Shown here: piece by piece, positions 1 through 64,000 of the stretch
Numbering within the stretch: the first letter of the stretch is position 1
Layout of the letters: each line of letters opens with the position of its first letter
Origin: Cyanobacterium stanieri LEGE 03274
GTDB taxonomy: Bacteria; Cyanobacteriota; Cyanobacteriia; Cyanobacteriales; Cyanobacteriaceae
Length of the DNA: 64,000 nt
Direction: 5' to 3'
Assembly (NCBI RefSeq): GCF_015207825.1
Contig: NZ_JADEWC010000004.1
Coordinates: 1-64,000, forward strand
Program-made: the position numbers and the translations under genes
Notes under the pieces: model-generated
What the model was told of the DNA's origin: nothing
What the model saw: only the letters and a program-made list of their open reading frames with translations
The model's database searches: none

Positions 1-20
1 CCCCCAGCAACCACCCCCCA

Positions 21-66
21 CAAGAAAACCCCCTTTCTTGAACGCCCCTATCATGATAAGTGTGGT
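21..66 (+). promoter_or_regulatory. Conserved palindromic 5' leader element, copy 1
   Basis: An inverted repeat CAAGAAA/TTTCTTG with a 6-nt loop (21-40) is followed by a diverged box TATCATGATAAGTGTGG (50-66), and then by the ribosome site and ATG of the gene at 88. The same arrangement precedes many other genes in the first 24 kb (see 1160, 2252, 7414, 10736 on +; 13870, 18246, 22612, 23077, 23844 on -). The outer C-G pair replaces the T-A pair of other copies, which is a compensatory change. The function is inferred: operator, promoter or RNA hairpin. Confidence 0.5.
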
Positions 67-87
67 AAAACAAAGAGGAAAAAATAT

Positions 88-657
88 ATGCCTATTGTCG
101 TTCAAAGTCGTCGTCGTCGTTTAGAAAATATCCAAAAAGACTATCCCGAAGCCACCATCATTGATGTAACCTCTAAAGGCGATAACCCTTGGGTGAAATT
201 TAGTCCTTTTTATCCCCATGGTAATATTCCTGTTCCTTTTTATCCCCGTTGGACAAGTCAATCTGTAGAAGGTATTTGGCAAGGTTTAAAAGTATTTGAA
301 ACCCAAGCAGTTGATCGTAATAAAATGAAAATTCGGGATATGAAAGGAATCAAAAGAACAGTGAGAAGATTTGGAAAATGTAAAGGTCATTCCGTGGGTT
401 ATACCAAATTATTAAGTTATATTGATGCTCGAAAATTTATCTATCTTCCTAGTTATTTATGGGTATTAGAAAATCCTCTCGCTGATTTGGTAGCAGAATT
501 AAGAAAAATGTCTGAAACTCAAACCCTAGTTTTATTAGATTATGAAACCAATGGTGATGTTGAAAATTATAAAAAACCCCTATCCCATGCTTATTTAATA
601 AAACATTATGTAGAAGGTAATTATCCCAGTTTCGACTTTAACCCAGAAGAAACTTAA
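88..657 (+). CDS. Hypothetical protein, 189 aa
   Basis: Complete ORF starting at ATG 88, with an AAAGAGG ribosome site about 9 bases upstream. It encodes a soluble, basic protein with an Arg-rich start (residues 9-12), no signal peptide and no membrane segment. A Trp/Pro/Tyr-rich stretch at residues 35-65 looks like a structured globular fold. I do not recognise the family, and no catalytic motif stands out. It is the first gene of the accessory island and is preceded by the shared palindromic leader element, which it has in common with many small unrelated genes here. That suggests common control rather than a common biochemical function. Confidence 0.7.
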   Translation: MPIVVQSRRRRLENIQKDYPEATIIDVTSKGDNPWVKFSPFYPHGNIPVPFYPRWTSQSVEGIWQGLKVFETQAVDRNKMKIRDMKGIKRTVRRFGKCKGHSVGYTKLLSYIDARKFIYLPSYLWVLENPLADLVAELRKMSETQTLVLLDYETNGDVENYKKPLSHAYLIKHYVEGNYPSFDFNPEET

Positions 658-737
658 AATTTATGTGGTGATAGTGTTAGGGGGTGTAGGGTGGGTGATG
701 ATCGAAAAACTTGTATATTATGGGTGAAAATAACTTT

Positions 738-1064
738 ATGAAGAATTATACTGCTAATGGATTCGCTTTATCCGGGGTATGTTAGATAGAAGAAGATGGC
801 AAAACGGTTACAGTTGATTTAGAAGACATTGAACCGACAGAAGTATTGTTTATTGAGGGTGTTTCTGTCACAGAATTATATATCGGGGGTGAAGTGGATT
901 CATGGGGAGATCAAATTGAGAAAAAAGATTATGCTGGGGGCGCCGTATTTCATAAAAGGATGGTCACCATACCCGAAAAGCATAAATTTAGCCTACAAGT
1001 TGAAATGGAAGATGAAACCATCCGCTGTAAATTTGAACCTTTAAATCATTTGTCAGAGTTTTAA
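738..1064 (+). pseudogene. Small hypothetical gene broken by an in-frame TAG
   Basis: An ATG at 738 opens a frame that reads 15 codons, hits TAG at 783-785, then continues open in the same frame to TAA at 1062-1064. The downstream part is protein-like and acidic (VDLEDIEPTEV, then SWGDQIEKKDY), and its composition is continuous across the stop. If the stop is ignored, the product would be about 108 aa. A shorter product could restart at TTG 846. The original function is unknown. The simplest reading is a recently inactivated gene; a sequencing error or stop readthrough would be the alternatives. Confidence 0.5.
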
Positions 1065-1071
1065 ACTAAGT

Positions 1072-1115
1072 TCCCCTCAGCCCTAACCCCTCTCCCAAAA
1101 GGCGAGAGGAGAATT
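1072..1115. repeat. Dispersed palindromic repeat (CCCTCTCCC type)
   Basis: A short element with CCCTAACCCCTCTCCC followed by an approximate inverted copy (GGCGAGAGG) sits in the gap before the gene at 1224. A related element in the opposite orientation occurs at 19250-19290. Such sequences are common intergenic repeats in cyanobacteria. No gene is inside it. Confidence 0.5.
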
Positions 1116-1159
1116 ATTTACTATTAATTAGGGTTTGATTTCTTAACACGCTCCCTAAT

Positions 1160-1206
1160 TAAGAAAAGCCCTTTTCTTAGCCCAGTATATCTTAGTAATT
1201 GTTAAA
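1160..1206 (+). promoter_or_regulatory. Conserved palindromic 5' leader element, copy 2 (best palindrome)
   Basis: The perfect 20-bp palindrome TAAGAAAAGCCCTTTTCTTA (1160-1179) is followed 8 bases later by the box TATCTTAGTAATTGTT (1188-1203). It lies just upstream of the GTG start at 1224. The same two-part element with the same spacing recurs upstream of unrelated genes on both strands. Confidence 0.65.
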
Positions 1207-1223
1207 GGAAAAAGAGGTAAAAA

Positions 1224-1613
1224 GTGGATAATTTTTTTGAGTCTGAATATTATCAAAAAGAAGTGAATCAATATTTAAAAGAATATGGTGAAGTGCCTCC
1301 TCCTTGGGTTATTTTTACTAATACTCATCCCTATAGTATGTTTTGGAGAATGGGTTATGGGGAAGACTTTTTGACCATTTATTATCATTGGTTTGAGGAA
1401 AATATTAAGACTTTTGAGGAAAAAATTGCCTATTTTAAAAGATATTCTCCCCCTCCTAGATGGTTAGAAAATGTTGTATCTGCGGTATGGGATATAGAAC
1501 CTTGGAATGATGAAAATTTTGATTATTCTCCCTATTTTGAAAAGTTAAAATCCTACGGTTTTAAAGATGTTGATAAGTTTGAGGAGGATCTAAATAACGA
1601 AAAATGGCTTTAA
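1224..1613 (+). CDS. Hypothetical protein, 129 aa, rich in aromatic residues
   Basis: The GTG start at 1224 is chosen because AAAGAGG lies about 7 bases upstream and the shared leader element sits directly before it. The product is acidic and unusually rich in Tyr, Trp and Phe (for example WVIFTNTHPYSMFWRMGYG near residues 28-47). It has no signal peptide or clear membrane helix. I do not recognise a family. Array 1 and its leader follow about 70 bases downstream on the same strand, so the gene is part of the CRISPR-linked accessory set by position and by its 5' element. Confidence 0.7.
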   Translation: MDNFFESEYYQKEVNQYLKEYGEVPPPWVIFTNTHPYSMFWRMGYGEDFLTIYYHWFEENIKTFEEKIAYFKRYSPPPRWLENVVSAVWDIEPWNDENFDYSPYFEKLKSYGFKDVDKFEEDLNNEKWL

Positions 1614-1684
1614 GTTAATTTTTAAGGGCGATTAGTCGCCCCCATCACCCCATTAATGGTCATTGTCAATAAATTTTTCTCAAA

Positions 1685-1866
1685 ATCTACACAATAAGGA
1701 AAATCGCTCAAATGCCTATTATTTCGTTTTATTGTGTCGATCCATTACACCATAAGGGTTTCAGATACATTTTTTTGTTGCACGATCTGGATTTTATGTG
1801 TTATATTTATTATTGCGTAGATTCAAAGGCTAAAACTCTTGCAGTGTAATGCCTCTGAAACGAAGA
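1685..1866 (+). promoter_or_regulatory. CRISPR leader 1
   Basis: A 182-bp sequence precedes the first repeat of array 1. It is conserved in four copies (here, 6002, 14049, 18426), each 181-182 bp long. It starts with ATCTACACAATAA, has TTATTGTGTCGAT in the middle and an inverted copy of the start (TTGCGTAGAT here) near 1815, and ends with AATGCCTCTGAAACGAAGAC at the repeat. This is the most diverged of the four copies. Leaders drive array transcription and direct spacer integration; that role is inferred from position and conservation. Confidence 0.8.
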
Positions 1867-2127
1867 CCCTACCCATGGGGTTACATGGGAATAGTTGGAA
1901 ACCACATGCGCACGAATAACCGAGGAAAAGTCTTGATTATCCCTACCCATGGGGTTACATGGGAATAGTTGGAAACCCATTACTTGACCTGACTTTATTA
2001 TACAAGTCGACTCCCTACCCATGGGGTTACATGGGAATAGTTGGAAACACGAAGAATCTATCTGGGTCACGAAAGAGAATGGTACCAGATGCCCTACCCA
2101 TGGGGTTACATGGGAATAGTTGGAAAC
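1867..2127 (+). CRISPR. CRISPR array 1: four 36-nt repeats, three spacers
   Basis: Repeats lie at 1867-1902, 1941-1976, 2013-2048 and 2092-2127, with spacers of 38, 36 and 43 nt. The repeat begins CCCTACCCATGG and ends TAGTTGGAAAC; an internal CCCATG/CATGGG hairpin can form. All four repeats here carry GGGAATAG where arrays 2-4 have GGGATTAG, so this array has its own repeat variant. Downstream (2128-2165) is a trailer with ACCTCCTTAAC and TTTTGGGGGT that is shared with the other arrays. Confidence 0.97.
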
Positions 2128-2251
2128 ACCTCCTTAACTAGTTAGGTTTTGGGGGTATTTTCTATGGAGAGATTTGGAGAAATATGAACAGAGTAGGGTG
2201 ATCATAAAATGAAGAGGTGTGCGATCATGAAATAGCGCTGTGCGATCGCCC

Positions 2252-2296
2252 TTAAGAAAGACTCTTTTCCTTAGTCAGTTTATCTTAGTGATTGTT
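2252..2296 (+). promoter_or_regulatory. Conserved palindromic 5' leader element, copy 3
   Basis: An imperfect inverted repeat TTAAGAAAG/CTTTTCCTTAG (2252-2273) is followed by TATCTTAGTGATTGTT (2281-2296), then AAGAAGG and the ATG at 2325. Its layout and box match copies at 1160, 7414 and 10736. Confidence 0.6.
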
Positions 2297-2324
2297 GAAA
2301 ATAAAGAACACAAAGAAGGAAAAA

Positions 2325-2549
2325 ATGATTACAGTACAAGTTATTTCAAGAAGTAGCGGTAAACCTGCCACTGGTAAACGAGTTAACATAAGTTTTGATA
2401 GTTTATTTAGGGGCATGGGACGAGAACAACGAACTGACTCTCGAGGACAAGCCCATTTTAGTCATGATCCAGGTAATGGCAAAGTATATGTAGATGGTCG
2501 CACTGTTTATCAAGGAAATTTAAAAGGTTGTATTGTTGTTCATGTGTAA
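2325..2549 (+). CDS. Small beta-rich hypothetical protein, 74 aa
   Basis: ATG 2325 is preferred over the upstream in-frame TTG at 2292 because AAGAAGG lies 6 bases before it and because 2292 falls inside the conserved leader element. The predicted protein alternates short hydrophobic strands with Gly/Asp turns (VQVISRSSGKPATG, then GKVYVDGRTVYQG), the pattern of a small Ig-like or carboxypeptidase-regulatory-like beta sandwich. That fold assignment is inference from pattern only. There is no signal peptide. It lies just after array 1 and shares the island's 5' element. Confidence 0.65.
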   Translation: MITVQVISRSSGKPATGKRVNISFDSLFRGMGREQRTDSRGQAHFSHDPGNGKVYVDGRTVYQGNLKGCIVVHV

Positions 2550-2706
2550 TTCAATAAAATAAACTTTTTAGGACTGATCGCACACAGGGATTTGTTTCCT
2601 TGACCTACTGGGCGATCGCCCTTAATCCAATTTTTAATGAATAATTGAGGGATGATGATCTACCATTACTATTAAGAACCACGAAAATTATTTAAGATAG
2701 ATAGTC

Positions 2707-2740
2707 GAGAAAACCCCCTTTCCTATCCTAAGTAATAATC
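2707..2740 (+). promoter_or_regulatory. Possible diverged palindromic leader element
   Basis: GAGAAAACCCCCTTT followed by CCTATCCTAAGTAATAATC resembles the AAGAAAA-CCCC-TTTTCTT palindrome plus box, but both parts are degenerate. It precedes the gene at 2782. This is a weak member of the family. Confidence 0.3.
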
Positions 2741-2781
2741 TATTTTTGTCGGCACAACTTTTATTAGAGGACTCTCTACCT

Positions 2782-3021
2782 ATGGAATTTATTGCAGAAC
2801 TCAAAAAATACCAAGAATATGTTTACAGCGAATTAAACTCCTTAGAGTCCAACGATAAACATAATCGAGTTTTAATGCAAGAAAAAGGTCAACAACTCTC
2901 AACATTACTAGATTTAATTGCTAACTTAGAGGATGAAATCAAAAAATATGAAATAATGAAGGATACTCGCCTCAAACTTACCCGTACTGAAACCGCAGAT
3001 TATCCTAGTTGTTTTAATTAA
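2782..3021 (+). CDS. Small coiled-coil hypothetical protein, 79 aa
   Basis: ATG 2782 has AGAGGA 10 bases upstream; an in-frame TTG at 2746 would add 12 unconvincing residues. The sequence is almost entirely helical and charged, with heptad-like Leu/Ile spacing over residues 8-62, so it is a likely coiled-coil or helical-hairpin protein that oligomerises. It has no signal peptide and no catalytic motif, and the family is not recognised. It stands alone with gaps of over 130 bp on both sides. Confidence 0.65.
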   Translation: MEFIAELKKYQEYVYSELNSLESNDKHNRVLMQEKGQQLSTLLDLIANLEDEIKKYEIMKDTRLKLTRTETADYPSCFN

Positions 3022-3157
3022 AAGTTTACCATTACTTAATTAGGTGTAAGGTGTGATTCCTATGTGCGCTCGTTGCAGATGCCGTAGCGATCGCACTTTA
3101 AACACCAAAATTAATTCCAGATCATTAAACCTCAATACTTTTTAAAGAAAAAATTTG

Positions 3158-3658
3158 ATGTTAGATTTAAATATTATCGTTTGTGGTGTTGCTGAAGTTG
3201 ATGACCATATTGATGATGCAGATGTGGTTGTTTCCATTATGAACCCCGGTTACACAGTTTTTGCACCCCCATCGATTGTAGAAAAAGAAGAAGAAAATCG
3301 CCACCGAGTATTGAGATTAGAATTTGATGATGTTTGGGCAGAAAATTACGAACTAGGACAAGAAATCGTCACCAAAGATATGGTATTTCTTGTGATTGAT
3401 TTCGCTTCTACCCATTATGAAAATGCTGATAATCCTCTAACTTTTTTGATTCACTGTCATCAGGGAGTTAGTCGTTCTGCGGGAATGGCGATCGCAGTTT
3501 ATACCGCCATATTAGGAGACTACCAAGAAGCAATAAAAAGGGTAAGTGGCGATCGAGACAAAGCAGTACCCAATATCGAAATAATACGTTTAACCGACGA
3601 AATTTTCAACCTCAACGGTCAATTAATCAATGCAGTATGGAAAGAATTTTATGTTTAA
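3158..3658 (+). CDS. Dual-specificity/tyrosine phosphatase-like protein
   Basis: The 166-aa protein contains the cysteine phosphatase P-loop HCHQGVSRSAG (Cys-x5-Arg) near residue 107, with a matching upstream segment LTFLIHC. Proteins of this fold hydrolyse phospho-Tyr/Ser/Thr or other phosphomonoesters through a Cys-phosphate intermediate. A general-acid Asp candidate lies in the VIDFAS region about 20 residues before the Cys. ATG 3158 is preferred to TTG 3155. The gene lacks the palindromic leader element. A Ser/Thr kinase gene lies 4.5 kb downstream, but nothing shows that the two act together. Confidence 0.8.
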   Translation: MLDLNIIVCGVAEVDDHIDDADVVVSIMNPGYTVFAPPSIVEKEEENRHRVLRLEFDDVWAENYELGQEIVTKDMVFLVIDFASTHYENADNPLTFLIHCHQGVSRSAGMAIAVYTAILGDYQEAIKRVSGDRDKAVPNIEIIRLTDEIFNLNGQLINAVWKEFYV

Positions 3659-3741
3659 TGAAAAATCAAATAATCTTCTGGGGGGGTAAAATTATTTTTG
3701 ACTTATAATATAGTGGATGGTACCAACAAAAAATATATTCC

Positions 3742-4113
3742 ATGGAAATTATCAATAAAATTTCTAGTGAAGAATTAACCTACAATAACAAAATCCTAGA
3801 TATTCAATATAGAAAAAATAAACTAGGCCATCTTAAGAAAAAAATTCAACAAATAAAAGCAAAACTAGAAACAGAATACCAAATCGATGAACTAGGGTTA
3901 TTTGGTTCCTATGTAAGAGGAGAAGAAACAAAAAAAAGTGATATTGATTTATTAATAAGTTTTAAACCAAGTGCTAGATTTGGATTAGTAAAATATTGTA
4001 AATTACAAAACATATTCAGCGATAGATTAGGGAAAAAAGTTGATTTAGTAATGAAAAAAGGACTAAAACCCTATATCGGAGAACAGATTCTCAAGGAAGT
4101 TATTTATCTATGA
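3742..4113 (+). CDS. mntA: MntA-type minimal nucleotidyltransferase (antitoxin)
   Basis: The 123-aa protein carries the nucleotidyltransferase motif GSYVRG, then SDIDLL (G-S...D-x-D), around residues 53-70, with a further Asp in KKVDLVM. MntA proteins add AMP to, and so silence, their partner HEPN toxin HepT. The N-terminal ~35 residues are a helical extension, longer than usual. The stop overlaps the ATG of the next frame (ATGA at 4110-4113), the normal mntA-hepT arrangement, but the toxin gene is broken (next entry). The antitoxin therefore appears orphaned. Confidence 0.85.
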   Translation: MEIINKISSEELTYNNKILDIQYRKNKLGHLKKKIQQIKAKLETEYQIDELGLFGSYVRGEETKKSDIDLLISFKPSARFGLVKYCKLQNIFSDRLGKKVDLVMKKGLKPYIGEQILKEVIYL

Positions 4114-4232
4114 AAAGAACCACCAAAGACTTTTTAAAAGATATTTTATAAACAATTAGTTCCATTGATAAATTTATTGAGAATTTTAACTTTGAGCAAT
4201 TAATATTAAAAATAACAGTATTTTTCAGCAAA
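4110..4232 (+). pseudogene. hepT: HepT toxin remnant, nonsense at codon 14 and 3' end lost
   Basis: ATG 4110 overlaps the mntA stop. The frame reads MKRTTKDFLKDIL and then TAA (4149-4151); beyond the stop the same frame continues with TISSIDKFIENFNFEQL, which matches the expected HepT N-terminal helices. After about residue 35 the similarity fades and the conserved Rx4-6H catalytic region is absent. The HEPN RNase is therefore lost, by a nonsense change plus deletion. Assignment rests on the mntA partner and the N-terminal pattern. Confidence 0.65.
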
Positions 4233-4493
4233 ATTGAGTTAAATTTATTTAACGTTCGCTATTAGCAATGAAATTCATTTCATTGTGGAATAACGGTTTT
4301 ACGCCATAAATCGCTTTGCAATAAATTGACAAAGCTAATATTAAACGTTCAATGAATTGAACTAATAAAATTCAACTCTACCTCGACAATGAAAAAACCC
4401 TGCTTAAAAAGAGGGGGGATCAATTTCCCATGACTCATTTAGAACCGCTATAGTAGGCATTACCTACCAAATGAAACATTTAAAGAAATAGCC
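4233..4493. other. Gene-free AT-rich stretch
   Basis: No convincing ORF. Short palindromic pieces are present (for example AATGAAATTCATTTCATT near 4268 and AACGTTCAATGAATTGAACT near 4344), consistent with degraded intergenic repeats. Nothing functional can be assigned. Confidence 0.4.
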
Positions 4494-4540
4494 ATAAGAA
4501 AGCCCCCTTACCATCAACCCGATAACTTATAAAGTGTTAA
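4494..4540 (+). promoter_or_regulatory. Possible diverged palindromic leader element
   Basis: TAAGAAAGCCCCCTTA, then AACTTATAAAGTGTTAAG, in front of the ATG at 4558 resembles the island's palindrome-plus-box layout, but the right arm is truncated. It precedes a gene whose N-terminus is paralogous to that at 10804, and 10804 has a clear copy of the element. Confidence 0.35.
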
Positions 4541-4557
4541 GTAATAGGGTAAAGATT

Positions 4558-5265
4558 ATGAAAACTCAAACTTTCATTGGTGCAATTTCTGGTTTATTAG
4601 TTGCTGGTTTAGGAGTCGCTAGAGGAGATGTTGCTAATTTTGTCGGTGGTGGTTTACTAATCTCTAATACTATCGCAATCACTGGTAAAAAAGATCCTGA
4701 AAATGTTCAACCTTCCCCCGCACCTACCGTTAATCCTCAACCTGTTACCCGTGTTTATATTGATGGCGCCAATACTTTAGGTTCTATTAATCTTTTAAAA
4801 TTTGATATTGACTTTAACGCCTTTGCTGATCATATTGCTAACGGTGAAGACAATGTAATTTTTAACTACTATTATGCCGTCCTTGAAAGTCCTAATCGTA
4901 AACAAAATGGCTTTATTAAATATCTTGAAAATAATGGTTATAATGTAGTTCAATCCCTCAAAAAACAACTCCCTGAAGGCAATCATAAAAACAAAGGTGA
5001 TGATGTTCAAATAGCCACAGATATTGCCATTGATGCTAACGAAAATGATCATATTGTTCTAGTTTCTGGCGATGGTGATTTTACTTACTCCCTAGAAAAA
5101 GTTAAAGCCAAAGGTTGTCACGTCACCGTTATTTCTACTTCTGAATGTCTTAGTAAACAATTAAAAAGTGTTGCTGATAAATTTATTGATTTAGCCGAAA
5201 TTAAACCCGATATTCAACGTTATACTAAACCTCGTCAATCTAGCCCACAACCTCAATTAGTTTAA
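4558..5265 (+). CDS. Membrane-anchored NYN (LabA/DUF88-type) RNase-like protein
   Basis: Start ATG 4558 (MKTQTFIGAISG); the in-frame upstream ATG-like start at 4534 is not needed. Residues 5-45 form a Gly-rich hydrophobic hairpin, so the protein is probably membrane-anchored. A Pro-rich linker follows (around 50-70), then a NYN/PIN-like domain with acidic motifs VYIDGAN, TDIAIDA and VSGDGDF, the expected metal-binding Asp residues of this RNase fold. The N-terminal anchor is clearly related to that of the protein at 10804, which lacks the NYN domain. A second, soluble NYN gene heads the Ubl operon at 17641. The substrate is unknown; RNA cleavage is inferred from the family. Confidence 0.85.
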   Translation: MKTQTFIGAISGLLVAGLGVARGDVANFVGGGLLISNTIAITGKKDPENVQPSPAPTVNPQPVTRVYIDGANTLGSINLLKFDIDFNAFADHIANGEDNVIFNYYYAVLESPNRKQNGFIKYLENNGYNVVQSLKKQLPEGNHKNKGDDVQIATDIAIDANENDHIVLVSGDGDFTYSLEKVKAKGCHVTVISTSECLSKQLKSVADKFIDLAEIKPDIQRYTKPRQSSPQPQLV

Positions 5266-5366
5266 TTTTTTTTGGGGTGAGGGTGTCTTCTGAAAAGGAG
5301 GCACTTTTGCTCATAAGGCTTTATTGGAATATGATCAATTCGGGAAGAACTAAATTTTAATATTTT

Positions 5367-5389
5367 GTAGGGTGGGCAATGCCCACCAT
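5367..5389. repeat. Short palindromic dispersed repeat (GTGGGCAATGCCCAC)
   Basis: GTAGGGTGGGCAATGCCCAC followed by CAT forms a tight hairpin between two convergent genes. Further copies lie at 7992-8014, 16432-16454 and 21134-21154, with either AA or AT at the centre. It is a REP-like intergenic element and may act as a bidirectional stop signal. Confidence 0.7.
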
Positions 5390-5402
5390 CTGACGATTTA
5401 AC

Positions 5403-5951
5403 TTAACATAAATATCGTTGATAATCGGTAATTTTATTTTTTAGTCTTTGGGCTAAGTATTGATTTGCCTTGCCTAATTTATCCAAAATTAATATTGCTT
5501 CTTGGCGATACTTACTAATTTTCTCTTTATCCCAATGGGTAGGAGGTGATTGTAAATTTGAGGTGCGATCGCACATTTTCACCATCCAAATTTCCATGGG
5601 TTGTTCCATAATCCTCGAAAGACTATCTTCCATCTGTGCTTGTTTTGAAGGCAATTTTTTATTCTTGGTTAACGCCAAAACCCCATCAGCCACAGATACA
5701 CCAAACTCTTGAGTCAATGTTTCATAACTTACCCCCGCATCTTCTATCACATCATGTAACAAGCAACATTGAATAAGTAAATCAGGATTATCAATATCAT
5801 CACCCTCACAAATTGCCCTCATTCCCTCCATTGTCACACTACCGATGTGATTAAGATAGGGTACCTTAGAACCTGGCATTAATTGACGTTGATGGGCAAC
5901 AGAAGCGAAATTCCATCCCTTGAGGTAAATTTCAGGATCCCAATATTTCAT
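5403..5951 (-). CDS. HD-domain (p)ppGpp hydrolase-like protein (MESH1/SpoT-type)
   Basis: The 182-aa protein is a single HD phosphohydrolase domain: an early His in FASVAHQRQ, then LLHDVIEDAG (HD plus ED), then TKNKKLPSK and a later KMCDRTSNLQ Asp motif. This order is that of the hydrolase half of RelA/SpoT and of the stand-alone MESH1 family, which remove pyrophosphate from (p)ppGpp. No synthetase or regulatory domain is attached. The gene starts only 50 bp from leader 2 and runs away from it, so it is divergent to array 2, as RT-cas1 is to array 3 and the NYN-Ubl operon to array 4. Alternative substrates such as other nucleotides are possible. Confidence 0.85.
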   Translation of the reverse strand: MKYWDPEIYLKGWNFASVAHQRQLMPGSKVPYLNHIGSVTMEGMRAICEGDDIDNPDLLIQCCLLHDVIEDAGVSYETLTQEFGVSVADGVLALTKNKKLPSKQAQMEDSLSRIMEQPMEIWMVKMCDRTSNLQSPPTHWDKEKISKYRQEAILILDKLGKANQYLAQRLKNKITDYQRYLC

Positions 5952-6001
5952 TGATTAAACCAGTGAGTTTGATTTGCTCAAATCATAACATTTTGACCGA
6001 A

Positions 6002-6183
6002 ATCTACACAATAACTAAAAACCCCCAAATGCTCATTATTTCGTGTTATTGTGTCGATGCTTTGCCCTGTATGGGTTTCAGGTTCTTATTTTTGTTGTGC
6101 AATTTTGATTTTTTGTGTTATGATTACTATTGTGTAGATTTAAAGGCTAAAGCTCTTGTAGTGTAATGCCTCTGAATCGAAGA
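6002..6183 (+). promoter_or_regulatory. CRISPR leader 2
   Basis: A 182-bp leader with the same landmarks as the other three: ATCTACACAATAA at the start, TTATTGTGTCGATG in the middle, ATTGTGTAGATT as the inverted copy near 6129, and ATGCCTCTGAATCGAAGAC at the array. It starts about 50 bp from the divergent HD-domain gene. Confidence 0.85.
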
Positions 6184-6508
6184 CCTTACCCATGGGGTTA
6201 CATGGGATTAGTTGGAAACCTCAAGTGCAACGGTGGCAGTCTTTATAACGCCAAAGACCTTACCCATGGGGTTACATGGGATTAGTTGGAAACCTTTGAA
6301 GAATCTTTATGATCTGAATACGCTTGTGAATCACCTTACCCATGGGGTTACATGGGATTAGTTGGAAACACTCTGATACCTACAGAGCCACTACTAATTG
6401 CACCTTACCCATGGGGTTACATGGGATTAGTTGGAAACTTGGATAATTTCGCGTACATTCATTTTCTTTACCCCTTACCCATGGGGTTACATGGGATTAG
6501 TTGGAAAC
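6184..6508 (+). CRISPR. CRISPR array 2: five 36-nt repeats, four spacers
   Basis: Repeats lie at 6184, 6258, 6334, 6403 and 6473 (each 36 nt); spacers are 38, 40, 33 and 34 nt. All five repeats begin CCTTACCC instead of the CCCTACCC of arrays 1, 3 and 4, so this array also has a private variant, fixed across all its units. The trailer from 6509 (ACCTCCTTTAC, then TTTTGGGGGTG) matches the trailer of the other arrays. Confidence 0.97.
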
Positions 6509-6777
6509 ACCTCCTTTACAATTTAAGTTTTGGGGGTGTTTTCTGTGGTGTGTTGTTTGGGAATAATAATTAATGGAGAATAAATAATTGATAATGGCGA
6601 TTTCTGCCTTTTTTATGTTTGTAGTATGCTCAAATCTTTGATATTTATAATTAGTGATTTAGTCAACACAACCTAATTAATTATTTTTTATCAAGTCTTA
6701 AATGTAGGGAAAAATTAACCTTTGCCCCGCTTAGGAAGATACAATAAATTATTAAGACTACTAAAAATATTTGCTTT

Positions 6778-7344
6778 ATGAAAAATTACTCACTATATTA
6801 TTTTTATAAAGAACAAGAACTATTAAAACCCCTTGTGGATAAAGTTTTTGTGAATTATGTAATAGTGGAACTAGAAGAAGATAAAAAAAGGATCACAATG
6901 ATCAGGAATTTAAAGCAACTGGTCAGTGAAACCAACGCAAAGGAAACATATTTAAGATATTTTTATAAGCGTATAATTAATTTTTATAAGGCTTCTTTTT
7001 TAGATTATCTGCACGATATATTCATATTTGATTCTGTTTATAAAGATGAATTTGAACAGGAAATATTACCCACATTAAAACTTTTACAAAATAACTATCA
7101 ATGGCTAAACTCTCTTTATAAACAAGATAAATATAGCCTATGTTGGTTAGATTGGAAAAAAAACTGTAAGATACCAAAAACAAAAAGATATGAAGTAATT
7201 AAAACTTACAAAGATTTTTATAATAAATATATACTGGATTTATTTTTAAGAGGATTAGAGGTAAAAGAGCAATTATTTTTTGATGTGCTAGAGCCCAATG
7301 TTATTAATGAGAAAAAACTATTAGAAAAAATTTATCAGTTATAA
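6778..7344 (+). CDS. Hypothetical helical protein, 188 aa
   Basis: Start ATG 6778. The product is very rich in Lys, Tyr, Leu and Phe, predicted all-helical, with no signal peptide or continuous membrane segment. I do not recognise the family and no catalytic motif is visible. The gene follows array 2 at a distance of 270 bp and does not carry the palindromic leader element. Its composition is more A/T-rich than the core genes, which fits an acquired accessory gene. Confidence 0.6.
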   Translation: MKNYSLYYFYKEQELLKPLVDKVFVNYVIVELEEDKKRITMIRNLKQLVSETNAKETYLRYFYKRIINFYKASFLDYLHDIFIFDSVYKDEFEQEILPTLKLLQNNYQWLNSLYKQDKYSLCWLDWKKNCKIPKTKRYEVIKTYKDFYNKYILDLFLRGLEVKEQLFFDVLEPNVINEKKLLEKIYQL

Positions 7345-7413
7345 GGGCGATGATGAAGTAGGAAAGTAACCCGATCACGAAGTGGCTCTGTGCGATCGCA
7401 CCGATTTTGTAGT

Positions 7414-7456
7414 AGGAAAAGCCCCTTTCTTTAGGTTATTTATCTTGGTAATTGTT
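7414..7456 (+). promoter_or_regulatory. Conserved palindromic 5' leader element, copy 4
   Basis: AGGAAAAGCCCCTTTCTTTA (7414-7433), then TATCTTGGTAATTGTT (7441-7456), upstream of the signal-peptide gene at 7481. The box differs from the consensus at one base. Confidence 0.6.
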
Positions 7457-7480
7457 AAAGCAATAAATATTTACCAAAAG

Positions 7481-7939
7481 ATGATGAAAAAATTAATTTC
7501 TAGCCTCTTAATTGGAACTACCGTATTAACCACCGCCATCACCCCCGACATAGCCAAAGCCAACACCAGAACCTTTCAAGGTCGTAACCAAATTCATCTC
7601 GATGTTGATCGTTATTGTCGTAATGTGTTCGCCGCAGGAAATCAATGGGCTGGACGTATTTATTCCCGTGATGGTCGTCATGCTTATCGAAATGGAAGAC
7701 ATTACTGTCGTGTTCATTATAGACCTATTATTAATGTTACCAATAGTAGAGGAGGTAATGCTGGATTTAATCTTGGTGTTGTTCAGGGAGGAGGTAATAG
7801 CAGTCGTGATGTACAAAGAACTCAAGTGGGTGCAGAGAGGGTTATTTTTGAAGATGTATGGCTTGATAAGGCTTGTCGTAGTCAGGGAGATAATGGGCGT
7901 TATACAGTGCAAGGAGTGGTGGTATGGTGCGATCGTTAA
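7481..7939 (+). CDS. Secreted hypothetical protein with signal peptide, 152 aa
   Basis: Start at ATG 7481 (or the adjacent 7484). Residues 1-27 are a typical signal peptide (MMKKLISSLLIGTTVLTTA, then a PDIAKA-N cleavage site). The mature part has four Cys residues (CRNVF, HYCRVHY, KACRSQ, VWCDR), which could form disulfides in the periplasm, plus a Gly/Asn-rich centre. The family is not recognised. An upstream in-frame start at 7382 would run through the leader element and is rejected. It shares the palindromic 5' element with cytosolic genes of the island. Confidence 0.75.
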   Translation: MMKKLISSLLIGTTVLTTAITPDIAKANTRTFQGRNQIHLDVDRYCRNVFAAGNQWAGRIYSRDGRHAYRNGRHYCRVHYRPIINVTNSRGGNAGFNLGVVQGGGNSSRDVQRTQVGAERVIFEDVWLDKACRSQGDNGRYTVQGVVVWCDR

Positions 7940-7991
7940 ATAGTTGTTTAAATCCCTTCTCCTATGGGAGAGTATTTGGGGGTGCGTAACC

Positions 7992-8014
7992 GTAGGGTGG
8001 GCAATGCCCACCAT
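7992..8014. repeat. Short palindromic dispersed repeat
   Basis: GTAGGGTGGGCAATGCCCAC plus CAT, a second copy of the hairpin at 5367. It lies in the gap before the kinase gene. Confidence 0.7.
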
Positions 8015-8125
8015 TTAAAGGCTGTATTTTATTCCGTTGAACTACAATTTACTTATCACTCCAAAAAAAAATGATACCGAAAGCATAATTACTGTTAATA
8101 TAAAAAATAATGTATCTTTTTCACC

Positions 8126-9442
8126 ATGAATGACTATACCAATTTTGAAGAAAAAGGTTATCAGATAGTCGAAAAGATAACTGATAATATTCAAGGGGGC
8201 AGAGTCACCTATAAAGCCGTTAAGATTGATACTCAAATCCCTGTGATTATCAAACAATTCCGCTTTGCTAATAGTAGTAATTGGGATAGTTTTAAGGAAA
8301 TAGAAAGAGAAATCGATGTGCTGAGGGGGCTAAATCATCGAGGTATTCCTCAATATTTAGATAAAATTGATTCTGGTGAAGGTTTATGTTTGGTGCAAGA
8401 GTACAAAAATGCAGAACCTTTGTCCAAGTTACGCAGTTTTACCCCAGAGGATATTAAACATATCATCACTCAGATATTAGAAATCTTGGTATATTTACAA
8501 GAAAGAATCCCGTCTATTATTCACCGTGATTTGAAACCCGAAAATATCCTTGTGGATGATGATTTAAATGCCTACGTCATCGACTTTGGATTAGCCAGAA
8601 TTGGTAACGCTACCATGGCTGTAAGTACCATGCAGGGGGGAACGTTTGGATTTATGCCCCCTGAGCAGTTGCATAACCAAAAATTAACCGAAGCGTCTGA
8701 TTTATATGGTTTGGGGGCAACTATTATTTGCTTGATTACCCAGACGAAATCTCAGGATATTGGTAGTTTAGTTAATTTTGCCACTAATCGCATTAATTTT
8801 AAGGATAAGGCTTCTCGTTATAGTTTTAAGTTTATCCAATGGCTCGAAAAAATGGTAGAGCCTGATCCTAGTTCTCGTTTTGCTAATGCCCAATTGGCTT
8901 TGGAGGCTTTTAAACCTCTTTATGTGGTAAGGGTGCCAGAAATGCGTATCTCTTCTAAGGTTTTTGAATATGAGGCTCAAAAGTTGGGGGAAAAAGTCCA
9001 GTTTACTGTGGAGTTAAATAATTCTGTACCAGATACTGAGTTACAGGGTAGTTTCTCTATGGTAGATCATCCGGGCGATCGCCTTTCATCCCCCAAACAA
9101 ATCACCGCATCAAATCCGCAAAATGCCCATAGTTGGATTAGTGTTAGTGAACCAGTATTTAAAGGGAACAAAATAAAATGTTTAGTCACCACAGATACCA
9201 GAGATTTAAGGGCAGGACAACTATATCAAAGGAAAATACAACTTATTTCCAATGCTTCGGAAGAACCCTATATTATTCCTATCAATATAAAAACTGCACC
9301 CATCCCCGTTGAAAATAAATCTATTCCCTATTTTTGGCTGTGTATGCTATTCGCTGCTTCCCTATTTTTACCGCTTCAATTAGTTTTGATAGAGGAAGTA
9401 TTTACAATCGTAGGAAATAGGATCGAGTCTATTTGGCAATAA
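8126..9442 (+). CDS. Ser/Thr protein kinase, membrane-anchored (Pkn2/Hanks type)
   Basis: The 438-aa protein has an N-terminal kinase domain (about 8-265) with the invariant Lys in VIIKQF, catalytic loop HRDLKPEN, DFGLAR and an APE-like MPPEQL. The Gly-rich loop is degenerate (NIQGG). A beta-rich region follows (about 280-390), and a single membrane helix near the C-terminus (IPYFWLCMLFAASLFLPLQL). The C-terminal region is probably a sensory or scaffold domain on the cytosolic side. The next gene, 39 bases on, encodes a small membrane protein and may be co-transcribed. The substrate is unknown. Confidence 0.93.
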   Translation: MNDYTNFEEKGYQIVEKITDNIQGGRVTYKAVKIDTQIPVIIKQFRFANSSNWDSFKEIEREIDVLRGLNHRGIPQYLDKIDSGEGLCLVQEYKNAEPLSKLRSFTPEDIKHIITQILEILVYLQERIPSIIHRDLKPENILVDDDLNAYVIDFGLARIGNATMAVSTMQGGTFGFMPPEQLHNQKLTEASDLYGLGATIICLITQTKSQDIGSLVNFATNRINFKDKASRYSFKFIQWLEKMVEPDPSSRFANAQLALEAFKPLYVVRVPEMRISSKVFEYEAQKLGEKVQFTVELNNSVPDTELQGSFSMVDHPGDRLSSPKQITASNPQNAHSWISVSEPVFKGNKIKCLVTTDTRDLRAGQLYQRKIQLISNASEEPYIIPINIKTAPIPVENKSIPYFWLCMLFAASLFLPLQLVLIEEVFTIVGNRIESIWQ

Positions 9443-9481
9443 AAACGATTATTTTTTGTAAATTTATTAGGTATTAAAATC

Positions 9482-9904
9482 ATGGAAGGAGAAGCGGCCG
9501 TAGGATTAATTGGACTTGGCATAGTTATTTTTTTAATATCTATTGTCTTCGCTATAATTGTTTTCATTGTTAAACTTGCCATAAGTTTATTAATCTTAGC
9601 TCTTGGTTTATTGATAGTTGCGGTAATTCCTATGGCCATCGGTTGGATAGCCTATGAGACTTATAAAGCCTTTATCGATAATGAATTTCAAACCAATCGA
9701 GCGATAATTTTTCCGACTTTAACAGTAATTACGGCCGCTAGTTTGAGCCTTACTTATTATGTTCCCTACTCCCCTCCACTCCTAGTATTTATTTTATTTA
9801 TCAGTGGAGGTTCTTTGGTCGGTACTTTGGCTTATCCATATATCAGACGCAGACAATTAATTAAAAAATATCAGGAAGAGGAAAAGTATTTGATTGAACC
9901 CTAG
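9482..9904 (+). CDS. Small multi-span membrane protein, 140 aa
   Basis: Starts at ATG 9482, 39 bases after the kinase gene on the same strand. The first 60 residues are almost continuously hydrophobic (two or three helices), followed by a loop and two further helices near residues 78-112, then a short charged tail with RRRQLIKK. It has no enzymatic motif and the family is not recognised. The close spacing suggests an operon with the kinase. Confidence 0.7.
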   Translation: MEGEAAVGLIGLGIVIFLISIVFAIIVFIVKLAISLLILALGLLIVAVIPMAIGWIAYETYKAFIDNEFQTNRAIIFPTLTVITAASLSLTYYVPYSPPLLVFILFISGGSLVGTLAYPYIRRRQLIKKYQEEEKYLIEP

Positions 9905-9914
9905 TTAATTTAAC

Positions 9915-10040
9915 CTGAGTTCGGGATAACATTTTCTAGTTAAAGCAGGCAATAGGGAATAGGCAATGGGCCATAAAATAATTGTCAATTGTCAATTGTT
10001 AATTCTTCACATCCTTATCCCGAATTGAGGTTAATTTAAC
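9915..10040. repeat. Dispersed repeat cluster (TTCGGGATAA and minisatellite-like GGCAATAGG)
   Basis: TGAGTTCGGGATAACATTTT is followed by tandem-like GGCAATAGGGAATAGGCAAT and by an inverted piece (ATCCCGAATTGAGG) near 10016-10030, so the block is bounded by inverted copies of CTCAATTCGGGAT. Related pieces occur at 16398 and 19478. It looks like a small non-coding mobile or degenerate element. There is no gene. Confidence 0.5.
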
Positions 10041-10144
10041 AGTTATGTTGGACTGCTTCTGTCAATATACATACCCTCACAGCAGATTCCCCAACCTTAT
10101 CAATAAATTTGTTTTAAACGTAGTAGTAATCAGGAGAATTAATA

Positions 10145-10648
10145 ATGGAAAACGATGAACTTTTAGTACATGACTGTTGGTATGTCACCGTTATTTACGC
10201 CCATGGGCATTACTCCCACAACGCATACATATCATTTGATGGAATAACCTATGGTTTAGTTTCTGCCTGTTATTTTCGTACCCCAGGAGATCCAGAACCC
10301 TATCTGATGTATATTTGTAGTCATGAGGATACAGGTCATTGGATGCTTCACCCTGAAGTCTGTTACGATTATGAATCCTTTGATAGAGCTTCTGTGGTGT
10401 CAATCTCCCATTGGGAAGAAGCTATGGAAAAAAATCCCTTGATATTTGATAAGTCTTTTGACCAAGAGGAAGATGGTATTTTTCCCCCCGTGATCGATTT
10501 TTTTACTTATCAAAGTGGAGTCAATTGGAAAAAGTTTTGGTATGATACATTTTCTCAATCCACGGAATCATCTCATACTACATCCTGTTTTAATAATGTA
10601 CTCATTAGGGCGGGGAAGGGGGAACAGGGAATGGGCAATGGGCAATAG
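10145..10648 (+). CDS. Hypothetical protein with a repeat-derived C-terminus, 167 aa
   Basis: ATG 10145 has AGGAGAA 8 bases upstream. Residues 1-150 look like a folded soluble domain rich in His, Tyr, Trp and Cys (HDCWYVTVIYAHGHYSHNAY near the start). The last ~13 residues (RAGKGEQGMGNGQ) are encoded by the dispersed GGGAATGGGCAATGGGCAAT repeat at 10612-10648. A repeat insertion has therefore replaced or extended the natural end of the gene. The family is not recognised. Confidence 0.65.
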   Translation: MENDELLVHDCWYVTVIYAHGHYSHNAYISFDGITYGLVSACYFRTPGDPEPYLMYICSHEDTGHWMLHPEVCYDYESFDRASVVSISHWEEAMEKNPLIFDKSFDQEEDGIFPPVIDFFTYQSGVNWKKFWYDTFSQSTESSHTTSCFNNVLIRAGKGEQGMGNGQ

Positions 10649-10735
10649 ATAATAATTGTCCATTTTAAAACCTGCAACCAGAAGCCCGTACGGACGTAGC
10701 ATGGTACGTCCCCTAATCACCTTCAAAATTGAACC

Positions 10736-10780
10736 TAAGAAAAAGAGCTTTCTTGAAGCCATTTATCTTAGTAATTGTTC
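10736..10780 (+). promoter_or_regulatory. Conserved palindromic 5' leader element, copy 5
   Basis: CTAAGAAA...TTTCTTG (10736-10755), then TATCTTAGTAATTGTT (10765-10780), identical in the box to copy 2. It lies 24 bases before the ATG at 10804. Confidence 0.65.
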
Positions 10781-10803
10781 AAAGCAAAGGAATAAAAAGA
10801 TTA

Positions 10804-11237
10804 TGAAAAACCAAGCTCTTGTTACCGCCGTTTCTGGTTTATTAATTGGTGGATTTGGTATTGCTAACAGAATTAACGCCCTAAGCATCGCTGGTACTGG
10901 TTTACTCACTTCTTCCGTTGTTCTTACCCTCATTGACGACAAAAAACAAAACCAATCTACTCCCCAAATCACCACCACTATTCCCCAAGCACCAAAAAAA
11001 CCTGAAGTAACCGAAAAACCTGAAGTTAAAAAAGCTGAAACCCCCCAAGTAACTGATAAACCTCAACCTAAAAAAACCGAAAAACCTAAACTCGTCAAAA
11101 AACCTCAACTAGCTAAAAAATCTCAATCTCCAAAAGCCAAAAAACCCCAAGTAACTGATAAACCTCAACCTAAAAAAACTGAAAAACCTACTATTGAACT
11201 TATTCCTCGCCCCATTCACCCCTCTCAAAACGGCTAA
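10804..11237 (+). CDS. Membrane hairpin protein with Lys/Pro repeat tail, 144 aa
   Basis: Start ATG 10804. Residues 5-45 (ALVTAVSGLLIGGFGIAN, then a second hydrophobic stretch) are paralogous to the anchor of the NYN protein at 4558. The rest is a low-complexity tail of KP-E/Q/T-V repeats, including two copies of PQVTDKPQPKKTEKP. The NYN domain is absent. Just after the stop, a different frame reads LILDGDGGGNYLVIIPSTYP, so the gene may be a frameshifted or 3'-truncated relative; a MITE inserts 65 bp downstream. The leader element and start context also match the island pattern. Confidence 0.7.
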
Positions 11238-11301
11238 TTCTTGACGGTGACGGTGGTGGTAACTATCTAGTTATCATCCCTTCAACCTATCCAAATATTT
11301 A

Positions 11302-11513
11302 GGGTCTGCTGAATAAATCAGAAACTAGAAATATCAAAGATTTGAGCACACTACAACTGTCAAAAAATACACAAAAATGATGTTTTTTTTACAAAAACAC
11401 AGTTAAAAATCAACAATTAGAGATACTGCACCAATCAGATAAAACATGAAAACCATTGCCTATTGCCCATTCCCTATTCCCTGCCTCTATGACCCCACTT
11501 TTTCAACAAACCC
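11302..11513. mobile_element. MITE-like element, ~212 bp, with terminal inverted repeats and target duplication
   Basis: The left end GGGTCTGCTGAATAAA (11302-11317) and the inverted right end TTTTTCAACAAACCC (11499-11513) match at about 12 of 15 positions. TATTTA flanks both sides directly (11296-11301 and 11514-11519), consistent with a target-site duplication. No transposase is inside; the interior includes the dispersed TTGCCCATTCCCTATTCCC sequence. The right target copy overlaps the cas2 stop codon, so insertion was next to cas2 without breaking it. Confidence 0.65.
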
Positions 11514-11516
11514 TAT

Positions 11517-11789
11517 TTAGACGATATAAGACTTTGGAGGTGGCTGGGGTGGTTGACTACCGATGGTTAAAATTTTTGAGGTGCCATGGCGAGAAATCCA
11601 ATAAAATCTTACATTGTCTTCTGCTGGTTTTACTTTTTTTTCAATTTTTATATATAATTCTTTGGTTTCTGCTAGGGTTAAAAAACATTCAAATACAGAA
11701 AACTGGACTCGATTACCATACCCTTCTAAAAATTTTGATAAAGAATTTCGTCTTTTATTATCGGGAATATCGTAAACAATTACTATCAT
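11517..11789 (-). CDS. cas2: CRISPR adaptation nuclease-fold protein Cas2
   Basis: The 90-aa protein begins MIVIVYDIPDNKRRNSLSKF with the ferredoxin-like fold and conserved first-strand Asp typical of Cas2, and ends with a Pro-rich tail (SQPPQPPPKSYIV). ATG 11789 is chosen over TTG 11801. It follows the RT-cas1 stop by 8 bases on the same strand, so the two are co-transcribed. Cas2 dimers bridge Cas1 dimers in the integrase that inserts new spacers. A MITE sits directly beyond its stop. Confidence 0.95.
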   Translation of the reverse strand: MIVIVYDIPDNKRRNSLSKFLEGYGNRVQFSVFECFLTLAETKELYIKIEKKVKPAEDNVRFYWISRHGTSKILTIGSQPPQPPPKSYIV

Positions 11790-11797
11790 TTTTATTA

Positions 11798-13843
11798 TCA
11801 AATTCTCTCAAAAGATTTATACTTTTCTTTCTCTAATAAACTATTTTTATAAGATCTAATTTGTAATTGAATTATTTGACGGTAAGATATGGGCGATCGC
11901 ACCCTATAATCAGAAACTAATTCATTCATGCGATTTTCAAAATGATTAAGAAAAACTTTCCTTTTTTGAGCAGATAAATAAACCCCTTGAGTATCAGATT
12001 GTACCTCAAAATCATCAGGGCTAAAAATACCCTTGTTAACCATTTTTATCACAATCGTATCAACAATTACCGAGCGAAACTCCTCCATCAAATCAAAAGC
12101 GAGATAAGATTTTTTTCTTTCCCCATAATGTAAATTACCAAAGTAAGGAGACAAACCTTCTCCAATTATTAAAGACAACACATTATTAAATAATAAAGTA
12201 TAACCAAAACTTAACAAAGAATTGATAGGATCTCTTGGCGGTTGACGATTACGCAGATTAAAAGTAAAATTTTCATTAGTAATCAACGTCCCCAAACCAG
12301 AAAAATAACGAGACGTTCCGATGCCTTCATAACCTCTTAATTGATCTATATTCTCCACTAAATATAATGATTTTAAATCAGCATTAATACCTGCGATCGC
12401 CTCTTGAACAACATCTTTTTTCTGCCTCCTATTCAACCGTAACAATAACTGCTTAGAATTTTTCAACTTCCCCGCCACAATCTCCCTCGCAACATCAAAT
12501 TGAAAAGACGAACATTTATGGCGTTCAATTTGCAATAATTGTAAACTCAAATTAACCGAATCCTCATTCCACAAATGACCCCGATATAAACCCCTTTGAC
12601 TAGCATAAACAATGGAAATATTAGCCTCCAAACAAGCATGAATTACCTGAGTAGTTAGCTGTATATTGCCAAAAACAATTATCCTGTCAATCTCCCTTAT
12701 CGGTATTTCCAAAGATGGAGTTTTATCCACATAAATAATAAATCTAAAATGCTCCTTAAAAACCGATGAACCTTGTTCCAATAAATATAAAGTAGCCATT
12801 TCCCCATTCCATATATTTCTTTTTTGGTTACGATTTTGACCAACCTTTAAACCATTTTCTTCCCCATTACCCACAGGAATATTCTCAAAACTACTCCCAT
12901 TACCACCCATCAAACCATCAAAAGATGAAGAATTAAACCCTACACTATTATCTAAATGAAGTTTTTTTTTCTTACTCTTAACAGAATCAAGGGGAAAAAT
13001 TGCCTCCCCCAAAAAACCATGTCCTAAAAAACGAAATCCCACATCAAAATTAGTAATTTGTGTTTTAGTCTGATGAAGTTTTAAACCCAGCAAATCAAGA
13101 TTTTGCCTTACCTCCGAAAAAGATGCCATCACCCTTTCCCGAGACAAAGATAACACCAAAAAATCATCCGCATAACGTACCAACTTCACATCAGAAGCCG
13201 AAATAACCTTATCAAATTCATTCAAATATATATTCGCCAACAAAGGAGATATGACAGCACCCTGAGAAACCCCTTTTTCAGTCATTATCAGCCCCTGTTT
13301 ACCAACACACCCCACACAAAGCCACCCTTTAATCAAACACAAAATACCAGGAATATCAATCCAATTTCTTACCACTCCCAATAAAATTTGGTGATCAATA
13401 TTATCAAAATATTTCACAATATCAGCATTCAAAACCCACTGATAACCCAAATCTCTCCAGTGTGCCACCTGTTTCACCGCATCCAAATAAGAAATATTCG
13501 GACGATAAGCAAAACTAGCATCGCTAAAATCTTTTTCAATTATAGGACTCAAAATATTTAACAATGCCTGTTGTACAATTCTATCTCTGACGGTGGGTAT
13601 TTTTAACTCTCGCCAACTCTCATCATTTTTAGGAATCAAAATTTGTAAATAGGGTTGGGGTTGATAAGTGTTATTCGCCACCTCATTTCTCAGTTGATGA
13701 AGATTCGTTTCTTCCCGACTAGTAAATTTATCAATCGTTTCTCCATCAACCCCAGCACATCCCTTATTTTTTGCCACTTTCTGCCAAGCGGTTTCAAAAT
13801 TATTAAAGTCCAAAAATTCATCAACAATATCTATATCCGACAT
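11798..13843 (-). CDS. cas1: Reverse transcriptase-Cas1 fusion (spacer acquisition integrase)
   Basis: The protein is 681 aa from ATG 13843 (an in-frame TTG at 13849 is possible). The N-terminal RT domain (about 15-285) resembles group II intron RTs, with DIVKYFDN (motif A), SQGAVISPLLANIYL and the active-site YADD near residue 227. A Gly/Asn/Ser-rich linker (about 290-345) leads to Cas1 (about 350-640) with the metal ligands E in RGYEGIG, H in GNLHYG and the acidic pair in AFDLMEEF. RT-Cas1 with Cas2 can acquire spacers from RNA in type III systems studied elsewhere. No Cas6 domain is fused, and no effector gene is visible in the window. It is transcribed divergently from array 3. Confidence 0.97.
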   Translation of the reverse strand: MSDIDIVDEFLDFNNFETAWQKVAKNKGCAGVDGETIDKFTSREETNLHQLRNEVANNTYQPQPYLQILIPKNDESWRELKIPTVRDRIVQQALLNILSPIIEKDFSDASFAYRPNISYLDAVKQVAHWRDLGYQWVLNADIVKYFDNIDHQILLGVVRNWIDIPGILCLIKGWLCVGCVGKQGLIMTEKGVSQGAVISPLLANIYLNEFDKVISASDVKLVRYADDFLVLSLSRERVMASFSEVRQNLDLLGLKLHQTKTQITNFDVGFRFLGHGFLGEAIFPLDSVKSKKKKLHLDNSVGFNSSSFDGLMGGNGSSFENIPVGNGEENGLKVGQNRNQKRNIWNGEMATLYLLEQGSSVFKEHFRFIIYVDKTPSLEIPIREIDRIIVFGNIQLTTQVIHACLEANISIVYASQRGLYRGHLWNEDSVNLSLQLLQIERHKCSSFQFDVAREIVAGKLKNSKQLLLRLNRRQKKDVVQEAIAGINADLKSLYLVENIDQLRGYEGIGTSRYFSGLGTLITNENFTFNLRNRQPPRDPINSLLSFGYTLLFNNVLSLIIGEGLSPYFGNLHYGERKKSYLAFDLMEEFRSVIVDTIVIKMVNKGIFSPDDFEVQSDTQGVYLSAQKRKVFLNHFENRMNELVSDYRVRSPISYRQIIQLQIRSYKNSLLEKEKYKSFERI

Positions 13844-13859
13844 TTCCAAGATTTAATGT

Positions 13860-14048
13860 TTTTTTGTTCCTCAATTACAACAACCCATAGGAAAAGGGGT
13901 TTTCTTAAAAATATTTGTTTTCCATTAGATTTCACTTATTTTGATAACAAAGACTGGTTTTATGGCTTCCAAAATATCCCCAAAGCCTTATCATGACTAT
14001 TTTACGCTGTCTCTTAATAGTTCTTATTGCCATGGAATAAAACATAAA
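13860..14048. repeat. Duplicated divergent control block, copy A (RT-cas1 / array 3)
   Basis: About 190 bp between the RT-cas1 start and leader 3 recur with only scattered differences at 18232-18425, between the NYN gene start and leader 4. Together with the leaders this makes about 370 bp of paired homology. Shared landmarks include ATTTGTTTTCCATTAGATTT and AACAAAGACTGGTTTTATGG. It probably holds the back-to-back promoters. Confidence 0.85.
13870..13907 (-). promoter_or_regulatory. Palindromic leader element upstream of RT-cas1
   Basis: Read on the minus strand: AAGAAAACCCCTTTTCCT, then ATGGGTTGTTGTAATTGAG, 26 bases before the RT-cas1 ATG. A nearly identical copy precedes the NYN-Ubl operon (18246-18283). 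The GTAATTG core is shared with the boxes of the other island genes. Confidence 0.55.
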
Positions 14049-14229
14049 ATCTACACAATAACCAAAAACCCCCAAATGCCCATTATTTCGTATTATTGTG
14101 TCGATGCCTTGCACTGTATGAGTTTCAGACCTATTTTTTGTTGCGCGATTTAGATTTTATGTGTTATATTTATTATTGTGTAGATTCAAAGGCTAAAACT
14201 CTTGTAGTGTAATGCCTCTGAATCGAAGA
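14049..14229 (+). promoter_or_regulatory. CRISPR leader 3
   Basis: A 181-bp leader with ATCTACACAATAACC at the start, TTATTGTGTCGATGCC in the middle, ATTGTGTAGATTC as the inverted copy and ATGCCTCTGAATCGAAGAC at the array. It lies beside the divergent RT-cas1 gene and serves the largest array, so it is the best candidate for the active integration site. Confidence 0.88.
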
Positions 14230-14783
14230 CCCTACCCATGGGGTTACATGGGATTAGTTGGAAACCACTGTTTACTCCACGCAAAGCTGATGTTGTATTA
14301 ATTCTTCCCTACCCATGGGGTTACATGGGATTAGTTGGAAACGAAACAGGATGAATAAAATTATTAAAATCAGTAAACCCCTACCCATGGGGTTACATGG
14401 GATTAGTTGGAAACAATACAACACCACCAACAGATCCCCAGTCTTCCAGAGTATTCCCTACCCATGGGGTTACATGGGATTAGTTGGAAACTTTTCCGTC
14501 TGCTGTTGTTACTGTACATTTCATTCCCTACCCATGGGGTTACATGGGATTAGTTGGAAACCATCGGTTATCGAGTATTTTTTTAAGTGCTTCTCTTCCC
14601 TACCCATGGGGTTACATGGGATTAGTTGGAAACGCGACTCCGCTCAAAGCAACAACTAACCCACCAATGATACCCCTACCCATGGGGTTACATGGGATTA
14701 GTTGGAAACTTTCAAGTACTTCAACTATACTTTGGAATTCTCTCCAACCCTACCCATGGGGTTACATGGGATTAGTTAGAAAC
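14230..14783 (+). CRISPR. CRISPR array 3: eight 36-nt repeats, seven spacers
   Basis: Repeats start at 14230, 14307, 14379, 14456, 14526, 14598, 14674 and 14748; spacers are 41, 36, 41, 34, 36, 40 and 38 nt. The repeat begins CCCTACCCATGG and ends TTAGTTGGAAAC. The last repeat has one change (TTAGTTAGAAAC), as expected at the leader-distal end, which confirms the orientation. The trailer from 14784 is the shared ACCTCCTTAAC...TTTTGGGGGT. Confidence 0.98.
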
Positions 14784-14918
14784 ACCTCCTTAACCATTTA
14801 GGTTTTGGGGGTTTTTCTCCTGTTGTTGTGATAGATAATTAAATACAAAAAAAACCCCCCGACTCTTTGAGTAAGGAGAACCTAAAATGATATAGCTAAA
14901 AATATTTATGTATCGATG

Positions 14919-16349
14919 TTACTCATCAAAATAGTTTGTATCATAATATGACTCTTGGGCAGTGGAACAAAAATCATCACTATGTTGCTCCCAAAAATCA
15001 TTTTCTGAAAGAGGAGTAACCGTACAAAATAAGCAATTTTCATTGTGTAAATGTTCAGGTATAGTCTTTAACCATTGTTGCGAAGGAAAATGGTAAACCC
15101 AATCTAAACCCTCATCCACATTGACAAATCCAGCTATTACCCCATGAAGAATTCCAACCGTAGTACTAGCACATATATTATTCAACCAAAATACCGCAGG
15201 AGCTTCCACATCATCAAGATAACCCGCAGAATTTGCCAATTGAGTGATAGAATTCGCTGCTGTTTCCAAAGCCGACTGCTGTAAATTAATCATATTGCCA
15301 CACATCAAACACCAACCACCACCGAGGGGAGGAATGGTTATCCGAGCATACATTTTGGGAATACCATCAGAATCTATGTCAATATGAGTACCCAAAGACA
15401 TAAAAGGGCGTTGATATTTTAAGGCTAATTCTTGGGCGATTTGTCTTGAATGATGATTGTCTGTCGCCACTACTATTAAATCATAATCGATAATTTGTTC
15501 TATATTTTCGATGGCTTGAATAGTTGTTTTTGCTGTAATGAAATTCCCATCATCAGGATAAATTTTGGTCAGTAAATATTTAACATAATCTACTTTTGAC
15601 CATTGTTGATTGACCATTTCCTCCGATGCCCCTGGAGTTCTATTGAGGTTAACTAATTCTAAATTATCATCATCAATTAACAGCCAATTTTTAACCCCTA
15701 AACGCGCCAAAGTTTCTGCAAATACTGCCCCAATTCCTCCACAACCAATTAAGGCGATTTTGAGTTGATTTAGTTGTGTTTGAAATCCTTTCCCAAATAC
15801 CTTTTGACGGGCAAACATGGGGGATATTTCTGGTGATTCTGAAATATTATTTTCATCGATGCTTAACCAAGAATTACAAAATTCGATGGGTTCAAAATCT
15901 GTTCCTTGATTATTCCAAAGACGAAATTGATATTTTTCTAAGTTTTCGTCAAATACTCCTGATATTAAGTCAGGTTGGTGAGCAAAATTTTCCCCTAAAA
16001 ATCTGGCATAATCAGATTCATGACGATCATCTACATAGGAAAAATCAGGTAATTGGTCTCCAAAATGGGTGTGAATATGAACTACATTTAATTGTTGATT
16101 TTGCAAATATTCTTCTAATAAATAGTGATGAAAATGTTGCTTCATTACTAAGCCAATACTAGACTGATATTCGTAACAATCTTGGTCTGGCACAACCCAA
16201 TATTTAGGAATATATCTAACTATATTATCAGTGAATTGCTTTTCACAAAATATAAAACTGATCACCTCTTCATCTTCAGGTTTTAAGTAGAGCATAGAAT
16301 AGCGAATTTTTTGCCACATTTGAGGGGGAATATGTAGGGATATTTTCAT
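14919..16349 (-). CDS. JAB peptidase-E1 (ThiF) fusion of a bacterial ubiquitin-like system
   Basis: The 476-aa protein has an N-terminal JAB/JAMM domain (about 1-160) with the metal motif H93-x-H95...S104-x-x-D107, the signature of isopeptidases that remove ubiquitin-like proteins. It is followed by an E1/ThiF adenylation domain (about 190-420) with GCGGIG (202-207), Arg in NLNR (237) and ATDN (296-298). Two CxxC pairs (347-350, 439-442) form the usual zinc site. It is the last gene of a minus-strand operon with E2-like and Ubl-like genes. This is the known bacterial layout of JAB-E1, E2 and Ubl. Both activation and release of the modifier would then sit in one polypeptide; the target is unknown. 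Confidence 0.93.
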   Translation of the reverse strand: MKISLHIPPQMWQKIRYSMLYLKPEDEEVISFIFCEKQFTDNIVRYIPKYWVVPDQDCYEYQSSIGLVMKQHFHHYLLEEYLQNQQLNVVHIHTHFGDQLPDFSYVDDRHESDYARFLGENFAHQPDLISGVFDENLEKYQFRLWNNQGTDFEPIEFCNSWLSIDENNISESPEISPMFARQKVFGKGFQTQLNQLKIALIGCGGIGAVFAETLARLGVKNWLLIDDDNLELVNLNRTPGASEEMVNQQWSKVDYVKYLLTKIYPDDGNFITAKTTIQAIENIEQIIDYDLIVVATDNHHSRQIAQELALKYQRPFMSLGTHIDIDSDGIPKMYARITIPPLGGGWCLMCGNMINLQQSALETAANSITQLANSAGYLDDVEAPAVFWLNNICASTTVGILHGVIAGFVNVDEGLDWVYHFPSQQWLKTIPEHLHNENCLFCTVTPLSENDFWEQHSDDFCSTAQESYYDTNYFDE

Positions 16350-16397
16350 GATTATAAATTGTATAAATTAGGTCAAATATATAGAATAATCAAGTAA

Positions 16398-16454
16398 CTT
16401 GAGTTCGGAATAATATTTTCTAGTGAAAATGGTAGGGTGGGCATTGCCCACCAT
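16398..16454. repeat. Dispersed repeat with GTGGGCATTGCCCAC hairpin inside the Ubl operon
   Basis: TTGAGTTCGGAATAATATTT, CTAGTG and the hairpin GTAGGGTGGGCATTGCCCAC sit in the 189-bp gap between the E2-like and E1 genes. The first part also occurs at 9915 and (inverted) at 19478, and the hairpin at 5367, 7992 and 21134. It is probably a mobile-repeat insertion that may lower E1 expression relative to the upstream genes. An AAGAAA/TTTCTT palindrome at about 16482-16498 could restore a promoter. Confidence 0.6.
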
Positions 16455-16538
16455 TTAATAATTTGGGATAATTATTAGTAAGAAAAAACTTTCTTATTGT
16501 TATTTAAACTCGCCCTAGTATGCATCACCTGATGATAG

Positions 16539-17021
16539 TTAATCAGTGTTAATGGCGTGTTTGGCGGTAATATATAGTGTGGCTAAATTATGTCCTTTTT
16601 CGGGATGATGACTAGGGCGCCAAGCATTCATCCATCTTTCTTGATGAAAACCTCCCCCTAAACCGACACAATACCAATACCATCCTTCTTCACTGAGAAA
16701 AGGCGCTCCATAATAGCTTTGTTGGGTAAAATGATGATCTCCTTCGCCGATGGTTTTCCATGGATAGTTTAAGTAACAACCAATGGGGGGAATTTTGGGA
16801 TATTCTGGAGGTAATAAAAAGAGAATATCTGTGTTAGAAACTTTAAATTTGTTGGATGATAGGGGCATTCCTTTTACTAATACGGCGGTGTATGATTTAT
16901 GATCAATTTGTTTTCTGCCGACTATGATATTTTTAGCTACTTTTTCGAGTATTTGTAGTTCGGAGTTAATTCTTGGATGGGGTTGAAAGGGGGAGTTGTT
17001 AGAGATAAGTGTAATAGTCAT
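16539..17021 (-). CDS. E2-like ubiquitin-conjugating protein (Prok-E2 family)
   Basis: The 160-aa protein shows the E2/UBC pattern: strand LLPPEYPKIPPIGCYL (Pro-rich, about 69-84), His residues at 96-97, then GWYWYC with candidate catalytic Cys118, followed by W130 and WRP (134-136), matching the Cys...W-x-P order of classical E2 enzymes. Bacterial E2-like proteins of this kind occur in operons with multi-ubiquitin-type proteins and JAB-E1 fusions. It would receive the modifier from E1 as a thioester. It is the fourth gene of the NYN-Ubl operon; no separate E3 is visible. Confidence 0.85.
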   Translation of the reverse strand: MTITLISNNSPFQPHPRINSELQILEKVAKNIIVGRKQIDHKSYTAVLVKGMPLSSNKFKVSNTDILFLLPPEYPKIPPIGCYLNYPWKTIGEGDHHFTQQSYYGAPFLSEEGWYWYCVGLGGGFHQERWMNAWRPSHHPEKGHNLATLYITAKHAINTD

Positions 17022-17046
17022 TATTCCAGTTTAATTGTTTCTATAA

Positions 17047-17250
17047 TTACTTAAATCCTTTAACAATTTTAGGAACTGTCCAAACCTTAGAACCTTCCTT
17101 GAGGGCTTCATTTTCCTTGAGGGGTTTAGTACCTTTAAAACCTTCTTCCATAACATCATCATTACCAATTTCTGGTAATTTTTTTCTCAGTTCTTCTACA
17201 GTAGCACCATTAGGTAAATCCACTAATTTTCCATTAACAATTGCTCTCAT
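17047..17250 (-). CDS. Small ubiquitin-like (beta-grasp) protein, 67 aa
   Basis: ATG 17250 has a strong AAGGAG upstream. The sequence has the beta-grasp rhythm: a strand AIVNGKLVDL, then helix ATVEELRKKL, and later strands ending VWTVPKIVKG. It lies directly before the E2-like and JAB-E1 genes, so it is the probable modifier. It ends VKGFK without the usual Gly-Gly; bacterial multi-ubiquitin domains also lack it, but conjugation chemistry is then unclear. The N-terminus (NGKL) resembles that of the next gene upstream. Confidence 0.75.
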   Translation of the reverse strand: MRAIVNGKLVDLPNGATVEELRKKLPEIGNDDVMEEGFKGTKPLKENEALKEGSKVWTVPKIVKGFK

Positions 17251-17265
17251 AATTTATTTATCTCC

Positions 17266-17628
17266 TTAATTATTAACTACAGGATTGGTAATTTCTATGG
17301 TGGGATTAGCTTCCCATTGATGATTCCTTTTTTGCGAGGATATTAAGATTGCTCCGATAACTAAAAAACCCAATATTACGGTTACATTAACTGTCAAAAA
17401 TTGACGATTAATACTACTTCTTAACAGTTTTATATCTTTTTGAATTGTGCTTAGGTTACTTGTTTCTAGGTGATGAATTTTTTTCTGAAGGGATTCTATG
17501 TGATGTTGTTGCTGATTAAGGATATGTTCTAAGTTTTCTGACTTAACAAGAATATCACTGCATTTTTGGTCTAATTTTCTGGAGTCTTGGGAGGGTTCGA
17601 TAATTAATTTACCGTTAATAGTTTGCAT
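17266..17628 (-). CDS. Coiled-coil membrane protein of the Ubl operon, 120 aa
   Basis: ATG 17628 with AGGGGGAAG just upstream. After a short INGKLIIEP start that echoes the Ubl protein's NGKLVDL, a coiled coil runs over about 20-75. One membrane helix follows (LTVNVTVILGFLVIGAILI, about 78-96), and then a short tail. It lies 15 bases upstream of the Ubl gene and 12 bases after the NYN gene, so it is clearly part of the operon. It may tether the conjugation system to a membrane or be its target. No family is recognised. Confidence 0.75.
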   Translation of the reverse strand: MQTINGKLIIEPSQDSRKLDQKCSDILVKSENLEHILNQQQHHIESLQKKIHHLETSNLSTIQKDIKLLRSSINRQFLTVNVTVILGFLVIGAILISSQKRNHQWEANPTIEITNPVVNN

Positions 17629-17640
17629 AATTTCTTCCCC

Positions 17641-18213
17641 CTAATTAAAAATATTTGTGTTGCCGATGGGGTGATATGTTTGATGATTATTTTGGGCATT
17701 AAATTGGTCAAAAACAGGAATTAAGTCAATAAAACTGTTGGCAGAGTTTTTCAACTCATTCCCCAAAGTTTGCCCAATGGCGGCTACTTCTACCCTAATT
17801 CCTCGTCTTCTCAATTTTTCTACCAAGTAGGCAAAGTCGGAATCCCCTGTGAGTAGTACTACTATATCGGGGCGAACTTCGAGGGCAAATTCTAGGGCAT
17901 CAATTGCCATGACAACATCTATATTGGTTTCAAATTCGTTGCCTTTGGCTTTTCCTTCCTTGGTAACTACGACAAAGCCGTTACTTTTTGCCCAATAAAC
18001 CAGTTTTTCTTTACTTTTTCGTTGTTCTTCAAAACGCTCTCTAGCTGGGGGTAAACCAACATAAATTACCATTTCGACTAATTCTCTTCCTTCTTCTGGG
18101 TTTGCTAGATAGTCTTTTATTTTTTGCCAGTCTAGTTTTCGATTAAAACTTTGAGCAGCGATGGTGATGTTATCGCTATCGGCAAAAATCATGACTTTTC
18201 TTGTGGTTTTCAT
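17641..18213 (-). CDS. NYN-domain (LabA/DUF88) RNase-like protein, first gene of the Ubl operon
   Basis: The 190-aa protein from ATG 18213 (TTG 18216 is adjacent) has the NYN acidic motifs FADSDN (residues 10-15), NIDVVMAIDA and LLTGDSDFAYLV, plus the typical late helix NELKNSANSFIDL. The PIN-like fold uses these Asp residues for metal-dependent RNA cleavage; LabA relatives also act in regulation. It has no membrane anchor, unlike the NYN protein at 4558. As promoter-proximal gene, it shares the duplicated control block with RT-cas1 and is divergent to array 4, which makes it a candidate effector or crRNA-processing nuclease (inference). Confidence 0.92.
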   Translation of the reverse strand: MKTTRKVMIFADSDNITIAAQSFNRKLDWQKIKDYLANPEEGRELVEMVIYVGLPPARERFEEQRKSKEKLVYWAKSNGFVVVTKEGKAKGNEFETNIDVVMAIDALEFALEVRPDIVVLLTGDSDFAYLVEKLRRRGIRVEVAAIGQTLGNELKNSANSFIDLIPVFDQFNAQNNHQTYHPIGNTNIFN

Positions 18214-18231
18214 CAATTCATAAATTTATTT

Positions 18232-18425
18232 ATTGATTTTTTGTTTCTCAATTACAACAACCCATAGGAAAAGGGGTTTTCCTAAAAATATTTGTTTTCC
18301 ATTAGATTTCACTTGTTTTGATAACAAAGACTGGTTTTATGGTTTTCAAAATATCCCTAAAGCCTTATCAAGAGTGCTTTACAGTGTCTCTTAATAGTTA
18401 TTATTGCTATGGAGCAAAACATAAA
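18232..18425. repeat. Duplicated divergent control block, copy B (NYN-Ubl operon / array 4)
   Basis: Near-identical to 13860-14048. Differences include TTTTCCT for TTTTCTT, which here makes the palindrome perfect. The block joins the NYN start to leader 4 in the same orientation as copy A joins RT-cas1 to leader 3, so a whole [gene - control block - leader - array] unit was duplicated with a different gene at one end. Confidence 0.85.
18246..18283 (-). promoter_or_regulatory. Palindromic leader element upstream of the NYN-Ubl operon
   Basis: A perfect inverted repeat AGGAAAA-GGGG-TTTTCCT (18266-18283) is followed, on the minus strand, by ATGGGTTGTTGTAATTGAG. It matches the RT-cas1 copy at 13870 with a compensating base change. 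Confidence 0.6.
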
Positions 18426-18607
18426 ATCTACACAATAACGAAAAACCCCCAAATGCCCATTATTTCATCTTATTGTGTCGATGCCTTGCCCTGTATAGGT
18501 TTCAGGTTCTTATTTTTGTTGTGCAATTTTGATTTTTTGTGTTATTATTACTATTGTGTAGATTTAAAGGCTAAAACTCTTGTAGTGTAATGCCTCTGAA
18601 TCGAAGA
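18426..18607 (+). promoter_or_regulatory. CRISPR leader 4
   Basis: A 182-bp leader, closest to leaders 2 and 3, with ATCTACACAATAACG, TTATTGTGTCGATGCC, ATTGTGTAGATTT and ATGCCTCTGAATCGAAGAC. It is intact although its array is minimal. Confidence 0.85.
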
Positions 18608-18716
18608 CCCTACCCATGGGGTTACATGGGATTAGTTGGAAACCATCTGCGGGAGAAAACGTAATCAAAGCTTCGATATCCCCTACCCATGGGGTTACAT
18701 GGGATTAGTTGGAAAC
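18608..18716 (+). CRISPR. CRISPR array 4: two repeats, one spacer
   Basis: Repeats at 18608-18643 and 18681-18716 are identical to the array 3 consensus; the spacer is 37 nt. The trailer from 18717 (ATCTCTTTAATC, then TTTTGGGGGTG) is the most diverged of the four. About 80 bp further on, ACAAAAAAACTCCCC...AAGGAGA resembles the region after array 3, so the duplication covers both flanks. This is either a newly seeded or a collapsed array. Confidence 0.93.
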
Positions 18717-18918
18717 ATCTCTTTAATCATTTAGATTTTGGGGGTGTTTTCTGACTCTGTAGCGAATGATAATAAGAAACACAAAAAAACTCCCCTTTCA
18801 AGGTTAAGGAGAGATCAAAATTAATAATAAAATAAGTTAATGTGATTATCGTAGATGATCATATTGTGGCACCTTAAGCAACCTTAAAGAAAATCAACTG
18901 ATAGGGGAATAAGAAAAA

Positions 18919-19248
18919 ATGTCAGTGATAAAAATCCTCAAAGACTATCATCGAGGAATGGAAATTTACGATGAATGTCATCCCACTAGTTTAAGGGTGC
19001 ACATAGAGGCTTTCAAAGACGAAGTGAAAGAATTTTGGCACGAACCCAACTTCGGAGAAATGTGGGATATACTTCATCAAGGAGGCAGAATACTATTTTA
19101 TTTAACTAAAATTCCCTTTTATCTGATAGCCTTTCCTACCGTACACAAACACAGTAAACGCTTTAGTGAATATGGTTGCATTCGCAGTCGTCGTAATTGC
19201 CAAAAAAATTGTATTGATTGCCACGAGAAAATAATAATAGACAGTTAA
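18919..19248 (+). CDS. Hypothetical protein, possibly MazG-like, 109 aa
   Basis: ATG 18919 with GGGGAATAAG upstream. Residues 28-55 (HIEAFKDEVKEFW, then FGEMWDILHQGGR) have the E-x-x-x-E...E-x-x-D spacing seen in all-alpha NTP pyrophosphohydrolases such as MazG, but this is only a resemblance. A hydrophobic helix follows (YLTKIPFYLIAFP), then a basic tail with four Cys residues (YGCIRSRRNCQKNCIDC), which could bind a metal. It stands alone between array 4 and the minus-strand genes. Confidence 0.55.
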   Translation: MSVIKILKDYHRGMEIYDECHPTSLRVHIEAFKDEVKEFWHEPNFGEMWDILHQGGRILFYLTKIPFYLIAFPTVHKHSKRFSEYGCIRSRRNCQKNCIDCHEKIIIDS

Positions 19249-19249
19249 A

Positions 19250-19505
19250 TTCTCCCCTCGCCCTTTGGGAGAGGGGTTGGGAGTGAGGGAAAACCAATTT
19301 TGAATCACTCCTCGGGGTGAGAGAGAATCACAATATCTAACCCCAATGCGGGATTATTATTAGTATGGTTGAGTGTCAATTATTAACTTAAAATTGGGCT
19401 TCTCATAATCCTTAAAACTTAATGTTTATAATCATTAGTAAAAAACTATTCTCCGTTCCCTGTTTCCCGCCTTAACTAGAATATATTATCCCGAACTCAG
19501 GTTAT
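19250..19505. repeat. Dispersed repeats between convergent genes
   Basis: CTCCCCTCGCCCTTTGGGAG and GAGGGGTTGGGAGTGAGG (19250-19290) are an inverted relative of the element at 1072. Near 19478-19505, ATATTATCCCGAACTCAGGT is an inverted copy of the element at 9915 and 16398. No gene is present. Confidence 0.5.
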
Positions 19506-20243
19506 CTAAGAATCACGCTCCACATTTCCCATATTCTTAGAAACTTCCAATTCTAAATGATTAGAAAACCTTGCCCCTTGCCCATTAACCTTATGAAACT
19601 TGATATTATTCCAATAGGCAGAATGTAAATCAATATTAGTAAGATTGGTACGGTGTAACTTGGCATTACTTAAATTACATTTTTGTAGATTTGCCCAAGT
19701 TAAATTAGTATCGGTTAAATTAGCAAAACTAAGGTTAGCCTGTTGTAAATCGGCATGGGCTAAATTTGCACCGTGAAGATTGACTTTATATAAATTAGCA
19801 CCCTGTAAAAAAGTATGGTTTAAATTTGCCCGTTGTAATTTACTCTTACTTAATTCTACTTCTGTAAACCTCGCAAAACTGAGATTAGCACCTTGTAACT
19901 TAACACCTGTTAGGGATGCACCTTTTAAATCAGCACCCACTAATAAGGCTTTTTTGAGGTTGGTATTAGCTAAAACTACACGACTTAAATTGGCTTTTTC
20001 TAAATTGACACCCTCGAGATTTAATTTCATCAAATTAGCATTCATCAACACATCCCGTAAATCTTTCACAAAGCGCAAGTCAGAATGGGTTATATCTATA
20101 TCTGCTAAGAATGATCCTAACTCAACTCCCATAAATTTACAGCCACGAAAATCCCTTTCTCCTTGGTTATATAGTTCTTCTAATTGCTGTTGATTAATAG
20201 TTTTTTTGAACCATAAGCCTTGTTTTCTTAATACATCCACCAT
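19506..20243 (-). CDS. Pentapeptide-repeat protein, 245 aa
   Basis: ATG 20243 with AGGAG upstream. From about residue 30 to 225 the protein is built of A(D/N)LXX repeats (for example NLEKANLSRVVLANTNLKKA), which fold as a right-handed quadrilateral beta helix. Proteins of this family are often binding scaffolds or DNA mimics; no specific role can be read here. The N-terminal 30 residues and the C-terminal 20 residues are non-repetitive. It has no signal peptide, so it is cytosolic. It is the last gene of a minus-strand run (23665 to 19506) of accessory genes. Confidence 0.9.
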   Translation of the reverse strand: MVDVLRKQGLWFKKTINQQQLEELYNQGERDFRGCKFMGVELGSFLADIDITHSDLRFVKDLRDVLMNANLMKLNLEGVNLEKANLSRVVLANTNLKKALLVGADLKGASLTGVKLQGANLSFARFTEVELSKSKLQRANLNHTFLQGANLYKVNLHGANLAHADLQQANLSFANLTDTNLTWANLQKCNLSNAKLHRTNLTNIDLHSAYWNNIKFHKVNGQGARFSNHLELEVSKNMGNVERDS

Positions 20244-20298
20244 CTTAATTTAGCTCCTATGTTATTTACTATGGGTTAATCTTTAATCAGAAAAATTT

Positions 20299-20955
20299 TT
20301 ATTCAGATAATCGGGCGATCGCATCTATCACATTATCAACAGTTTCAGGAATCATATCTAAATATTCATTTAAACGTCTGAGGTATAAAGATAAATCAGC
20401 AATTTGACTTAAATCATGTTGTATCTTAGTAGGTTGAGCATGGTATTGAATATATTGATGAAAATAAGTTAAATCACGGATAAATTGCCCAAGGGATTTA
20501 TCATCGAGGGTTTTAGCAATATTGATAACAGAATCTAAACAATAAGATAGTTTTTTATGTTCCTCCTTTAAAGTAGTAATTAGATAAGGTGCAGGACTAG
20601 CAGGGGTAACACCTTCGAGGCTATTTCTGATACTTGCCTCCTGATTATTAGCAACAACACCCTCAGCAAACTGTTTAATAATATCTTTCATATTAAGACA
20701 AACTACAGCAACCTTATCCTCTACATCACTTAAAAAATCTTCCTGTTGTTCAGCAGTAACCTCCTCCTCTTGTAATTGATAAGAATTTAATAAATTTCGA
20801 TAACTACAATCCCCCGTTAACTTCACATAGGCAATAAAATTTCTAACTAATCTTTCTTGGTACAAAGCAATATCAGAAGCATTATTCTTGACAGAAGAAG
20901 GAATAACAATATTACTGGTATCTACTACGGATTTATCTAAAGAAACATGATTCAT
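20299..20955 (-). CDS. Hypothetical helical protein, 218 aa
   Basis: ATG 20955 with AGAGGG upstream. The protein appears all-helical and acidic, with long amphipathic stretches (LYQERLVRNFIAYVKLTGD near 30-50, and a second at 125-215), no membrane segment and no catalytic motif. The family is not recognised. It lies 55 bases upstream of the pentapeptide gene on the same strand, so the two may be co-transcribed. A diverged palindromic element (21011-21050) precedes it. Confidence 0.65.
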   Translation of the reverse strand: MNHVSLDKSVVDTSNIVIPSSVKNNASDIALYQERLVRNFIAYVKLTGDCSYRNLLNSYQLQEEEVTAEQQEDFLSDVEDKVAVVCLNMKDIIKQFAEGVVANNQEASIRNSLEGVTPASPAPYLITTLKEEHKKLSYCLDSVINIAKTLDDKSLGQFIRDLTYFHQYIQYHAQPTKIQHDLSQIADLSLYLRRLNEYLDMIPETVDNVIDAIARLSE

Positions 20956-21010
20956 CTTTTTTACTACCCTCTTTTAGAAAGATTATTTAATCCATAGCCT
21001 CGGGGGCCAC

Positions 21011-21050
21011 CCTTATAATATAGGCAACCCCAAGAACAACCCCTTTCTTA
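21011..21050 (-). promoter_or_regulatory. Diverged palindromic leader element
   Basis: On the minus strand, TAAGAAAGGGGTTGTTCTTG is followed by GGGTTGCCTATATTATAAG, upstream of the gene at 20955. The palindrome arms (AAGAA/TTCTT) are kept; the box is degenerate. Confidence 0.4.
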
Positions 21051-21133
21051 TGCCAAAACTGATTCATTCTAAAATTTACTCATGGGGTTAGGGAATGGGG
21101 AACAGGGAAAGGTTTTCTATCATTTAAGTTAAT

Positions 21134-21154
21134 GTAGGGTGGGCATTGCCCACC
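21134..21154. repeat. Short palindromic dispersed repeat
   Basis: GTAGGGTGGGCATTGCCCAC, a fourth copy of the hairpin at 5367, 7992 and 16432, here downstream of the gene at 21217. Confidence 0.7.
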
Positions 21155-21216
21155 ACTTGATCCCACACAAAGTCCCACATTATTGGGGGATTTAGGGGGC
21201 GAAAAGGCGATCGCTT

Positions 21217-22428
21217 TTATACCTCCTTATCACGGGCGAGTAATTGATGATAAATTTCCTCTAACTCAATGTCACGTTGACGGGCAAAATCCTCATCACG
21301 GGATTTTAAAACATCTTCACGATTAGCGTATTTGATAGTAATAAAAACAGCAGCGGCACTACTGATAACAGAAAGAGAGAAGAAAAATAAACCCAAACCT
21401 AAATCAGCAAACTCGCCATTAAGTAATTTTGAGAAGAAACTACGGGTTGCCATGGAAACTTGAGTTACCGCAGATCTTAAATTACCCTCTTCATCAAAAT
21501 GAAATTCATATAGTTCAGGAAATTCGTCTCTTAAAAAAGCTAAATCATTACCTCTTTGCGCACGAATGCTTAATTTTTGATCTAAAGTTTCTTTGGCATC
21601 TTCATACACCGCATAATGTTGTTGTTCTAAAATCTTAGCTTCAATACATAAAGGAATTTTTTGACCCTTAGGTGCATTACTCCAATCCTTATTGCGCTCA
21701 CTCCATAAACCATGTACATCTTGATAGAGTGCGTCATAATTTCTATCTCCTTCTGTCATTTTCTGTAAGTCCTGTGTTCCTTGTTGACATTTTTGTTCAG
21801 CTTCTTCATACTTAGAAGTATCTGAATTGTTGAGATCTTCAACCTTGACACGTTGTTCGGCAACTAAATAATCAACGGTTTGCTGTTGGATGCCAGTGGG
21901 ATTATTAAGTAATTCAACACCAATACCAGAAACAAGGGTTTTAAGAATACTAATACTAACCATGCCAAAGATACCAATATTTGCCCAACCACGATTTTTT
22001 TTGGTACGATTAGCCACGGTACTAGCAGTTATATTGGAAAAAGAAAGAACACCAACATCAATTAATAATCCTAAAATAACGGCGGGAAAATTACCTAAAA
22101 ATTTGAAACAGAAAAAGTAAAAGGGTGCATTAGAAACAAAGTCAATTATATTCGCAAAACTGTTGGTATTAGCGGTAATCTTGGCGTGTTTTTTTAGCTC
22201 ATCAGTGACATAGGCATTACCATAATAGTCTTTAGGATTGGCGATTAAAACAGAGCTTATTTTTTCGGCTAATGATGGATCTTGGGGAGTTAATTTTTTG
22301 CCTTCTTGGGTGAGTTCTAATACTTCAGCACAACTGGGATCTTGTTCAACAAATTTAATGAGAAGTTCAGGTTTAGATAATTCGGTGTAGTTGTTTTCGG
22401 TGTGTTGCTGTTGTTGTTCTTGTTTCAT
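21217..22428 (-). CDS. Multi-span membrane protein with large soluble loop, 403 aa
   Basis: ATG 22428 is preferred to the in-frame TTG 22434. The N-terminus is Gln-rich (QEQQQQH). Hydrophobic segments lie near residues 100-135 (PFYFFCFKFLGNFPAVILGL) and 150-175. A coiled, charged domain of about 170 residues follows, then two helices near 345-375 (DLGLGLFFFSLSVISSAAAV) and a charged tail. This resembles coiled-coil membrane proteins of the DUF4407 type, but I cannot confirm the family. A strong palindromic leader element lies about 185 bp upstream. Confidence 0.7.
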   Translation of the reverse strand: MKQEQQQQHTENNYTELSKPELLIKFVEQDPSCAEVLELTQEGKKLTPQDPSLAEKISSVLIANPKDYYGNAYVTDELKKHAKITANTNSFANIIDFVSNAPFYFFCFKFLGNFPAVILGLLIDVGVLSFSNITASTVANRTKKNRGWANIGIFGMVSISILKTLVSGIGVELLNNPTGIQQQTVDYLVAEQRVKVEDLNNSDTSKYEEAEQKCQQGTQDLQKMTEGDRNYDALYQDVHGLWSERNKDWSNAPKGQKIPLCIEAKILEQQHYAVYEDAKETLDQKLSIRAQRGNDLAFLRDEFPELYEFHFDEEGNLRSAVTQVSMATRSFFSKLLNGEFADLGLGLFFFSLSVISSAAAVFITIKYANREDVLKSRDEDFARQRDIELEEIYHQLLARDKEV

Positions 22429-22611
22429 TATCAATTATTCCTGCTTTTTATCAACAAATACAGTTAAACATTGCTGAGGAATGGGTATCTTCCTATGGCT
22501 TGGGAAAAGAAATGAGGAGGGTTTTCCTGTAAGTATTAAGCCCCTTCCGAGGGGAAGGCAACTTAATTTTTATTGATTAATCAAGCATATCTTATGACCT
22601 CTTTTCGTTGG

Positions 22612-22657
22612 AACACTTACCAAGATAAATGACTCCAAGAAAAGGTCTTTTTCTTGG
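22612..22657 (-). promoter_or_regulatory. Conserved palindromic 5' leader element, minus-strand copy
   Basis: A perfect inverted repeat CCAAGAAAA/TTTTCTTGG with a 5-nt loop (22635-22657) is followed on the minus strand by TATCTTGGTAAGTGTT (ending at 22612). It points at the gene at 22428. The outer CC/GG pairs replace T/A in copy 2, supporting a selected palindrome. Confidence 0.65.
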
Positions 22658-22681
22658 GTTCGATTTGAAGGTGATTAAGTT

Positions 22682-22999
22682 CTATTCTTTGTTTGATTTA
22701 ATTTCAGGTGAGTTTTTCTGTTTTTCGTCAAGCAATTTCTGAAAAAATGGATTTTGGGGAAATTCCTCTACAAACCATTCTGGATGATTTTCCATGATCC
22801 AATAGCTTACCTCTGACATATATTGCCTCATATTTCTTAAATTCAGATAAAAACGTAAATAAACATCTACAGGATGCTTTTTCAAATCGTCCAAAAGTAA
22901 GTGATGTAAAATAGAACTCATGCCAGCAAGTTGCGAACTCATCTGAACCATACGCTCATGAACTTCTTCGATAGAAAGATTTCTAGATATTTTATTCAT
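22682..22999 (-). CDS. Hypothetical helical protein, 105 aa
   Basis: ATG 22999 with GAGGA 6 bases upstream. The product is helical, with a Met/Leu-rich first half (EVHERMVQMSSQLAGMSSIL) and aromatic residues around 60-85. It has no signal peptide or membrane span and no recognised family. Its leader element (23077-23121) is one of the clearest copies. It lies upstream of the membrane protein gene but is separated by more than 250 bp and that gene's own element, so each gene seems to be its own unit. Confidence 0.65.
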   Translation of the reverse strand: MNKISRNLSIEEVHERMVQMSSQLAGMSSILHHLLLDDLKKHPVDVYLRFYLNLRNMRQYMSEVSYWIMENHPEWFVEEFPQNPFFQKLLDEKQKNSPEIKSNKE

Positions 23000-23076
23000 A
23001 AATCCTCAAAAACAGTTTCCAAAATATCCCATCTCACCCGTGGCTAGGGATGGGAATAACAGCAAAGATAACCTAA

Positions 23077-23121
23077 ACAATCACTAAGATAAACTGCCAC
23101 GGGAAAGCCTCTTTTCTTAGG
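23077..23121 (-). promoter_or_regulatory. Conserved palindromic 5' leader element, minus-strand copy
   Basis: On the minus strand: CTAAGAAAAGAGGCTTTC, then TATCTTAGTGATTGTTT, the same box variant as at 2281. It lies about 80 bases upstream of the ATG at 22999. Confidence 0.6.
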
Positions 23122-23206
23122 TACTATTTGCACGGGGCTAAGGGAAGGGGGCGACACTTTATTTAATCCCCCCTAATTTGGAAGGGGGAAACCCCTTTGG
23201 GTGATT

Positions 23207-23665
23207 CTACAAAATGATTAAACGACAACCAGAATGATCAACGGCAGTGTCAATTTCACGGTAAAGAATATCAATCCATTCTCCTCTATTTTTGGGAAAA
23301 TCTTTCCATTTTACTGCTAATACCCAATATTGTTCTATTTTTAACGCTTCACGAATACCATACCAACGACGACTTTTTAGGTCATAAATGCGATCTCGCC
23401 CTTTTTGTTCACTTTCTAACAAAGAAATACCCACACGAACTAATTTACCATCTTGGTTTTCTAGTTCAATGACGGCATCAATGTTTAACACATCCCAAAG
23501 TACAAGCGCATCACTAAAATCATGTCTTTTATTTTTTGCCCATGTGACACGTTTAGGTAAATATTGTTCAGCTACAGAGAGTAAGTGTTCAGCATTCAAA
23601 TCAGAAGCTCTGAAAGCTAATACTCTTAATTGTGATGCTACCGCTTGAAATCTTAAACCTAACAT
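23207..23665 (-). CDS. Hypothetical protein, 152 aa, possible nuclease-like fold
   Basis: ATG 23665 has a near-perfect AAGGAGG 8 bases upstream. The protein has an alpha/beta pattern; the segment NIDAVIELENQDGKLVRVGI has the hydrophobic strand-acid-strand look of a PD-(D/E)XK core, with an early Asp in HDFSDAL, but the Lys of that motif is not evident, so the nuclease idea is weak. It has no membrane segment. A hairpin CTAACCC/GGGTTAG sits 30 bases upstream and a palindromic leader element about 180 bases upstream. Confidence 0.65.
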   Translation of the reverse strand: MLGLRFQAVASQLRVLAFRASDLNAEHLLSVAEQYLPKRVTWAKNKRHDFSDALVLWDVLNIDAVIELENQDGKLVRVGISLLESEQKGRDRIYDLKSRRWYGIREALKIEQYWVLAVKWKDFPKNRGEWIDILYREIDTAVDHSGCRLIIL

Positions 23666-23843
23666 TGAGTTGACCTCCTTTTATTCTTAGACACACTAAC
23701 CCCTTGGGTTAGGATAAATCGAAAAAAGGAAAAACAATGCGTTACGAACCTGTTAGGTTTTGCTCTTTTTTGAGCCACATAATTAATATAACTATAAGTT
23801 CTGATTTCGTCAAGGATTTTTTGCAAAATTTTCCTCAACTCTT

Positions 23844-23888
23844 GACAATTACAAAGATAAGCTAGGGCAAGAAAAGCCTCTTTCTAAG
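23844..23888 (-). promoter_or_regulatory. Conserved palindromic 5' leader element, minus-strand copy
   Basis: On the minus strand: CTTAGAAAGAGGCTTTTCTTG, with the box TTATCTTTGTAATTGTC at the usual distance. It is about 180 bp upstream of the gene at 23665, farther than other copies; an A/T-rich stretch with GCTCAAAAAAGAGC lies between. Confidence 0.55.
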
Positions 23889-23957
23889 GTGCGATCGCAC
23901 TATATCATTTCATGAAATGACGTAGCCTGCCACTTCGTGATCATCTTTTTTTATCAC

Positions 23958-24125
23958 TTAAGCTACTCCATAATTAGTATAGTGTAAATATTTAAAATAT
24001 TCATAATTACGCACATCGGAAAATAAAGAACGATAAAACGAACAATAGTCATCAATGAGGGGAACTGTTTCTGTGGGATTTCGAGGTAAATGTTGCCTGA
24101 TTTGTTCCGCTATATCCATTGCCAT
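23958..24125 (-). pseudogene. Transposase N-terminal remnant (IS4/IS701-like)
   Basis: A 55-codon frame starts at ATG 24125 and reads AEQIRQHLPRNPTETVPLID, then SLFSDVRNYEYFKYLHY before unrelated residues and a stop. This N-terminal pattern (LP-N-PTE...P-L-D...Y...LF-VR...FKYLH) is what I know from cyanobacterial IS701-type transposases of about 400 aa. Everything after the first ~50 residues is missing. It sits right against the truncated helicase, so an IS insertion followed by deletion probably cut that gene. Confidence 0.5.
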
Positions 24126-24143
24126 AACTGCTTTTCATTTTTA

Positions 24144-24827
24144 CTATCTTTTTATTTTGCCACTTTTTCTCTCGGAAAGTGACAAAAGAATGACATGGGG
24201 ATGGTAACTAAAAATATGGCTGTCTCCTGATGGTAAATTCCTCTCCAATTTTGATACTGTTCCCGAACGAATTACCACTGCATCAATATGAAATTTTTCT
24301 TTCAGTTCCTTTTGCCATTGGTCACATAATTGAGGGGGACATAGTACCCCAATTCTTTTAATTTCTCTTCTATCTAATAACTCCCGCATAATTAAGCCCG
24401 TTTCAATGGTTTTCCCGACCCTCACATCATCAGAAATTAATAAACGAATAGTATTTTGTCTTAATGCCATTAATAACGGTACTAACTGATAAGGACGAGG
24501 ACGGACGGATAAACGTCCTAGACAACGAAATGGTCCAGCTCCACTTCTCAAACTCAATAGGGAGGCATCTAAGAGTAATTTTGCTGATTCATGATTTTGT
24601 AATGTTTCAGGGGATGGAGGGGGAAATATGGCAGGTTCAACAGCTTCCCCTAAGCCAGTAAAAATTCCACACACTTGTTCTTCCTTGCCTGATAAGGGGC
24701 GTAAACGAATGAGATTAGGTAAATCTGAAGGTAACACTACCCATTGTCGTTGACGACAGGATACGATCGCCCCAACTTGAGGAGATGAATTGGTTTGAGT
24801 TTGTACCGTACCTGTTACTGATCCCAT
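24144..24827 (-). pseudogene. SNF2/DEAD-type helicase, 5' fragment (DISARM-like DrmD type)
   Basis: The 227-aa frame looks like the first quarter of a large SNF2 helicase. It has an N-terminal Val/Pro-rich region, RPYQLVPLLMAL (Q motif), ISDDVRVGKTIETGLIM as Walker A (the usual Gly-Leu before GKT is Arg-Val here), and CPPQLCDQWQKEL as motif Ia. It then breaks off after SYHPHVILLSL into a Lys-rich tail with no DEAH motif. Large helicases of this type occur in DISARM and related defence loci, but no partner is present. Truncated and probably inactive. Confidence 0.7.
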
Positions 24828-24854
24828 TTTTTCTTGTCACTTTTGTTACTGTGT

Positions 24855-26520
24855 CTAATATAAAATGTTCTCTACTCTTTTTATGCAATTATTTTTTAAT
24901 CCTGCTATTCGCATGATTTTCCATGATTTTACTTCCTCCCCCTGTTGTTCCAAAAATTTGATCGCCCATTCTATCCTTCTATCCTGAAACATTTCCACTG
25001 ACTCGACAGTTTCTTGTAGATAGGTTTTTGTCAGGGGTAATTTATCCAATTTATGCTCTAAAAGTGCCTTTAATCCCGTCATAATACCCACTTTTCTCAG
25101 GGTAACTCTTTGGGGTTTTTCCTCTTGCAAAATATCTTGAACTGCCTTCTCTACCTGAATTTTGATATTTTGATCTCTTTTACCCCAATCCACTCTCTTA
25201 TTTACTGATACAGACGGTTTTTGTAAAAAGGGTGAATTATTATTTAACCAAGGGCGATCGCCCCTATACAATCTTCCATATAGGGCAGGAGATATATTTC
25301 TCAGTTGAGTTTTTGTTGCGTCAGGATACTGTCTTTGTAATTCTAACCAATCTTGTCTATTTTGTGCCTTATTATCAGCTTGTTGAGCCTCATTGACGTG
25401 GCAAAAGTTCGTGGTTTCTGATTGCCATGAAGCATTTAAACCAAACTTATTCACATAGCGATTAATAGTCCTAGTGGTTACCTTTAATTCTCTAGCAACT
25501 GCTCTTAATCCTAAATTTTTATTCTCTACTAAATCCTGTAACTTTTGATGCCACCTATCCCCATAAGTGATGATTTGATTGGGCCTATAACCATCAGATT
25601 GCTCTGATTTCGATACCGTTCGACTGTAAACCATTCCACAACTGCAAGTAAATGTTCCTAGAGGTTTTTTGTTTTCTAGGCAATGGCTCAACTTAACATC
25701 TTCAATCACAGGTTGTAAGTAATGATCAACTGCACCATTAAAACAAATCCAAGGAGGATTCCCAAAGGGTTTATATTTCGATGATGTTCGTTCAAAAAAT
25801 TCTCGTACCGAACCACAAAGAAACCTCATCATCAATATATGACGTGTGGGGTGAAAGGATTTGCGGTGTTTTCTAACTATACTGAATAGCCAATTACTTT
25901 GATTATCGAGACTAATACAAGAGTCTAAATAACTCAAAATATCCTGTCCATAGCAAAACAAAAATTCATCAAACAATTTCTTCTGATTAACTCTTTTGGA
26001 TGCTGTGGCAATATTTCTTGACATCAACAAATTCATATATTGCTGATAATACCAGTTCAAAGGACGGGAAATTTGAGGATTATCTAACAGCCATTGAACA
26101 TCACGAGCTAAGTTAAATAGTATGGTCTAATTTTGTGGGGAGTATTTTTTTACTACGTTGTCAGAAATACAATTCTTACGATTCGCTACCTGATAATGAT
26201 GTTGATTCAACTGTTGAAAAAGTAGGGTGCTATTTTGTAATGAGATATTATGGGTTGGACAAACTAACACACAAGATAGTTGATGAATGCGATGCCAATA
26301 AAATTCCCCGTATTTTTCCTCATCTTCCTGTAAACATTGAGGACAAAAACAGAAATATTTAGGTTGGGAAATATTACTTGCCGAAAGTCCGATACGGGTA
26401 TGAATATTTCCTCCGTAATTGGATTTCATTGATTCTTTGATTTGTGTAGCCCTTTCAGGGGGGATAAAAGGGGCATAAAAGTTATAAAGAGTATTCCTGT
26501 ATTTTTGGTAATTAAATTCT
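24855..26520 (-). pseudogene. tniQ: TnsD/TniQ-family target-selection protein, decayed
   Basis: A single frame runs from about 26520 to 24855 but is broken by TAG at 26127-26129, with another TGA at about 26518-26520 marking the lost N-terminus. The upstream part has YAPFIPPERA, NYGGNIHTRIGLSAS and the zinc-knuckle CPQCLQEDEEKYGEFYWHR and CPTHN of TnsD/TniQ. The downstream ~400 residues include CSCG and a helix-turn-helix-like GLRAVARELKVTTRTINRYV. TnsD proteins direct Tn7-like transposons to attachment sites. No tnsA, tnsB or tnsC lies nearby, so this is a relic. Confidence 0.85.
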
Positions 26521-26633
26521 CAATGTTTAACTTATGGTGTATATATTTTCTTAAAATTTTATTTGATCAGTTCGATCAAGATTTATAATATAAATTAGCT
26601 TTTTTTGCCAACTTAACCAATTATGACAACACA

Positions 26634-27716
26634 ATGACTCTAGCAACAGGTCAGCTTGAACTTTTTACATCTGATAATACTAATGTTATTACGCAGATCC
26701 CTACGACTAAGCCCAAAGTTATTAGTCTTTTTTGCGGTTGTGGAGGCTTTGATTATGGATTTCATCAAGCAGGTTATCATATAGTTTTTGCTAATGATAT
26801 TGATTCTGCGGTAGAAAAAACCTATCGAAAAAATTTGGGAGAAATAACAATTAAAGATATTAAAGAGATTGATAAAAATACCTTGCCAGATTGCGATGTT
26901 ATTTTAGCGGGTATTCCTTGTCAACCTTTTTCAAGTGCTGGAAATAGAAACTCCGTTAATGATGAAAGAGGAGGTTTATTTCAACAGGTTATTGAGACAA
27001 TAAAAGCAAAAAACCCCCAAATAGTTGTGTTTGAAAATGTCAGAGGTTTTTTATCTGCTAAAGATGAAAATGGCTTAAAAATGCCTGATAGAATTGCTTT
27101 AGAATTTAAAAAAATTGGTTATAAGCTATATTTTCAATTATTAAATGCTTCTGATTATGAAGTACCCCAAAATAGATATAGGGTTTTTTTATTGGGAGTT
27201 CGGAATGATTTAAGTTTAGCTTACAGATTTCCTTTTCCTATTTTTAAAAAAGCTAATTTAGTTGTTAAAGAAATTATAGAAAAACCTTTACCATTAGATG
27301 AAGAAAAAGATGTTTGGGATTTATCACCCCAAGCATTACACTTGGCTAAATTTATCCCTCCTGGTGGTTCATGGAAAAATGTTCCAGATGAAGAATTACC
27401 AGATAGATTAAAAAAAATAAGACAGAATATTAAAAAATATCGATCACCCAATTTTTATCGTAGATTTAATTTAGATGAAATTATGGGAACAATTACAGCC
27501 GCTGCTACTCCCGAACATTCAGGCATTCTCCATCCCCTCGAAAATAGACGTTATTCTGTGCGAGAAATCGCTAGATTTCAGTCTTTTCCAGATGACTTTA
27601 AATTTGTCGGTTGTACTACTGCTCAAAAATATAAAATGATTGGAAATGCTGTGCCTTGTCGATTAGCTTTTCACTTAGCAAAAAGTATTAAATTACAATA
27701 TTTTTCAGATATTTAA
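26634..27716 (+). CDS. DNA (cytosine-5) methyltransferase of an McrBC-linked restriction system
   Basis: The 360-aa protein has C5-methyltransferase motifs in order: I LFCGCGGFDYGF (about 31-42), IV GIPCQPFSSAG with the catalytic Cys (about 96), VI FENVRG, VIII QNRYRVFL and X GNAVPCRLA near the C-terminus. It transfers methyl from SAM to cytosine in a specific site. It ends 3 bases before mcrB, so MTase-McrB-McrC form one operon, the layout of LlaJI-type restriction systems in which the McrB/C pair cuts sites the methylase protects. A second C5 methyltransferase lies alone at 56968. Confidence 0.93.
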   Translation: MTLATGQLELFTSDNTNVITQIPTTKPKVISLFCGCGGFDYGFHQAGYHIVFANDIDSAVEKTYRKNLGEITIKDIKEIDKNTLPDCDVILAGIPCQPFSSAGNRNSVNDERGGLFQQVIETIKAKNPQIVVFENVRGFLSAKDENGLKMPDRIALEFKKIGYKLYFQLLNASDYEVPQNRYRVFLLGVRNDLSLAYRFPFPIFKKANLVVKEIIEKPLPLDEEKDVWDLSPQALHLAKFIPPGGSWKNVPDEELPDRLKKIRQNIKKYRSPNFYRRFNLDEIMGTITAAATPEHSGILHPLENRRYSVREIARFQSFPDDFKFVGCTTAQKYKMIGNAVPCRLAFHLAKSIKLQYFSDI

Positions 27717-27719
27717 AAA

Positions 27720-29345
27720 ATGCCTTATTTTTCTCAAGATACTATTTTTAACGCAATTAATCAATTATCTAATATTAAATATATTGGAGGTAAACAAGGT
27801 AATATTGATACTTTACCGATTTATTTATTTTTATCTAAACTAGGTATTAATAGTGATACTTGGATTGATTCAACTAAACTTTATAGTAACAAAGATTTAG
27901 GACAAAAAATTATTTATGAACTGGGTGGATGTTTTGATCTGGAAATAGAAGAAGTAGAAACTCAATGGTGTTTGTTTTTTACAAGATTTTCTGAGTCAAA
28001 TAGACAATTTTATAATCCGAAAAGTAACTTTAATCAAATTTTTTCTCGTGTTAAAGACACTATCGATAATAGTATTAGTGATCATCTTTTAGAAAAAGGA
28101 AAAGAAAAAAATTATCGACTAAAAAATGTATTTTTCAAAAATATTTTAAATATGTATGAGCAAAAATATCCTTTAGATGCTCTAAGTGTTTGGTTATATA
28201 GAAGTTATGAATTTGAAGAAGAAAATGTTAATATCAGACAAATAAGAGAATACTTTTATGAAGATTATAAAATTAATTATGATTTAGCTAAAAAACTTTT
28301 TAATTTACAAGAGTCGATTATCTTAAAATTTAGTAAAGAAAAAACTAAAGCGGAAGAATATCGTCAATATTTAAACATTGATAAATTAGTTAAATTTACT
28401 CAAAAACAAGATAAATCATCAAATATTAATCAAGAATATAAAATACAATTAGCATCTGATTCAACATATTTAAACAATTATATGAAATTTGATCAAAATA
28501 AACTTTATAGTCTATTAGAAAAACATAAACAGTTAATTTTAACAGGCGTACCGGGTACAGGAAAATCTTTTTTAATTGATCAACTTTCGGCAAAATATCA
28601 AGAAACAGTCAAAATTCAATTTCATCAAAACTATTCTTATCAAGATTTTGTTATTGGAAAAACGATTAAAAATAATAGTGTTGAATATGTAGAAGGGATT
28701 TTAATTCAGTTATTGCGGAAAATAGAACAAGATCAGAAAAATAAAGATAAGCATAAATACTTATTAGTAATTGACGAAATAAATAGAGGAAATATTAGTG
28801 CTATTTTTGGAGAATTATTATATGCCTTAGATCGAGACAAAACAATAAATATAATTTTAGGAGATAGTGGAGATACCTACCCTATTTTTATCCCTGAAAA
28901 TTTGCATATTGTTGGCACAATGAATACTGCTGATCGAAGTATTGCGTTGGTAGATTTTGCTATTAGGAGAAGATTTTTATTTATAGAAATGCAACCAGAT
29001 TATGAGTTAATAGACCAATTATCTACCTTTAATGATCAACATTTACTAGGTGATTTTCTGCAAAAAATTAATAACAATATCAAACATTATTTTAATACTG
29101 AAGACTATCAAATAGGTCATTCTTATTTTATTAAAAGTTTAGAAACAAAAGGCAAATTTTATAATTGGATATCAGAAGATTTATATGAAATTATCCAATA
29201 TAAAATAATTCCGATGTTAGTTGAATATGCTCATGGGGATAAAAGTGTTATTCCTAATATTTTGGGTAAGAAAATATATTTAACATCACCATCTGAATTA
29301 GAAGAATCTATTAAAGAATTTTTAAATGAAGATACTAAAGATTAA
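27720..29345 (+). CDS. mcrB: McrB-like AAA+ GTPase subunit
   Basis: The 541-aa protein has an N-terminal helical region (about 1-250, presumably DNA recognition), then an AAA+ domain with Walker A GVPGTGKS (about 276-283), Walker B YLLVIDEINRG (about 347-357) and the McrB signature NTADRS (about 401-406), followed by RRRF. McrB hexamers use GTP to move DNA and activate McrC. It starts immediately after the methyltransferase stop and overlaps mcrC by 20 bases, indicating coupled translation. Strongly A/T-rich, as are its neighbours. Confidence 0.95.
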   Translation: MPYFSQDTIFNAINQLSNIKYIGGKQGNIDTLPIYLFLSKLGINSDTWIDSTKLYSNKDLGQKIIYELGGCFDLEIEEVETQWCLFFTRFSESNRQFYNPKSNFNQIFSRVKDTIDNSISDHLLEKGKEKNYRLKNVFFKNILNMYEQKYPLDALSVWLYRSYEFEEENVNIRQIREYFYEDYKINYDLAKKLFNLQESIILKFSKEKTKAEEYRQYLNIDKLVKFTQKQDKSSNINQEYKIQLASDSTYLNNYMKFDQNKLYSLLEKHKQLILTGVPGTGKSFLIDQLSAKYQETVKIQFHQNYSYQDFVIGKTIKNNSVEYVEGILIQLLRKIEQDQKNKDKHKYLLVIDEINRGNISAIFGELLYALDRDKTINIILGDSGDTYPIFIPENLHIVGTMNTADRSIALVDFAIRRRFLFIEMQPDYELIDQLSTFNDQHLLGDFLQKINNNIKHYFNTEDYQIGHSYFIKSLETKGKFYNWISEDLYEIIQYKIIPMLVEYAHGDKSVIPNILGKKIYLTSPSELEESIKEFLNEDTKD

Positions 29346-30510
29346 ATCAGGTACAAAAATATGGGTAAATAATCACGATCTGAATGATTTAAATATCTTG
29401 CTAAAATCATTAAATTCAGAGCATTTATTAGATAGTAATTATTTAATTATACCTCAAGGTTATGTTGGTAAAATAGTTACAAAAAATTTGAAAATTATTA
29501 TTGAGCCTTCCATTAATTATCTAACAAATATTGACTATCTAAGATTAATTTTAAATGATAAATTAGCAGATTCTCAGAATAATAGTTTAGGTTATGATAA
29601 AAATATTGATATTTCTAAGTTTATTATTGATCAATTTTTAGCTAATTTACAAAAATTAGTTAAGCAAGGTATTCCTGTTCAATACAAAAATACACAAATT
29701 ATCAGTCAATACTTACAAGGCAATGTTAATTTTTTTGAATCATTTTTGAGAATTAAATTAGGAATTGAGCCTTATTTCATTACTTATACTCAAAAGATAG
29801 AAATGGATTATTTTGTTATGAGAGTTATAAAAAAGGCATATAAAAAATTAATAGCTAATTTCCCAAATTATCAACAATTTGAGATAACAAAAACTCTTAA
29901 CTATATCAGTAATGAATCTATTAGAGTTAAGAGATTAAAAAATATTAGATTAAATTTTAACAAACAAGAAAAATATTTAGCAAATGCTTTTGAGTTTGCT
30001 TGTTTAATTTTGCAAAATATGTCTTATAAAAATATAGGGAATGATTTATCTTTTAGTTTAATTATTAATAGTAATCTTTTGTTCGAAAAATATATGGTAA
30101 ATTTGCTTCAACAAAGTTTCCCTAAAGATACTGTTAAATATAAAGATTCAATTAAAGTGGCAAATTATAAAAGGCAAAATCAAAAACAAATTTTGATCGC
30201 ACCTGACATAATTTATCAGGGAAGTCATGCAGTTATTATTGACATAAAAAATAAAAATTTTGATCGTGCTGTCATCAATGCAGATTTTTACCAAATTTAT
30301 ACTTATTGTAAAGCCTTGAATAGTGATACAGGAGTTTTAATTTATCCCTATTATCAGAATGTTGAACCTGTGATAATTAATCCTGTTTTTGATGAGAAAA
30401 TTAGAATTTATGCGTTGGGAATTGATATTACTCAATCATTAACTTTTAATGTGAATAAAGCCCAAAGTTATTTTATCGAAAATATTGAACCAATTTTCAA
30501 ATATGGGTAA
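29326..30510 (+). CDS. mcrC: McrC-like endonuclease subunit
   Basis: ATG 29326 overlaps the end of mcrB. The 394-aa protein has the McrC N-terminal beta region (IPQGYVGKIVTKNLKIIIEP) and a C-terminal PD-(D/E)XK-like core: IAPDIIYQG, then VIIDIKNKNFDRAV with the catalytic D-x-K, and ADFYQIYTYC. McrC is the nuclease partner that docks on the McrB hexamer. The last gene of the operon; the following gap holds a small minus-strand ORF. Confidence 0.95.
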   Translation: MKILKIKSGTKIWVNNHDLNDLNILLKSLNSEHLLDSNYLIIPQGYVGKIVTKNLKIIIEPSINYLTNIDYLRLILNDKLADSQNNSLGYDKNIDISKFIIDQFLANLQKLVKQGIPVQYKNTQIISQYLQGNVNFFESFLRIKLGIEPYFITYTQKIEMDYFVMRVIKKAYKKLIANFPNYQQFEITKTLNYISNESIRVKRLKNIRLNFNKQEKYLANAFEFACLILQNMSYKNIGNDLSFSLIINSNLLFEKYMVNLLQQSFPKDTVKYKDSIKVANYKRQNQKQILIAPDIIYQGSHAVIIDIKNKNFDRAVINADFYQIYTYCKALNSDTGVLIYPYYQNVEPVIINPVFDEKIRIYALGIDITQSLTFNVNKAQSYFIENIEPIFKYG

Positions 30511-30579
30511 GTTATTTTCTCTGATTTAATAACTAGACATATATTTTCTTGACTATCTTCTATTTTATTATCTGTGAGA

Positions 30580-30750
30580 TTAATAATTATCCTCAATAAA
30601 TTTTTGCACTAACCAATGCAAAACTCGATCGCACTCTGTTAATAAGCCACAAGGCATTAAGGAAAGAGAAAGATAATCACTAAACTTGTCCATTATTTCA
30701 GGATTAATTATGCTTAAAGCTGATAAATCATAATATTTAGATCGCACCAT
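30580..30750 (-). CDS. Small hypothetical ORF, 56 aa
   Basis: ATG 30750 to TAA 30580, not overlapping other genes. The product (KYYDLSALSIINPEIMDKFS, later VLHWLVQKFIEDNY) is helical and plausible as protein but has no recognised family and no obvious ribosome site. It lies between mcrC and the end of the fused restriction gene. It could be a real small gene or the 3' part of a lost one. Confidence 0.35.
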   Translation of the reverse strand: MVRSKYYDLSALSIINPEIMDKFSDYLSLSLMPCGLLTECDRVLHWLVQKFIEDNY

Positions 30751-30846
30751 ATTATATAAAAATATTAAAGAAAGGGGAAAATAATCCCTGAAATCTCCCT
30801 TGTTTTTTTTACCACTAAGCTAACATCAATAAAGTTAATAATTTAG

Positions 30847-33800
30847 CTACAAATATTGATAAATTACCGCTTCTTTTCTCTTAGCAATACCGTTAATTAT
30901 TTTTTTAGCTTCTTTAATTTTTGCCTCACATTTTTCAATTTCAAAGATAGTTTGTTTTTGTTTCTCAATGCTAGGAATTGAAATTTTAAAATTTTCAATA
31001 TCTTCTTTATTGATGCTTGGATATGATGATTTTGGCATTGCTATTTCCATTTGTTCCATTAAATCCTTAGAAAACATAAACAATAAATATATCATTTTAT
31101 TAATAAAAATATTTTCATTTTTAGATTTTAAAATTGCAAAACCTGTAGAATAAATTGTATTTTCAGGTTGTTCATCAATATATGCAAATCCTTTTAAATA
31201 AGGGCGAACAGTAGATATAATTGTTGAACCAATCGTGGCAATTCTTTTCGCCCTTGATGGTGCATTTTCACCCATAATTTTTTTACTAAAAGAAATAATA
31301 CCAGTTCCTTTTTCAACACTGTCAATGTCAACATAAATAAATTCTTTTTTTGGTTCATTTGTTGGATCATAACTCTCTGTATTTATATCAATAATATTAC
31401 TTATTTTTATAAGTTTTGAGTTGTTACTTGTTTTTTTAATTAACTTTTCAATATTTTCTTTCTCACTTTTAATAATAGTTTCTGCTTTCTCAAATTCTTC
31501 ATCAATAGCTTGACAGGCTTTAACTATTTCCTCTTGAATTTCGAGGGGGGGTAAAGGGATTTTGACATCTGTTTTTAAAAATCCACTATTTAAACTTTTA
31601 CCAAATGTATTTAAACCCACATTTTCTAAATCAATCAATTTAGCATTAAATATATGAAACAGAAATAAATCAAGAACTTGATTTTTCTCGAAAGGAATTA
31701 AACCAGCAATTGCTTCATTTGTATATAAATCTTTACCTGCGATCGCTGTTTTTCCAATAGACAACTTAAAACTAAGTAAACTCGTTCCTTTGGGAATTAA
31801 TTTAACATTGGAATCTTTAACACCTTGATCTGTTATTTTTTCTTTAGTATCAGTTATTATTTGACCATTCATTTCCGAAATTGATACCCAAAGATTATCC
31901 CCCCTAAAATAACTAGAGTTACTTCTTGAAGGTGTACCTCCTATTTTAATATCAACAATATCACCTAATTTATACAAGTCCCATTTTGTATCAAAAGTAA
32001 TGCTTTTTTTGTTCGGTGTTAAACTAATTGACTTATTAAAATCAGGGCGAGAAAAATCTAACATATCCACTAAAAGAGCCGAAGTCACAAAACTACTTAA
32101 ACTATCAGGAATATTCACAGTTTCACTGAGAAAATTTTGCTTAATTAAAAAGTTAATTTTTGCTGAATTATCATTATTTTGAGGATCATAAAGAGGTGTA
32201 TTAATTTTATCTAAATTAAACAAATTACTTAATACTCGTTTATCTTCTTCCTCTAAATTATTACTATCTTCTTCCTCATTTTCCGTCACTTCCTCAACCG
32301 TAACATTACCTAAATATTTAATTCCCTCATTACCCTTAGCACTACTCCACTCATAGCCTAAAAACTCTTTCATTTCCTTATTTTTAGAAGGACTTTTAAT
32401 AATTAAAACCCTTTGAGGATTAAGATTAGCCAACACAAAATAATAAAGTTTATCCCTTTCAACATCTTGAACATAAATAATAAATCTTTTATTTAATTCC
32501 TCTTGTTTAGCTTCCTCAGTTAAAGCCTTAAAAGCCCTTTGTTTTTTTAGATTTTTAATTTCTGTCCATTTATCAAACTCTTTTTTATACTCTTTAAAAA
32601 TATCATGATTTAAGAGTTGCTCATTAATTTCTCCAGCTAAAAATATTTTATAATCATCAAAATTAAACCCTAAATGATGACAATATTTTTTTATTAAATA
32701 CTCATCTTGAAAAATGTTATTCTTACTATCTTCACCCTTAAACCAACTATTAACCCGATTCAAAAAATGTTCACAAGGGGCAGGATTTTCGGCTTTTCTT
32801 CTTAAAAATAAAGTAACTGTATTTGTGCCAGTTTTACCAAATGTACCACTACCAAACTCCGCAATAGCAATAATATCAAAATATTTAAGTAAAATTTCCC
32901 TCGTTGCCACATAAATATTAGTTGATTTCGAGGTACTTTTAGCCTTACCCTTAGTCAAAATAGAAGAAGGTACAATAATACCCATTACCCCACCAGGTTT
33001 TAATAATTGTTTTGCCCTTTCAATAAAAAAAGTTTCAATACTATTATTATTAGGATAACTTTTTATTTCAATAGTTTCAATAAGTTGATATTTTTTCCGA
33101 TCTTTTTCCTCTAAAGTTTCTAAAAAACCTTTCACACTATAAGGAGGATTTGCCACTAAAATAGAGTAATCATTTTCTTTAATATTAGGAATATTTGCCA
33201 AAGTATCAGCATAAATAATATTAATTTCATCTTGTCCGTACATAAAAGCCGAAACTTTTGCTACCTTAGAAAGACGATATTCTTTTTCAATACCGACAAT
33301 ATTTTGATAGTATTTTTCAAGGTCATTTTTTTTGTTATTTTCAACAATGGGTTTAATTTCTTGGGCGTATTCATTAAGAAAATGTCCAGCACCACAGGCA
33401 TAATCAATTACTTTCGGTATCTCCTCACTTTCTGTAATAATTTGCTCTAAAGGTAAGGATTTAAGGATAAATTTAACAAGAGGAATTGGAGTAAAAAATT
33501 GCCCTTCTGATTGTTTAATACCTTGATCTAAAAAACCTTCAAACATATCCCCTAAAAACTGATTTTCTTCTTCTGTTTTCAAGCGAATATCTTGAAGCAT
33601 TTGCACTAATTTTAAAAGTACCGCTGAGTTTTGATAAAATAATTTTTCGTTGTGAACATCAATAAAAGCAAAATCATTATTAGTAAAAAATTTTAATTGA
33701 CGAAAATACTTTTTAATAGTATCCTTTGTTGCATCAGGATCATTTTTGAAAAATCGAAAAGCCTGATCAATTGATTCATTGTCAATATAAGTTACATCTT

Positions 33801-34782
33801 CCCCTAAAAACCGTTTCATTCCTTCTTGATATAACTTTTGTAAACGATCTTGCAACTCAAAAAAGCTATCATAAGCGATACCTTTCCAGTACAACTTTAA
33901 TTCATCAGGATTGTTAGTTTCATCAACAATTTTACACAAGAATAAATTAACTAATTTATCAAAAGCATTTTCACGCCCAGATACATTATGTTGTCTTAAA
34001 ATAGTTGCAAATTGATGATATTTTCCTTGAATATCATTACTGTTAATAGTTGTTAAATCCGCTAAAGAATATTTAGTTTTACCGATTTCATAAGCAGGTA
34101 TATCATCTTCAAAAATTCCCTTAGTAGCGAAATCTTGATTATAAGTTTCTTTCCATGCTTGATAAATGTCTTCTTTATCTAAAAGTTTAGCTTTTTCATA
34201 GGATAATGGCTCTTTATCTGCTATTTCTTCTAAGAGTTTTTCATTATCTTTAAGGGTAATTAAATAATAGTTAAAAGTAACTTTTTCATCTACCGAATCA
34301 GAGGTATAAAGGGCAATAAATTGAGTGCTTCCTGCTTGTTTAGCATAGGAAAAAATTTGTCCACCATTAATTAATGTCTTTTTCCATTCATTATCAAATT
34401 CATTTCCTGCGGTTTTACACTCAATAATTAACAAAGATTTACCTGAATTATCTTTAACCATAATATCCGCCCTTCCACCACTTGCACCATGCCCCACAGT
34501 CCATTTTGGTTCAAGTTCAATATGTTGCGGTTTATAACCTTTGTTAAATAATCTACAAACGCATTCAAAAACAACAAAATTCTCTTTTTGCTTAAAACTG
34601 GTGGTAAATTCACCACTAATAGTAAAACCTTTTTCGGTAGGATAAATTAATTTTTCGTTTTTAAAATCTACTTTTAATATTGTTTCAATTAAGGGAAATT
34701 CTTTTGAAAAAATATTCTCTTTTTCACTGGCTATAAATCCAAGATTAATTAATACTTGTTTAAGGTTATCTTTATCAATCAC
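30847..34782 (-). CDS. Fused restriction-methylation-specificity enzyme (type IIG/I-like), 1311 aa
   Basis: GTG start at 34782. The domain order is an N-terminal nuclease with GGRADIMV and LLIIECKTAG (PD-ExK, about 105-128), a helical linker, an N6-adenine methyltransferase (about 400-700) with VIDYACGAGHFL as SAM loop and NPPYS as catalytic motif, and two specificity (TRD) modules (about 930-1115 and 1125-1305), each with I-PLPP/IPSIE-type ends and a helical spacer. One polypeptide therefore carries restriction, protection and recognition of a bipartite site. Convergent to mcrC. The small ORF at 30580 follows it. No truncation is evident. Confidence 0.93.
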   Translation of the reverse strand: MIDKDNLKQVLINLGFIASEKENIFSKEFPLIETILKVDFKNEKLIYPTEKGFTISGEFTTSFKQKENFVVFECVCRLFNKGYKPQHIELEPKWTVGHGASGGRADIMVKDNSGKSLLIIECKTAGNEFDNEWKKTLINGGQIFSYAKQAGSTQFIALYTSDSVDEKVTFNYYLITLKDNEKLLEEIADKEPLSYEKAKLLDKEDIYQAWKETYNQDFATKGIFEDDIPAYEIGKTKYSLADLTTINSNDIQGKYHQFATILRQHNVSGRENAFDKLVNLFLCKIVDETNNPDELKLYWKGIAYDSFFELQDRLQKLYQEGMKRFLGEDVTYIDNESIDQAFRFFKNDPDATKDTIKKYFRQLKFFTNNDFAFIDVHNEKLFYQNSAVLLKLVQMLQDIRLKTEEENQFLGDMFEGFLDQGIKQSEGQFFTPIPLVKFILKSLPLEQIITESEEIPKVIDYACGAGHFLNEYAQEIKPIVENNKKNDLEKYYQNIVGIEKEYRLSKVAKVSAFMYGQDEINIIYADTLANIPNIKENDYSILVANPPYSVKGFLETLEEKDRKKYQLIETIEIKSYPNNNSIETFFIERAKQLLKPGGVMGIIVPSSILTKGKAKSTSKSTNIYVATREILLKYFDIIAIAEFGSGTFGKTGTNTVTLFLRRKAENPAPCEHFLNRVNSWFKGEDSKNNIFQDEYLIKKYCHHLGFNFDDYKIFLAGEINEQLLNHDIFKEYKKEFDKWTEIKNLKKQRAFKALTEEAKQEELNKRFIIYVQDVERDKLYYFVLANLNPQRVLIIKSPSKNKEMKEFLGYEWSSAKGNEGIKYLGNVTVEEVTENEEEDSNNLEEEDKRVLSNLFNLDKINTPLYDPQNNDNSAKINFLIKQNFLSETVNIPDSLSSFVTSALLVDMLDFSRPDFNKSISLTPNKKSITFDTKWDLYKLGDIVDIKIGGTPSRSNSSYFRGDNLWVSISEMNGQIITDTKEKITDQGVKDSNVKLIPKGTSLLSFKLSIGKTAIAGKDLYTNEAIAGLIPFEKNQVLDLFLFHIFNAKLIDLENVGLNTFGKSLNSGFLKTDVKIPLPPLEIQEEIVKACQAIDEEFEKAETIIKSEKENIEKLIKKTSNNSKLIKISNIIDINTESYDPTNEPKKEFIYVDIDSVEKGTGIISFSKKIMGENAPSRAKRIATIGSTIISTVRPYLKGFAYIDEQPENTIYSTGFAILKSKNENIFINKMIYLLFMFSKDLMEQMEIAMPKSSYPSINKEDIENFKISIPSIEKQKQTIFEIEKCEAKIKEAKKIINGIAKRKEAVIYQYL

Positions 34783-34882
34783 AAATTTCCTAACTTTATT
34801 TTTTAATACGCAACTTTATTACTTTATTAAAAGTTATACAACTTTATTACCATATTACATAAAAGACGATCGCCTCTTAGAA

Positions 34883-36751
34883 CTATTCCACCGTAACGCT
34901 TTTCGCCAAATTACGGGGTTGATCCACATCCAAACCACGCAAAGAAGCGATGTAATAGGAAAGCAACTGTAAAGGAATCACCGCCAAAATAGGGGATAAC
35001 AACTCCTCCACCTCTGGCACGTTTAAAATATCATGGAATACCTCATCATCATAACTTTGGGGTACAATGCCAATCAAACGAGCATCCCTTGCCTTTGCCT
35101 CCTGAGCATTGGAAATCACCTTTTCATAAACACTACCACCCATGGCGATCGCCACTACAGGCACATGAGCATCTAAAAGGGCAATGGGACCATGTTTCAT
35201 CTCCCCTGCAGGATAACCCTCCGCATGGATATAACTAATCTCCTTGAGCTTCAGCGCCCCTTCTAAGGCGATGGGGAAATTAATACCCCTACCCAAGAAA
35301 ACAAAATCTCTGGTTTCAGGAAAATTATGCGCCAACTCCTCAATTTTTGCTTCCTGAGTTTGTAAAATCTTCTCAATTTGCGTCGGTAGTTGCAATAAAC
35401 CTGCTAAAATTTGGTCAATTCTTTCTGGGCTAATGGTTTTCCGTTGCCAAGCCAAATCCAACGCCAACACATAAAAAGCCATTACCTGTGCCACAAAAGT
35501 TTTGGTAGCCGCCACCCCAATCTCAATTCCAGCATAGGTATTAATTAATTGATCCACCATACCCCCGAGGGTACTTTCTGGGCGATTACTAATGCCCACA
35601 ATGCGGGGGCGATAGGGTTTATCTAACCCAGAGCGTCTTTGTCTTTCCATGCCCAGCGCCGCCAAGGTGTCCGCCGTTTCTCCCGACTGAGTAACCCCGA
35701 TAGTCATGGTGTTAGCCATAATTGGGCTTGGAGAATATCGATATTCCGAGGCATACTGAACAAAAGTAGGTATCTCGGCAATTTGTTCCAACAAATATTT
35801 ACCCACCAAACTAGCGTGCCAAGAAGTACCACAGGCAACGATTTGGATGTTTTCTAAATTATCGATTAATTCAGAGCTTAAATTGAGATTAACAGGTTTA
35901 GTGCCTTTTTGTTGCCAATCGGGATTAAAATACACCTCTAAACAAGTACGCACCACGGAGGGTTGTTCGTGGATTTCCTTAAGCATGAAATGGCGGAATC
36001 CTTGTTTTTCAACCGTTACAGGACTCCAATCCAACACCCGAGGACTACGGCGTAACCTTTTACCCTCAAAATCATATAACTCTACCCCCAAGGGGTTTAA
36101 ACGTCCAATTTCTCCATTTTCCAAAGCCAATACGGCGTTAGTATGATTCACTAGGGCGGTTACATCCGAGGCACAGAAAAACTCACCCTGTCCAAAACCA
36201 ATAATTAAAGGAGCATTTTGACGGGCAACGATTAATTCTTCAGGATAATCAGCACATAAAAGGGCGATCGCAAAGGCACCCTCCAAACGATGTACCGTCT
36301 TCATCACAGCATCCATAAAAGGATCATCTCCTTCAGGATTATAATATTCTGCTAATAAATGGGGAATTACCTCTGTATCAGTATCCGAAACAAAATTATG
36401 TCCTTTCTCCTTCAACTCCTTCCGTAACTCCTGATAATTTTCGACGATGCCATTTTGTACCACCGCAAACCTACCCTCATTATCCCCATGGGGATGGGCA
36501 TTATATTCCTCTGGTTTACCATGGGTAGCCCAACGGGTATGCCCAATACCGATTTGAGCATAATTAATATTATTTTCTAACTTCGTGCGCAAATTATGTA
36601 GCTTACCTTTTGCCCTGACGGCCGTTAACTGCTGATCATAAATTGTAGCGATACCCGCAGAGTCGTAACCCCTATATTCTAACTTCTCTAATCCACCAAT
36701 AAGAATATCTACCGCCCTTTGAGTTCCAATGTAACCGACAATTCCGCACAT
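34883..36751 (-). CDS. glmS: Glutamine-fructose-6-phosphate aminotransferase
   Basis: The 622-aa protein begins MCGIVGYIG, with Cys2 as the glutaminase nucleophile, followed by LEYRGYDSAGIA and GHTRWATHG of the N-terminal amidotransferase domain (about 1-240). Two SIS isomerase domains follow, with CGTSWHA and SQSGETADT, and the C-terminus LAKSVTVE matches the family end. It makes glucosamine-6-phosphate for peptidoglycan and lipopolysaccharide. Full length, cytosolic. Stands alone; no glmS ribozyme is evident upstream, as expected outside Firmicutes. Confidence 0.98.
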   Translation of the reverse strand: MCGIVGYIGTQRAVDILIGGLEKLEYRGYDSAGIATIYDQQLTAVRAKGKLHNLRTKLENNINYAQIGIGHTRWATHGKPEEYNAHPHGDNEGRFAVVQNGIVENYQELRKELKEKGHNFVSDTDTEVIPHLLAEYYNPEGDDPFMDAVMKTVHRLEGAFAIALLCADYPEELIVARQNAPLIIGFGQGEFFCASDVTALVNHTNAVLALENGEIGRLNPLGVELYDFEGKRLRRSPRVLDWSPVTVEKQGFRHFMLKEIHEQPSVVRTCLEVYFNPDWQQKGTKPVNLNLSSELIDNLENIQIVACGTSWHASLVGKYLLEQIAEIPTFVQYASEYRYSPSPIMANTMTIGVTQSGETADTLAALGMERQRRSGLDKPYRPRIVGISNRPESTLGGMVDQLINTYAGIEIGVAATKTFVAQVMAFYVLALDLAWQRKTISPERIDQILAGLLQLPTQIEKILQTQEAKIEELAHNFPETRDFVFLGRGINFPIALEGALKLKEISYIHAEGYPAGEMKHGPIALLDAHVPVVAIAMGGSVYEKVISNAQEAKARDARLIGIVPQSYDDEVFHDILNVPEVEELLSPILAVIPLQLLSYYIASLRGLDVDQPRNLAKSVTVE

Positions 36752-36849
36752 AAGTTTAATCGTTAATGATTAGTCCAATGATTATAGACAATAACAAAAA
36801 AAATGGAAATGATCATGGTCTGATGAACAAAACCATCAAAATAATTCTT

Positions 36850-37419
36850 TTAAAAATTATCAGTTTCCGTAGGATTAACAGCCCCTGGGCGATTTAAAAA
36901 TAAATTTCCTGCCGAGTCATTTTGATAAATACATTCAATTTTGGGAGAAGCCTCCAAAGGCCCTGTAAAACCAAAGGTATTCATTCTATTTTTACATTGT
37001 CTAACTTGTTCATTACTAACGAGGTTTTGTTTTTCTAAAATTGACCAATTATTACGTCTCAAAACGCAACCAGGTTGCATAGTTGGTTGAGTAACATAAA
37101 CATTAAAAGGGTTGAGGGTAATAAATACACGCATATCAGAAACGATCGCACTTGCCCCAAATTGAATACATACTTCAGGATTAGGCGCTGCCCTGTCAAT
37201 GACTTCCCGAGAAGCAATATTTGGACTATTGGTGGTTTGTCCTGAACTTAACGCAATACCTAAACCAATACCTAACATAAATATCCCCGCACAAATAGCC
37301 ACGATAGTATAATTCAAACCTTCGATGAACGAAGATTTTTTCGGAGGAGTATTACCATATCGACTTTGGCGCGAAGGAGGCTCGGAATAGGAATAAGGAG
37401 GCTTTGATCTACGTGGCAT
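36850..37419 (-). CDS. DUF3172 family protein, membrane-anchored
   Basis: The 189-aa protein has a Pro/Ser-rich start, one membrane helix (about 35-58, TIVAICAGIFMLGIGLGIAL) and a lumenal or periplasmic domain with four Cys residues (PEVCIQFG, GCVLRRNNW, RQCKNRM, IECIYQ). This arrangement is that of the cyanobacterial DUF3172 family, whose function is unknown. It has QFGASAIV and RVFITLNPFNVYVTQP, both typical for the family. It stands alone downstream of the dndE gene on the same strand, with a 62-bp gap. Confidence 0.85.
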   Translation of the reverse strand: MPRRSKPPYSYSEPPSRQSRYGNTPPKKSSFIEGLNYTIVAICAGIFMLGIGLGIALSSGQTTNSPNIASREVIDRAAPNPEVCIQFGASAIVSDMRVFITLNPFNVYVTQPTMQPGCVLRRNNWSILEKQNLVSNEQVRQCKNRMNTFGFTGPLEASPKIECIYQNDSAGNLFLNRPGAVNPTETDNF

Positions 37420-37481
37420 AGGAGTAATTTTTTATTGATTATATTATGATAATCATCTTCAACATTATAACCTCCCTCGGA

Positions 37482-37907
37482 TTATTCCATAGCTTGGTCA
37501 GATTGTACCGCTAAATTAACAAAGTCTTCAATTTTACGGAGATTTGTATCTCCCACCAAATAACCGATGCCACGATGAAGATGAAGTAAGAACTGTTCTT
37601 TAAGGGTAGCATCATCTAATCCTAAACCATCTTGATGACATCTTTGTTTTAGCACCATCAATAATATATCTGCCATGTCTCCCCCAAATACTTGCCATGT
37701 CATTTCTAAGTTACTGTCAGCGGGAATTGGGTAGGGAGTGGGTTTATTTTCTTCGGCAATAGAGCGACAAAAAGCCCAACGACAAAGAATATTCCAGTTT
37801 TCTATTTTGGTGATTCTTTTAAGCCTAATTAGTTGATCTTTTCCTTTTTTTGATATTTTTATTCTTTCTATGGGCAATCCTGAAGATGTCTGTTTTACAC
37901 TATTCAC
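37482..37907 (-). CDS. dndE: DndE-like DNA phosphorothioation protein (lone gene)
   Basis: The 141-aa protein from GTG 37907 has the DndE pattern: RIKISKKGKDQLIRLKRITK near the N-terminus, NWNILCRWAFCRSI, a Pro-rich PTPYPIP loop, TWQVFGGDMADILLMVLKQR and a C-terminal LHRGIGYLV. DndE binds nicked DNA within the DndBCDE complex that places sulfur in the DNA backbone. dndB, dndC and dndD are not in this window, so dndE is isolated here; either the others are elsewhere or it has an independent role. Confidence 0.9.
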   Translation of the reverse strand: MNSVKQTSSGLPIERIKISKKGKDQLIRLKRITKIENWNILCRWAFCRSIAEENKPTPYPIPADSNLEMTWQVFGGDMADILLMVLKQRCHQDGLGLDDATLKEQFLLHLHRGIGYLVGDTNLRKIEDFVNLAVQSDQAME

Positions 37908-37992
37908 TTTATTTATGGAAAATCAATAACTAAAATTTAATTATAGATAGAATAACAACTATTATCACTGGCAAAATTGATCCATAAAAGCC

Positions 37993-38136
37993 ATGAGTCA
38001 AATCATCTCAAAAGCCATTACCCCCAAGGAATTTCTACAACAATCAGAAACCCAACCACCCCAAGAATACATAGAGGGAAAAATATTCCCTCTTATCCAT
38101 TCCCCATTGCCCATTCCCTATTGCCTAATTTATTAA
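37993..38136 (+). pseudogene. Uma2 (DUF820) family fragment
   Basis: ATG 37993 opens a frame with AITPKEFLQQSETQPPQEYI and EGKI, the typical N-terminus of Uma2/DUF820 restriction-endonuclease-fold proteins (usually about 190 aa). After 31 residues the frame enters the dispersed TTATCCATTCCCCATTGCCC repeat and stops. The catalytic core is missing, so this is a fragment cut by a repeat. Confidence 0.6.
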
Positions 38137-38199
38137 TTTGTACTCCACAATGGATTATCATATATAGGAGTATTAAATATAATTAAGACATAGATTAAA

Positions 38200-39483
38200 G
38201 TGAGCCAAACTAACTTAAACTATTTAGCCGATACAGATCCAGCTATAGCGGAAATTATTGCCAACGAGTTACAACGCCAAAGAAGTCATCTCGAATTAAT
38301 TGCTAGTGAAAACTTTACCTCCCCTGCGGTAATGGCTGCCCAAGGTTCTGTGTTAACTAATAAATACGCTGAAGGTTTACCCGGAAAACGTTACTATGGT
38401 GGTTGTCATTTTGTCGATCAAGCCGAAGACTTAGCCATCGAAAGAGCTAAAAAATTATTCGGTGCCGAAATGGCCAACGTACAACCCCACTCTGGCGCCC
38501 AAGCTAACTTTGCCGTATTTTTAACTCTCCTCAACCCAGGGGATAAAATTATGGGCATGGACTTATCCCACGGTGGACACCTTACCCATGGTTCTCCTGT
38601 AAACGTTTCTGGTAAATGGTTTGAAGTGTGTCAATATGGCGTAAGCAAGGAAACCGAGCGCCTAGATTATGACGAAATCAGAACATTAGCACTAAAAGAG
38701 CGTCCTAAGTTAATCATTTGCGGTTATTCTGCTTATCCTCGCATTATCGATTTTGCCAAATTCCGTGAAATCGCTGACGAAGTAGGGGCATATTTACTCG
38801 CAGACATCGCCCATATCGCTGGTTTGGTAGCCAGTGGACATCACCCCAATCCTGTGCCTTATTGTGATGTGGTAACTACTACTACCCATAAAACCCTCAG
38901 AGGCCCCCGTGGTGGCTTGATTTTGACCCGTGATGCGGAATTAGGTAAAAAACTTAATAAGGCGGTATTCCCCGGTACTCAGGGCGGCCCTTTGGAACAC
39001 GTCATCGCTGGTAAGGCAGTGGCTTTTGGTGAGGCGTTAAAACCTGAGTTCAAAACCTATTGCGCACAGGTGATTGCTAACTCTCAGGCTTTGGGTTCTC
39101 AGTTAGTTAACAGAGGCTTTAAGTTGGTTTCTGGTGGTAGTGATAACCATTTGAATTTGGTTGATTTACGTTCCATTGGTATGACTGGTAAGGTAGCTGA
39201 TAAGTTGTTGGGTGAAACCAGCATCACTGCCAACAAAAATACTGTACCTTTTGATCCTGAATCTCCTTTTGTTACTAGCGGTTTACGTTTGGGTTCTCCT
39301 GCAGAAACCACTAGGGGCTTGAAAGAGGCTGAGTTTACCGAGATTGCCAACATTATTGCCGATCGCCTCTTAAACCCTGATGATGAGGCTGTTAGAACCG
39401 ATTGTATGCGCCGTGTAGAGGCTCTGTGCGATCGTTTCCCCCTTTATCCTCACATTACTATTCCGGTACCTGCTCTGGCCTAA
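38200..39483 (+). CDS. glyA: Serine hydroxymethyltransferase
   Basis: The 427-aa protein has the full SHMT set: [28 protein letters not shown], the PLP Lys in [14 protein letters not shown], and [13 protein letters not shown]. It interconverts serine and glycine and supplies one-carbon units to folate. GTG start at 38200, which fits the family length; a weak ribosome site. Followed by a strong palindromic terminator at 39520. Single gene. Confidence 0.98.
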
Positions 39484-39519
39484 TCTAAAAACTTAAAGGC
39501 AACCGAATATTATTCAAGG

Positions 39520-39545
39520 CAAGGGGCTTAAGCCCCTTGTTTCTT
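39520..39545 (+). terminator. Rho-independent terminator of glyA
   Basis: CAAGGGGCTTAAGCCCCTTG (39520-39539) is a perfect 20-bp palindrome followed by TTTCTT, 37 bases after the glyA stop. The same outer sequence CAAGGGG/CCCCTTG is used at 61250. Confidence 0.85.
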
Positions 39546-39584
39546 AAAAGAGTGAACTAAGACTGTTAACAAAAAATTCTGATC

Positions 39585-40229
39585 ATGCTATTACAACCCC
39601 ACCAAAGAGTAAAATTAGATGACACCGAAGACACATTATTTTACGCTTATCCTCGTTTTGTTACCCACGTTGATAATAACTTTATCTCTCAATTAACCAA
39701 TCTCTATCGTCAAGAACTAAAACCCCATACAAAAATACTAGACTTAATGAGTAGTTGGGTTTCTCACCTGCCCCCAGAAATGGAATTTAGCCATATAGAA
39801 GGCCATGGTATGAATGAGGATGAGTTAAAAAAGAATGATAGGTTAGACCATTATTTTCTCCAAAATCTCAACAGTAACTTACAACTACCCCTAGAGGATA
39901 ATGATTTTGATGCGGTGTTATGCACAGTTTCTATTCAATATCTGCAATACCCCGAAGCAATTTTCATGGAAGTTGCCCGTATCCTCAAACCTGGTGGAGT
40001 AGCTATTTTTAGTTTTTCCAATCGGATGTTTTACCAAAAAGCCATTACCGCTTGGCGTGATGCCACCGACAGACAAAGGATATTTTTAACCAAGTCTTAT
40101 TTTCAGTCTGTGCCAGAGTTTGAAACCCCAGAAGTCATTGCACAACAACCTGAAACCCCTACTTTTTTACAGATGTTGGGTATGGGGGCAAAAGATCCCT
40201 TTTATGCAGTATATGCAAGGAAAAAATAG
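39585..40229 (+). CDS. SAM-dependent methyltransferase (type 11), 214 aa
   Basis: Class I methyltransferase features: KILDLMSSWVSHLP as motif I (the Gly-rich loop is degenerate), DFDAVLCTVSIQYLQYPEAI as motif II/post-II, and EVARILKPGGVAIFSFSNRMF as motif III. The substrate is unknown. It lies about 100 bases after glyA behind that gene's terminator and is convergent with the caspase-like gene, ending 18 bases from it. SHMT-linked one-carbon use is a possible but unproven connection. Confidence 0.88.
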   Translation: MLLQPHQRVKLDDTEDTLFYAYPRFVTHVDNNFISQLTNLYRQELKPHTKILDLMSSWVSHLPPEMEFSHIEGHGMNEDELKKNDRLDHYFLQNLNSNLQLPLEDNDFDAVLCTVSIQYLQYPEAIFMEVARILKPGGVAIFSFSNRMFYQKAITAWRDATDRQRIFLTKSYFQSVPEFETPEVIAQQPETPTFLQMLGMGAKDPFYAVYARKK

Positions 40230-40247
40230 CTCAAATTGTTTTTATAT

Positions 40248-42389
40248 TTAACTTCCTATTTCATAAATAAAATTAAAACTAGCCCAATTACTTAAATCTA
40301 AAGCATAAACATCTGATAAATTTGCCACTAAATCCCCAGTAACACCACTGCCCTCGTGTAAATCTAAAAGAATAGACTGTGCAATACTAGCAGGGTTTTC
40401 TAAAATGATAATTGATTCTTCTTCTAAACTATTTTTACTATTTTTATATAGTTGATTAAAAGTATTATTAAAAGGAGATTGAGAACAAATAATTATTAAT
40501 TCTCCTATGCCTTGATTTCCATTATCAATTAATTTAATGGTATTTTGTGGATCAGGAATAGTAAAAGTTTCTCGGGCATTTACCATAACATTTTTAGTGG
40601 AAAAATAGGCGATCGCCCTTCCCGAAGCATTAAAACCCATTATCATATAATAAAGGTCATAATCATTCTCATTGTAAATAGAAATAGAAAAAGAAGAACC
40701 AGCAGAAATATTAATCAACTGCTTTTGTTGAGAAATATTGGGAGTAGCACCAACATTAGAAGACGCATTATCAAATCCCTTACTGAGCAAAGTTTTTTGA
40801 TAACTCACATAACCCTGCTTATTCTGAAAATATTCCACCCCCACCCTCACAGGTAAACGAGAAGCACTACCATTGAGAGTCAAATTAAGCAACTTTTGAG
40901 CCAACTTATTTTGTAACGCATTACCCAATCGTTTTACCGCCGTAGAAACCGCCTCATTAGCAGTCTTCGCCATGGTATTAGGCAACAAAACCCCTGCCTG
41001 AGAAAACAAACCATAACTACCATTAGAAGTCAACTTACCCAAAATGCAATCCGCATAATTATCCCCCACATTAATCGCCTTAAAATCCCCCACAGAAGTT
41101 AAAGCGCTAGTAGCATCCACCCTTTCAATTCTTTGTAAACTACTATCCAAACCCACCATCAAATCAACATCTCGAGGAATAACCCTCACCGCCTCCCGTA
41201 ACACCATACCACTTTCCACCTTATCAACACCCTTTAAAACAAAACCTTTGCCTTTATTTCCCATCAAAGAATTAACTTGAATTACAACATTTTGAGAAAG
41301 ATCAATTTCCGTCGAAAAACAAGAACCTATGCCATAATTAAATAGCACCAATAAAGGCAAACCAACCAAATCAAACTCAACACTATTTCCCTTACTAGCA
41401 TTAGTTATCACAATATCCCCATGATGTTCCTCATCCGCCATCAGATAATAGGGGGATAGATCATTTTTAATAGCTAGAGTGATATTAGTATATTGTAATT
41501 CACCATTAATTAAAGCAATATTTGCTGCCACCTTTTTACTTAAAATTAAATTATTAATCGGGGCAACACTTTGCCATAGAGAATGAGTCAAACTATAAGT
41601 AAATAAACCAGCATTAAAACTATTACTGGTGATTTCCGTTGCCAAACCCTCCGTTGCCGAAGTAAAAATTACCCCCCCAGACTTATCCTTACCTCTCAAT
41701 AAAGAATTAGACTTCTTATTTTTTTGCTTAATATCCTGATTAAAAGCCAATTCCTTACCGCTAATAAGAGGAATACTATCACCATGATATGACCTCAACC
41801 ATAACTTAGTAGTGGTAGAAACCTCAAAAGGTTGATAACTCGTATCTAACACCAAAGTATAACGGCTAGTTTTGAGAGTCTGAAATAAACTAATTAAACT
41901 ATCCAATAAAATATCATCATTGCTACCATCACCCTTAAAACTACTACCATGGGTAATTAAACTTTCTCCTATCTTGCCATCACCCTCATTCAATCTCACC
42001 TGTCGCCCATAACCGCTAAAATGAAAAACAACTACATCATTTTCCTTTACCTGTTTTGCTAAATGCTCATCAAAAGCATTTAAAATTGACTCCCTCGAGG
42101 CTTTTTCATTGATTAACGTAAGAATATCACTAGGGTTAAAACCAAAACGAGAAACTAATAACTCCCTTTGTAACTCCACATCAGTTACACAACCTCTCAA
42201 GTTTTCATTACCCGAAGCATATTGATTAATACCCACCAAAAGGGCTAACTTCCGGGAATTAGAAGCCCCCAAGGCTTGACTATAACGATTTAATTGATAT
42301 TGAGGTAAAATTGTCTCACCGAAAAAACCTCCCAATGAGGCAAAAGTAAAACCTGCCCCCTGTAAAAAAGTACGTCTATTAATTTTCAT
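40248..42389 (-). CDS. Caspase-like (orthocaspase) protein with Tyr/Ser in place of the His/Cys dyad
   Basis: The 713-aa protein starts with a twin-arginine type signal (MKINRRTFLQGAGFTFA). A caspase p20 domain follows (about 45-235) with ALLVGINQY and a fold-typical VVFHFSGYGRQ, where the catalytic His of HFSGHG is Tyr, and VLDTSYQP, where the catalytic Cys of D-x-C-H is Ser. The C-terminal ~480 residues are a large beta-rich domain of the DUF4384 type. It is therefore probably an inactive pseudo-caspase exported across the membrane. Such Tyr-Ser variants are known among cyanobacterial orthocaspases. Confidence 0.88.
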   Translation of the reverse strand: MKINRRTFLQGAGFTFASLGGFFGETILPQYQLNRYSQALGASNSRKLALLVGINQYASGNENLRGCVTDVELQRELLVSRFGFNPSDILTLINEKASRESILNAFDEHLAKQVKENDVVVFHFSGYGRQVRLNEGDGKIGESLITHGSSFKGDGSNDDILLDSLISLFQTLKTSRYTLVLDTSYQPFEVSTTTKLWLRSYHGDSIPLISGKELAFNQDIKQKNKKSNSLLRGKDKSGGVIFTSATEGLATEITSNSFNAGLFTYSLTHSLWQSVAPINNLILSKKVAANIALINGELQYTNITLAIKNDLSPYYLMADEEHHGDIVITNASKGNSVEFDLVGLPLLVLFNYGIGSCFSTEIDLSQNVVIQVNSLMGNKGKGFVLKGVDKVESGMVLREAVRVIPRDVDLMVGLDSSLQRIERVDATSALTSVGDFKAINVGDNYADCILGKLTSNGSYGLFSQAGVLLPNTMAKTANEAVSTAVKRLGNALQNKLAQKLLNLTLNGSASRLPVRVGVEYFQNKQGYVSYQKTLLSKGFDNASSNVGATPNISQQKQLINISAGSSFSISIYNENDYDLYYMIMGFNASGRAIAYFSTKNVMVNARETFTIPDPQNTIKLIDNGNQGIGELIIICSQSPFNNTFNQLYKNSKNSLEEESIIILENPASIAQSILLDLHEGSGVTGDLVANLSDVYALDLSNWASFNFIYEIGS

Positions 42390-42479
42390 AATTAGGTTGT
42401 AGGCAATTGATATTTTATTGGTTAGAAAAAATTAAATGAATAATTTTTACTGCTGAGGAGTAACTACACTTACCAGAAA

Positions 42480-43808
42480 TTAATTATTTTCTGTCCATGC
42501 CTTCATTTTACCTTGATTCATTAAACCATAGGGATCGACCATTTGCTTAAATTTTAGTTGCTCAGGTTCAATTTGCTTTCTTCCTCCATCTTCTAATATA
42601 TAGGTATGGGGATTGGCAATAAAAGCCCCATTATCTTCGTGATACTGGATAATTTCATTTAATCGCTCTGGGGTGCTATATCTTACCAACTGCAATCCTG
42701 CAGGAATAGCTTTACCTCCCACCCTCATAAATTCAAGGTGTATCATCACCTCATCCTCAAAATATTTATACATTTCTTCCACTTTTTCAAGGCTAAAAAA
42801 GAAGGTTTGTAAATAGGTAATATTGGGGTCAATATTTCGGGCGTGAAAGGTGGTATGATTCCAAGTAAATTCAATTAAATTCAGGCTATTTTTTTTCTCT
42901 AAATTTTCTTGATAAGTAATTTTTCCTTGATATTCTTTTACTAATTCTGAAATAGCATTTAATGAATTTTCACTCACCGTTAATAAGGCACAGCTTTCCC
43001 CTTTTGGTAAATAGTCTTTTAAGGCTGTAAAATATTCAGGAATAGGACTGGCATGAACACTAATTAACCTTTTGATAATGCCATCACTATCTGCCAAATC
43101 TTGCCCAAATTTTGCCGCATCCATGAAGTGAGGGAAAGTAACAATGACATCTAACCATTGATAGGCAGAGGCAAGGGGAATTTCTAATTCTGTGATAATG
43201 CCATTGGTGCCATAGGCATGGTTAATCTGTTGGGTTTCATCTCCTTTTAGTTCTAAAATTCTTGGCTCTTTTTCTAAGGTAACAACCCTTACTCGGTGCA
43301 GATTTCCCCTATCTCTCAACTGTCCATAATTAATTGAGCCGATGCCCCCGCTACCACCCCCAAAAAAGCCACCAATGGTAGCGATTTTATAGGTTGAGGG
43401 TATCATTCTTAATTCCCATCCTTCCTTGCGGGTTGCCCTTTCTAGGGTTGCCATTTTCACCCCTGCTTGTACACAGGCACTGCCATTTTTGATCCAGTGA
43501 ATTTTTTTCATTTCTGTCATATCCAAGACGATACCACCATTGAGGGGGATACACTGTCCATAATTTCCTGTACCAGCGCCCCTTACTGTTAGAGGAATTT
43601 GATATTTAACACACATTTGAGCTATTTTTAAAATTTCTTCTTCTGTGGTGGGTTGCACTACTAAATCGGCTCTTTTGTCTGCTAATTTATCGACTAAAAT
43701 AGGGCTGAAATAATAATAGTCTTGGGATAGTTTTTTTAGTTGTTCAGGTTCTATTATTGTCTTTATATTTTCTAATTCGTTAATAATATTTTGATAGTTG
43801 ATGGACAT
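42480..43808 (-). CDS. FAD-linked oxidase / glycolate- or D-lactate-dehydrogenase-like protein
   Basis: The 442-aa protein has the PCMH-type FAD domain: VQPTTEEEILKIAQMCVKY, PLTVRGAGTGNYGQ, GGIVLDMTEM and TIGGFFGGGSGGIGS, then a C-terminal FAD-oxidase domain ending PYGLMNQGKMKAW. Members oxidise 2-hydroxy acids such as D-lactate or glycolate. No Fe-S domain or membrane anchor is attached. It is a single gene between the caspase-like gene and lipA; the substrate cannot be read from the sequence. Confidence 0.88.
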   Translation of the reverse strand: MSINYQNIINELENIKTIIEPEQLKKLSQDYYYFSPILVDKLADKRADLVVQPTTEEEILKIAQMCVKYQIPLTVRGAGTGNYGQCIPLNGGIVLDMTEMKKIHWIKNGSACVQAGVKMATLERATRKEGWELRMIPSTYKIATIGGFFGGGSGGIGSINYGQLRDRGNLHRVRVVTLEKEPRILELKGDETQQINHAYGTNGIITELEIPLASAYQWLDVIVTFPHFMDAAKFGQDLADSDGIIKRLISVHASPIPEYFTALKDYLPKGESCALLTVSENSLNAISELVKEYQGKITYQENLEKKNSLNLIEFTWNHTTFHARNIDPNITYLQTFFFSLEKVEEMYKYFEDEVMIHLEFMRVGGKAIPAGLQLVRYSTPERLNEIIQYHEDNGAFIANPHTYILEDGGRKQIEPEQLKFKQMVDPYGLMNQGKMKAWTENN

Positions 43809-43924
43809 TTTTATATGAAATTAATTTATTAAAGAGATTTTTTATTTTTTAGGTTCTATCCTTTTCCATTTTAACGTTTTTGGATTCTTTTTCCCTTATC
43901 CCGAGATGATGGAGTACCTATACT

Positions 43925-44010
43925 ATTGCTGTTTCGTCCTGTGATAGCAAGATGAGTCGATGAAGGAAGAATCCCCCGAATTTATTCGTGGGGAGTGTCA
44001 ATCTGATATG
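43925..44010 (+). mobile_element. IS200/IS605-like right-end relic
   Basis: GCAAGATGAGTCGATGAAGG, then the hairpin AATCCCCCGAATTTATTCG with GGGGAGTGTCAA, resembles the 3' end and right-end hairpin of cyanobacterial IS605-family elements, where tnpB and its guide RNA end. No tnpB or tnpA frame is left upstream. The call rests on pattern memory only. Confidence 0.35.
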
Positions 44011-44056
44011 TTAAACTCGGAGAGTGCGCAACGGTTTTGTAGTTTTTTAGAAATTT

Positions 44057-44938
44057 ATGAATTTAAGGGTATCTTCTCCTTCCCCTTTGCCTAGTTGGTT
44101 AAAAACTCCTATTGGTAAAGCGTCGGAAATTTCTCGGGTGCAAAAGATTGTTAAACAAAGGAAAATTCATACCATTTGTGAGGAAGGGCGTTGCCCTAAT
44201 CGTGGAGAATGTTATGGTAATGGTACGGCAACTTTTTTGTTGATGGGTCATGTGTGTACCCGTAGCTGTGCTTTTTGTCAGGTGGAAAAAGGTCATGCCC
44301 CCATGGGCTTGGATGAGGATGAACCGAAAAAGGTGGCAGAGGCGGTAAAGTTATTAGGGTTGCGTTATGTGGTGTTGACTTCGGTGGCGCGGGATGATTT
44401 AGCTGATGGGGGTGCGAGTTGGTTTGTGAAGGTGATGGATGAGGTTAGGAAGGTTAACCCCACGACACAAATTGAGGTTTTGACTCCTGATTTTGGTACG
44501 GGGAAGGATGCGGAAAATCAACAGGCTCTGAGGGTGGCTACGGTGGTGAGGGCAAAACCTGCTTGTTATAATCACAATGTGGAAACGGTGCCACGGTTAC
44601 AAAATCCTGTGCGTCGGGGGGGTAAGTATGAGCGCTCGTTGCGAGTGTTACAGTTGGTGAAGGAGTTTGATGATAGTATTCCCACGAAGTCGGGTTTAAT
44701 GTTGGGTTTGGGAGAAACTAAGGAAGAGATTATTTCTACTTTGGAGGATTTACGGGGCATAAAGTGCGATCGCATTACCATCGGGCAATATATGCGTCCG
44801 TCTTTGGCTCATTTACCTGTGGAAAAATATTGGACTCCAAAAGAATTTGATGAGTTAGGGGCGATCGCCCTTACAATGGGTTTTAGTCATGTTCGTAGTG
44901 GCCCTTTGGTGCGTAGTTCATACCATGCAGGAGAATAG
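44057..44938 (+). CDS. lipA: Lipoyl synthase
   Basis: The 293-aa radical-SAM protein has the auxiliary cluster motif [12 protein letters not shown] and the radical-SAM motif CTRSCAFC, plus [20 protein letters not shown] and the C-terminal [12 protein letters not shown] with the Arg-Ser-Ser that caps the auxiliary cluster. It inserts two sulfurs into protein-bound octanoyl groups to make lipoyl cofactors. Full length and intact. Single gene; the upstream region holds an IS-like relic rather than an operon partner. Confidence 0.98.
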
Positions 44939-44941
44939 TAA

Positions 44942-45056
44942 AGGTAATGTACAATTGATAATTGATAATGGACAATTACTGTTGCCTGTTCTCTGTTCCC
45001 TGTTCCCTGCCTAAATGAAAAATTATATCTAAAATCAGGAACGCCAAAATAACAAT
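44942..45056. repeat. Dispersed repeat upstream of the MATE gene
   Basis: TTGATAATTGATAATGGACA, then TTCCCTGTTCCCTGCC, and TATATCTAAAATCAGGAACG with CC. A related TTCCCTGCCTAAATTAGAAA...TATCTAAAATCGACAACG occurs downstream of the MATE gene at 46505-46592, so the transporter gene is flanked by direct copies. Confidence 0.5.
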
Positions 45057-45080
45057 AAAGGATACAGGAGATTTTTTAAC

Positions 45081-46460
45081 ATGACCATTCCCAATCATCC
45101 AAAATTGGGTATTCGTACAGAAATTAGAGCATTCCTAAAACTAGCCATACCCCTAGCCAGTGCACAGGTGGCACAGTTAACCACGGGATTCGCTGATACG
45201 GTGATGATGGGACATTTGGGCAACGAAATTTTGGCGGCTGGTGCATTAGCTTCCATTACCTTTTTTTCCATCATGATAGCCACCAGTGGCATCGTTATGG
45301 GTGTTACTCCCTTAGTGGCAAATGCCTATGGTGCGGGTAATAAAAATGACATCGAACAATTTACCCGACAGGGGTTGTGGTTATCCTTACTTCTATCTAT
45401 CCCCATTATGATAGCAACAGCTCACTTTGATAGTTTAGTAGGGGGATTAGGATTAGATAATACCACCATCGCATTAGCCAGTACATACCTTGATATTATG
45501 TTGTGGGGTTTATTTCCTGCGTTGGGTTTTGCCATGTTACGGGGTGTAGTTTCTGCCCTATCCCAAGCCCGTCCAATTTTTGGGATTGTCATCATCGCCA
45601 CGGGTTTTAATATTTTAGGTAACTATGTTTTGGGTTTTGGGGTGTGGGGATTTCCTCGTTTAGAATTGGCAGGGTTAGCATTGGCTTCTACTCTCACATG
45701 GTGGGGGATGTTTACTGCTTTAATTATCTATCTTTCTGTCAATGAGCATTTCAAAGATTATCAATTTTTTTCCCGCCTCTATCAGCTAAAACCAAAAACA
45801 CTCTGGAAATTGCTAAAAATCGGGGTACCCATTGGAGTGTTTACTACCCTTGAAGTTGGGGTATATACCGCCGTTAGTTATCTCATGGCAGAATTTGGTA
45901 CGGATGGATTAGCCGCCCATCAGATTGTTTTTCAAACTATGAATATTATTTATATGGTGCCGTTGGGGATGTCGTTTGCCGCCACTGCTAGGGTTGGTAA
46001 ATGGTTTGGGCAAGAGAATATGTTGGGTATTCGTCAGGCAGGGTTAGTCAGTGTGACGGTGGGAACTTTGTGGAGTATGTTTGTGGTAATGTTGCTGTTG
46101 ATTTTTCCTCAGCAAATTGTGGGATTATATATTAATGTACTCGAGCCAGAAAATGCGCCCATTGTATCCCTTGCTATCTCTATTCTAAGGGTAGCTGCGA
46201 TCGCCCATATCTTTGATGGAGTCCAAAAAATTGCCTATGGAGCGTTGCAAGGTTTACAAGATACCCATGTGCCAATGGTTTTAAGTTTCCTATTTTATTG
46301 GTGCATTGGCTTAACCTCCGCTTATTGGTTTGCATTTGGTTTAAATTTGGGGGCTGTGGGTTTGTGGTTAGGACTTTTGATTGGGGTAATTATTGCTTCT
46401 GTGGTTTTTGTGTGGCGATTTCAAACCTTAGCAGGAAAGCAATTGATAATGGATAATTAA
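45081..46460 (+). CDS. MATE-family multidrug/toxin efflux transporter
   Basis: The 459-aa protein has 12 predicted membrane helices in two MatE halves; LAIPLASAQVAQLTTGFADTV marks helix 1 and PIGVFTTLEVGVYTAVSYLM helix 7. It resembles the NorM/DinF group, which exports cationic drugs or metabolites using Na+ or H+ gradients. ATG 45081 with CAGGAG 14 bases upstream. The gene is flanked by direct dispersed repeats but has no transposase. Confidence 0.93.
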   Translation: MTIPNHPKLGIRTEIRAFLKLAIPLASAQVAQLTTGFADTVMMGHLGNEILAAGALASITFFSIMIATSGIVMGVTPLVANAYGAGNKNDIEQFTRQGLWLSLLLSIPIMIATAHFDSLVGGLGLDNTTIALASTYLDIMLWGLFPALGFAMLRGVVSALSQARPIFGIVIIATGFNILGNYVLGFGVWGFPRLELAGLALASTLTWWGMFTALIIYLSVNEHFKDYQFFSRLYQLKPKTLWKLLKIGVPIGVFTTLEVGVYTAVSYLMAEFGTDGLAAHQIVFQTMNIIYMVPLGMSFAATARVGKWFGQENMLGIRQAGLVSVTVGTLWSMFVVMLLLIFPQQIVGLYINVLEPENAPIVSLAISILRVAAIAHIFDGVQKIAYGALQGLQDTHVPMVLSFLFYWCIGLTSAYWFAFGLNLGAVGLWLGLLIGVIIASVVFVWRFQTLAGKQLIMDN

Positions 46461-46504
46461 TAAAACTATAACCTGCAACCAATCACCTAAAACCTAATAA
46501 TACT

Positions 46505-46592
46505 GACAACCATTATCCTGAACTGAAGTTTTATTATCTTTTGCCTATTCCCTGCCTAAATTAGAAATCATATCTAAAATCGACAACGCCTA
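46505..46592. repeat. Dispersed repeat downstream of the MATE gene
   Basis: ATTATCCTGAACTGAAGTTT, TATTCCCTGCCTAAATTAG and ATATCTAAAATCGACAACG, matching 44942-45056 in its right part. Confidence 0.5.
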
Positions 46593-46641
46593 AATAAGTA
46601 CATAAATGGTAATATCATAATAAAAATATTTCCTAAATGTC

Positions 46642-46899
46642 ATGGATGCAATAACTTATACTCAGGCTCGAAAAAACTTTAGTCGTGTAATGAATCAGGT
46701 TTGTGAAGATCATGTGCCAATTATTATTACTCGTCAATCTGAAAAACCTGTAGTTATGATGTCCCTTGAGGATTATAGTGCCATGGAAGAGACACTATAT
46801 TTATTACGCAGTCCAAAAAATGCACAACGACTCTACAAAGCACTAGGAGAATTGAAACAAGGAAAATATCAAAGTCATGAGTTAATTGAAGAGGAATAA
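46642..46899 (+). CDS. yefM: YefM/Phd-family antitoxin
   Basis: The 85-aa protein has the Phd/YefM DNA-binding fold: MDAITYTQARKNFSRVMNQV, then PVVMMSLEDYSAMEETLYLL, followed by a disordered acidic tail that binds the toxin. It represses its own operon and neutralises YoeB. It ends 5 bases before the toxin start, so the two are co-translated. Confidence 0.95.
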   Translation: MDAITYTQARKNFSRVMNQVCEDHVPIIITRQSEKPVVMMSLEDYSAMEETLYLLRSPKNAQRLYKALGELKQGKYQSHELIEEE

Positions 46900-46904
46900 A
46901 TTTA

Positions 46905-47159
46905 GTGAAAATTTCCTTTTTAGAAGATGCTTGGCATGACTATTTGTATTGGCAGATTCAGGATAAAAAAACTCTAAAAAGAATCAATCAAATTATTAAA
47001 GATATACAAAGAAATCCCTTTGATGGTATTGGTAAACCTGAACCATTAAAATTTGATTTGAGTGGATTATGGTCACGACGTATTAACCAAGAACATCGTT
47101 TAATTTATCAAGTATTAGATGATGAAATTATTATTATTCAATGCCGTTATCACTATTAG
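46905..47159 (+). CDS. yoeB: YoeB-family mRNA interferase toxin
   Basis: The 84-aa protein from GTG 46905 (ribosome site GAGGAA inside the yefM end) matches YoeB: ISFLEDAWHDYLYWQ, PLKFDLSGLWSRRINQEHRL and the C-terminal CRYHY with the catalytic His-Tyr end. YoeB cleaves mRNA in the ribosomal A site. Catalytic Glu, Arg and His positions all look intact. Confidence 0.96.
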   Translation: MKISFLEDAWHDYLYWQIQDKKTLKRINQIIKDIQRNPFDGIGKPEPLKFDLSGLWSRRINQEHRLIYQVLDDEIIIIQCRYHY

Positions 47160-47339
47160 CGTTGTGTCAAAAAAAGTGAAAAATTAGATAATATACCTAT
47201 TTGTTAACTTGAATTAGAAATAATCAGCTTCTCAATTTAAAATTACAAATTTTAAGAAACTATCCCCTGTTTTCCGCCACGATTAATATATTATTACTAT
47301 AGAATTTAGTATTATTAATTAATTTAGTTTTTTATAAAA

Positions 47340-48404
47340 ATGAAATCGAAATTTATTCCCGTAATTTTAGCAGGGGGAAAGGGTGAGCGTTTTTGGCCTT
47401 TGAGTCGTCGTAGCCGCCCTAAGCAGTTTTTATGTCTTGATGGTAGTGGTATCAGTCTTTTACAGGCTACGGCTAATCGTCTTTTGCCTCTGGTGGATGG
47501 TTGGGATAATTTGATGGTGATTACTTCTGCTTTGGTAGCGGAAAATGTGAGGCAACAATTACCTTTGTTACCTGAAAAAAATATTTTAGTTGAGCCTGAA
47601 GGTAAAGATACCGCCCCCGCTGTGGCTTGGGCTAGTCTTGAGGTACAACGGCTTTTCGGTGATGGTGCGATCGCAGGTTTTTTCCCCGCAGACCATTGGA
47701 TTAGTTCCCCAGAGGGCTTCATTAAAACTATTTTAGCAGGTATTGAGTTTGCCAAAAGCCAAGGTGCGATCGTCACCCTTGGTATTAATCCTAACTATCC
47801 TTCTACGGGTTATGGTTATATTCAGCAGGGGGAAAAGGAAGGGGAAATAAACGCTTTACCTGTGTATAAAGTAACTCGTTTTACCGAAAAACCAGATCAA
47901 GAAACCGCCTCTAAATTCATTGCCACAGGGGATTATAGCTGGAATAGTGGGATGTTTATTTTTGAGGTAAATTTTGTGTTACAGGAGTTGGAAAAGTTTG
48001 CCCCTCAAATATTGAAACCTTTACGGGAAAAGGGAGAGCAAGGATATTTTGATTTGGAAAAAATTAGCATTGACTATGCTTTGATGGAAAAAACTGCCTC
48101 GGCTTATGTATTACCTGCGGATTTTCCTTGGGATGACTTGGGGGATTGGAATGCCCTAGAAAGGTTGTTATCTAAAACTGATGATGATAATGTGACTAAT
48201 ACTAGTAGTGTTAATTATCAGACTAAAAATTCTATTATTTATAGTAGTGAAGATGATGAAATAATTATGACTATTGGCTTAGAAGATGTGGTTATTGTTA
48301 GAGATAGAAATGCTACTTTAGTGGTTAATAAAAATCAAACTCAAGATATTAAAAAAGCATTAAAGTTACTACAAGATCACAATAATAGTCAAGAGTTTTT
48401 ATAA
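47340..48404 (+). CDS. manC: Mannose-1-phosphate guanylyltransferase
   Basis: The 354-aa protein starts with the nucleotidyltransferase signature VILAGGKGERFWPLSRRSRPKQF (first ~20 residues after residue 7), later FFPADHWI and ENPSTGYGYIQ-like TGYGYIQQG, and EKTASAYVLPADFPWDDLGDW. It makes GDP-mannose for polysaccharide and glycan synthesis. It lacks the C-terminal isomerase domain of bifunctional ManC/AlgA, so it is the single-domain form common in cyanobacteria. Single gene. Confidence 0.95.
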   Translation: MKSKFIPVILAGGKGERFWPLSRRSRPKQFLCLDGSGISLLQATANRLLPLVDGWDNLMVITSALVAENVRQQLPLLPEKNILVEPEGKDTAPAVAWASLEVQRLFGDGAIAGFFPADHWISSPEGFIKTILAGIEFAKSQGAIVTLGINPNYPSTGYGYIQQGEKEGEINALPVYKVTRFTEKPDQETASKFIATGDYSWNSGMFIFEVNFVLQELEKFAPQILKPLREKGEQGYFDLEKISIDYALMEKTASAYVLPADFPWDDLGDWNALERLLSKTDDDNVTNTSSVNYQTKNSIIYSSEDDEIIMTIGLEDVVIVRDRNATLVVNKNQTQDIKKALKLLQDHNNSQEFL

Positions 48405-48590
48405 TGAAATAATTTTAACTGAAAAAGCTCTTATTTTTCAATCTAAAATGGTTTATAACAACAATAAATCAATAAACCAAGTGAAAGATTAATGGTTTTT
48501 AAAAGTTAAACCTCAGGTTAGTTTTTAGTAGGTAAATATTAACTATTTCTTGTGGTTATAATTAATCTATTATTTACACCTGATACCTTA

Positions 48591-49349
48591 TTAATATCTA
48601 CCTAAATCAAGAATTTTTTTGTCTAGTTCAGATTTTAAAATATCGTCTGAGGTAGCATTTAAAAATTTAAGGATTTGTTGCCCTACACATTGGGGAGATA
48701 GATAATGAAAAAAATGACTACTTTGATTGATTAAACAAAGATAATCTTCTTTTTTTAGGTAGGGTTGCCATTGTTCCATATCTTGGGGGGATATGATAGC
48801 ATCTTCCGAGCTACCGCACACCATTAGGGGTTTGTCGATACCTCCCTTGGTAATATTTGGGGTTTCATAGAGGGAGTGGGGAGAAAGGGAATATAGTAGG
48901 GCTTTATCAAGGATATTGAGGAAGGCTTTTTGATAGTAATGGTTTTGATAGTGGAATAGGTGATGGGATAAACGAGTTAGGATAATTTCTCGACGACAAG
49001 GGAAGTTTTTGCGCAGGTTGTAATAATACTCTACCCAATCTTTACTGGGGTTTACCCCTACTCCTAAAAGGGTTAGGGATTTTATTTTTTCTGGATATTT
49101 ACGGGCATACAATAAACCTAACACCCCTGCGGTACTGTGACCAATTAAATGTACTGGTTTTTTTACCATGGTTAAATAATCGTCTAAAAGTGCGATCGCA
49201 CCTTCTAAGGAACATCCTTCATCCTGATTTTGTTCATATTCCCATTGCCCAATGGACACTTGACGGGATAGGTATTTGATAATGGGTAGGTTAAACCGCT
49301 TGAAATAGGTGTTGGTGTTTAACCATAATACATCAGGATGCTTGAACAT
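48591..49349 (-). CDS. Alpha/beta hydrolase, 252 aa
   Basis: ATG 49349 (MFKHPDVLWLN) is preferred to TTG 49358. The nucleophile elbow LIGHSTAGVLG (Gly-x-Ser-x-x-Gly variant) with the oxyanion region upstream, DAIISPQDME carrying the Asp, and SSHFFHYLSP carrying the His make up the triad. Substrate unknown. A Fur-like site at 49359-49386 lies right at its start codon and suggests iron control. Confidence 0.85.
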   Translation of the reverse strand: MFKHPDVLWLNTNTYFKRFNLPIIKYLSRQVSIGQWEYEQNQDEGCSLEGAIALLDDYLTMVKKPVHLIGHSTAGVLGLLYARKYPEKIKSLTLLGVGVNPSKDWVEYYYNLRKNFPCRREIILTRLSHHLFHYQNHYYQKAFLNILDKALLYSLSPHSLYETPNITKGGIDKPLMVCGSSEDAIISPQDMEQWQPYLKKEDYLCLINQSSHFFHYLSPQCVGQQILKFLNATSDDILKSELDKKILDLGRY

Positions 49350-49358
49350 AATTCTCAA

Positions 49359-49386
49359 TTATAATGACAATACTTTTGCAATGTTA
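49359..49386 (-). promoter_or_regulatory. Fur-like site at the hydrolase promoter
   Basis: Minus strand AACATTGCAAAAGTATTGTC followed by ATTATAAT. It aligns with 49485-49514 (inverse orientation to it in this gap) and with 58547-58573 upstream of bfd; all keep TTGCAA...TCATTA. Iron-responsive binding is inferred from the TAATGATAATTA-like core and the bfd neighbour. Confidence 0.45.
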
Positions 49387-49484
49387 AAAAAGGTTTTAAG
49401 CAAGACCTACGATCCTGCCTAAAACAAGTAACCGATTCATCTAGCTTCTTGTTTATGGAAGCTAAACTTAGCTTATCCTATTTA

Positions 49485-49514
49485 AAACATTATTGCAAGT
49501 AATTATCATTAATT
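49485..49514 (+). promoter_or_regulatory. Second Fur-like site in the same gap
   Basis: AACATTATTGCAAGTAATTA followed by TCATTAATTA; it forms an inverted pair, about 100 bp apart, with the site at 49359. The core AATTATCATTA is close to the cyanobacterial iron box. Confidence 0.45.
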
Positions 49515-49813
49515 ATTCCAAGAGAGAGAATGAATTAGCTTAAAGTGATCATCAATAGAGTTGTTGCGAAATAGGTTTTTTGCCAAGTTTCGTCCTTATT
49601 TGACAAGGGTTTCAGATACGCAGATATTTAATTCACAACAAGTCTAATGGGGAGTTTTATATCAAATTCGGATAATTCGTTATAAATAAATAGATTGTAT
49701 TTTCGCACCCCCACAGTGTGATGAAGTGTATAGGATTCGAGTAATCTATTATAAAAAGATGATATTTTTTTGTCTCTTTAGGGTGCGAGAAGAATTATAA
49801 AAAAAGGGTATGA
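49515..49813. other. Gene-free stretch with a long-range inverted repeat
   Basis: No ORF is convincing. TTTTCGCACCC (49699-49709) and GGGTGCGAGAA (49781-49791) form an inverted repeat around a 70-bp loop. TTGTTGCGAAATAGG and ACAACAAGTC nearby look like decayed repeat ends. It could hold an RNA gene, but nothing specific is recognised. Confidence 0.35.
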
Positions 49814-50548
49814 TTATTCTTTGAGGAGGCTTTCGGTTATTAAATCTGCTAATTCGGAGTTAGCTCCCAAGGGTTCTATAATTCGCAGATTAAAATCATT
49901 GTACTCGTTTTTTATTTCTTCTGCTCTAACGGCGATCGCCCTTGTAATTTTACCAGGAAATAAGAAATAAGGAAGCATAACGATATTTTCAACCCCCGAT
50001 TTAATTAAATTAATGATAACTTGATCAAAAAAAGGATTTATAGACCAAAATGCTAAAGTAGCAGAGCTTTTTTTGGCTAATAATTGTGCTTCTTTTTGTC
50101 CTCTCTCTAGCCTTGTACCGTGGCTGATTAAAAGTCTAGTGTAGTTTGGATATTTTTGATATTTTTTTTCTAAGAACTGAGTTAATGAGCTTTCAGATCC
50201 CAAATGGGGTAATATTTTGATGTCCATACCAAGATCTGATATGTTTTTAAAGGCGATCGCCTCTTGTTCAGGTATATCATCCATGACATGAGTACCAGAA
50301 AAAAGAAACAAGGGCAATATCTTAATGGAATTATATTTATGTTGGTGACAAAAACAGGCAAATTCGGTTATTTTATCGGCTAAAGATTGAGATGATAACT
50401 CCAAATAACAGGAATCAAGATGACTTGGGATACCTTTTTGGGTTAATTTTTGACGGATTAAATCAGCAAGATTATTAAGATAAGTTCGATATTGAGGATT
50501 TCTGCTACCATGCGCCACTAATAAGTAGCCTGTATGATTATTATTCAT
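49814..50548 (-). CDS. Sirohydrochlorin ferro-/cobaltochelatase (SirB/CbiX family)
   Basis: The 244-aa protein from ATG 50548 (longer start 50581 possible) has two chelatase half-domains: LLVAHGSRNPQY with the metal-binding His, LPLFLFSGTHVMDD, then LLISHGTRLERG and LPYFLFPGKITRA. It inserts Fe2+ or Co2+ into sirohydrochlorin for siroheme or cobalamin. Overlaps by promoter region with the divergent gene at 50642. Whether it prefers iron or cobalt cannot be read. Confidence 0.9.
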   Translation of the reverse strand: MNNNHTGYLLVAHGSRNPQYRTYLNNLADLIRQKLTQKGIPSHLDSCYLELSSQSLADKITEFACFCHQHKYNSIKILPLFLFSGTHVMDDIPEQEAIAFKNISDLGMDIKILPHLGSESSLTQFLEKKYQKYPNYTRLLISHGTRLERGQKEAQLLAKKSSATLAFWSINPFFDQVIINLIKSGVENIVMLPYFLFPGKITRAIAVRAEEIKNEYNDFNLRIIEPLGANSELADLITESLLKE

Positions 50549-50641
50549 TGAATCGTTACTGTTTTGATAAAACACTGGCAAAAGTTTATACTACCTTCAA
50601 CTATTTTACGTGCCATTAAAACCTGTTATCTCAAAAATTCC

Positions 50642-51091
50642 ATGAATACAAGCAAAAATCAATCATTACCATTAATTGGTTGGCGAGAATATTTAGCCTT
50701 ACCAACCTTGGGGGTAACAAAAATTAAGGCAAAAATTGATACAGGGGCGAAAACTTCTGCCCTTCATGCTTTCAATGTCAAGATTGTGGAAAAAGATAAT
50801 CAAAACATTGTGGAGTTTGAAATTCATCCTATCCAAAAAGATAATCAAACCTCCATTTTTACCACAGCGCCCCTATTAGAATATCGCACCGTTAAAAATT
50901 CAGGGGGAATTGCTGAAACTCGACCAGTTATTGAGACTAAAATAATTTTAGGTAATATTTCATGGGCGATCGCCCTTACCCTGACAAATCGAGACTCCAT
51001 GGGCTTTAGAATGTTATTGGGTAGAGATGCCGTCAAAAATCGCTTTTTAGTGGATACGGGAAATTCTTTTCTTCATCATTCAATTACATAA
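50642..51091 (+). CDS. Retropepsin-like aspartic protease (RimK-linked, PF05618 type)
   Basis: The 149-aa protein from ATG 50642 has the pepsin-like motif KAKIDTGAKTSALHA (catalytic D-T-G) and MLLGRDAVKNRFLVDTG at the C-terminus, the pattern of the single-domain ATP-dependent zinc protease / retropepsin family often next to rimK. Longer upstream starts overlap the divergent chelatase gene and are rejected. It is 14 bases before the HAD gene, so the two probably form an operon. Confidence 0.9.
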   Translation: MNTSKNQSLPLIGWREYLALPTLGVTKIKAKIDTGAKTSALHAFNVKIVEKDNQNIVEFEIHPIQKDNQTSIFTTAPLLEYRTVKNSGGIAETRPVIETKIILGNISWAIALTLTNRDSMGFRMLLGRDAVKNRFLVDTGNSFLHHSIT

Positions 51092-51105
51092 ATAGATAAA
51101 AGCTC

Positions 51106-51912
51106 ATGGAAAACATTAAACTACTATTTTTAGACATTGACGGTACCATCGCAGGGGCATCAAATCAAGTTAAACCAGAAGTAATCGAGGCCATCAAAAA
51201 AGTTCAAGCTAGGGGAGTAAAAGTTGGACTGGCTACAGGGAGAATGTATTGTTCAGCTTATCGTTTTCATCAAGAAATTGGGGCAGATTTACCCATCATC
51301 TCCTATAACGGGGCTTGGATTCAAAACCCATTTAATGGGGAAATTATTTCCCATCGTCCTTTAGATAATACCATCGCCCTCGAATTATTAGATTACCTGC
51401 GATCGCATGAAGTCGAAATTCACATTTATTTCAACGATCAATTATATGTGGATAAGGTAACCGAAAAAACCGATTCTTACATTGAAAGATCAGGAATTAC
51501 CGTTAATGTGGTAGAAAATTTGAGCCATTTGTTAAGCCAATCTCCCACTAAACTATTAGCCCTAAGTCCCGATTCTAGTTTAATTAGAGCGTTATTAGAT
51601 GACTTAAAACAAAGATATAGCAATGGTAACCTTTACCTAACCCAATCTAATCCCGTTTACCTTGAGGCAACTTCCGCCAATGTTCATAAAGGAGATGCCC
51701 TTAAGTATGTAACGGAAAAAATACTAGGTTTATCAGCCTCTCAAGTAATGGCGATCGGTGATAATTTTAACGATTATACCATGATTGAATATGCCCAAAT
51801 TGGTGTCGCCATGGGAGATGCCCCAGAACAATTAAAGGCGATCGCCACTTATACCACCGATAACGTAGAGAATAATGGAGTAGCACATATTATTTCTCAA
51901 CTCAAATTTTAG
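51106..51912 (+). CDS. Cof-type HAD hydrolase, 268 aa
   Basis: HAD motifs: I LLFLDIDGTIAG (nucleophile Asp), II ATGR, III Lys in VHKGDALKYV and IV AIGDNFNDYTMIEYA. The cap (type IIB, about 80-185) is that of Cof phosphatases that remove phosphate from sugars and cofactors. Full length. It is preceded by the protease gene at 14 bases and followed by the psaA promoter region. Confidence 0.95.
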   Translation: MENIKLLFLDIDGTIAGASNQVKPEVIEAIKKVQARGVKVGLATGRMYCSAYRFHQEIGADLPIISYNGAWIQNPFNGEIISHRPLDNTIALELLDYLRSHEVEIHIYFNDQLYVDKVTEKTDSYIERSGITVNVVENLSHLLSQSPTKLLALSPDSSLIRALLDDLKQRYSNGNLYLTQSNPVYLEATSANVHKGDALKYVTEKILGLSASQVMAIGDNFNDYTMIEYAQIGVAMGDAPEQLKAIATYTTDNVENNGVAHIISQLKF

Positions 51913-52125
51913 GTAAAAAATATGATTTTAAAAACTAAAACCGAATACATAAAGAAAAGTAACAAAGCCTTGACTTTTGTCACCAAAAGTTAAGCTATAT
52001 CTTAATTATGGCAATTGTTAAGTAAATTTTAAATATTGTTAAGCAAATCCCACAACTGTAGCAAATACCCATTATCATCTTGATTAATGTAGTAGTTTAA
52101 GTATTTGTCGAGAGAAGAATCACTC
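51913..52125 (+). promoter_or_regulatory. psaAB promoter/leader region
   Basis: 213 bp upstream of psaA. Two direct repeats ATTGTTAAG (52014-52022 and 52035-52043) are 21 bp apart, two helical turns, as expected for a response regulator dimer pair. CTTTTG/CAAAAG forms a small hairpin near 51973-51988. High-light control by RpaB is known for psaAB in other cyanobacteria; that these repeats are its sites is inference. Confidence 0.45.
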
Positions 52126-54378
52126 ATGACAGTAACCCCTCAAAAAGAGGCAAAAGCTAAAGTAATCGTCGACAAAGATCCAGTACCTACTTCTTTCGAG
52201 AAATGGGGTAAGCCTGGACACTTTGATCGGACTTTAGCTAGAGGACCCAAAACCACCACTTGGATTTGGAATCTTCACGCCGACGCACACGATTTCGATA
52301 GCCAAACTAGCGACCTAGAAGATATTTCTCGTAAAATCTTCAGCGCTCATTTTGGTCACTTAGCAGTAGTATTTGTTTGGTTAAGTGGGATGTATTTCCA
52401 CGGAGCCCGTTTCTCCAATTATGAAGCGTGGTTGTCCGATCCCATCAATATTAAACCCAGCGCCCAACAAGTGTGGTCTATTGTAGGACAAGACATCCTC
52501 AATGGCGACATGGGTGGTGGTTTCCAAGGTATTCAAATCACATCTGGCTTCTTCCAACTTTGGAGAGCCTCAGGTTTCACCAATAGCTATCAGCTCTATG
52601 TAACCGCCATCGGTGGTTTAGTCATGGCTGGTTTAATGCTCTTTGCTGGTTGGTTTCACTACCACAAAGCAGCCCCTAAACTAGAATGGTTCCAAAATGT
52701 GGAATCCATGATGAACCATCACCTCGCCGGTTTACTAGGGTTAGGCTCTTTGGGCTGGGCAGGACACCAAATCCATGTATCTTTACCTATTAACAAGTTA
52801 TTAGATGCTGGAGTTGCCCCTGCGGACATTCCCTTACCCCATGAGTTCATTCTCGATGCAGGTAAGATGGCTGAATTGTATCCTAGTTTCGCCGAAGGTT
52901 TAAAACCATTCTTTACCTTGAATTGGGGTGTTTACTCCGATTTCTTGACCTTCAAAGGTGGCTTAAACCCCGTAACTGGTGGTCTTTGGTTATCCGATAC
53001 AGCTCACCATCACCTTGCCATCGCGGTTCTCTTCATTATTGCTGGTCATATGTACCGCACTAACTGGGGTATTGGTCACAGCATGAAAGAAATTTTAGAA
53101 GGTCACAAAGGACCCTTCACTGGTGAAGGTCACACTGGACTTTATGAAATTTTAACCACTTCATGGCACGCCCAATTAGCCATTAACTTAGCATTACTAG
53201 GTTCTTTAACCATCATCGTGGCACAACATATGTACGCCATGCCTCCTTATCCCTACTTAGCTACCGACTACGGTACTCAGTTATCTATCTTCACTCACCA
53301 TATGTGGATCGGTGGATTCTTGATTGTAGGTGCCGGAGCTCACGCTTCCATCTTCATGGTTCGTGATTATGATCCTGCTAAAAATGTTAATAACCTTTTA
53401 GATAGAGTATTACGTCATAGAGACGCTATTATCTCTCACCTCAACTGGGTATGTATTTTCCTCGGCTTCCATAGCTTCGGTCTATACATTCACAACGACA
53501 CCATGAGAGCTTTAGGCCGTCCTCAAGACATGTTCTCTGATAGTGCAATTCAGTTACAACCTGTATTTGCTCAGTGGATTCAAAACCTTCATTCCGTAGC
53601 CCCCGGTGGCACCGCTCCTTTCGCTTCTGGTCCTGCTAGTTACGCTTTTGGTGGCGATGTAGTGGCCGTGGGTGGCAAAGTGGCTATGATGCCCATTGCT
53701 TTAGGAACTGCTGATTTCATGGTTCACCATATCCATGCTTTCACCATTCACGTTACCGTGTTAATCCTTCTCAAAGGTGTACTTTATGCCCGTAGCTCCA
53801 GACTTATCCCCGATAAAGCTGAGCTTGGCTTCCGTTTCCCCTGTGATGGTCCTGGTCGTGGTGGTACTTGTCAAGTATCCGGATGGGATCATGTGTTCTT
53901 AGGTCTATTCTGGATGTACAACTCTTTATCCATTGTTATCTTCCACTTCAGCTGGAAAATGCAATCTGATGTATGGGGTAGTGTAGCTCCCGATGGCACC
54001 GTATCTCACATCACTGGTGGTAACTTTGCCCAAAGTGCTATTACCATCAACGGTTGGTTAAGAGACTTCTTATGGGCGCAAGCCGCTAACGTAATTAACT
54101 CTTACGGTTCCGCTCTATCTGCTTACGGAATTATGTTCCTCGCAGGTCACTTCGTTTTTGCCTTCAGCTTAATGTTCCTATTCAGTGGACGTGGCTACTG
54201 GCAAGAATTAATTGAATCCATTGTATGGGCTCATAACAAACTCAATCTAGCCCCTGCAATTCAACCCCGTGCTTTGAGCATCGTTCAAGGTCGTGCGGTT
54301 GGGGTAGCTCACTATCTCTTAGGAGGTATTGTAACTACCTGGGCATTCTTCCTCTGTCGAATCCTCGCCGTAGGTTAA
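52126..54378 (+). CDS. psaA: Photosystem I P700 apoprotein A1
   Basis: The 750-aa protein starts [20 protein letters not shown] (ATG 52126; the in-frame upstream 52105 is not needed) and has 11 membrane helices. The Fx cluster ligands lie in [12 protein letters not shown], and His pairs for P700 and antenna chlorophyll are present. It forms the reaction-centre heterodimer with PsaB in thylakoid membranes. The psaB gene follows after 257 bp on the same strand. Complete and undisturbed. Confidence 0.99.
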
Positions 54379-54635
54379 GAATGTAAACTTTCTCTACAAT
54401 TGTGGGGAAAGGGACGGTTAAATAGGTTATAAAATAACAAATGAAGCCGTTTTAAAAGTTAAATTAGAGGTTGATGATGATGTAAATCATTTTCAACAAG
54501 ATTAAAAAAAACACTTTAAAACTTGCCCGGACTTATCCTCATAGGCTCTGGGCAAGAGCAAAAAAACAAAATTGAGCAACGACAAAATAAAACGTTGACC
54601 CTCATTGTGTAACAGGAGACTTCCTAGAAAAAGCT

Positions 54636-56837
54636 ATGGCAACTAAATTTCCCAAATTTAGCCAAGATTTAGCCCAAGATCCAACTACAAGGCGGATATG
54701 GTACGGAATAGCTACCGCTCATGACTTTGAAACCCATGACGGTATGACCGAAGAGAACCTCTATCAAAAGATTTTTGCTTCTCACTTCGGTCATTTGGCG
54801 ATTATCTTCCTCTGGACTTCCGGTACCGTATTCCATGTAGCATGGCAAGGCAATTTTGAGCAGTGGATCAAAGATCCTTTAAACGTACGTCCCATCGCCC
54901 ATGCGATTTGGGATCCTCATTTCGGTCAAGGTGCGATCGATGCTTTCTCTCAAGCTGGTTCATCTAGTCCCGTAAACGTCGCTTACTCTGGTGTTTACCA
55001 CTGGTTTTATACCATCGGTATGACCACAAATCAAGACTTATACAGTGGTGCAGTAGGTCTTTTAATCCTCTCTGCTGTGTTCTTGTTTGCTGGTTGGTTA
55101 CACTTACAACCTAAGTTCCGTCCTAGCCTTTCTTGGTTCAAGAATGCTGAGTCTCGCCTAAACCACCATTTAGCCGGTTTATTCGGTGTGAGTTCTTTAG
55201 CATGGACTGGTCACTTAGTTCACGTAGCCATTCCTGAGTCCCGTGGTATCCATGTAGGTTGGGATAACTTCTTGAGTGTAAAACCTCACCCTGCTGGGTT
55301 AGCTCCTTTCTTTACTGGTAATTGGGGTGTTTATGCTCAAAACCCTGACACTGCTAACCATGCCTTCGGAACTGCTGATGGTGCAGGAACTGCAATCCTT
55401 ACTTTCTTAGGTGGTTTCCATCCTCAAACCGAGTCTTTATGGTTGACTGACATTGCACACCATCACTTGGCGATCGCAGTTATCTTCATTATTGCTGGTC
55501 ATATGTACCGCACTAACTGGGGAATCGGTCACAGCATCAAAGACATCTTAGCTGCTCACAATCCTCCTTCTGGAAGATTAGGCGCAGGACATAGAGGTTT
55601 ATATGACACCGTTAACAACTCTTTACACTTCCAGTTAGGTTTAGCCCTAGCTTCCTTAGGGGTTGTAACTTCCTTGGTGGCTCAACATATGTACTCTCTA
55701 CCTTCCTACGCTTTCATTGCTAAGGACTACACCACCCAAGCGGCCCTTTACACCCACCACCAGTATATCGCTGGATTCTTAATGGTTGGTGCTTTTGCCC
55801 ACGGTGCAATCTTCTTTGTACGTGACTACGATCCCGAAGCTAACAAAGATAACGTTTTAGCCCGTATGCTAGAACACAAAGAGGCGATCATTTCCCACCT
55901 CAGCTGGGTATCCCTCTTCTTAGGTTTCCACACCCTCGGACTTTATGTTCATAACGATGTAGTGGTTGCTTTCGGTACTCCCGAAAAACAAATCCTCATC
56001 GAACCTGTATTCGCTCAGTTTGTTCAAGCGGCTTCTGGTAAAGCTCTTTATGGCTTTGACGCCTTACTTGCTAACCCTGACAGTATCGCTTCTACTTCTA
56101 GCGCAGTATGGTTACCTGGTTGGTTAGATGCTATCAATAGTGGTACTAACTCCTTATTCCTCAGCATCGGTCCTGGTGACTTCTTAGTACACCATGCGAT
56201 CGCCCTTGGTTTACATACCACCACCTTAATTTTGGTCAAAGGTGCTTTAGATGCTCGTGGTTCTAAACTAATGCCCGACAAAAAAGACTTTGGTTACTCC
56301 TTCCCTTGTGATGGTCCTGGCCGTGGCGGTACTTGTGACATCTCCGCATGGGATGCCTTCTACCTCGCTATGTTCTGGATGTTAAACACCCTCGGTTGGT
56401 TAACCTTCTACTGGCATTGGAAACACCTTGGTGTATGGACTGGCAATGTTGCCCAGTTCAACGAAAACTCTACCTACCTCATGGGTTGGTTCAGAGATTA
56501 CCTATGGGCGAACTCCGCTCAGTTAATCAACGGTTATAACCCCTATGGTGTTAATAACCTCTCCGTCTGGGCTTGGATGTTCTTATTTGGACACCTCGTT
56601 TGGGCCACTGGTTTCATGTTCTTAATCTCTTGGCGTGGATATTGGCAAGAGTTGATCGAAACTATCGTATGGGCGCACGAGCGCACTCCTCTAGCTAACT
56701 TAGTTCGCTGGAAAGACAAGCCCGTTGCATTGTCCATCGTACAAGCTCGTTTGGTTGGTTTAGCCCACTTTACTATCGGTTACATCCTTACCTACGCAGC
56801 CTTCTTGATTGCTTCTACAGCTGGTAAGTTCGGTTAA
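54636..56837 (+). CDS. psaB: Photosystem I P700 apoprotein A2
   Basis: The 733-aa protein ([20 protein letters not shown] start) shares the PsaA fold, with [20 protein letters not shown] giving the other two Fx ligands. CAGGAGAC lies about 15 bases before the ATG. It follows psaA and ends with a strong terminator at 56874. The psaA-psaB gap (54379-54635) has no ORF; the order is universal in cyanobacteria, usually as one transcript. Confidence 0.99.
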
Positions 56838-56873
56838 AACTTGAATTTGCCCCCATAAGTGATTAAAAATTAG

Positions 56874-56899
56874 CCCTCTACTTCGGTAGGGGGTTTTTT
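56874..56899 (+). terminator. Rho-independent terminator of psaAB
   Basis: CCCTCTAC-TTCG-GTAGGGGG then TTTTTT: an 8-bp stem with one G-U pair, a UUCG loop and a T run, 36 bases after psaB. Confidence 0.93.
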
Positions 56900-56967
56900 C
56901 TTCAATTGACAATGGACAATTAACAATGGACAATTAATTTTCTGCTTAACAATTACCCATGGACTAG

Positions 56968-58200
56968 ATGACTCTTGATTCTCAATTATCAATTATCAAT
57001 TCTCCACTAAGAAAAAGACCCATTGCCATTGATTTATTTGCAGGGTGTGGGGGAATGTCCTTGGGTTTAGAAGCATCAGGGTTTGACATTGTCGCTGCGG
57101 TGGAAATTGATCCTATTCATGCTTTAATTCATCATCTGAATTTTCCCTATACTAAAACCATTTGCCAAGATATTACTCAATTAGATACAGGGATTTTAAA
57201 AGATATACTCCGAAAAAGAGAACTTGATTTGGTGGCAGGGGGGCCTCCTTGTCAGGGTTTTTCGTTGATGGGAAAACGTCAACTAGATGATCCTCGTAAC
57301 TCCCTTGTATTCGAGTATTTGAGAGTGATTAGGGATTTACAACCAAAATATTTTATATTTGAAAATGTGCCTGGAATGTTGACAGGAACACATCAGCAAT
57401 TTTTAAAGCAGTTAATCGAAGAGTTTAATAATATTGGTTATACTGTACCTCAACCCAAGATTATGGATGCCAGTGATTTTGGAGCACCTCAGAAACGAAA
57501 ACGCCTAATTTTGTTAGGAAGTCGTGGGGATATGATTCCCCTTAATTATCCGATGGAAACAGGGGAATTTAATGATGTACAAAGTGCGATCGGTGATTTA
57601 AATTTAATCCCTGCTTTTATCGGTACTAATCAAGGCATTAAAGCCGAAACATTAGACTATTCGGGATTTAGAAATAATTTTGCTTTAAAACCTCAAGGTA
57701 TTTATTCCCTGTGTCACCGAAGAGAAAGGAATAACTTAATATATAACCATGTAGGTTCAAACCATACAGAAAAATCAAAACAGCGCTTTCAATCACTATC
57801 ACCTGGAAAAAAAGATCAAATTAGTCGTTTTCTCAAACTCTCCCCCAACGGATTATGTAATACCCTAAGGGCAGGTACCAGTAGCGATAAAGGCTCTTAC
57901 ACAGCCCCACGTCCCATCCACTATCAACAAGCTCGATGTATTACTGTTAGAGAAGGAGCTAGATTACATACTTTTCCTGATTGGTTTTTATTTCATGAAA
58001 CAATTTGGCATGGGTTTCGGGAAATTGGTAACGCTGTAATTCCTATTTTTGCTAAAACATTAGGAGATGAAATTACTAAAAATTTAGCAGTGGATGTTAG
58101 TCCGTTAGAAACACGAAAAATAAAGACCTTATCCATTGATTTAATTACATATAATATGAGCCAAGCCATTGAATATTGGTTTCGATCTGAAAATTTTTAG
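56968..58200 (+). CDS. DNA (cytosine-5) methyltransferase, solitary; possible CGATCG methylase
   Basis: The 410-aa protein has C5-methyltransferase motifs I DLFAGCGGMSLGLEASGFD, IV GGPPCQGFSLMG with catalytic Cys (about 94), VI FENVPGM, VIII QKRKRLILLG and X GNAVIP. No restriction gene is adjacent. Solitary cytosine methylases are widespread in HIP1-rich cyanobacteria and some methylate CGATCG, the HIP1 core; this is a reasonable candidate because the window is dense in GCGATCGC, but specificity cannot be read from sequence. Confidence 0.92.
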   Translation: MTLDSQLSIINSPLRKRPIAIDLFAGCGGMSLGLEASGFDIVAAVEIDPIHALIHHLNFPYTKTICQDITQLDTGILKDILRKRELDLVAGGPPCQGFSLMGKRQLDDPRNSLVFEYLRVIRDLQPKYFIFENVPGMLTGTHQQFLKQLIEEFNNIGYTVPQPKIMDASDFGAPQKRKRLILLGSRGDMIPLNYPMETGEFNDVQSAIGDLNLIPAFIGTNQGIKAETLDYSGFRNNFALKPQGIYSLCHRRERNNLIYNHVGSNHTEKSKQRFQSLSPGKKDQISRFLKLSPNGLCNTLRAGTSSDKGSYTAPRPIHYQQARCITVREGARLHTFPDWFLFHETIWHGFREIGNAVIPIFAKTLGDEITKNLAVDVSPLETRKIKTLSIDLITYNMSQAIEYWFRSENF

Positions 58201-58323
58201 GATCGCACATTATTAATTTCAAGAAAAAAAGCAATTTCTAATAATTAAATATGATCAATGCTGATCACCAACATGGAATTAGTTAGTTTTATCTATATTG
58301 CGAATAAATACTATCAAATTATC

Positions 58324-58503
58324 TTAATTAACACAAGAGTTAGATAGCGCGGTTTCTAAAACCTTACAGGCACGAGATTGACAACTACCACAACGAAGAG
58401 AAACAGAAGTTTGCTCAGACAACTGCTCTATGGAAGATACGCCCTGTTTAACTGCCTTGTGTATATCCTTTTCTGTTACAGCGTTACAAATACAAACGTA
58501 CAT
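58324..58503 (-). CDS. bfd: Bacterioferritin-associated ferredoxin-like (2Fe-2S) protein
   Basis: A 59-aa frame from ATG 58503, with AGGAAG about 7 bases upstream. It has CICNAVTEKDIHKAVKQG (C-x-C) and LRCGSCQSRACK (C-x-x-C), the four-Cys [2Fe-2S] pattern of Bfd, which helps release iron from bacterioferritin. A Fur-like box lies at 58547-58573, which fits iron-starvation induction. Single gene; downstream neighbour on the other strand is the methyltransferase. Confidence 0.9.
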   Translation of the reverse strand: MYVCICNAVTEKDIHKAVKQGVSSIEQLSEQTSVSLRCGSCQSRACKVLETALSNSCVN

Positions 58504-58546
58504 TCTTTCTTCCTGCTAATCTTTAGCAATAACTTTTTGGTTAACT

Positions 58547-58573
58547 TTATTATTGCAAATATATTTCATTATG
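58547..58573 (-). promoter_or_regulatory. Fur-like site upstream of bfd
   Basis: TTATTATTGCAAATATATTT followed by CATTATG. The same pattern TTGCAA...TCATTA is at 49359 and 49485. It lies 44-70 bases upstream of the bfd ATG, where a promoter is expected. Confidence 0.5.
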
Positions 58574-58842
58574 TCCACAGTTTTTTGAAAAAAAGATTAA
58601 GGGTTAGCTACGAAGCTATTTCACTTAATTCGGTTTATAGTCACAGTGGTTAAATAAAAAGATAAGACAATCTCATCACAAATTTAATTTATAACAGCGC
58701 ACCTTAGCAACAAAAGAAAATTGTCAGTATGTTATAAATTTCCTATCAATGAGACACATTTCAAACAAAAAGATCGTCAAATGGAGAAATTATATTTAAA
58801 ATCTAATTTTGGACTTATACAACCTCAATAAACTAATTTTCT
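58574..58842. other. Gene-free stretch
   Basis: Intergenic region between bfd and the DUF3370 gene. No ORF, RNA or repeat recognised apart from a small palindrome AGCTACGAAGCT (58607-58618). Confidence 0.4.
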
Positions 58843-60195
58843 ATGTTAGAGTTACTTTCACTACTAATCCCTGTCAATCTATCTCCCTCAATACAACAGC
58901 CCAAAGCGATATATACAGCTCAAACAAACCAAGCGCAACAAAACACAGAGAATCAAATTCGTCCCTTAAATGGTGAACTAAATCAAGTTCCCGTCTTTAA
59001 TAGTAATAGTCCAGAATTAGTGCTAGGAGAAGGAATTTTACTTTCCACCTTTCCCAAAGGAAATCAAAATAATCCCGATGCCCATTTAGACTTTGCTTTT
59101 AATGGGGAATTTGATGTATTTGCCCACCACGTTTCCCGCCCCCCCGAAGAAGGAGACATGAGAACCCTTTATATTGGGATTTTAATGCACAATCCCACCG
59201 ATGAGGACGTTAATATTTATGTCTTGCAAGGAGCAAGTTATCTAAGCCAACCCGATGCCCCTTTTGTTTCCCTACCTTCTCAGGTATCAGGGCGTAATAT
59301 TTTTGCCGGGCCTGGAAGCAGAGTCATGGGCGATATATTACAAAACAAAAGACAGGATATTTTTCCTGAAAGTATTACTATTCCTGCGGGGGAAAGTCGT
59401 ATGCTATTAAATGTACCCATTCCTATCCATAGTTTAACTCCTCCCCTGAATGGCCGCTCTACCTATGTCAGATTAAGAAGTGATGGACAAATATATATGG
59501 CAAGTTTGGCAATGTATCGAGAGGATGAAGACGATGCCCCCGCAATCTCGGAATGGCAGGAAATGTTAACCAATGGGGAGTTATCTTCCCCTCGGGATTT
59601 AGCCCCAACTCCCCTGGATGCAGAAGGTGCTTTTAGATATGGACGAGTGGCAGGGGTTTCGATGGGTAATATGTGGAAAGCCGACTTAGTGGATGATAAT
59701 AGTCAGGTGTTAACCATTCCTAATAGTGGCGAGGCTTTTTCCTATGGTTTAAGTACCCTTGTGAGGGGGCGTTTGGGTTCTGAGCAAGTGCAGACTGCTC
59801 CTTTGGCGGTAAGATATTCTGATACGGCTTTAGAAGCCCATGGAAATTATGGGGTACAGTATAGTTTGACTTTACCGTTATATAATCCTACCGATGAGGA
59901 AAAAACGGTGAGGGTTAAAATTTCCACGCCCATTAAAAAGGATGTGGGGAATTTGGAATTTTTGGATGAGCCAGGGCCACAAGTATTTTTTAGGGGCTTG
60001 GTACAGGTGAAATATACCGATGATGAGGGTTTACCCCGTTGGCGTTATTTTCATTTAGTACAAAGAAGGGGAGAAGAAGGGCAGAATTTGGTAACGGTGA
60101 CTTTACCGCCCAATGGTAATCGTTTGGTGTCGGTGGATTTTCTTTATCCTCCTGATGCTACTCCTCCTCAAGTTTTGACGGTGATGACTGATTAG
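58843..60195 (+). CDS. DUF3370 family protein (exported, cyanobacterial), 450 aa
   Basis: The protein has a weak N-terminal signal (MLELLSLLIPVNLSPSIQQP), then the DUF3370 body with IRPLNGELNQVPVFNSNSPE and a large beta-rich region including GVQYSLTLPLYNPTDEEKTV. The family occurs in cyanobacteria, is exported, and has unknown function. Full length with an orderly end at 60195. Single gene. Confidence 0.88.
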   Translation: MLELLSLLIPVNLSPSIQQPKAIYTAQTNQAQQNTENQIRPLNGELNQVPVFNSNSPELVLGEGILLSTFPKGNQNNPDAHLDFAFNGEFDVFAHHVSRPPEEGDMRTLYIGILMHNPTDEDVNIYVLQGASYLSQPDAPFVSLPSQVSGRNIFAGPGSRVMGDILQNKRQDIFPESITIPAGESRMLLNVPIPIHSLTPPLNGRSTYVRLRSDGQIYMASLAMYREDEDDAPAISEWQEMLTNGELSSPRDLAPTPLDAEGAFRYGRVAGVSMGNMWKADLVDDNSQVLTIPNSGEAFSYGLSTLVRGRLGSEQVQTAPLAVRYSDTALEAHGNYGVQYSLTLPLYNPTDEEKTVRVKISTPIKKDVGNLEFLDEPGPQVFFRGLVQVKYTDDEGLPRWRYFHLVQRRGEEGQNLVTVTLPPNGNRLVSVDFLYPPDATPPQVLTVMTD

Positions 60196-60493
60196 GTTCG
60201 CCCCTTATATCCCCCAATTCTGGGGCAGAGGTGATTCAAAGTAGGAAAGAAAAAACTCTAAAACCTTTACCAATATAAGGATATAGCGTTTTACTAACTT
60301 TGAGATTAAGAAATAGTAAAAGTCGCTGAGATTATCAATTTACAATCGTCAATAATCAATACTCATTACTTATTACTCTTTACTCATTACTCTAACCTAA
60401 CTAAAAATTTTAGAATGAATCACCCCTGCAGGGGTTCTGGGGGACTTTAACATATAGTTATCTTTTGATGGGGAGTGCATAGCCTTAGGAGTG

Positions 60494-60994
60494 TTATGGG
60501 CAACCTAATGATTGTCTGGTACTAGCATTGGTTACGGGGTTAACACCTGATGCGTTTTTACATAATTCGTTTACTTGTTCGCTATCTAGCACGGCAAAAG
60601 TAAAGTCTGCACCTTCTACGTTGGCATTTTTGAAGGTTGTACGTAGCATGATGGCATCTCTAAAAATAGCGTTGCTGAGATTTGTATTATTTAAACTGGT
60701 GACATAGACTAAGCCATCGCTCATATCTACCCCAGAAAAGTTTGCTCTTTCGGCATTAACCCCGTTGAATACAGCGCCCCTTAGATCGCTATCATTAAAT
60801 TTGGCATCTTCTAGGTTTACTTTGGTAAATTCTGCTAGTTGTAAGTTTTGCTCGGTGAAGTCTTCTCCTTTTAGGCTTTTGCTTTCAAAGGTGGAGGTTA
60901 CGAAACTAGAACTAGCAGCGATCGCCCCTTGAGGTAGTACAATCACGGATAACACTAAAATAATGGCACAAAAAAAAGCAGGTATTTTACGCAT
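60494..60994 (-). CDS. Exported pentapeptide-repeat protein (thylakoid lumen type), 166 aa
   Basis: A signal peptide (about 1-26, [20 protein letters not shown], then a GAIAASS cleavage region) precedes about 16 pentapeptide repeats (for example [20 protein letters not shown]) and a C-terminal Cys pair (LCKNASG, SLGCP). The domain resembles plant TL17-like lumenal proteins. It has no catalytic motif. Probable location is lumen or periplasm. Confidence 0.92.
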
Positions 60995-61249
60995 AGTTAA
61001 ATATTAGGTATTAGATGTTAGGATAAATAAACCAGGGAATAGGCAATAGGCAATAGGCAATAGTTTTCAATGGTTTATGGTTATAAATTGATAACCTAAA
61101 CATTTTTTACTACTTCTTAATCCTAAAAACTCTAAAACGCTATATTGTTTTACTGGTAATAGTCTGAGCGTTTTTATATTCCTATTTTGAATAACCCTTA
61201 CCAATTTTGGGGGACTTAAATTATAAGTTTTTAAACAAATTTGATACAA

Positions 61250-61269
61250 CAAGGGGTTTAAACCCCTTG
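61250..61269 (-). terminator. Palindromic terminator of ahcY
   Basis: CAAGGGGTTTAAACCCCTTG is a perfect 20-bp palindrome, followed on the minus strand by TTGTTG, just beyond the ahcY stop. Same outer arms as the glyA terminator. An ORF at 61067-61273 that covers it is not believed. Confidence 0.75.
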
Positions 61270-61282
61270 CCAAGAATAAAAA

Positions 61283-62590
<1,308 letters not shown>

Positions 62591-62770
62591 CTACCTATCA
62601 TATAGCTAACTATGAAGAATTAACAAACCTGCCCACAATATTTCCAGACTAATATTAATTGTTATAAAAATTACTACTCAAAAATACTTGCATACTTAAA
62701 TATATGATTAATATTTCCCAGTAATGGGGCAATAATCTATTAAGTTTTAATTTTTTATGGAATCAACAAA

Positions 62771-64000
62771 ATGAAGCAAATTTTCAAAAAATTTAAATAT
62801 TTAATTCTTGGGGTTATTTGTTGCGGTTTAATTGTGGCTTGTAACAATACTGCCACGGTGAATAATAATGTCGATAATCAGACCGAAAATAATGGCAGAA
62901 TTAGTTTTGGTACTACCTTAAGAGCCAGAACTTTAGATCCTGCGGATAGTTATGATTTGGCAGGAATGAACCTTATCTATAATGTGGGGGAAAGTCTCTA
63001 CACTTATGATGTGGGTACAACGGATTTAGTGCCACTTTTGGCAACGGAAATGCCTACGGTGAGTGATGATGGTTTGGTTTATACTATTCCCCTACGACAA
63101 GGGGTTAAGTTCCATGATGGCACTGATTTTAATGGGGAGGCAATGAAGTTTTCTTTGGATAGATTTATGGAAAATGGGGGTAAACCTTCTTTTTTATTGA
63201 CTGATATTATTGAGGAGGTTGCAACTACCGATGAGTATGAGTTACAAATTAGATTGAAACAGCCTTTTTCTGCTTTTCCTGCTTTGTTGGCTTTTCCTGG
63301 GGCTTGTGCGGTTTCTCCCGCCTATTACACCATTGGAGAGGGGGAGTTTCAACCTAATGAGTTGGTGGCAACCGGGCCTTATCGTCTCACTTCTTTTAAT
63401 AGTGATTCGGCAAGGTTAGACGTGTTTGAAGATTATTGGGGAGAGATGCCTAGTAATGAGGGCATTGATATGCAAATTTTTGCGGATAATTCGGCTAATC
63501 TTTATAACAGTTTTATTACTGGGGCGGTGGATGTGGCTTATCAGTCTTTTGCCCCTGAGCAAACCATTAGTTTATTGGAAGATGCCCAAGGTGGAGATTT
63601 TCAAGCCTTGGAGGGGCAAGGCACGGTTATTACTTATATGTCTTTGAATCGTAATCAACCTCCTTTGGATCAATTGGAAGTACGTCAGGCGATCGCCCTT
63701 ATAATGAATCGGGAGTTAATGATGGAGAGGGTAACCCAGGGTTTGGCGGAGCCTCTTTATTCGATGATTCCGGGGGCGTTTGATGCTTATCAACCTGTGT
63801 TTGAGCAGATGTATCGAGATGATAATGCACAGTTAGCTAAGGAGTTGTTAACCCAAGCTGGTTTTTCGGCGGAAAATCCTGCCCAAATCGAAATTTGGTA
63901 TCCTTCCACTTCTCGCCCTCGTACCGCTGTAGCTAATACCCTAAGGGCGATCGCCCAGCAACAGTTAGACGGTATCATTGAATTTCAGCCCCAAGGGGTG
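62771..64000 (+). CDS. Peptide/nickel-type ABC transporter substrate-binding lipoprotein (partial, runs off the window)
   Basis: An open frame from ATG 62771 to the window end (410 codons). It begins with a lipoprotein signal, LILGVICCGLIVACNNT, with Cys at the lipobox, then the SBP family 5 body: TTLRARTLDPADSYDLAGMN, YTIPLRQGVKFHDGTDFNGE, ATGPYRLTSF, ALIMNRELMMERVTQGLAEP. Proteins of this type bind oligopeptides, nickel or similar ligands for an ABC importer. The 3' end and the permease genes are beyond the window. There is no stop in the frame. Confidence 0.92.
   Translation, partial: MKQIFKKFKYLILGVICCGLIVACNNTATVNNNVDNQTENNGRISFGTTLRARTLDPADSYDLAGMNLIYNVGESLYTYDVGTTDLVPLLATEMPTVSDDGLVYTIPLRQGVKFHDGTDFNGEAMKFSLDRFMENGGKPSFLLTDIIEEVATTDEYELQIRLKQPFSAFPALLAFPGACAVSPAYYTIGEGEFQPNELVATGPYRLTSFNSDSARLDVFEDYWGEMPSNEGIDMQIFADNSANLYNSFITGAVDVAYQSFAPEQTISLLEDAQGGDFQALEGQGTVITYMSLNRNQPPLDQLEVRQAIALIMNRELMMERVTQGLAEPLYSMIPGAFDAYQPVFEQMYRDDNAQLAKELLTQAGFSAENPAQIEIWYPSTSRPRTAVANTLRAIAQQQLDGIIEFQPQGV

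Follow-up and report, generated by a model that had tools for sequence, protein, structure and literature searches.

Among described systems, the Bub operons stand closest to the locus reported here, as their JAB peptidase also lies N-terminal to the E1 domain; many of them carry CapW, CapH+CapP or CapK+CapS regulators according to the accessible part of one account (PMC13373217), and no CRISPR link is described for Bub in the text available. A second point of reference is the type 6e operon of Iyer et al. 2006, presented in an accessible portion of that paper (PMC1779556) as a polyUbl, an inactive E2, a JAB-E1 and a Zn protein, with examples on Synechocystis pSYSX and in Anabaena; for pSYSX, the JAB domain is placed at the N-terminus of the E1 in the excerpted text of a further paper (PMC4963859). 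The type III accessory NYN/CorA genes, catalogued by PADLOC and described for Bacteroides fragilis (PMC11346440), offer a third comparison, and the words ubiquitin and Ubl are absent from the available text of the B. fragilis paper. Ubiquitin, ThiF and JAB are likewise absent from the main text of the 2025 CRISPR classification, as far as that text is accessible (PMC12669027), and the retrievable portions of two papers on CRISPR reverse transcriptases mention neither ThiF nor NYN, their figure legends leaving ancillary genes uncoloured or in a single colour (PMC5513706, PMC5541045). No account of the gene cassette described below was found in the papers searched, and an earlier mention of its CRISPR association may exist.

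The window, meaning the whole 64,000-nucleotide stretch that was analysed (Cyanobacterium stanieri LEGE 03274, contig NZ_JADEWC010000004.1, positions 1 to 64,000), contains a five-gene cassette on the minus strand in the order NYN, CCTM, Ubl, E2 and JAB-E1, where Ubl stands for ubiquitin-like protein and CCTM is the name used here for a coiled-coil single-pass membrane protein. The intergenic gaps from NYN to JAB-E1 measure 12, 15, 25 and 189 bases, and the cassette is flanked by two CRISPR arrays with the same repeat, whose leader-like stretches are 91% identical (Table 1). The initial annotation had given two of these reading frames and their ends correctly, a Ubl that finishes in VKGFK without Gly-Gly and a CCTM that starts INGKLIIE; the arrays on both sides of the operon were absent from it. 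In our reading, the five genes are on balance probably a complete Ubl-conjugation cassette that serves as an accessory module of RT-Cas1 type III-B CRISPR-Cas in cyanobacteria. The NYN and CCTM families are already in PADLOC. The Ubl and E2 matched no PADLOC or NCBIfam family up to E 1, and both are annotated 'hypothetical protein' in Microcystis and Nostoc plasmid records.

Table 1. Cassette genes, their sequence elements and the adjoining CRISPR features, in window coordinates.
Feature	Position	Strand	Basis
NYN (LabA-like) nuclease, first cassette gene	17641..18216	-	Pfam NYN E 4.8e-28; PADLOC NYN
CCTM, 120 aa, starts MQTINGKLIIE; PADLOC 'CorA-like' PDLC01177	17266..17628	-	ORF, alignment, profiles
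CCTM NGKL, residues 5-8	17605..17616	-	NGK invariant 36/36
CCTM predicted membrane helix, residues 78-96	17341..17397	-	Hydropathy 2.57
Pro-Ubl, 67 aa, ends ...PKIVKGFK; conserved end PKIVKG (Gly65) + FK	17047..17250	-	
Ubl NGKL, residues 6-9, predicted beta1-beta2 turn	17224..17235	-	22/22 rows; low-confidence model
FK-tail codons past Gly65, predicted to be trimmed	17050..17055	-	Tail absent 23/37, unconserved 14/37
E2-like conjugating enzyme, 160 aa; candidate catalytic Cys118 at 16668-16670	16539..17021	-	Prok-E2_E
JAB peptidase-E1-like ThiF fusion, 476 aa	14919..16349	-	Pfam ThiF, JAB motif, BubCD match
RT-Cas1 fusion	11798..13849	-	Pfam RVT_1 + Cas_Cas1
Cas2	11517..11801	-	PADLOC Cas2
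CRISPR array upstream of cassette, two repeats; leader-like repeat 18228-18505	18608..18736	n/a	
CRISPR array downstream of cassette, eight repeats; leader-like repeat 13851-14128	14230..14803	n/a	

The E2 search recovered 22 cyanobacterial loci, with matches in 7 of 386 sampled cyanobacterial genomes (the source genome included) and also on plasmids from Microcystis, Nostoc and an Aphanizomenonaceae strain; one more match was distant. As far as the contigs extend, the genes keep their order in all loci but L022 and that of genome G213. All counted loci are cyanobacterial and related by descent, and they are not independent because cyanobacteria alone are represented. L022 is a broken locus with a partial E2, a split E1 and no Ubl found; it was left out of the Ubl, CCTM and CRISPR-linkage counts and stands within the 38 loci of the JAB and E2 counts. 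Upstream sequence for the CCTM is lacking in L008 and L014, and the L008 Ubl is cut at its start. The alignments hold 17 of 23 E2s (A1), 19 of 24 CCTMs (A2) and 22 of 26 Ubls (A3). Twelve CCTMs were added later, two from plasmid annotation and ten from an HMM and motif scan. Among 25 order-level CCTM places, 12 have the same sequence as earlier loci, and 9 of the other 13 have the cassette. Neither a 566-aa frame in G138 nor the weak PDLC01177 matches in L100-L103, which come without a cassette or an NGK reading frame, were counted as CCTM.

The JAB-E1 places the cassette near Bub. Pfam ThiF matches it at residues 183-322 (E 1.1e-26), its JAB domain was assigned from the motif and the BubCD match, and its closest solved relative is Citrobacter BubCD, which phmmer aligns to query residues 24-398 across both domains (E 1e-12). 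The Citrobacter BubCD and BubB structures compared were 9ea4, 9ea5, 9eae and 9eav, and the likeness to Bub is one of sequence and model. An alignment of 22 proteins shows no variation at the JAB residues E28, H93, H95, S104 and D107, and 37 of the 38 loci have the motif, the contig of the other one being cut. Of the eukaryotic E1 structures, UBA5 is one of the nearest matches, equal to UBA1 at E about 1e-7, and by analogy with UBA5 we take Cys393 to be the E1 active-site position. A thioester at this candidate residue is doubtful, because the cysteine is kept in 35 of 37 proteins (Ser replaces it in L020 and Ala in L090) and the BubCD alignment shows Ala at the same position.

An E2 fold is likely for the E2-like protein, which scores 25.9 bits against Pfam Prok-E2_E, just over the cut-off of 25, and has no detectable sequence similarity to any E2 in the PDB, BubB included. 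Its AlphaFold model is weak (pLDDT 63, pTM 0.68), and pLDDT falls below 50 at residues 85-126, the stretch that surrounds the candidate active site. All 50 of 50 VIA rows for the model are titled E2, UEV, RWD or FANCL; Citrobacter BubB (9eae_C) is the second row (Z 8.0, rmsd 3.9, 112 aligned), with a score tied with those of TSG101 UEV rows, and the best Foldseek match reaches E 0.059, with nothing at 0.001 or better. The candidate catalytic Cys118, placed by sequence pattern, occurs in all 37 loci where the site was found among the 38, the remaining one being a cut contig.

With type 6e, the cassette shares the JAB domain at the E1 N-terminus. However, type 6e has a Multi_ubiq-type Ubl of one to three repeats where the cassette has a single 67-aa Ubl, an E2-like domain without the catalytic Cys where Cys118 is invariant here, and a Zn-finger protein or toxin-antitoxin genes in place of the NYN, CCTM and CRISPR context; Pfam found no Zn-finger-like metal-binding protein among the five cassette genes. 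The Multi_ubiq affiliation raised in the initial annotation fell away, as the Ubl gave no match to PF14452 up to E 10; a Multi_ubiq search of its own genome also gave none and carries little weight, since a control search likewise matched nowhere. The cassette is filed apart, as a Bub-related Ubl cassette apparently adopted by cyanobacterial RT-Cas1 type III-B CRISPR loci, because its JAB-E1 lies near Bub and its form resembles that of type 6e, yet with a single Ubl that has no Multi_ubiq match and with an E2 Cys. The window E2 (query 34-136) has a 28% match to an E2-like gene on plasmid pKAZ5. As a separate observation, pKAZ5 carries two adjacent hypothetical genes (L040 4791-6739), the first of which appears by eye to be a Ubl domain fused to a Cys-less E2 and the second a JAB-E1; together they resemble a type 6e operon, here carried by a conjugative plasmid.

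In keeping with its first designation as a Ubl, the 67-aa protein probably belongs to the ThiS/ubiquitin-like modifiers. Its best Pfam match is the ThiS-like family PF14453 (E 1.4e-4, 22.4 bits, below the cut-off of 26), and its weak AlphaFold model (pLDDT 56, pTM 0.35) has the order strand-strand-helix-strand-strand, its first two strands covering residues 2-5 and 8-11. Fold matches to this model are mostly ubiquitin, ThiS and other beta-grasp proteins, none of them significant (Z at most 2.5); ThiS ranks first in Foldseek, also without significance, with no match at E 0.001 or better. Sequence comparison with the PDB gave no relevant match, BubA included, and 49 pattern matches in viral contigs held no relative. 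A possible 40-residue N-terminal extension, starting MAMRA..., was seen in the Ubl genes of L082, L085 and L086.

At the C-terminal end of the Ubl, PK[IV][IV]KG, with its conserved Gly, is present in all 37 proteins compared; in 23 of them the Gly is the last residue, and the other 14 extend beyond it by 1-9 residues, which differ between loci except for RG in two Okeania loci. Because the Gly boundary is universal, the tail is missing from 23 proteins and it is unconserved in the other 14, 'VKGFK' is best read as the end of a modifier with one Gly and a tail that can be removed, and the lack of Gly-Gly is no sign of degeneration. The JAB peptidase fused to the E1 would be the obvious candidate for trimming this tail. 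The modifier UFM1 also has a single C-terminal Gly, exposed by removal of two residues, and this feature, together with UBA5, likens the UFM1/UBA5/UFC1 system to the cassette; that system has separate proteases and is not known to have a JAB-E1 fusion or a CRISPR connection.

The likeness between the N-terminus of the CCTM and that of the Ubl, which the initial annotation had pointed out, is borne out across the family. NGK[LM] occurs in all 24 CCTM relatives chosen without regard to the motif, as the longest reading frame between NYN and Ubl. In alignment A2, whose members are 15-26% identical to the window CCTM, N5, G6 and K7 are the sole invariant columns and L8 is nearly invariant. With the 12 further proteins added, mostly selected by HMM and motif, NGK is found in 36 of 36, at a mean pairwise identity of 32% (16 representatives lie under 40%); the CCTM thus changes faster than the Ubl, whose mean pairwise identity is 84% and whose N6, G7, K8 and L9 are invariant in all 22 aligned proteins. 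In contrast, NGK[LM] appears within the first 70 residues of none of 557 other reading frames of at least 100 aa in the loci; among 572 frames of at least 80 aa it appears in two, both of which are the CCTM gene read from a longer start. The other two genome matches to the NGKL DNA pattern lie at the start of no listed reading frame of at least 60 aa. The codons differ, with 9 distinct 12-mers among 24 CCTM genes and 14 among 25 Ubl genes, placing the constraint on the protein, and a nucleotide-level cause of NGKL was ruled out by this variety. As far as sequence can tell, the NGKL common to the CCTM and Ubl is more than chance.

How far this likeness extends is more limited. A profile-profile comparison of CCTM and Ubl aligns 27 columns that include the motif (E 3.4e-4, at a probability of only 38%), and single-sequence BLASTP was not significant (E 0.12). 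The CCTM had been proposed to be a degenerate Ubl fused to a coiled coil and a membrane anchor; the shared motif, coiled coil and helix stand, and a whole degenerate Ubl was rejected, as the similarity covers a stretch about the size of the first hairpin and ends after about 27 columns. Past the N-terminal segment, the CCTM has a coiled coil (recognized by eye and from weak coiled-coil matches), one predicted membrane helix and a short tail. If a mean hydropathy above 1.6 over the best 19 residues is taken to mark a membrane segment, all 24 first-set proteins have one, as do 11 of the 12 added; the twelfth (L056) reaches 1.55. In 28 of 36 proteins the fourth residue before the Asn is Met, and the protein therefore probably starts as M-x-T-(hydrophobic)-N-G-K-L. 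Like the type III accessory NYN/CorA genes, the cassette pairs an NYN protein with a membrane protein beside III-B, and PDLC01177 'CorA-like' matches all 19 CCTMs in A2. However, CorA has two membrane helices whereas the CCTM has a single best hydrophobic segment, after which the chain is short and mostly polar, and the window CCTM has no Pfam CorA match; a CorA channel was set aside as a candidate on these grounds, the PADLOC label being its sole link.

These features suggest a working for the cassette in which the Ubl would be made as a precursor, with the JAB domain removing the residues that follow Gly65. The E1 part of this JAB-E1 protein would adenylate the Ubl Gly and pass the Ubl to Cys118 of the E2, which would attach it to a target lysine, and the JAB domain could remove it again. 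The N-terminus of the CCTM, cytosolic in this model, would copy the first Ubl hairpin with its NGKL and make the CCTM the cassette's own partner, either as an acceptor through the NGKL lysine or as a dock through which the machinery reaches the membrane. The data do not decide between an acceptor lysine and a dock, and one locus counts against both: in G213 (L056 2690-6026), NYN and a CCTM with NGKL are followed by Cas10, with Ubl, E2 and JAB-E1 absent there, and a search of the whole G213 genome found no E2. The G213 Cas10 is 51% identical to that of L004. Because the L056 CCTM is 70% identical to the L094 CCTM, the loss of Ubl, E2 and E1 in G213 is possibly recent. The suggestion in the initial annotation that the CCTM may be a target is retained.

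The foremost alternative, which we regard as tentative, is that the CCTM NGKL imitates the Ubl hairpin without covalent linkage, binding the surface of E1, E2, JAB or NYN by which the first Ubl hairpin is normally read, such that the CCTM would recruit or inhibit the machinery at the membrane while itself remaining unmodified. The whole NGK turn is invariant, beyond the lysine alone, and therefore suits a recognized shape better than a bare acceptor lysine; the profile similarity spans the hairpin region. Against this, the CCTM N-terminal segment alone may not fold, and NGKL persists in G213 without a Ubl, E2 or E1. The same G213 locus speaks for coincidence, in which the CCTM would use its own NGKL otherwise, for example to bind the Cmr complex; Asn-Gly turns are common in beta hairpins, and in ThiS-like proteins among them. 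We nevertheless consider coincidence rather unlikely, as two neighbouring genes each conserve the tetramer at almost identical places, it is missing from the first 70 residues of the 557 other reading frames, and it has a chance expectation of about 3e-4 for 12 N-terminal sites in a naive, post-hoc estimate.

The linkage of the cassette to type III-B CRISPR-Cas through arrays, cas1/cas2 and cas10/cmr is regular. An array, RT-Cas1, Cas2 or Cas10 is present at 32 of 37 loci, and of the five loci without such signs four lie on contigs of at most 5 kb and the fifth is the chromosomal locus L033. Where at least 8 kb is available on both sides (n=15), an array is found at 14 loci, Cas2 at 13, RT-Cas1 at 12 and a Cas10 similar to the query Cas10s at 7; arrays were counted with a simple detector, and repeats with all-distinct spacers were then confirmed at 14 of the 15. 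RT-Cas1 of at least 47% identity is encoded by 5 of 7 cassette genomes versus 5 of 379 others (Fisher p 7e-8, a value that ignores kinship and rests on an identity limit set after the list was seen), and any RT-Cas1 match at E 1e-80 by 6 of 7 versus 14 of 379. On one strand of Microcystis plasmid p1, RT, Cas1, Cas2, Cas1, NYN, CCTM, Ubl, E2 and ThiF run into a CRISPR protein, Cas10 and Cmr genes, and on a Nostoc plasmid Cmr genes lie downstream of the cassette on the opposite strand. A second Cas1, besides the RT-linked one, was noted between the array and NYN on Microcystis p1 (L038 11463-12467).

Cas10 lies downstream of the cassette in L001, L004, L012, L018, L021 and L032; the adjacent effectors are type III-B (Cmr) in all of these except L021, whose Cas10 is nearer Cas10d models. 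Of 10 downstream proteins scanned, five were not Cas10 (those of L009, L033 and L035 and one each in L004 and L012), and in L004 and L012 Cas10 is found further on. The scanned protein of L035 is a kinase, and the other four of these five gave no hit; that of L018 is a CARF protein. In the source genome, Cas10 genes are on other contigs, one of them (C14) beside the same repeat as the window arrays.

It is against this regularity that a mere defence-island neighbour, with no functional tie to CRISPR, has to be weighed. Defence genes generally cluster; across the 20 kb of L033 no cas gene was detected and there are only two repeats, and G213 has a CRISPR locus without the full cassette. The array in 14 of 15 long-flank loci, the same-strand run into cas10/cmr in Microcystis with Cas10 downstream in six other loci, and the co-occurrence with RT-Cas1 all speak for a tie, however, and make simple neighbourhood rather unlikely. 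The two-copy repeat of L033 (15114-15207) has 22 bases in common with the L035 array, and the locus is perhaps a decayed CRISPR locus. Finally, it is very unlikely that the Ubl is a ThiS-like sulfur carrier whose E1 activates sulfur for small-molecule or RNA thiolation: the ThiS-like Pfam and Foldseek matches that would favour it are below cut-off and not significant, respectively, a dedicated E2 with an invariant Cys and a JAB fused to the E1 are unexpected in simple sulfur transfer, in the cassette Pfam finds no sulfurtransferase, rhodanese or metabolic enzyme, and the conserved end is Lys-Gly, not Gly-Gly.

Several further features of the window were recorded. Four arrays have nearly the same repeat (1867-2147, 6184-6528, 14230-14803 and 18608-18736), and four similar stretches upstream of arrays (D2) are 68-96% identical to the reference copy, which suggests that units of leader and array were duplicated. 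Besides the cassette NYN, a different NYN-domain protein is encoded at 4534-5265 (+); its relatives in L009, L012 and L017 are found upstream of the cassette NYN, read from the other strand. The frame at 8126-9442 (+) is Ser/Thr kinase-like, with matches to the defence models mads and PD-T4-6; L035 has a similar kinase downstream of the cassette. The protein of 21217-22434 (-) matches PADLOC C3a124, of unknown function (E 1.9e-93), and a 32% identical relative is found near a Cas10 gene of the same genome (L041). The minus-strand frames 24144-24827 and 24855-26060 pair a short fragment similar to the DpdE N-terminus (profile 7-201 of 985) with a TnsD-like protein; this may be what is left of a defence gene at the end of a transposon.

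Taken as a CRISPR accessory module, the conjugation cassette may act at the membrane, where modification would switch a dormancy or membrane effector alongside the NYN RNase. In its most specific form, which we judge unlikely as it stands, a III-B complex sensing foreign RNA would lead to conjugation of the Ubl via the NGKL lysine of both CCTM and Ubl, building membrane-anchored chains. In type II CBASS, as the accessible literature describes it, conjugation acts on the cyclase of the system itself, and similarly the present cassette carries its own candidate target, a CCTM with the invariant motif of the modifier. The shared motif makes the choice of target directly testable by one lysine change. 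If the specific form is true, a CRISPR response would be executed by ubiquitin-like modification at an acceptor site copied from the modifier. Even as an accessory module in the general sense, the cassette would bring two principles of immunity together at a single locus, RNA-guided type III CRISPR and the modification of proteins by ubiquitin-like tags.
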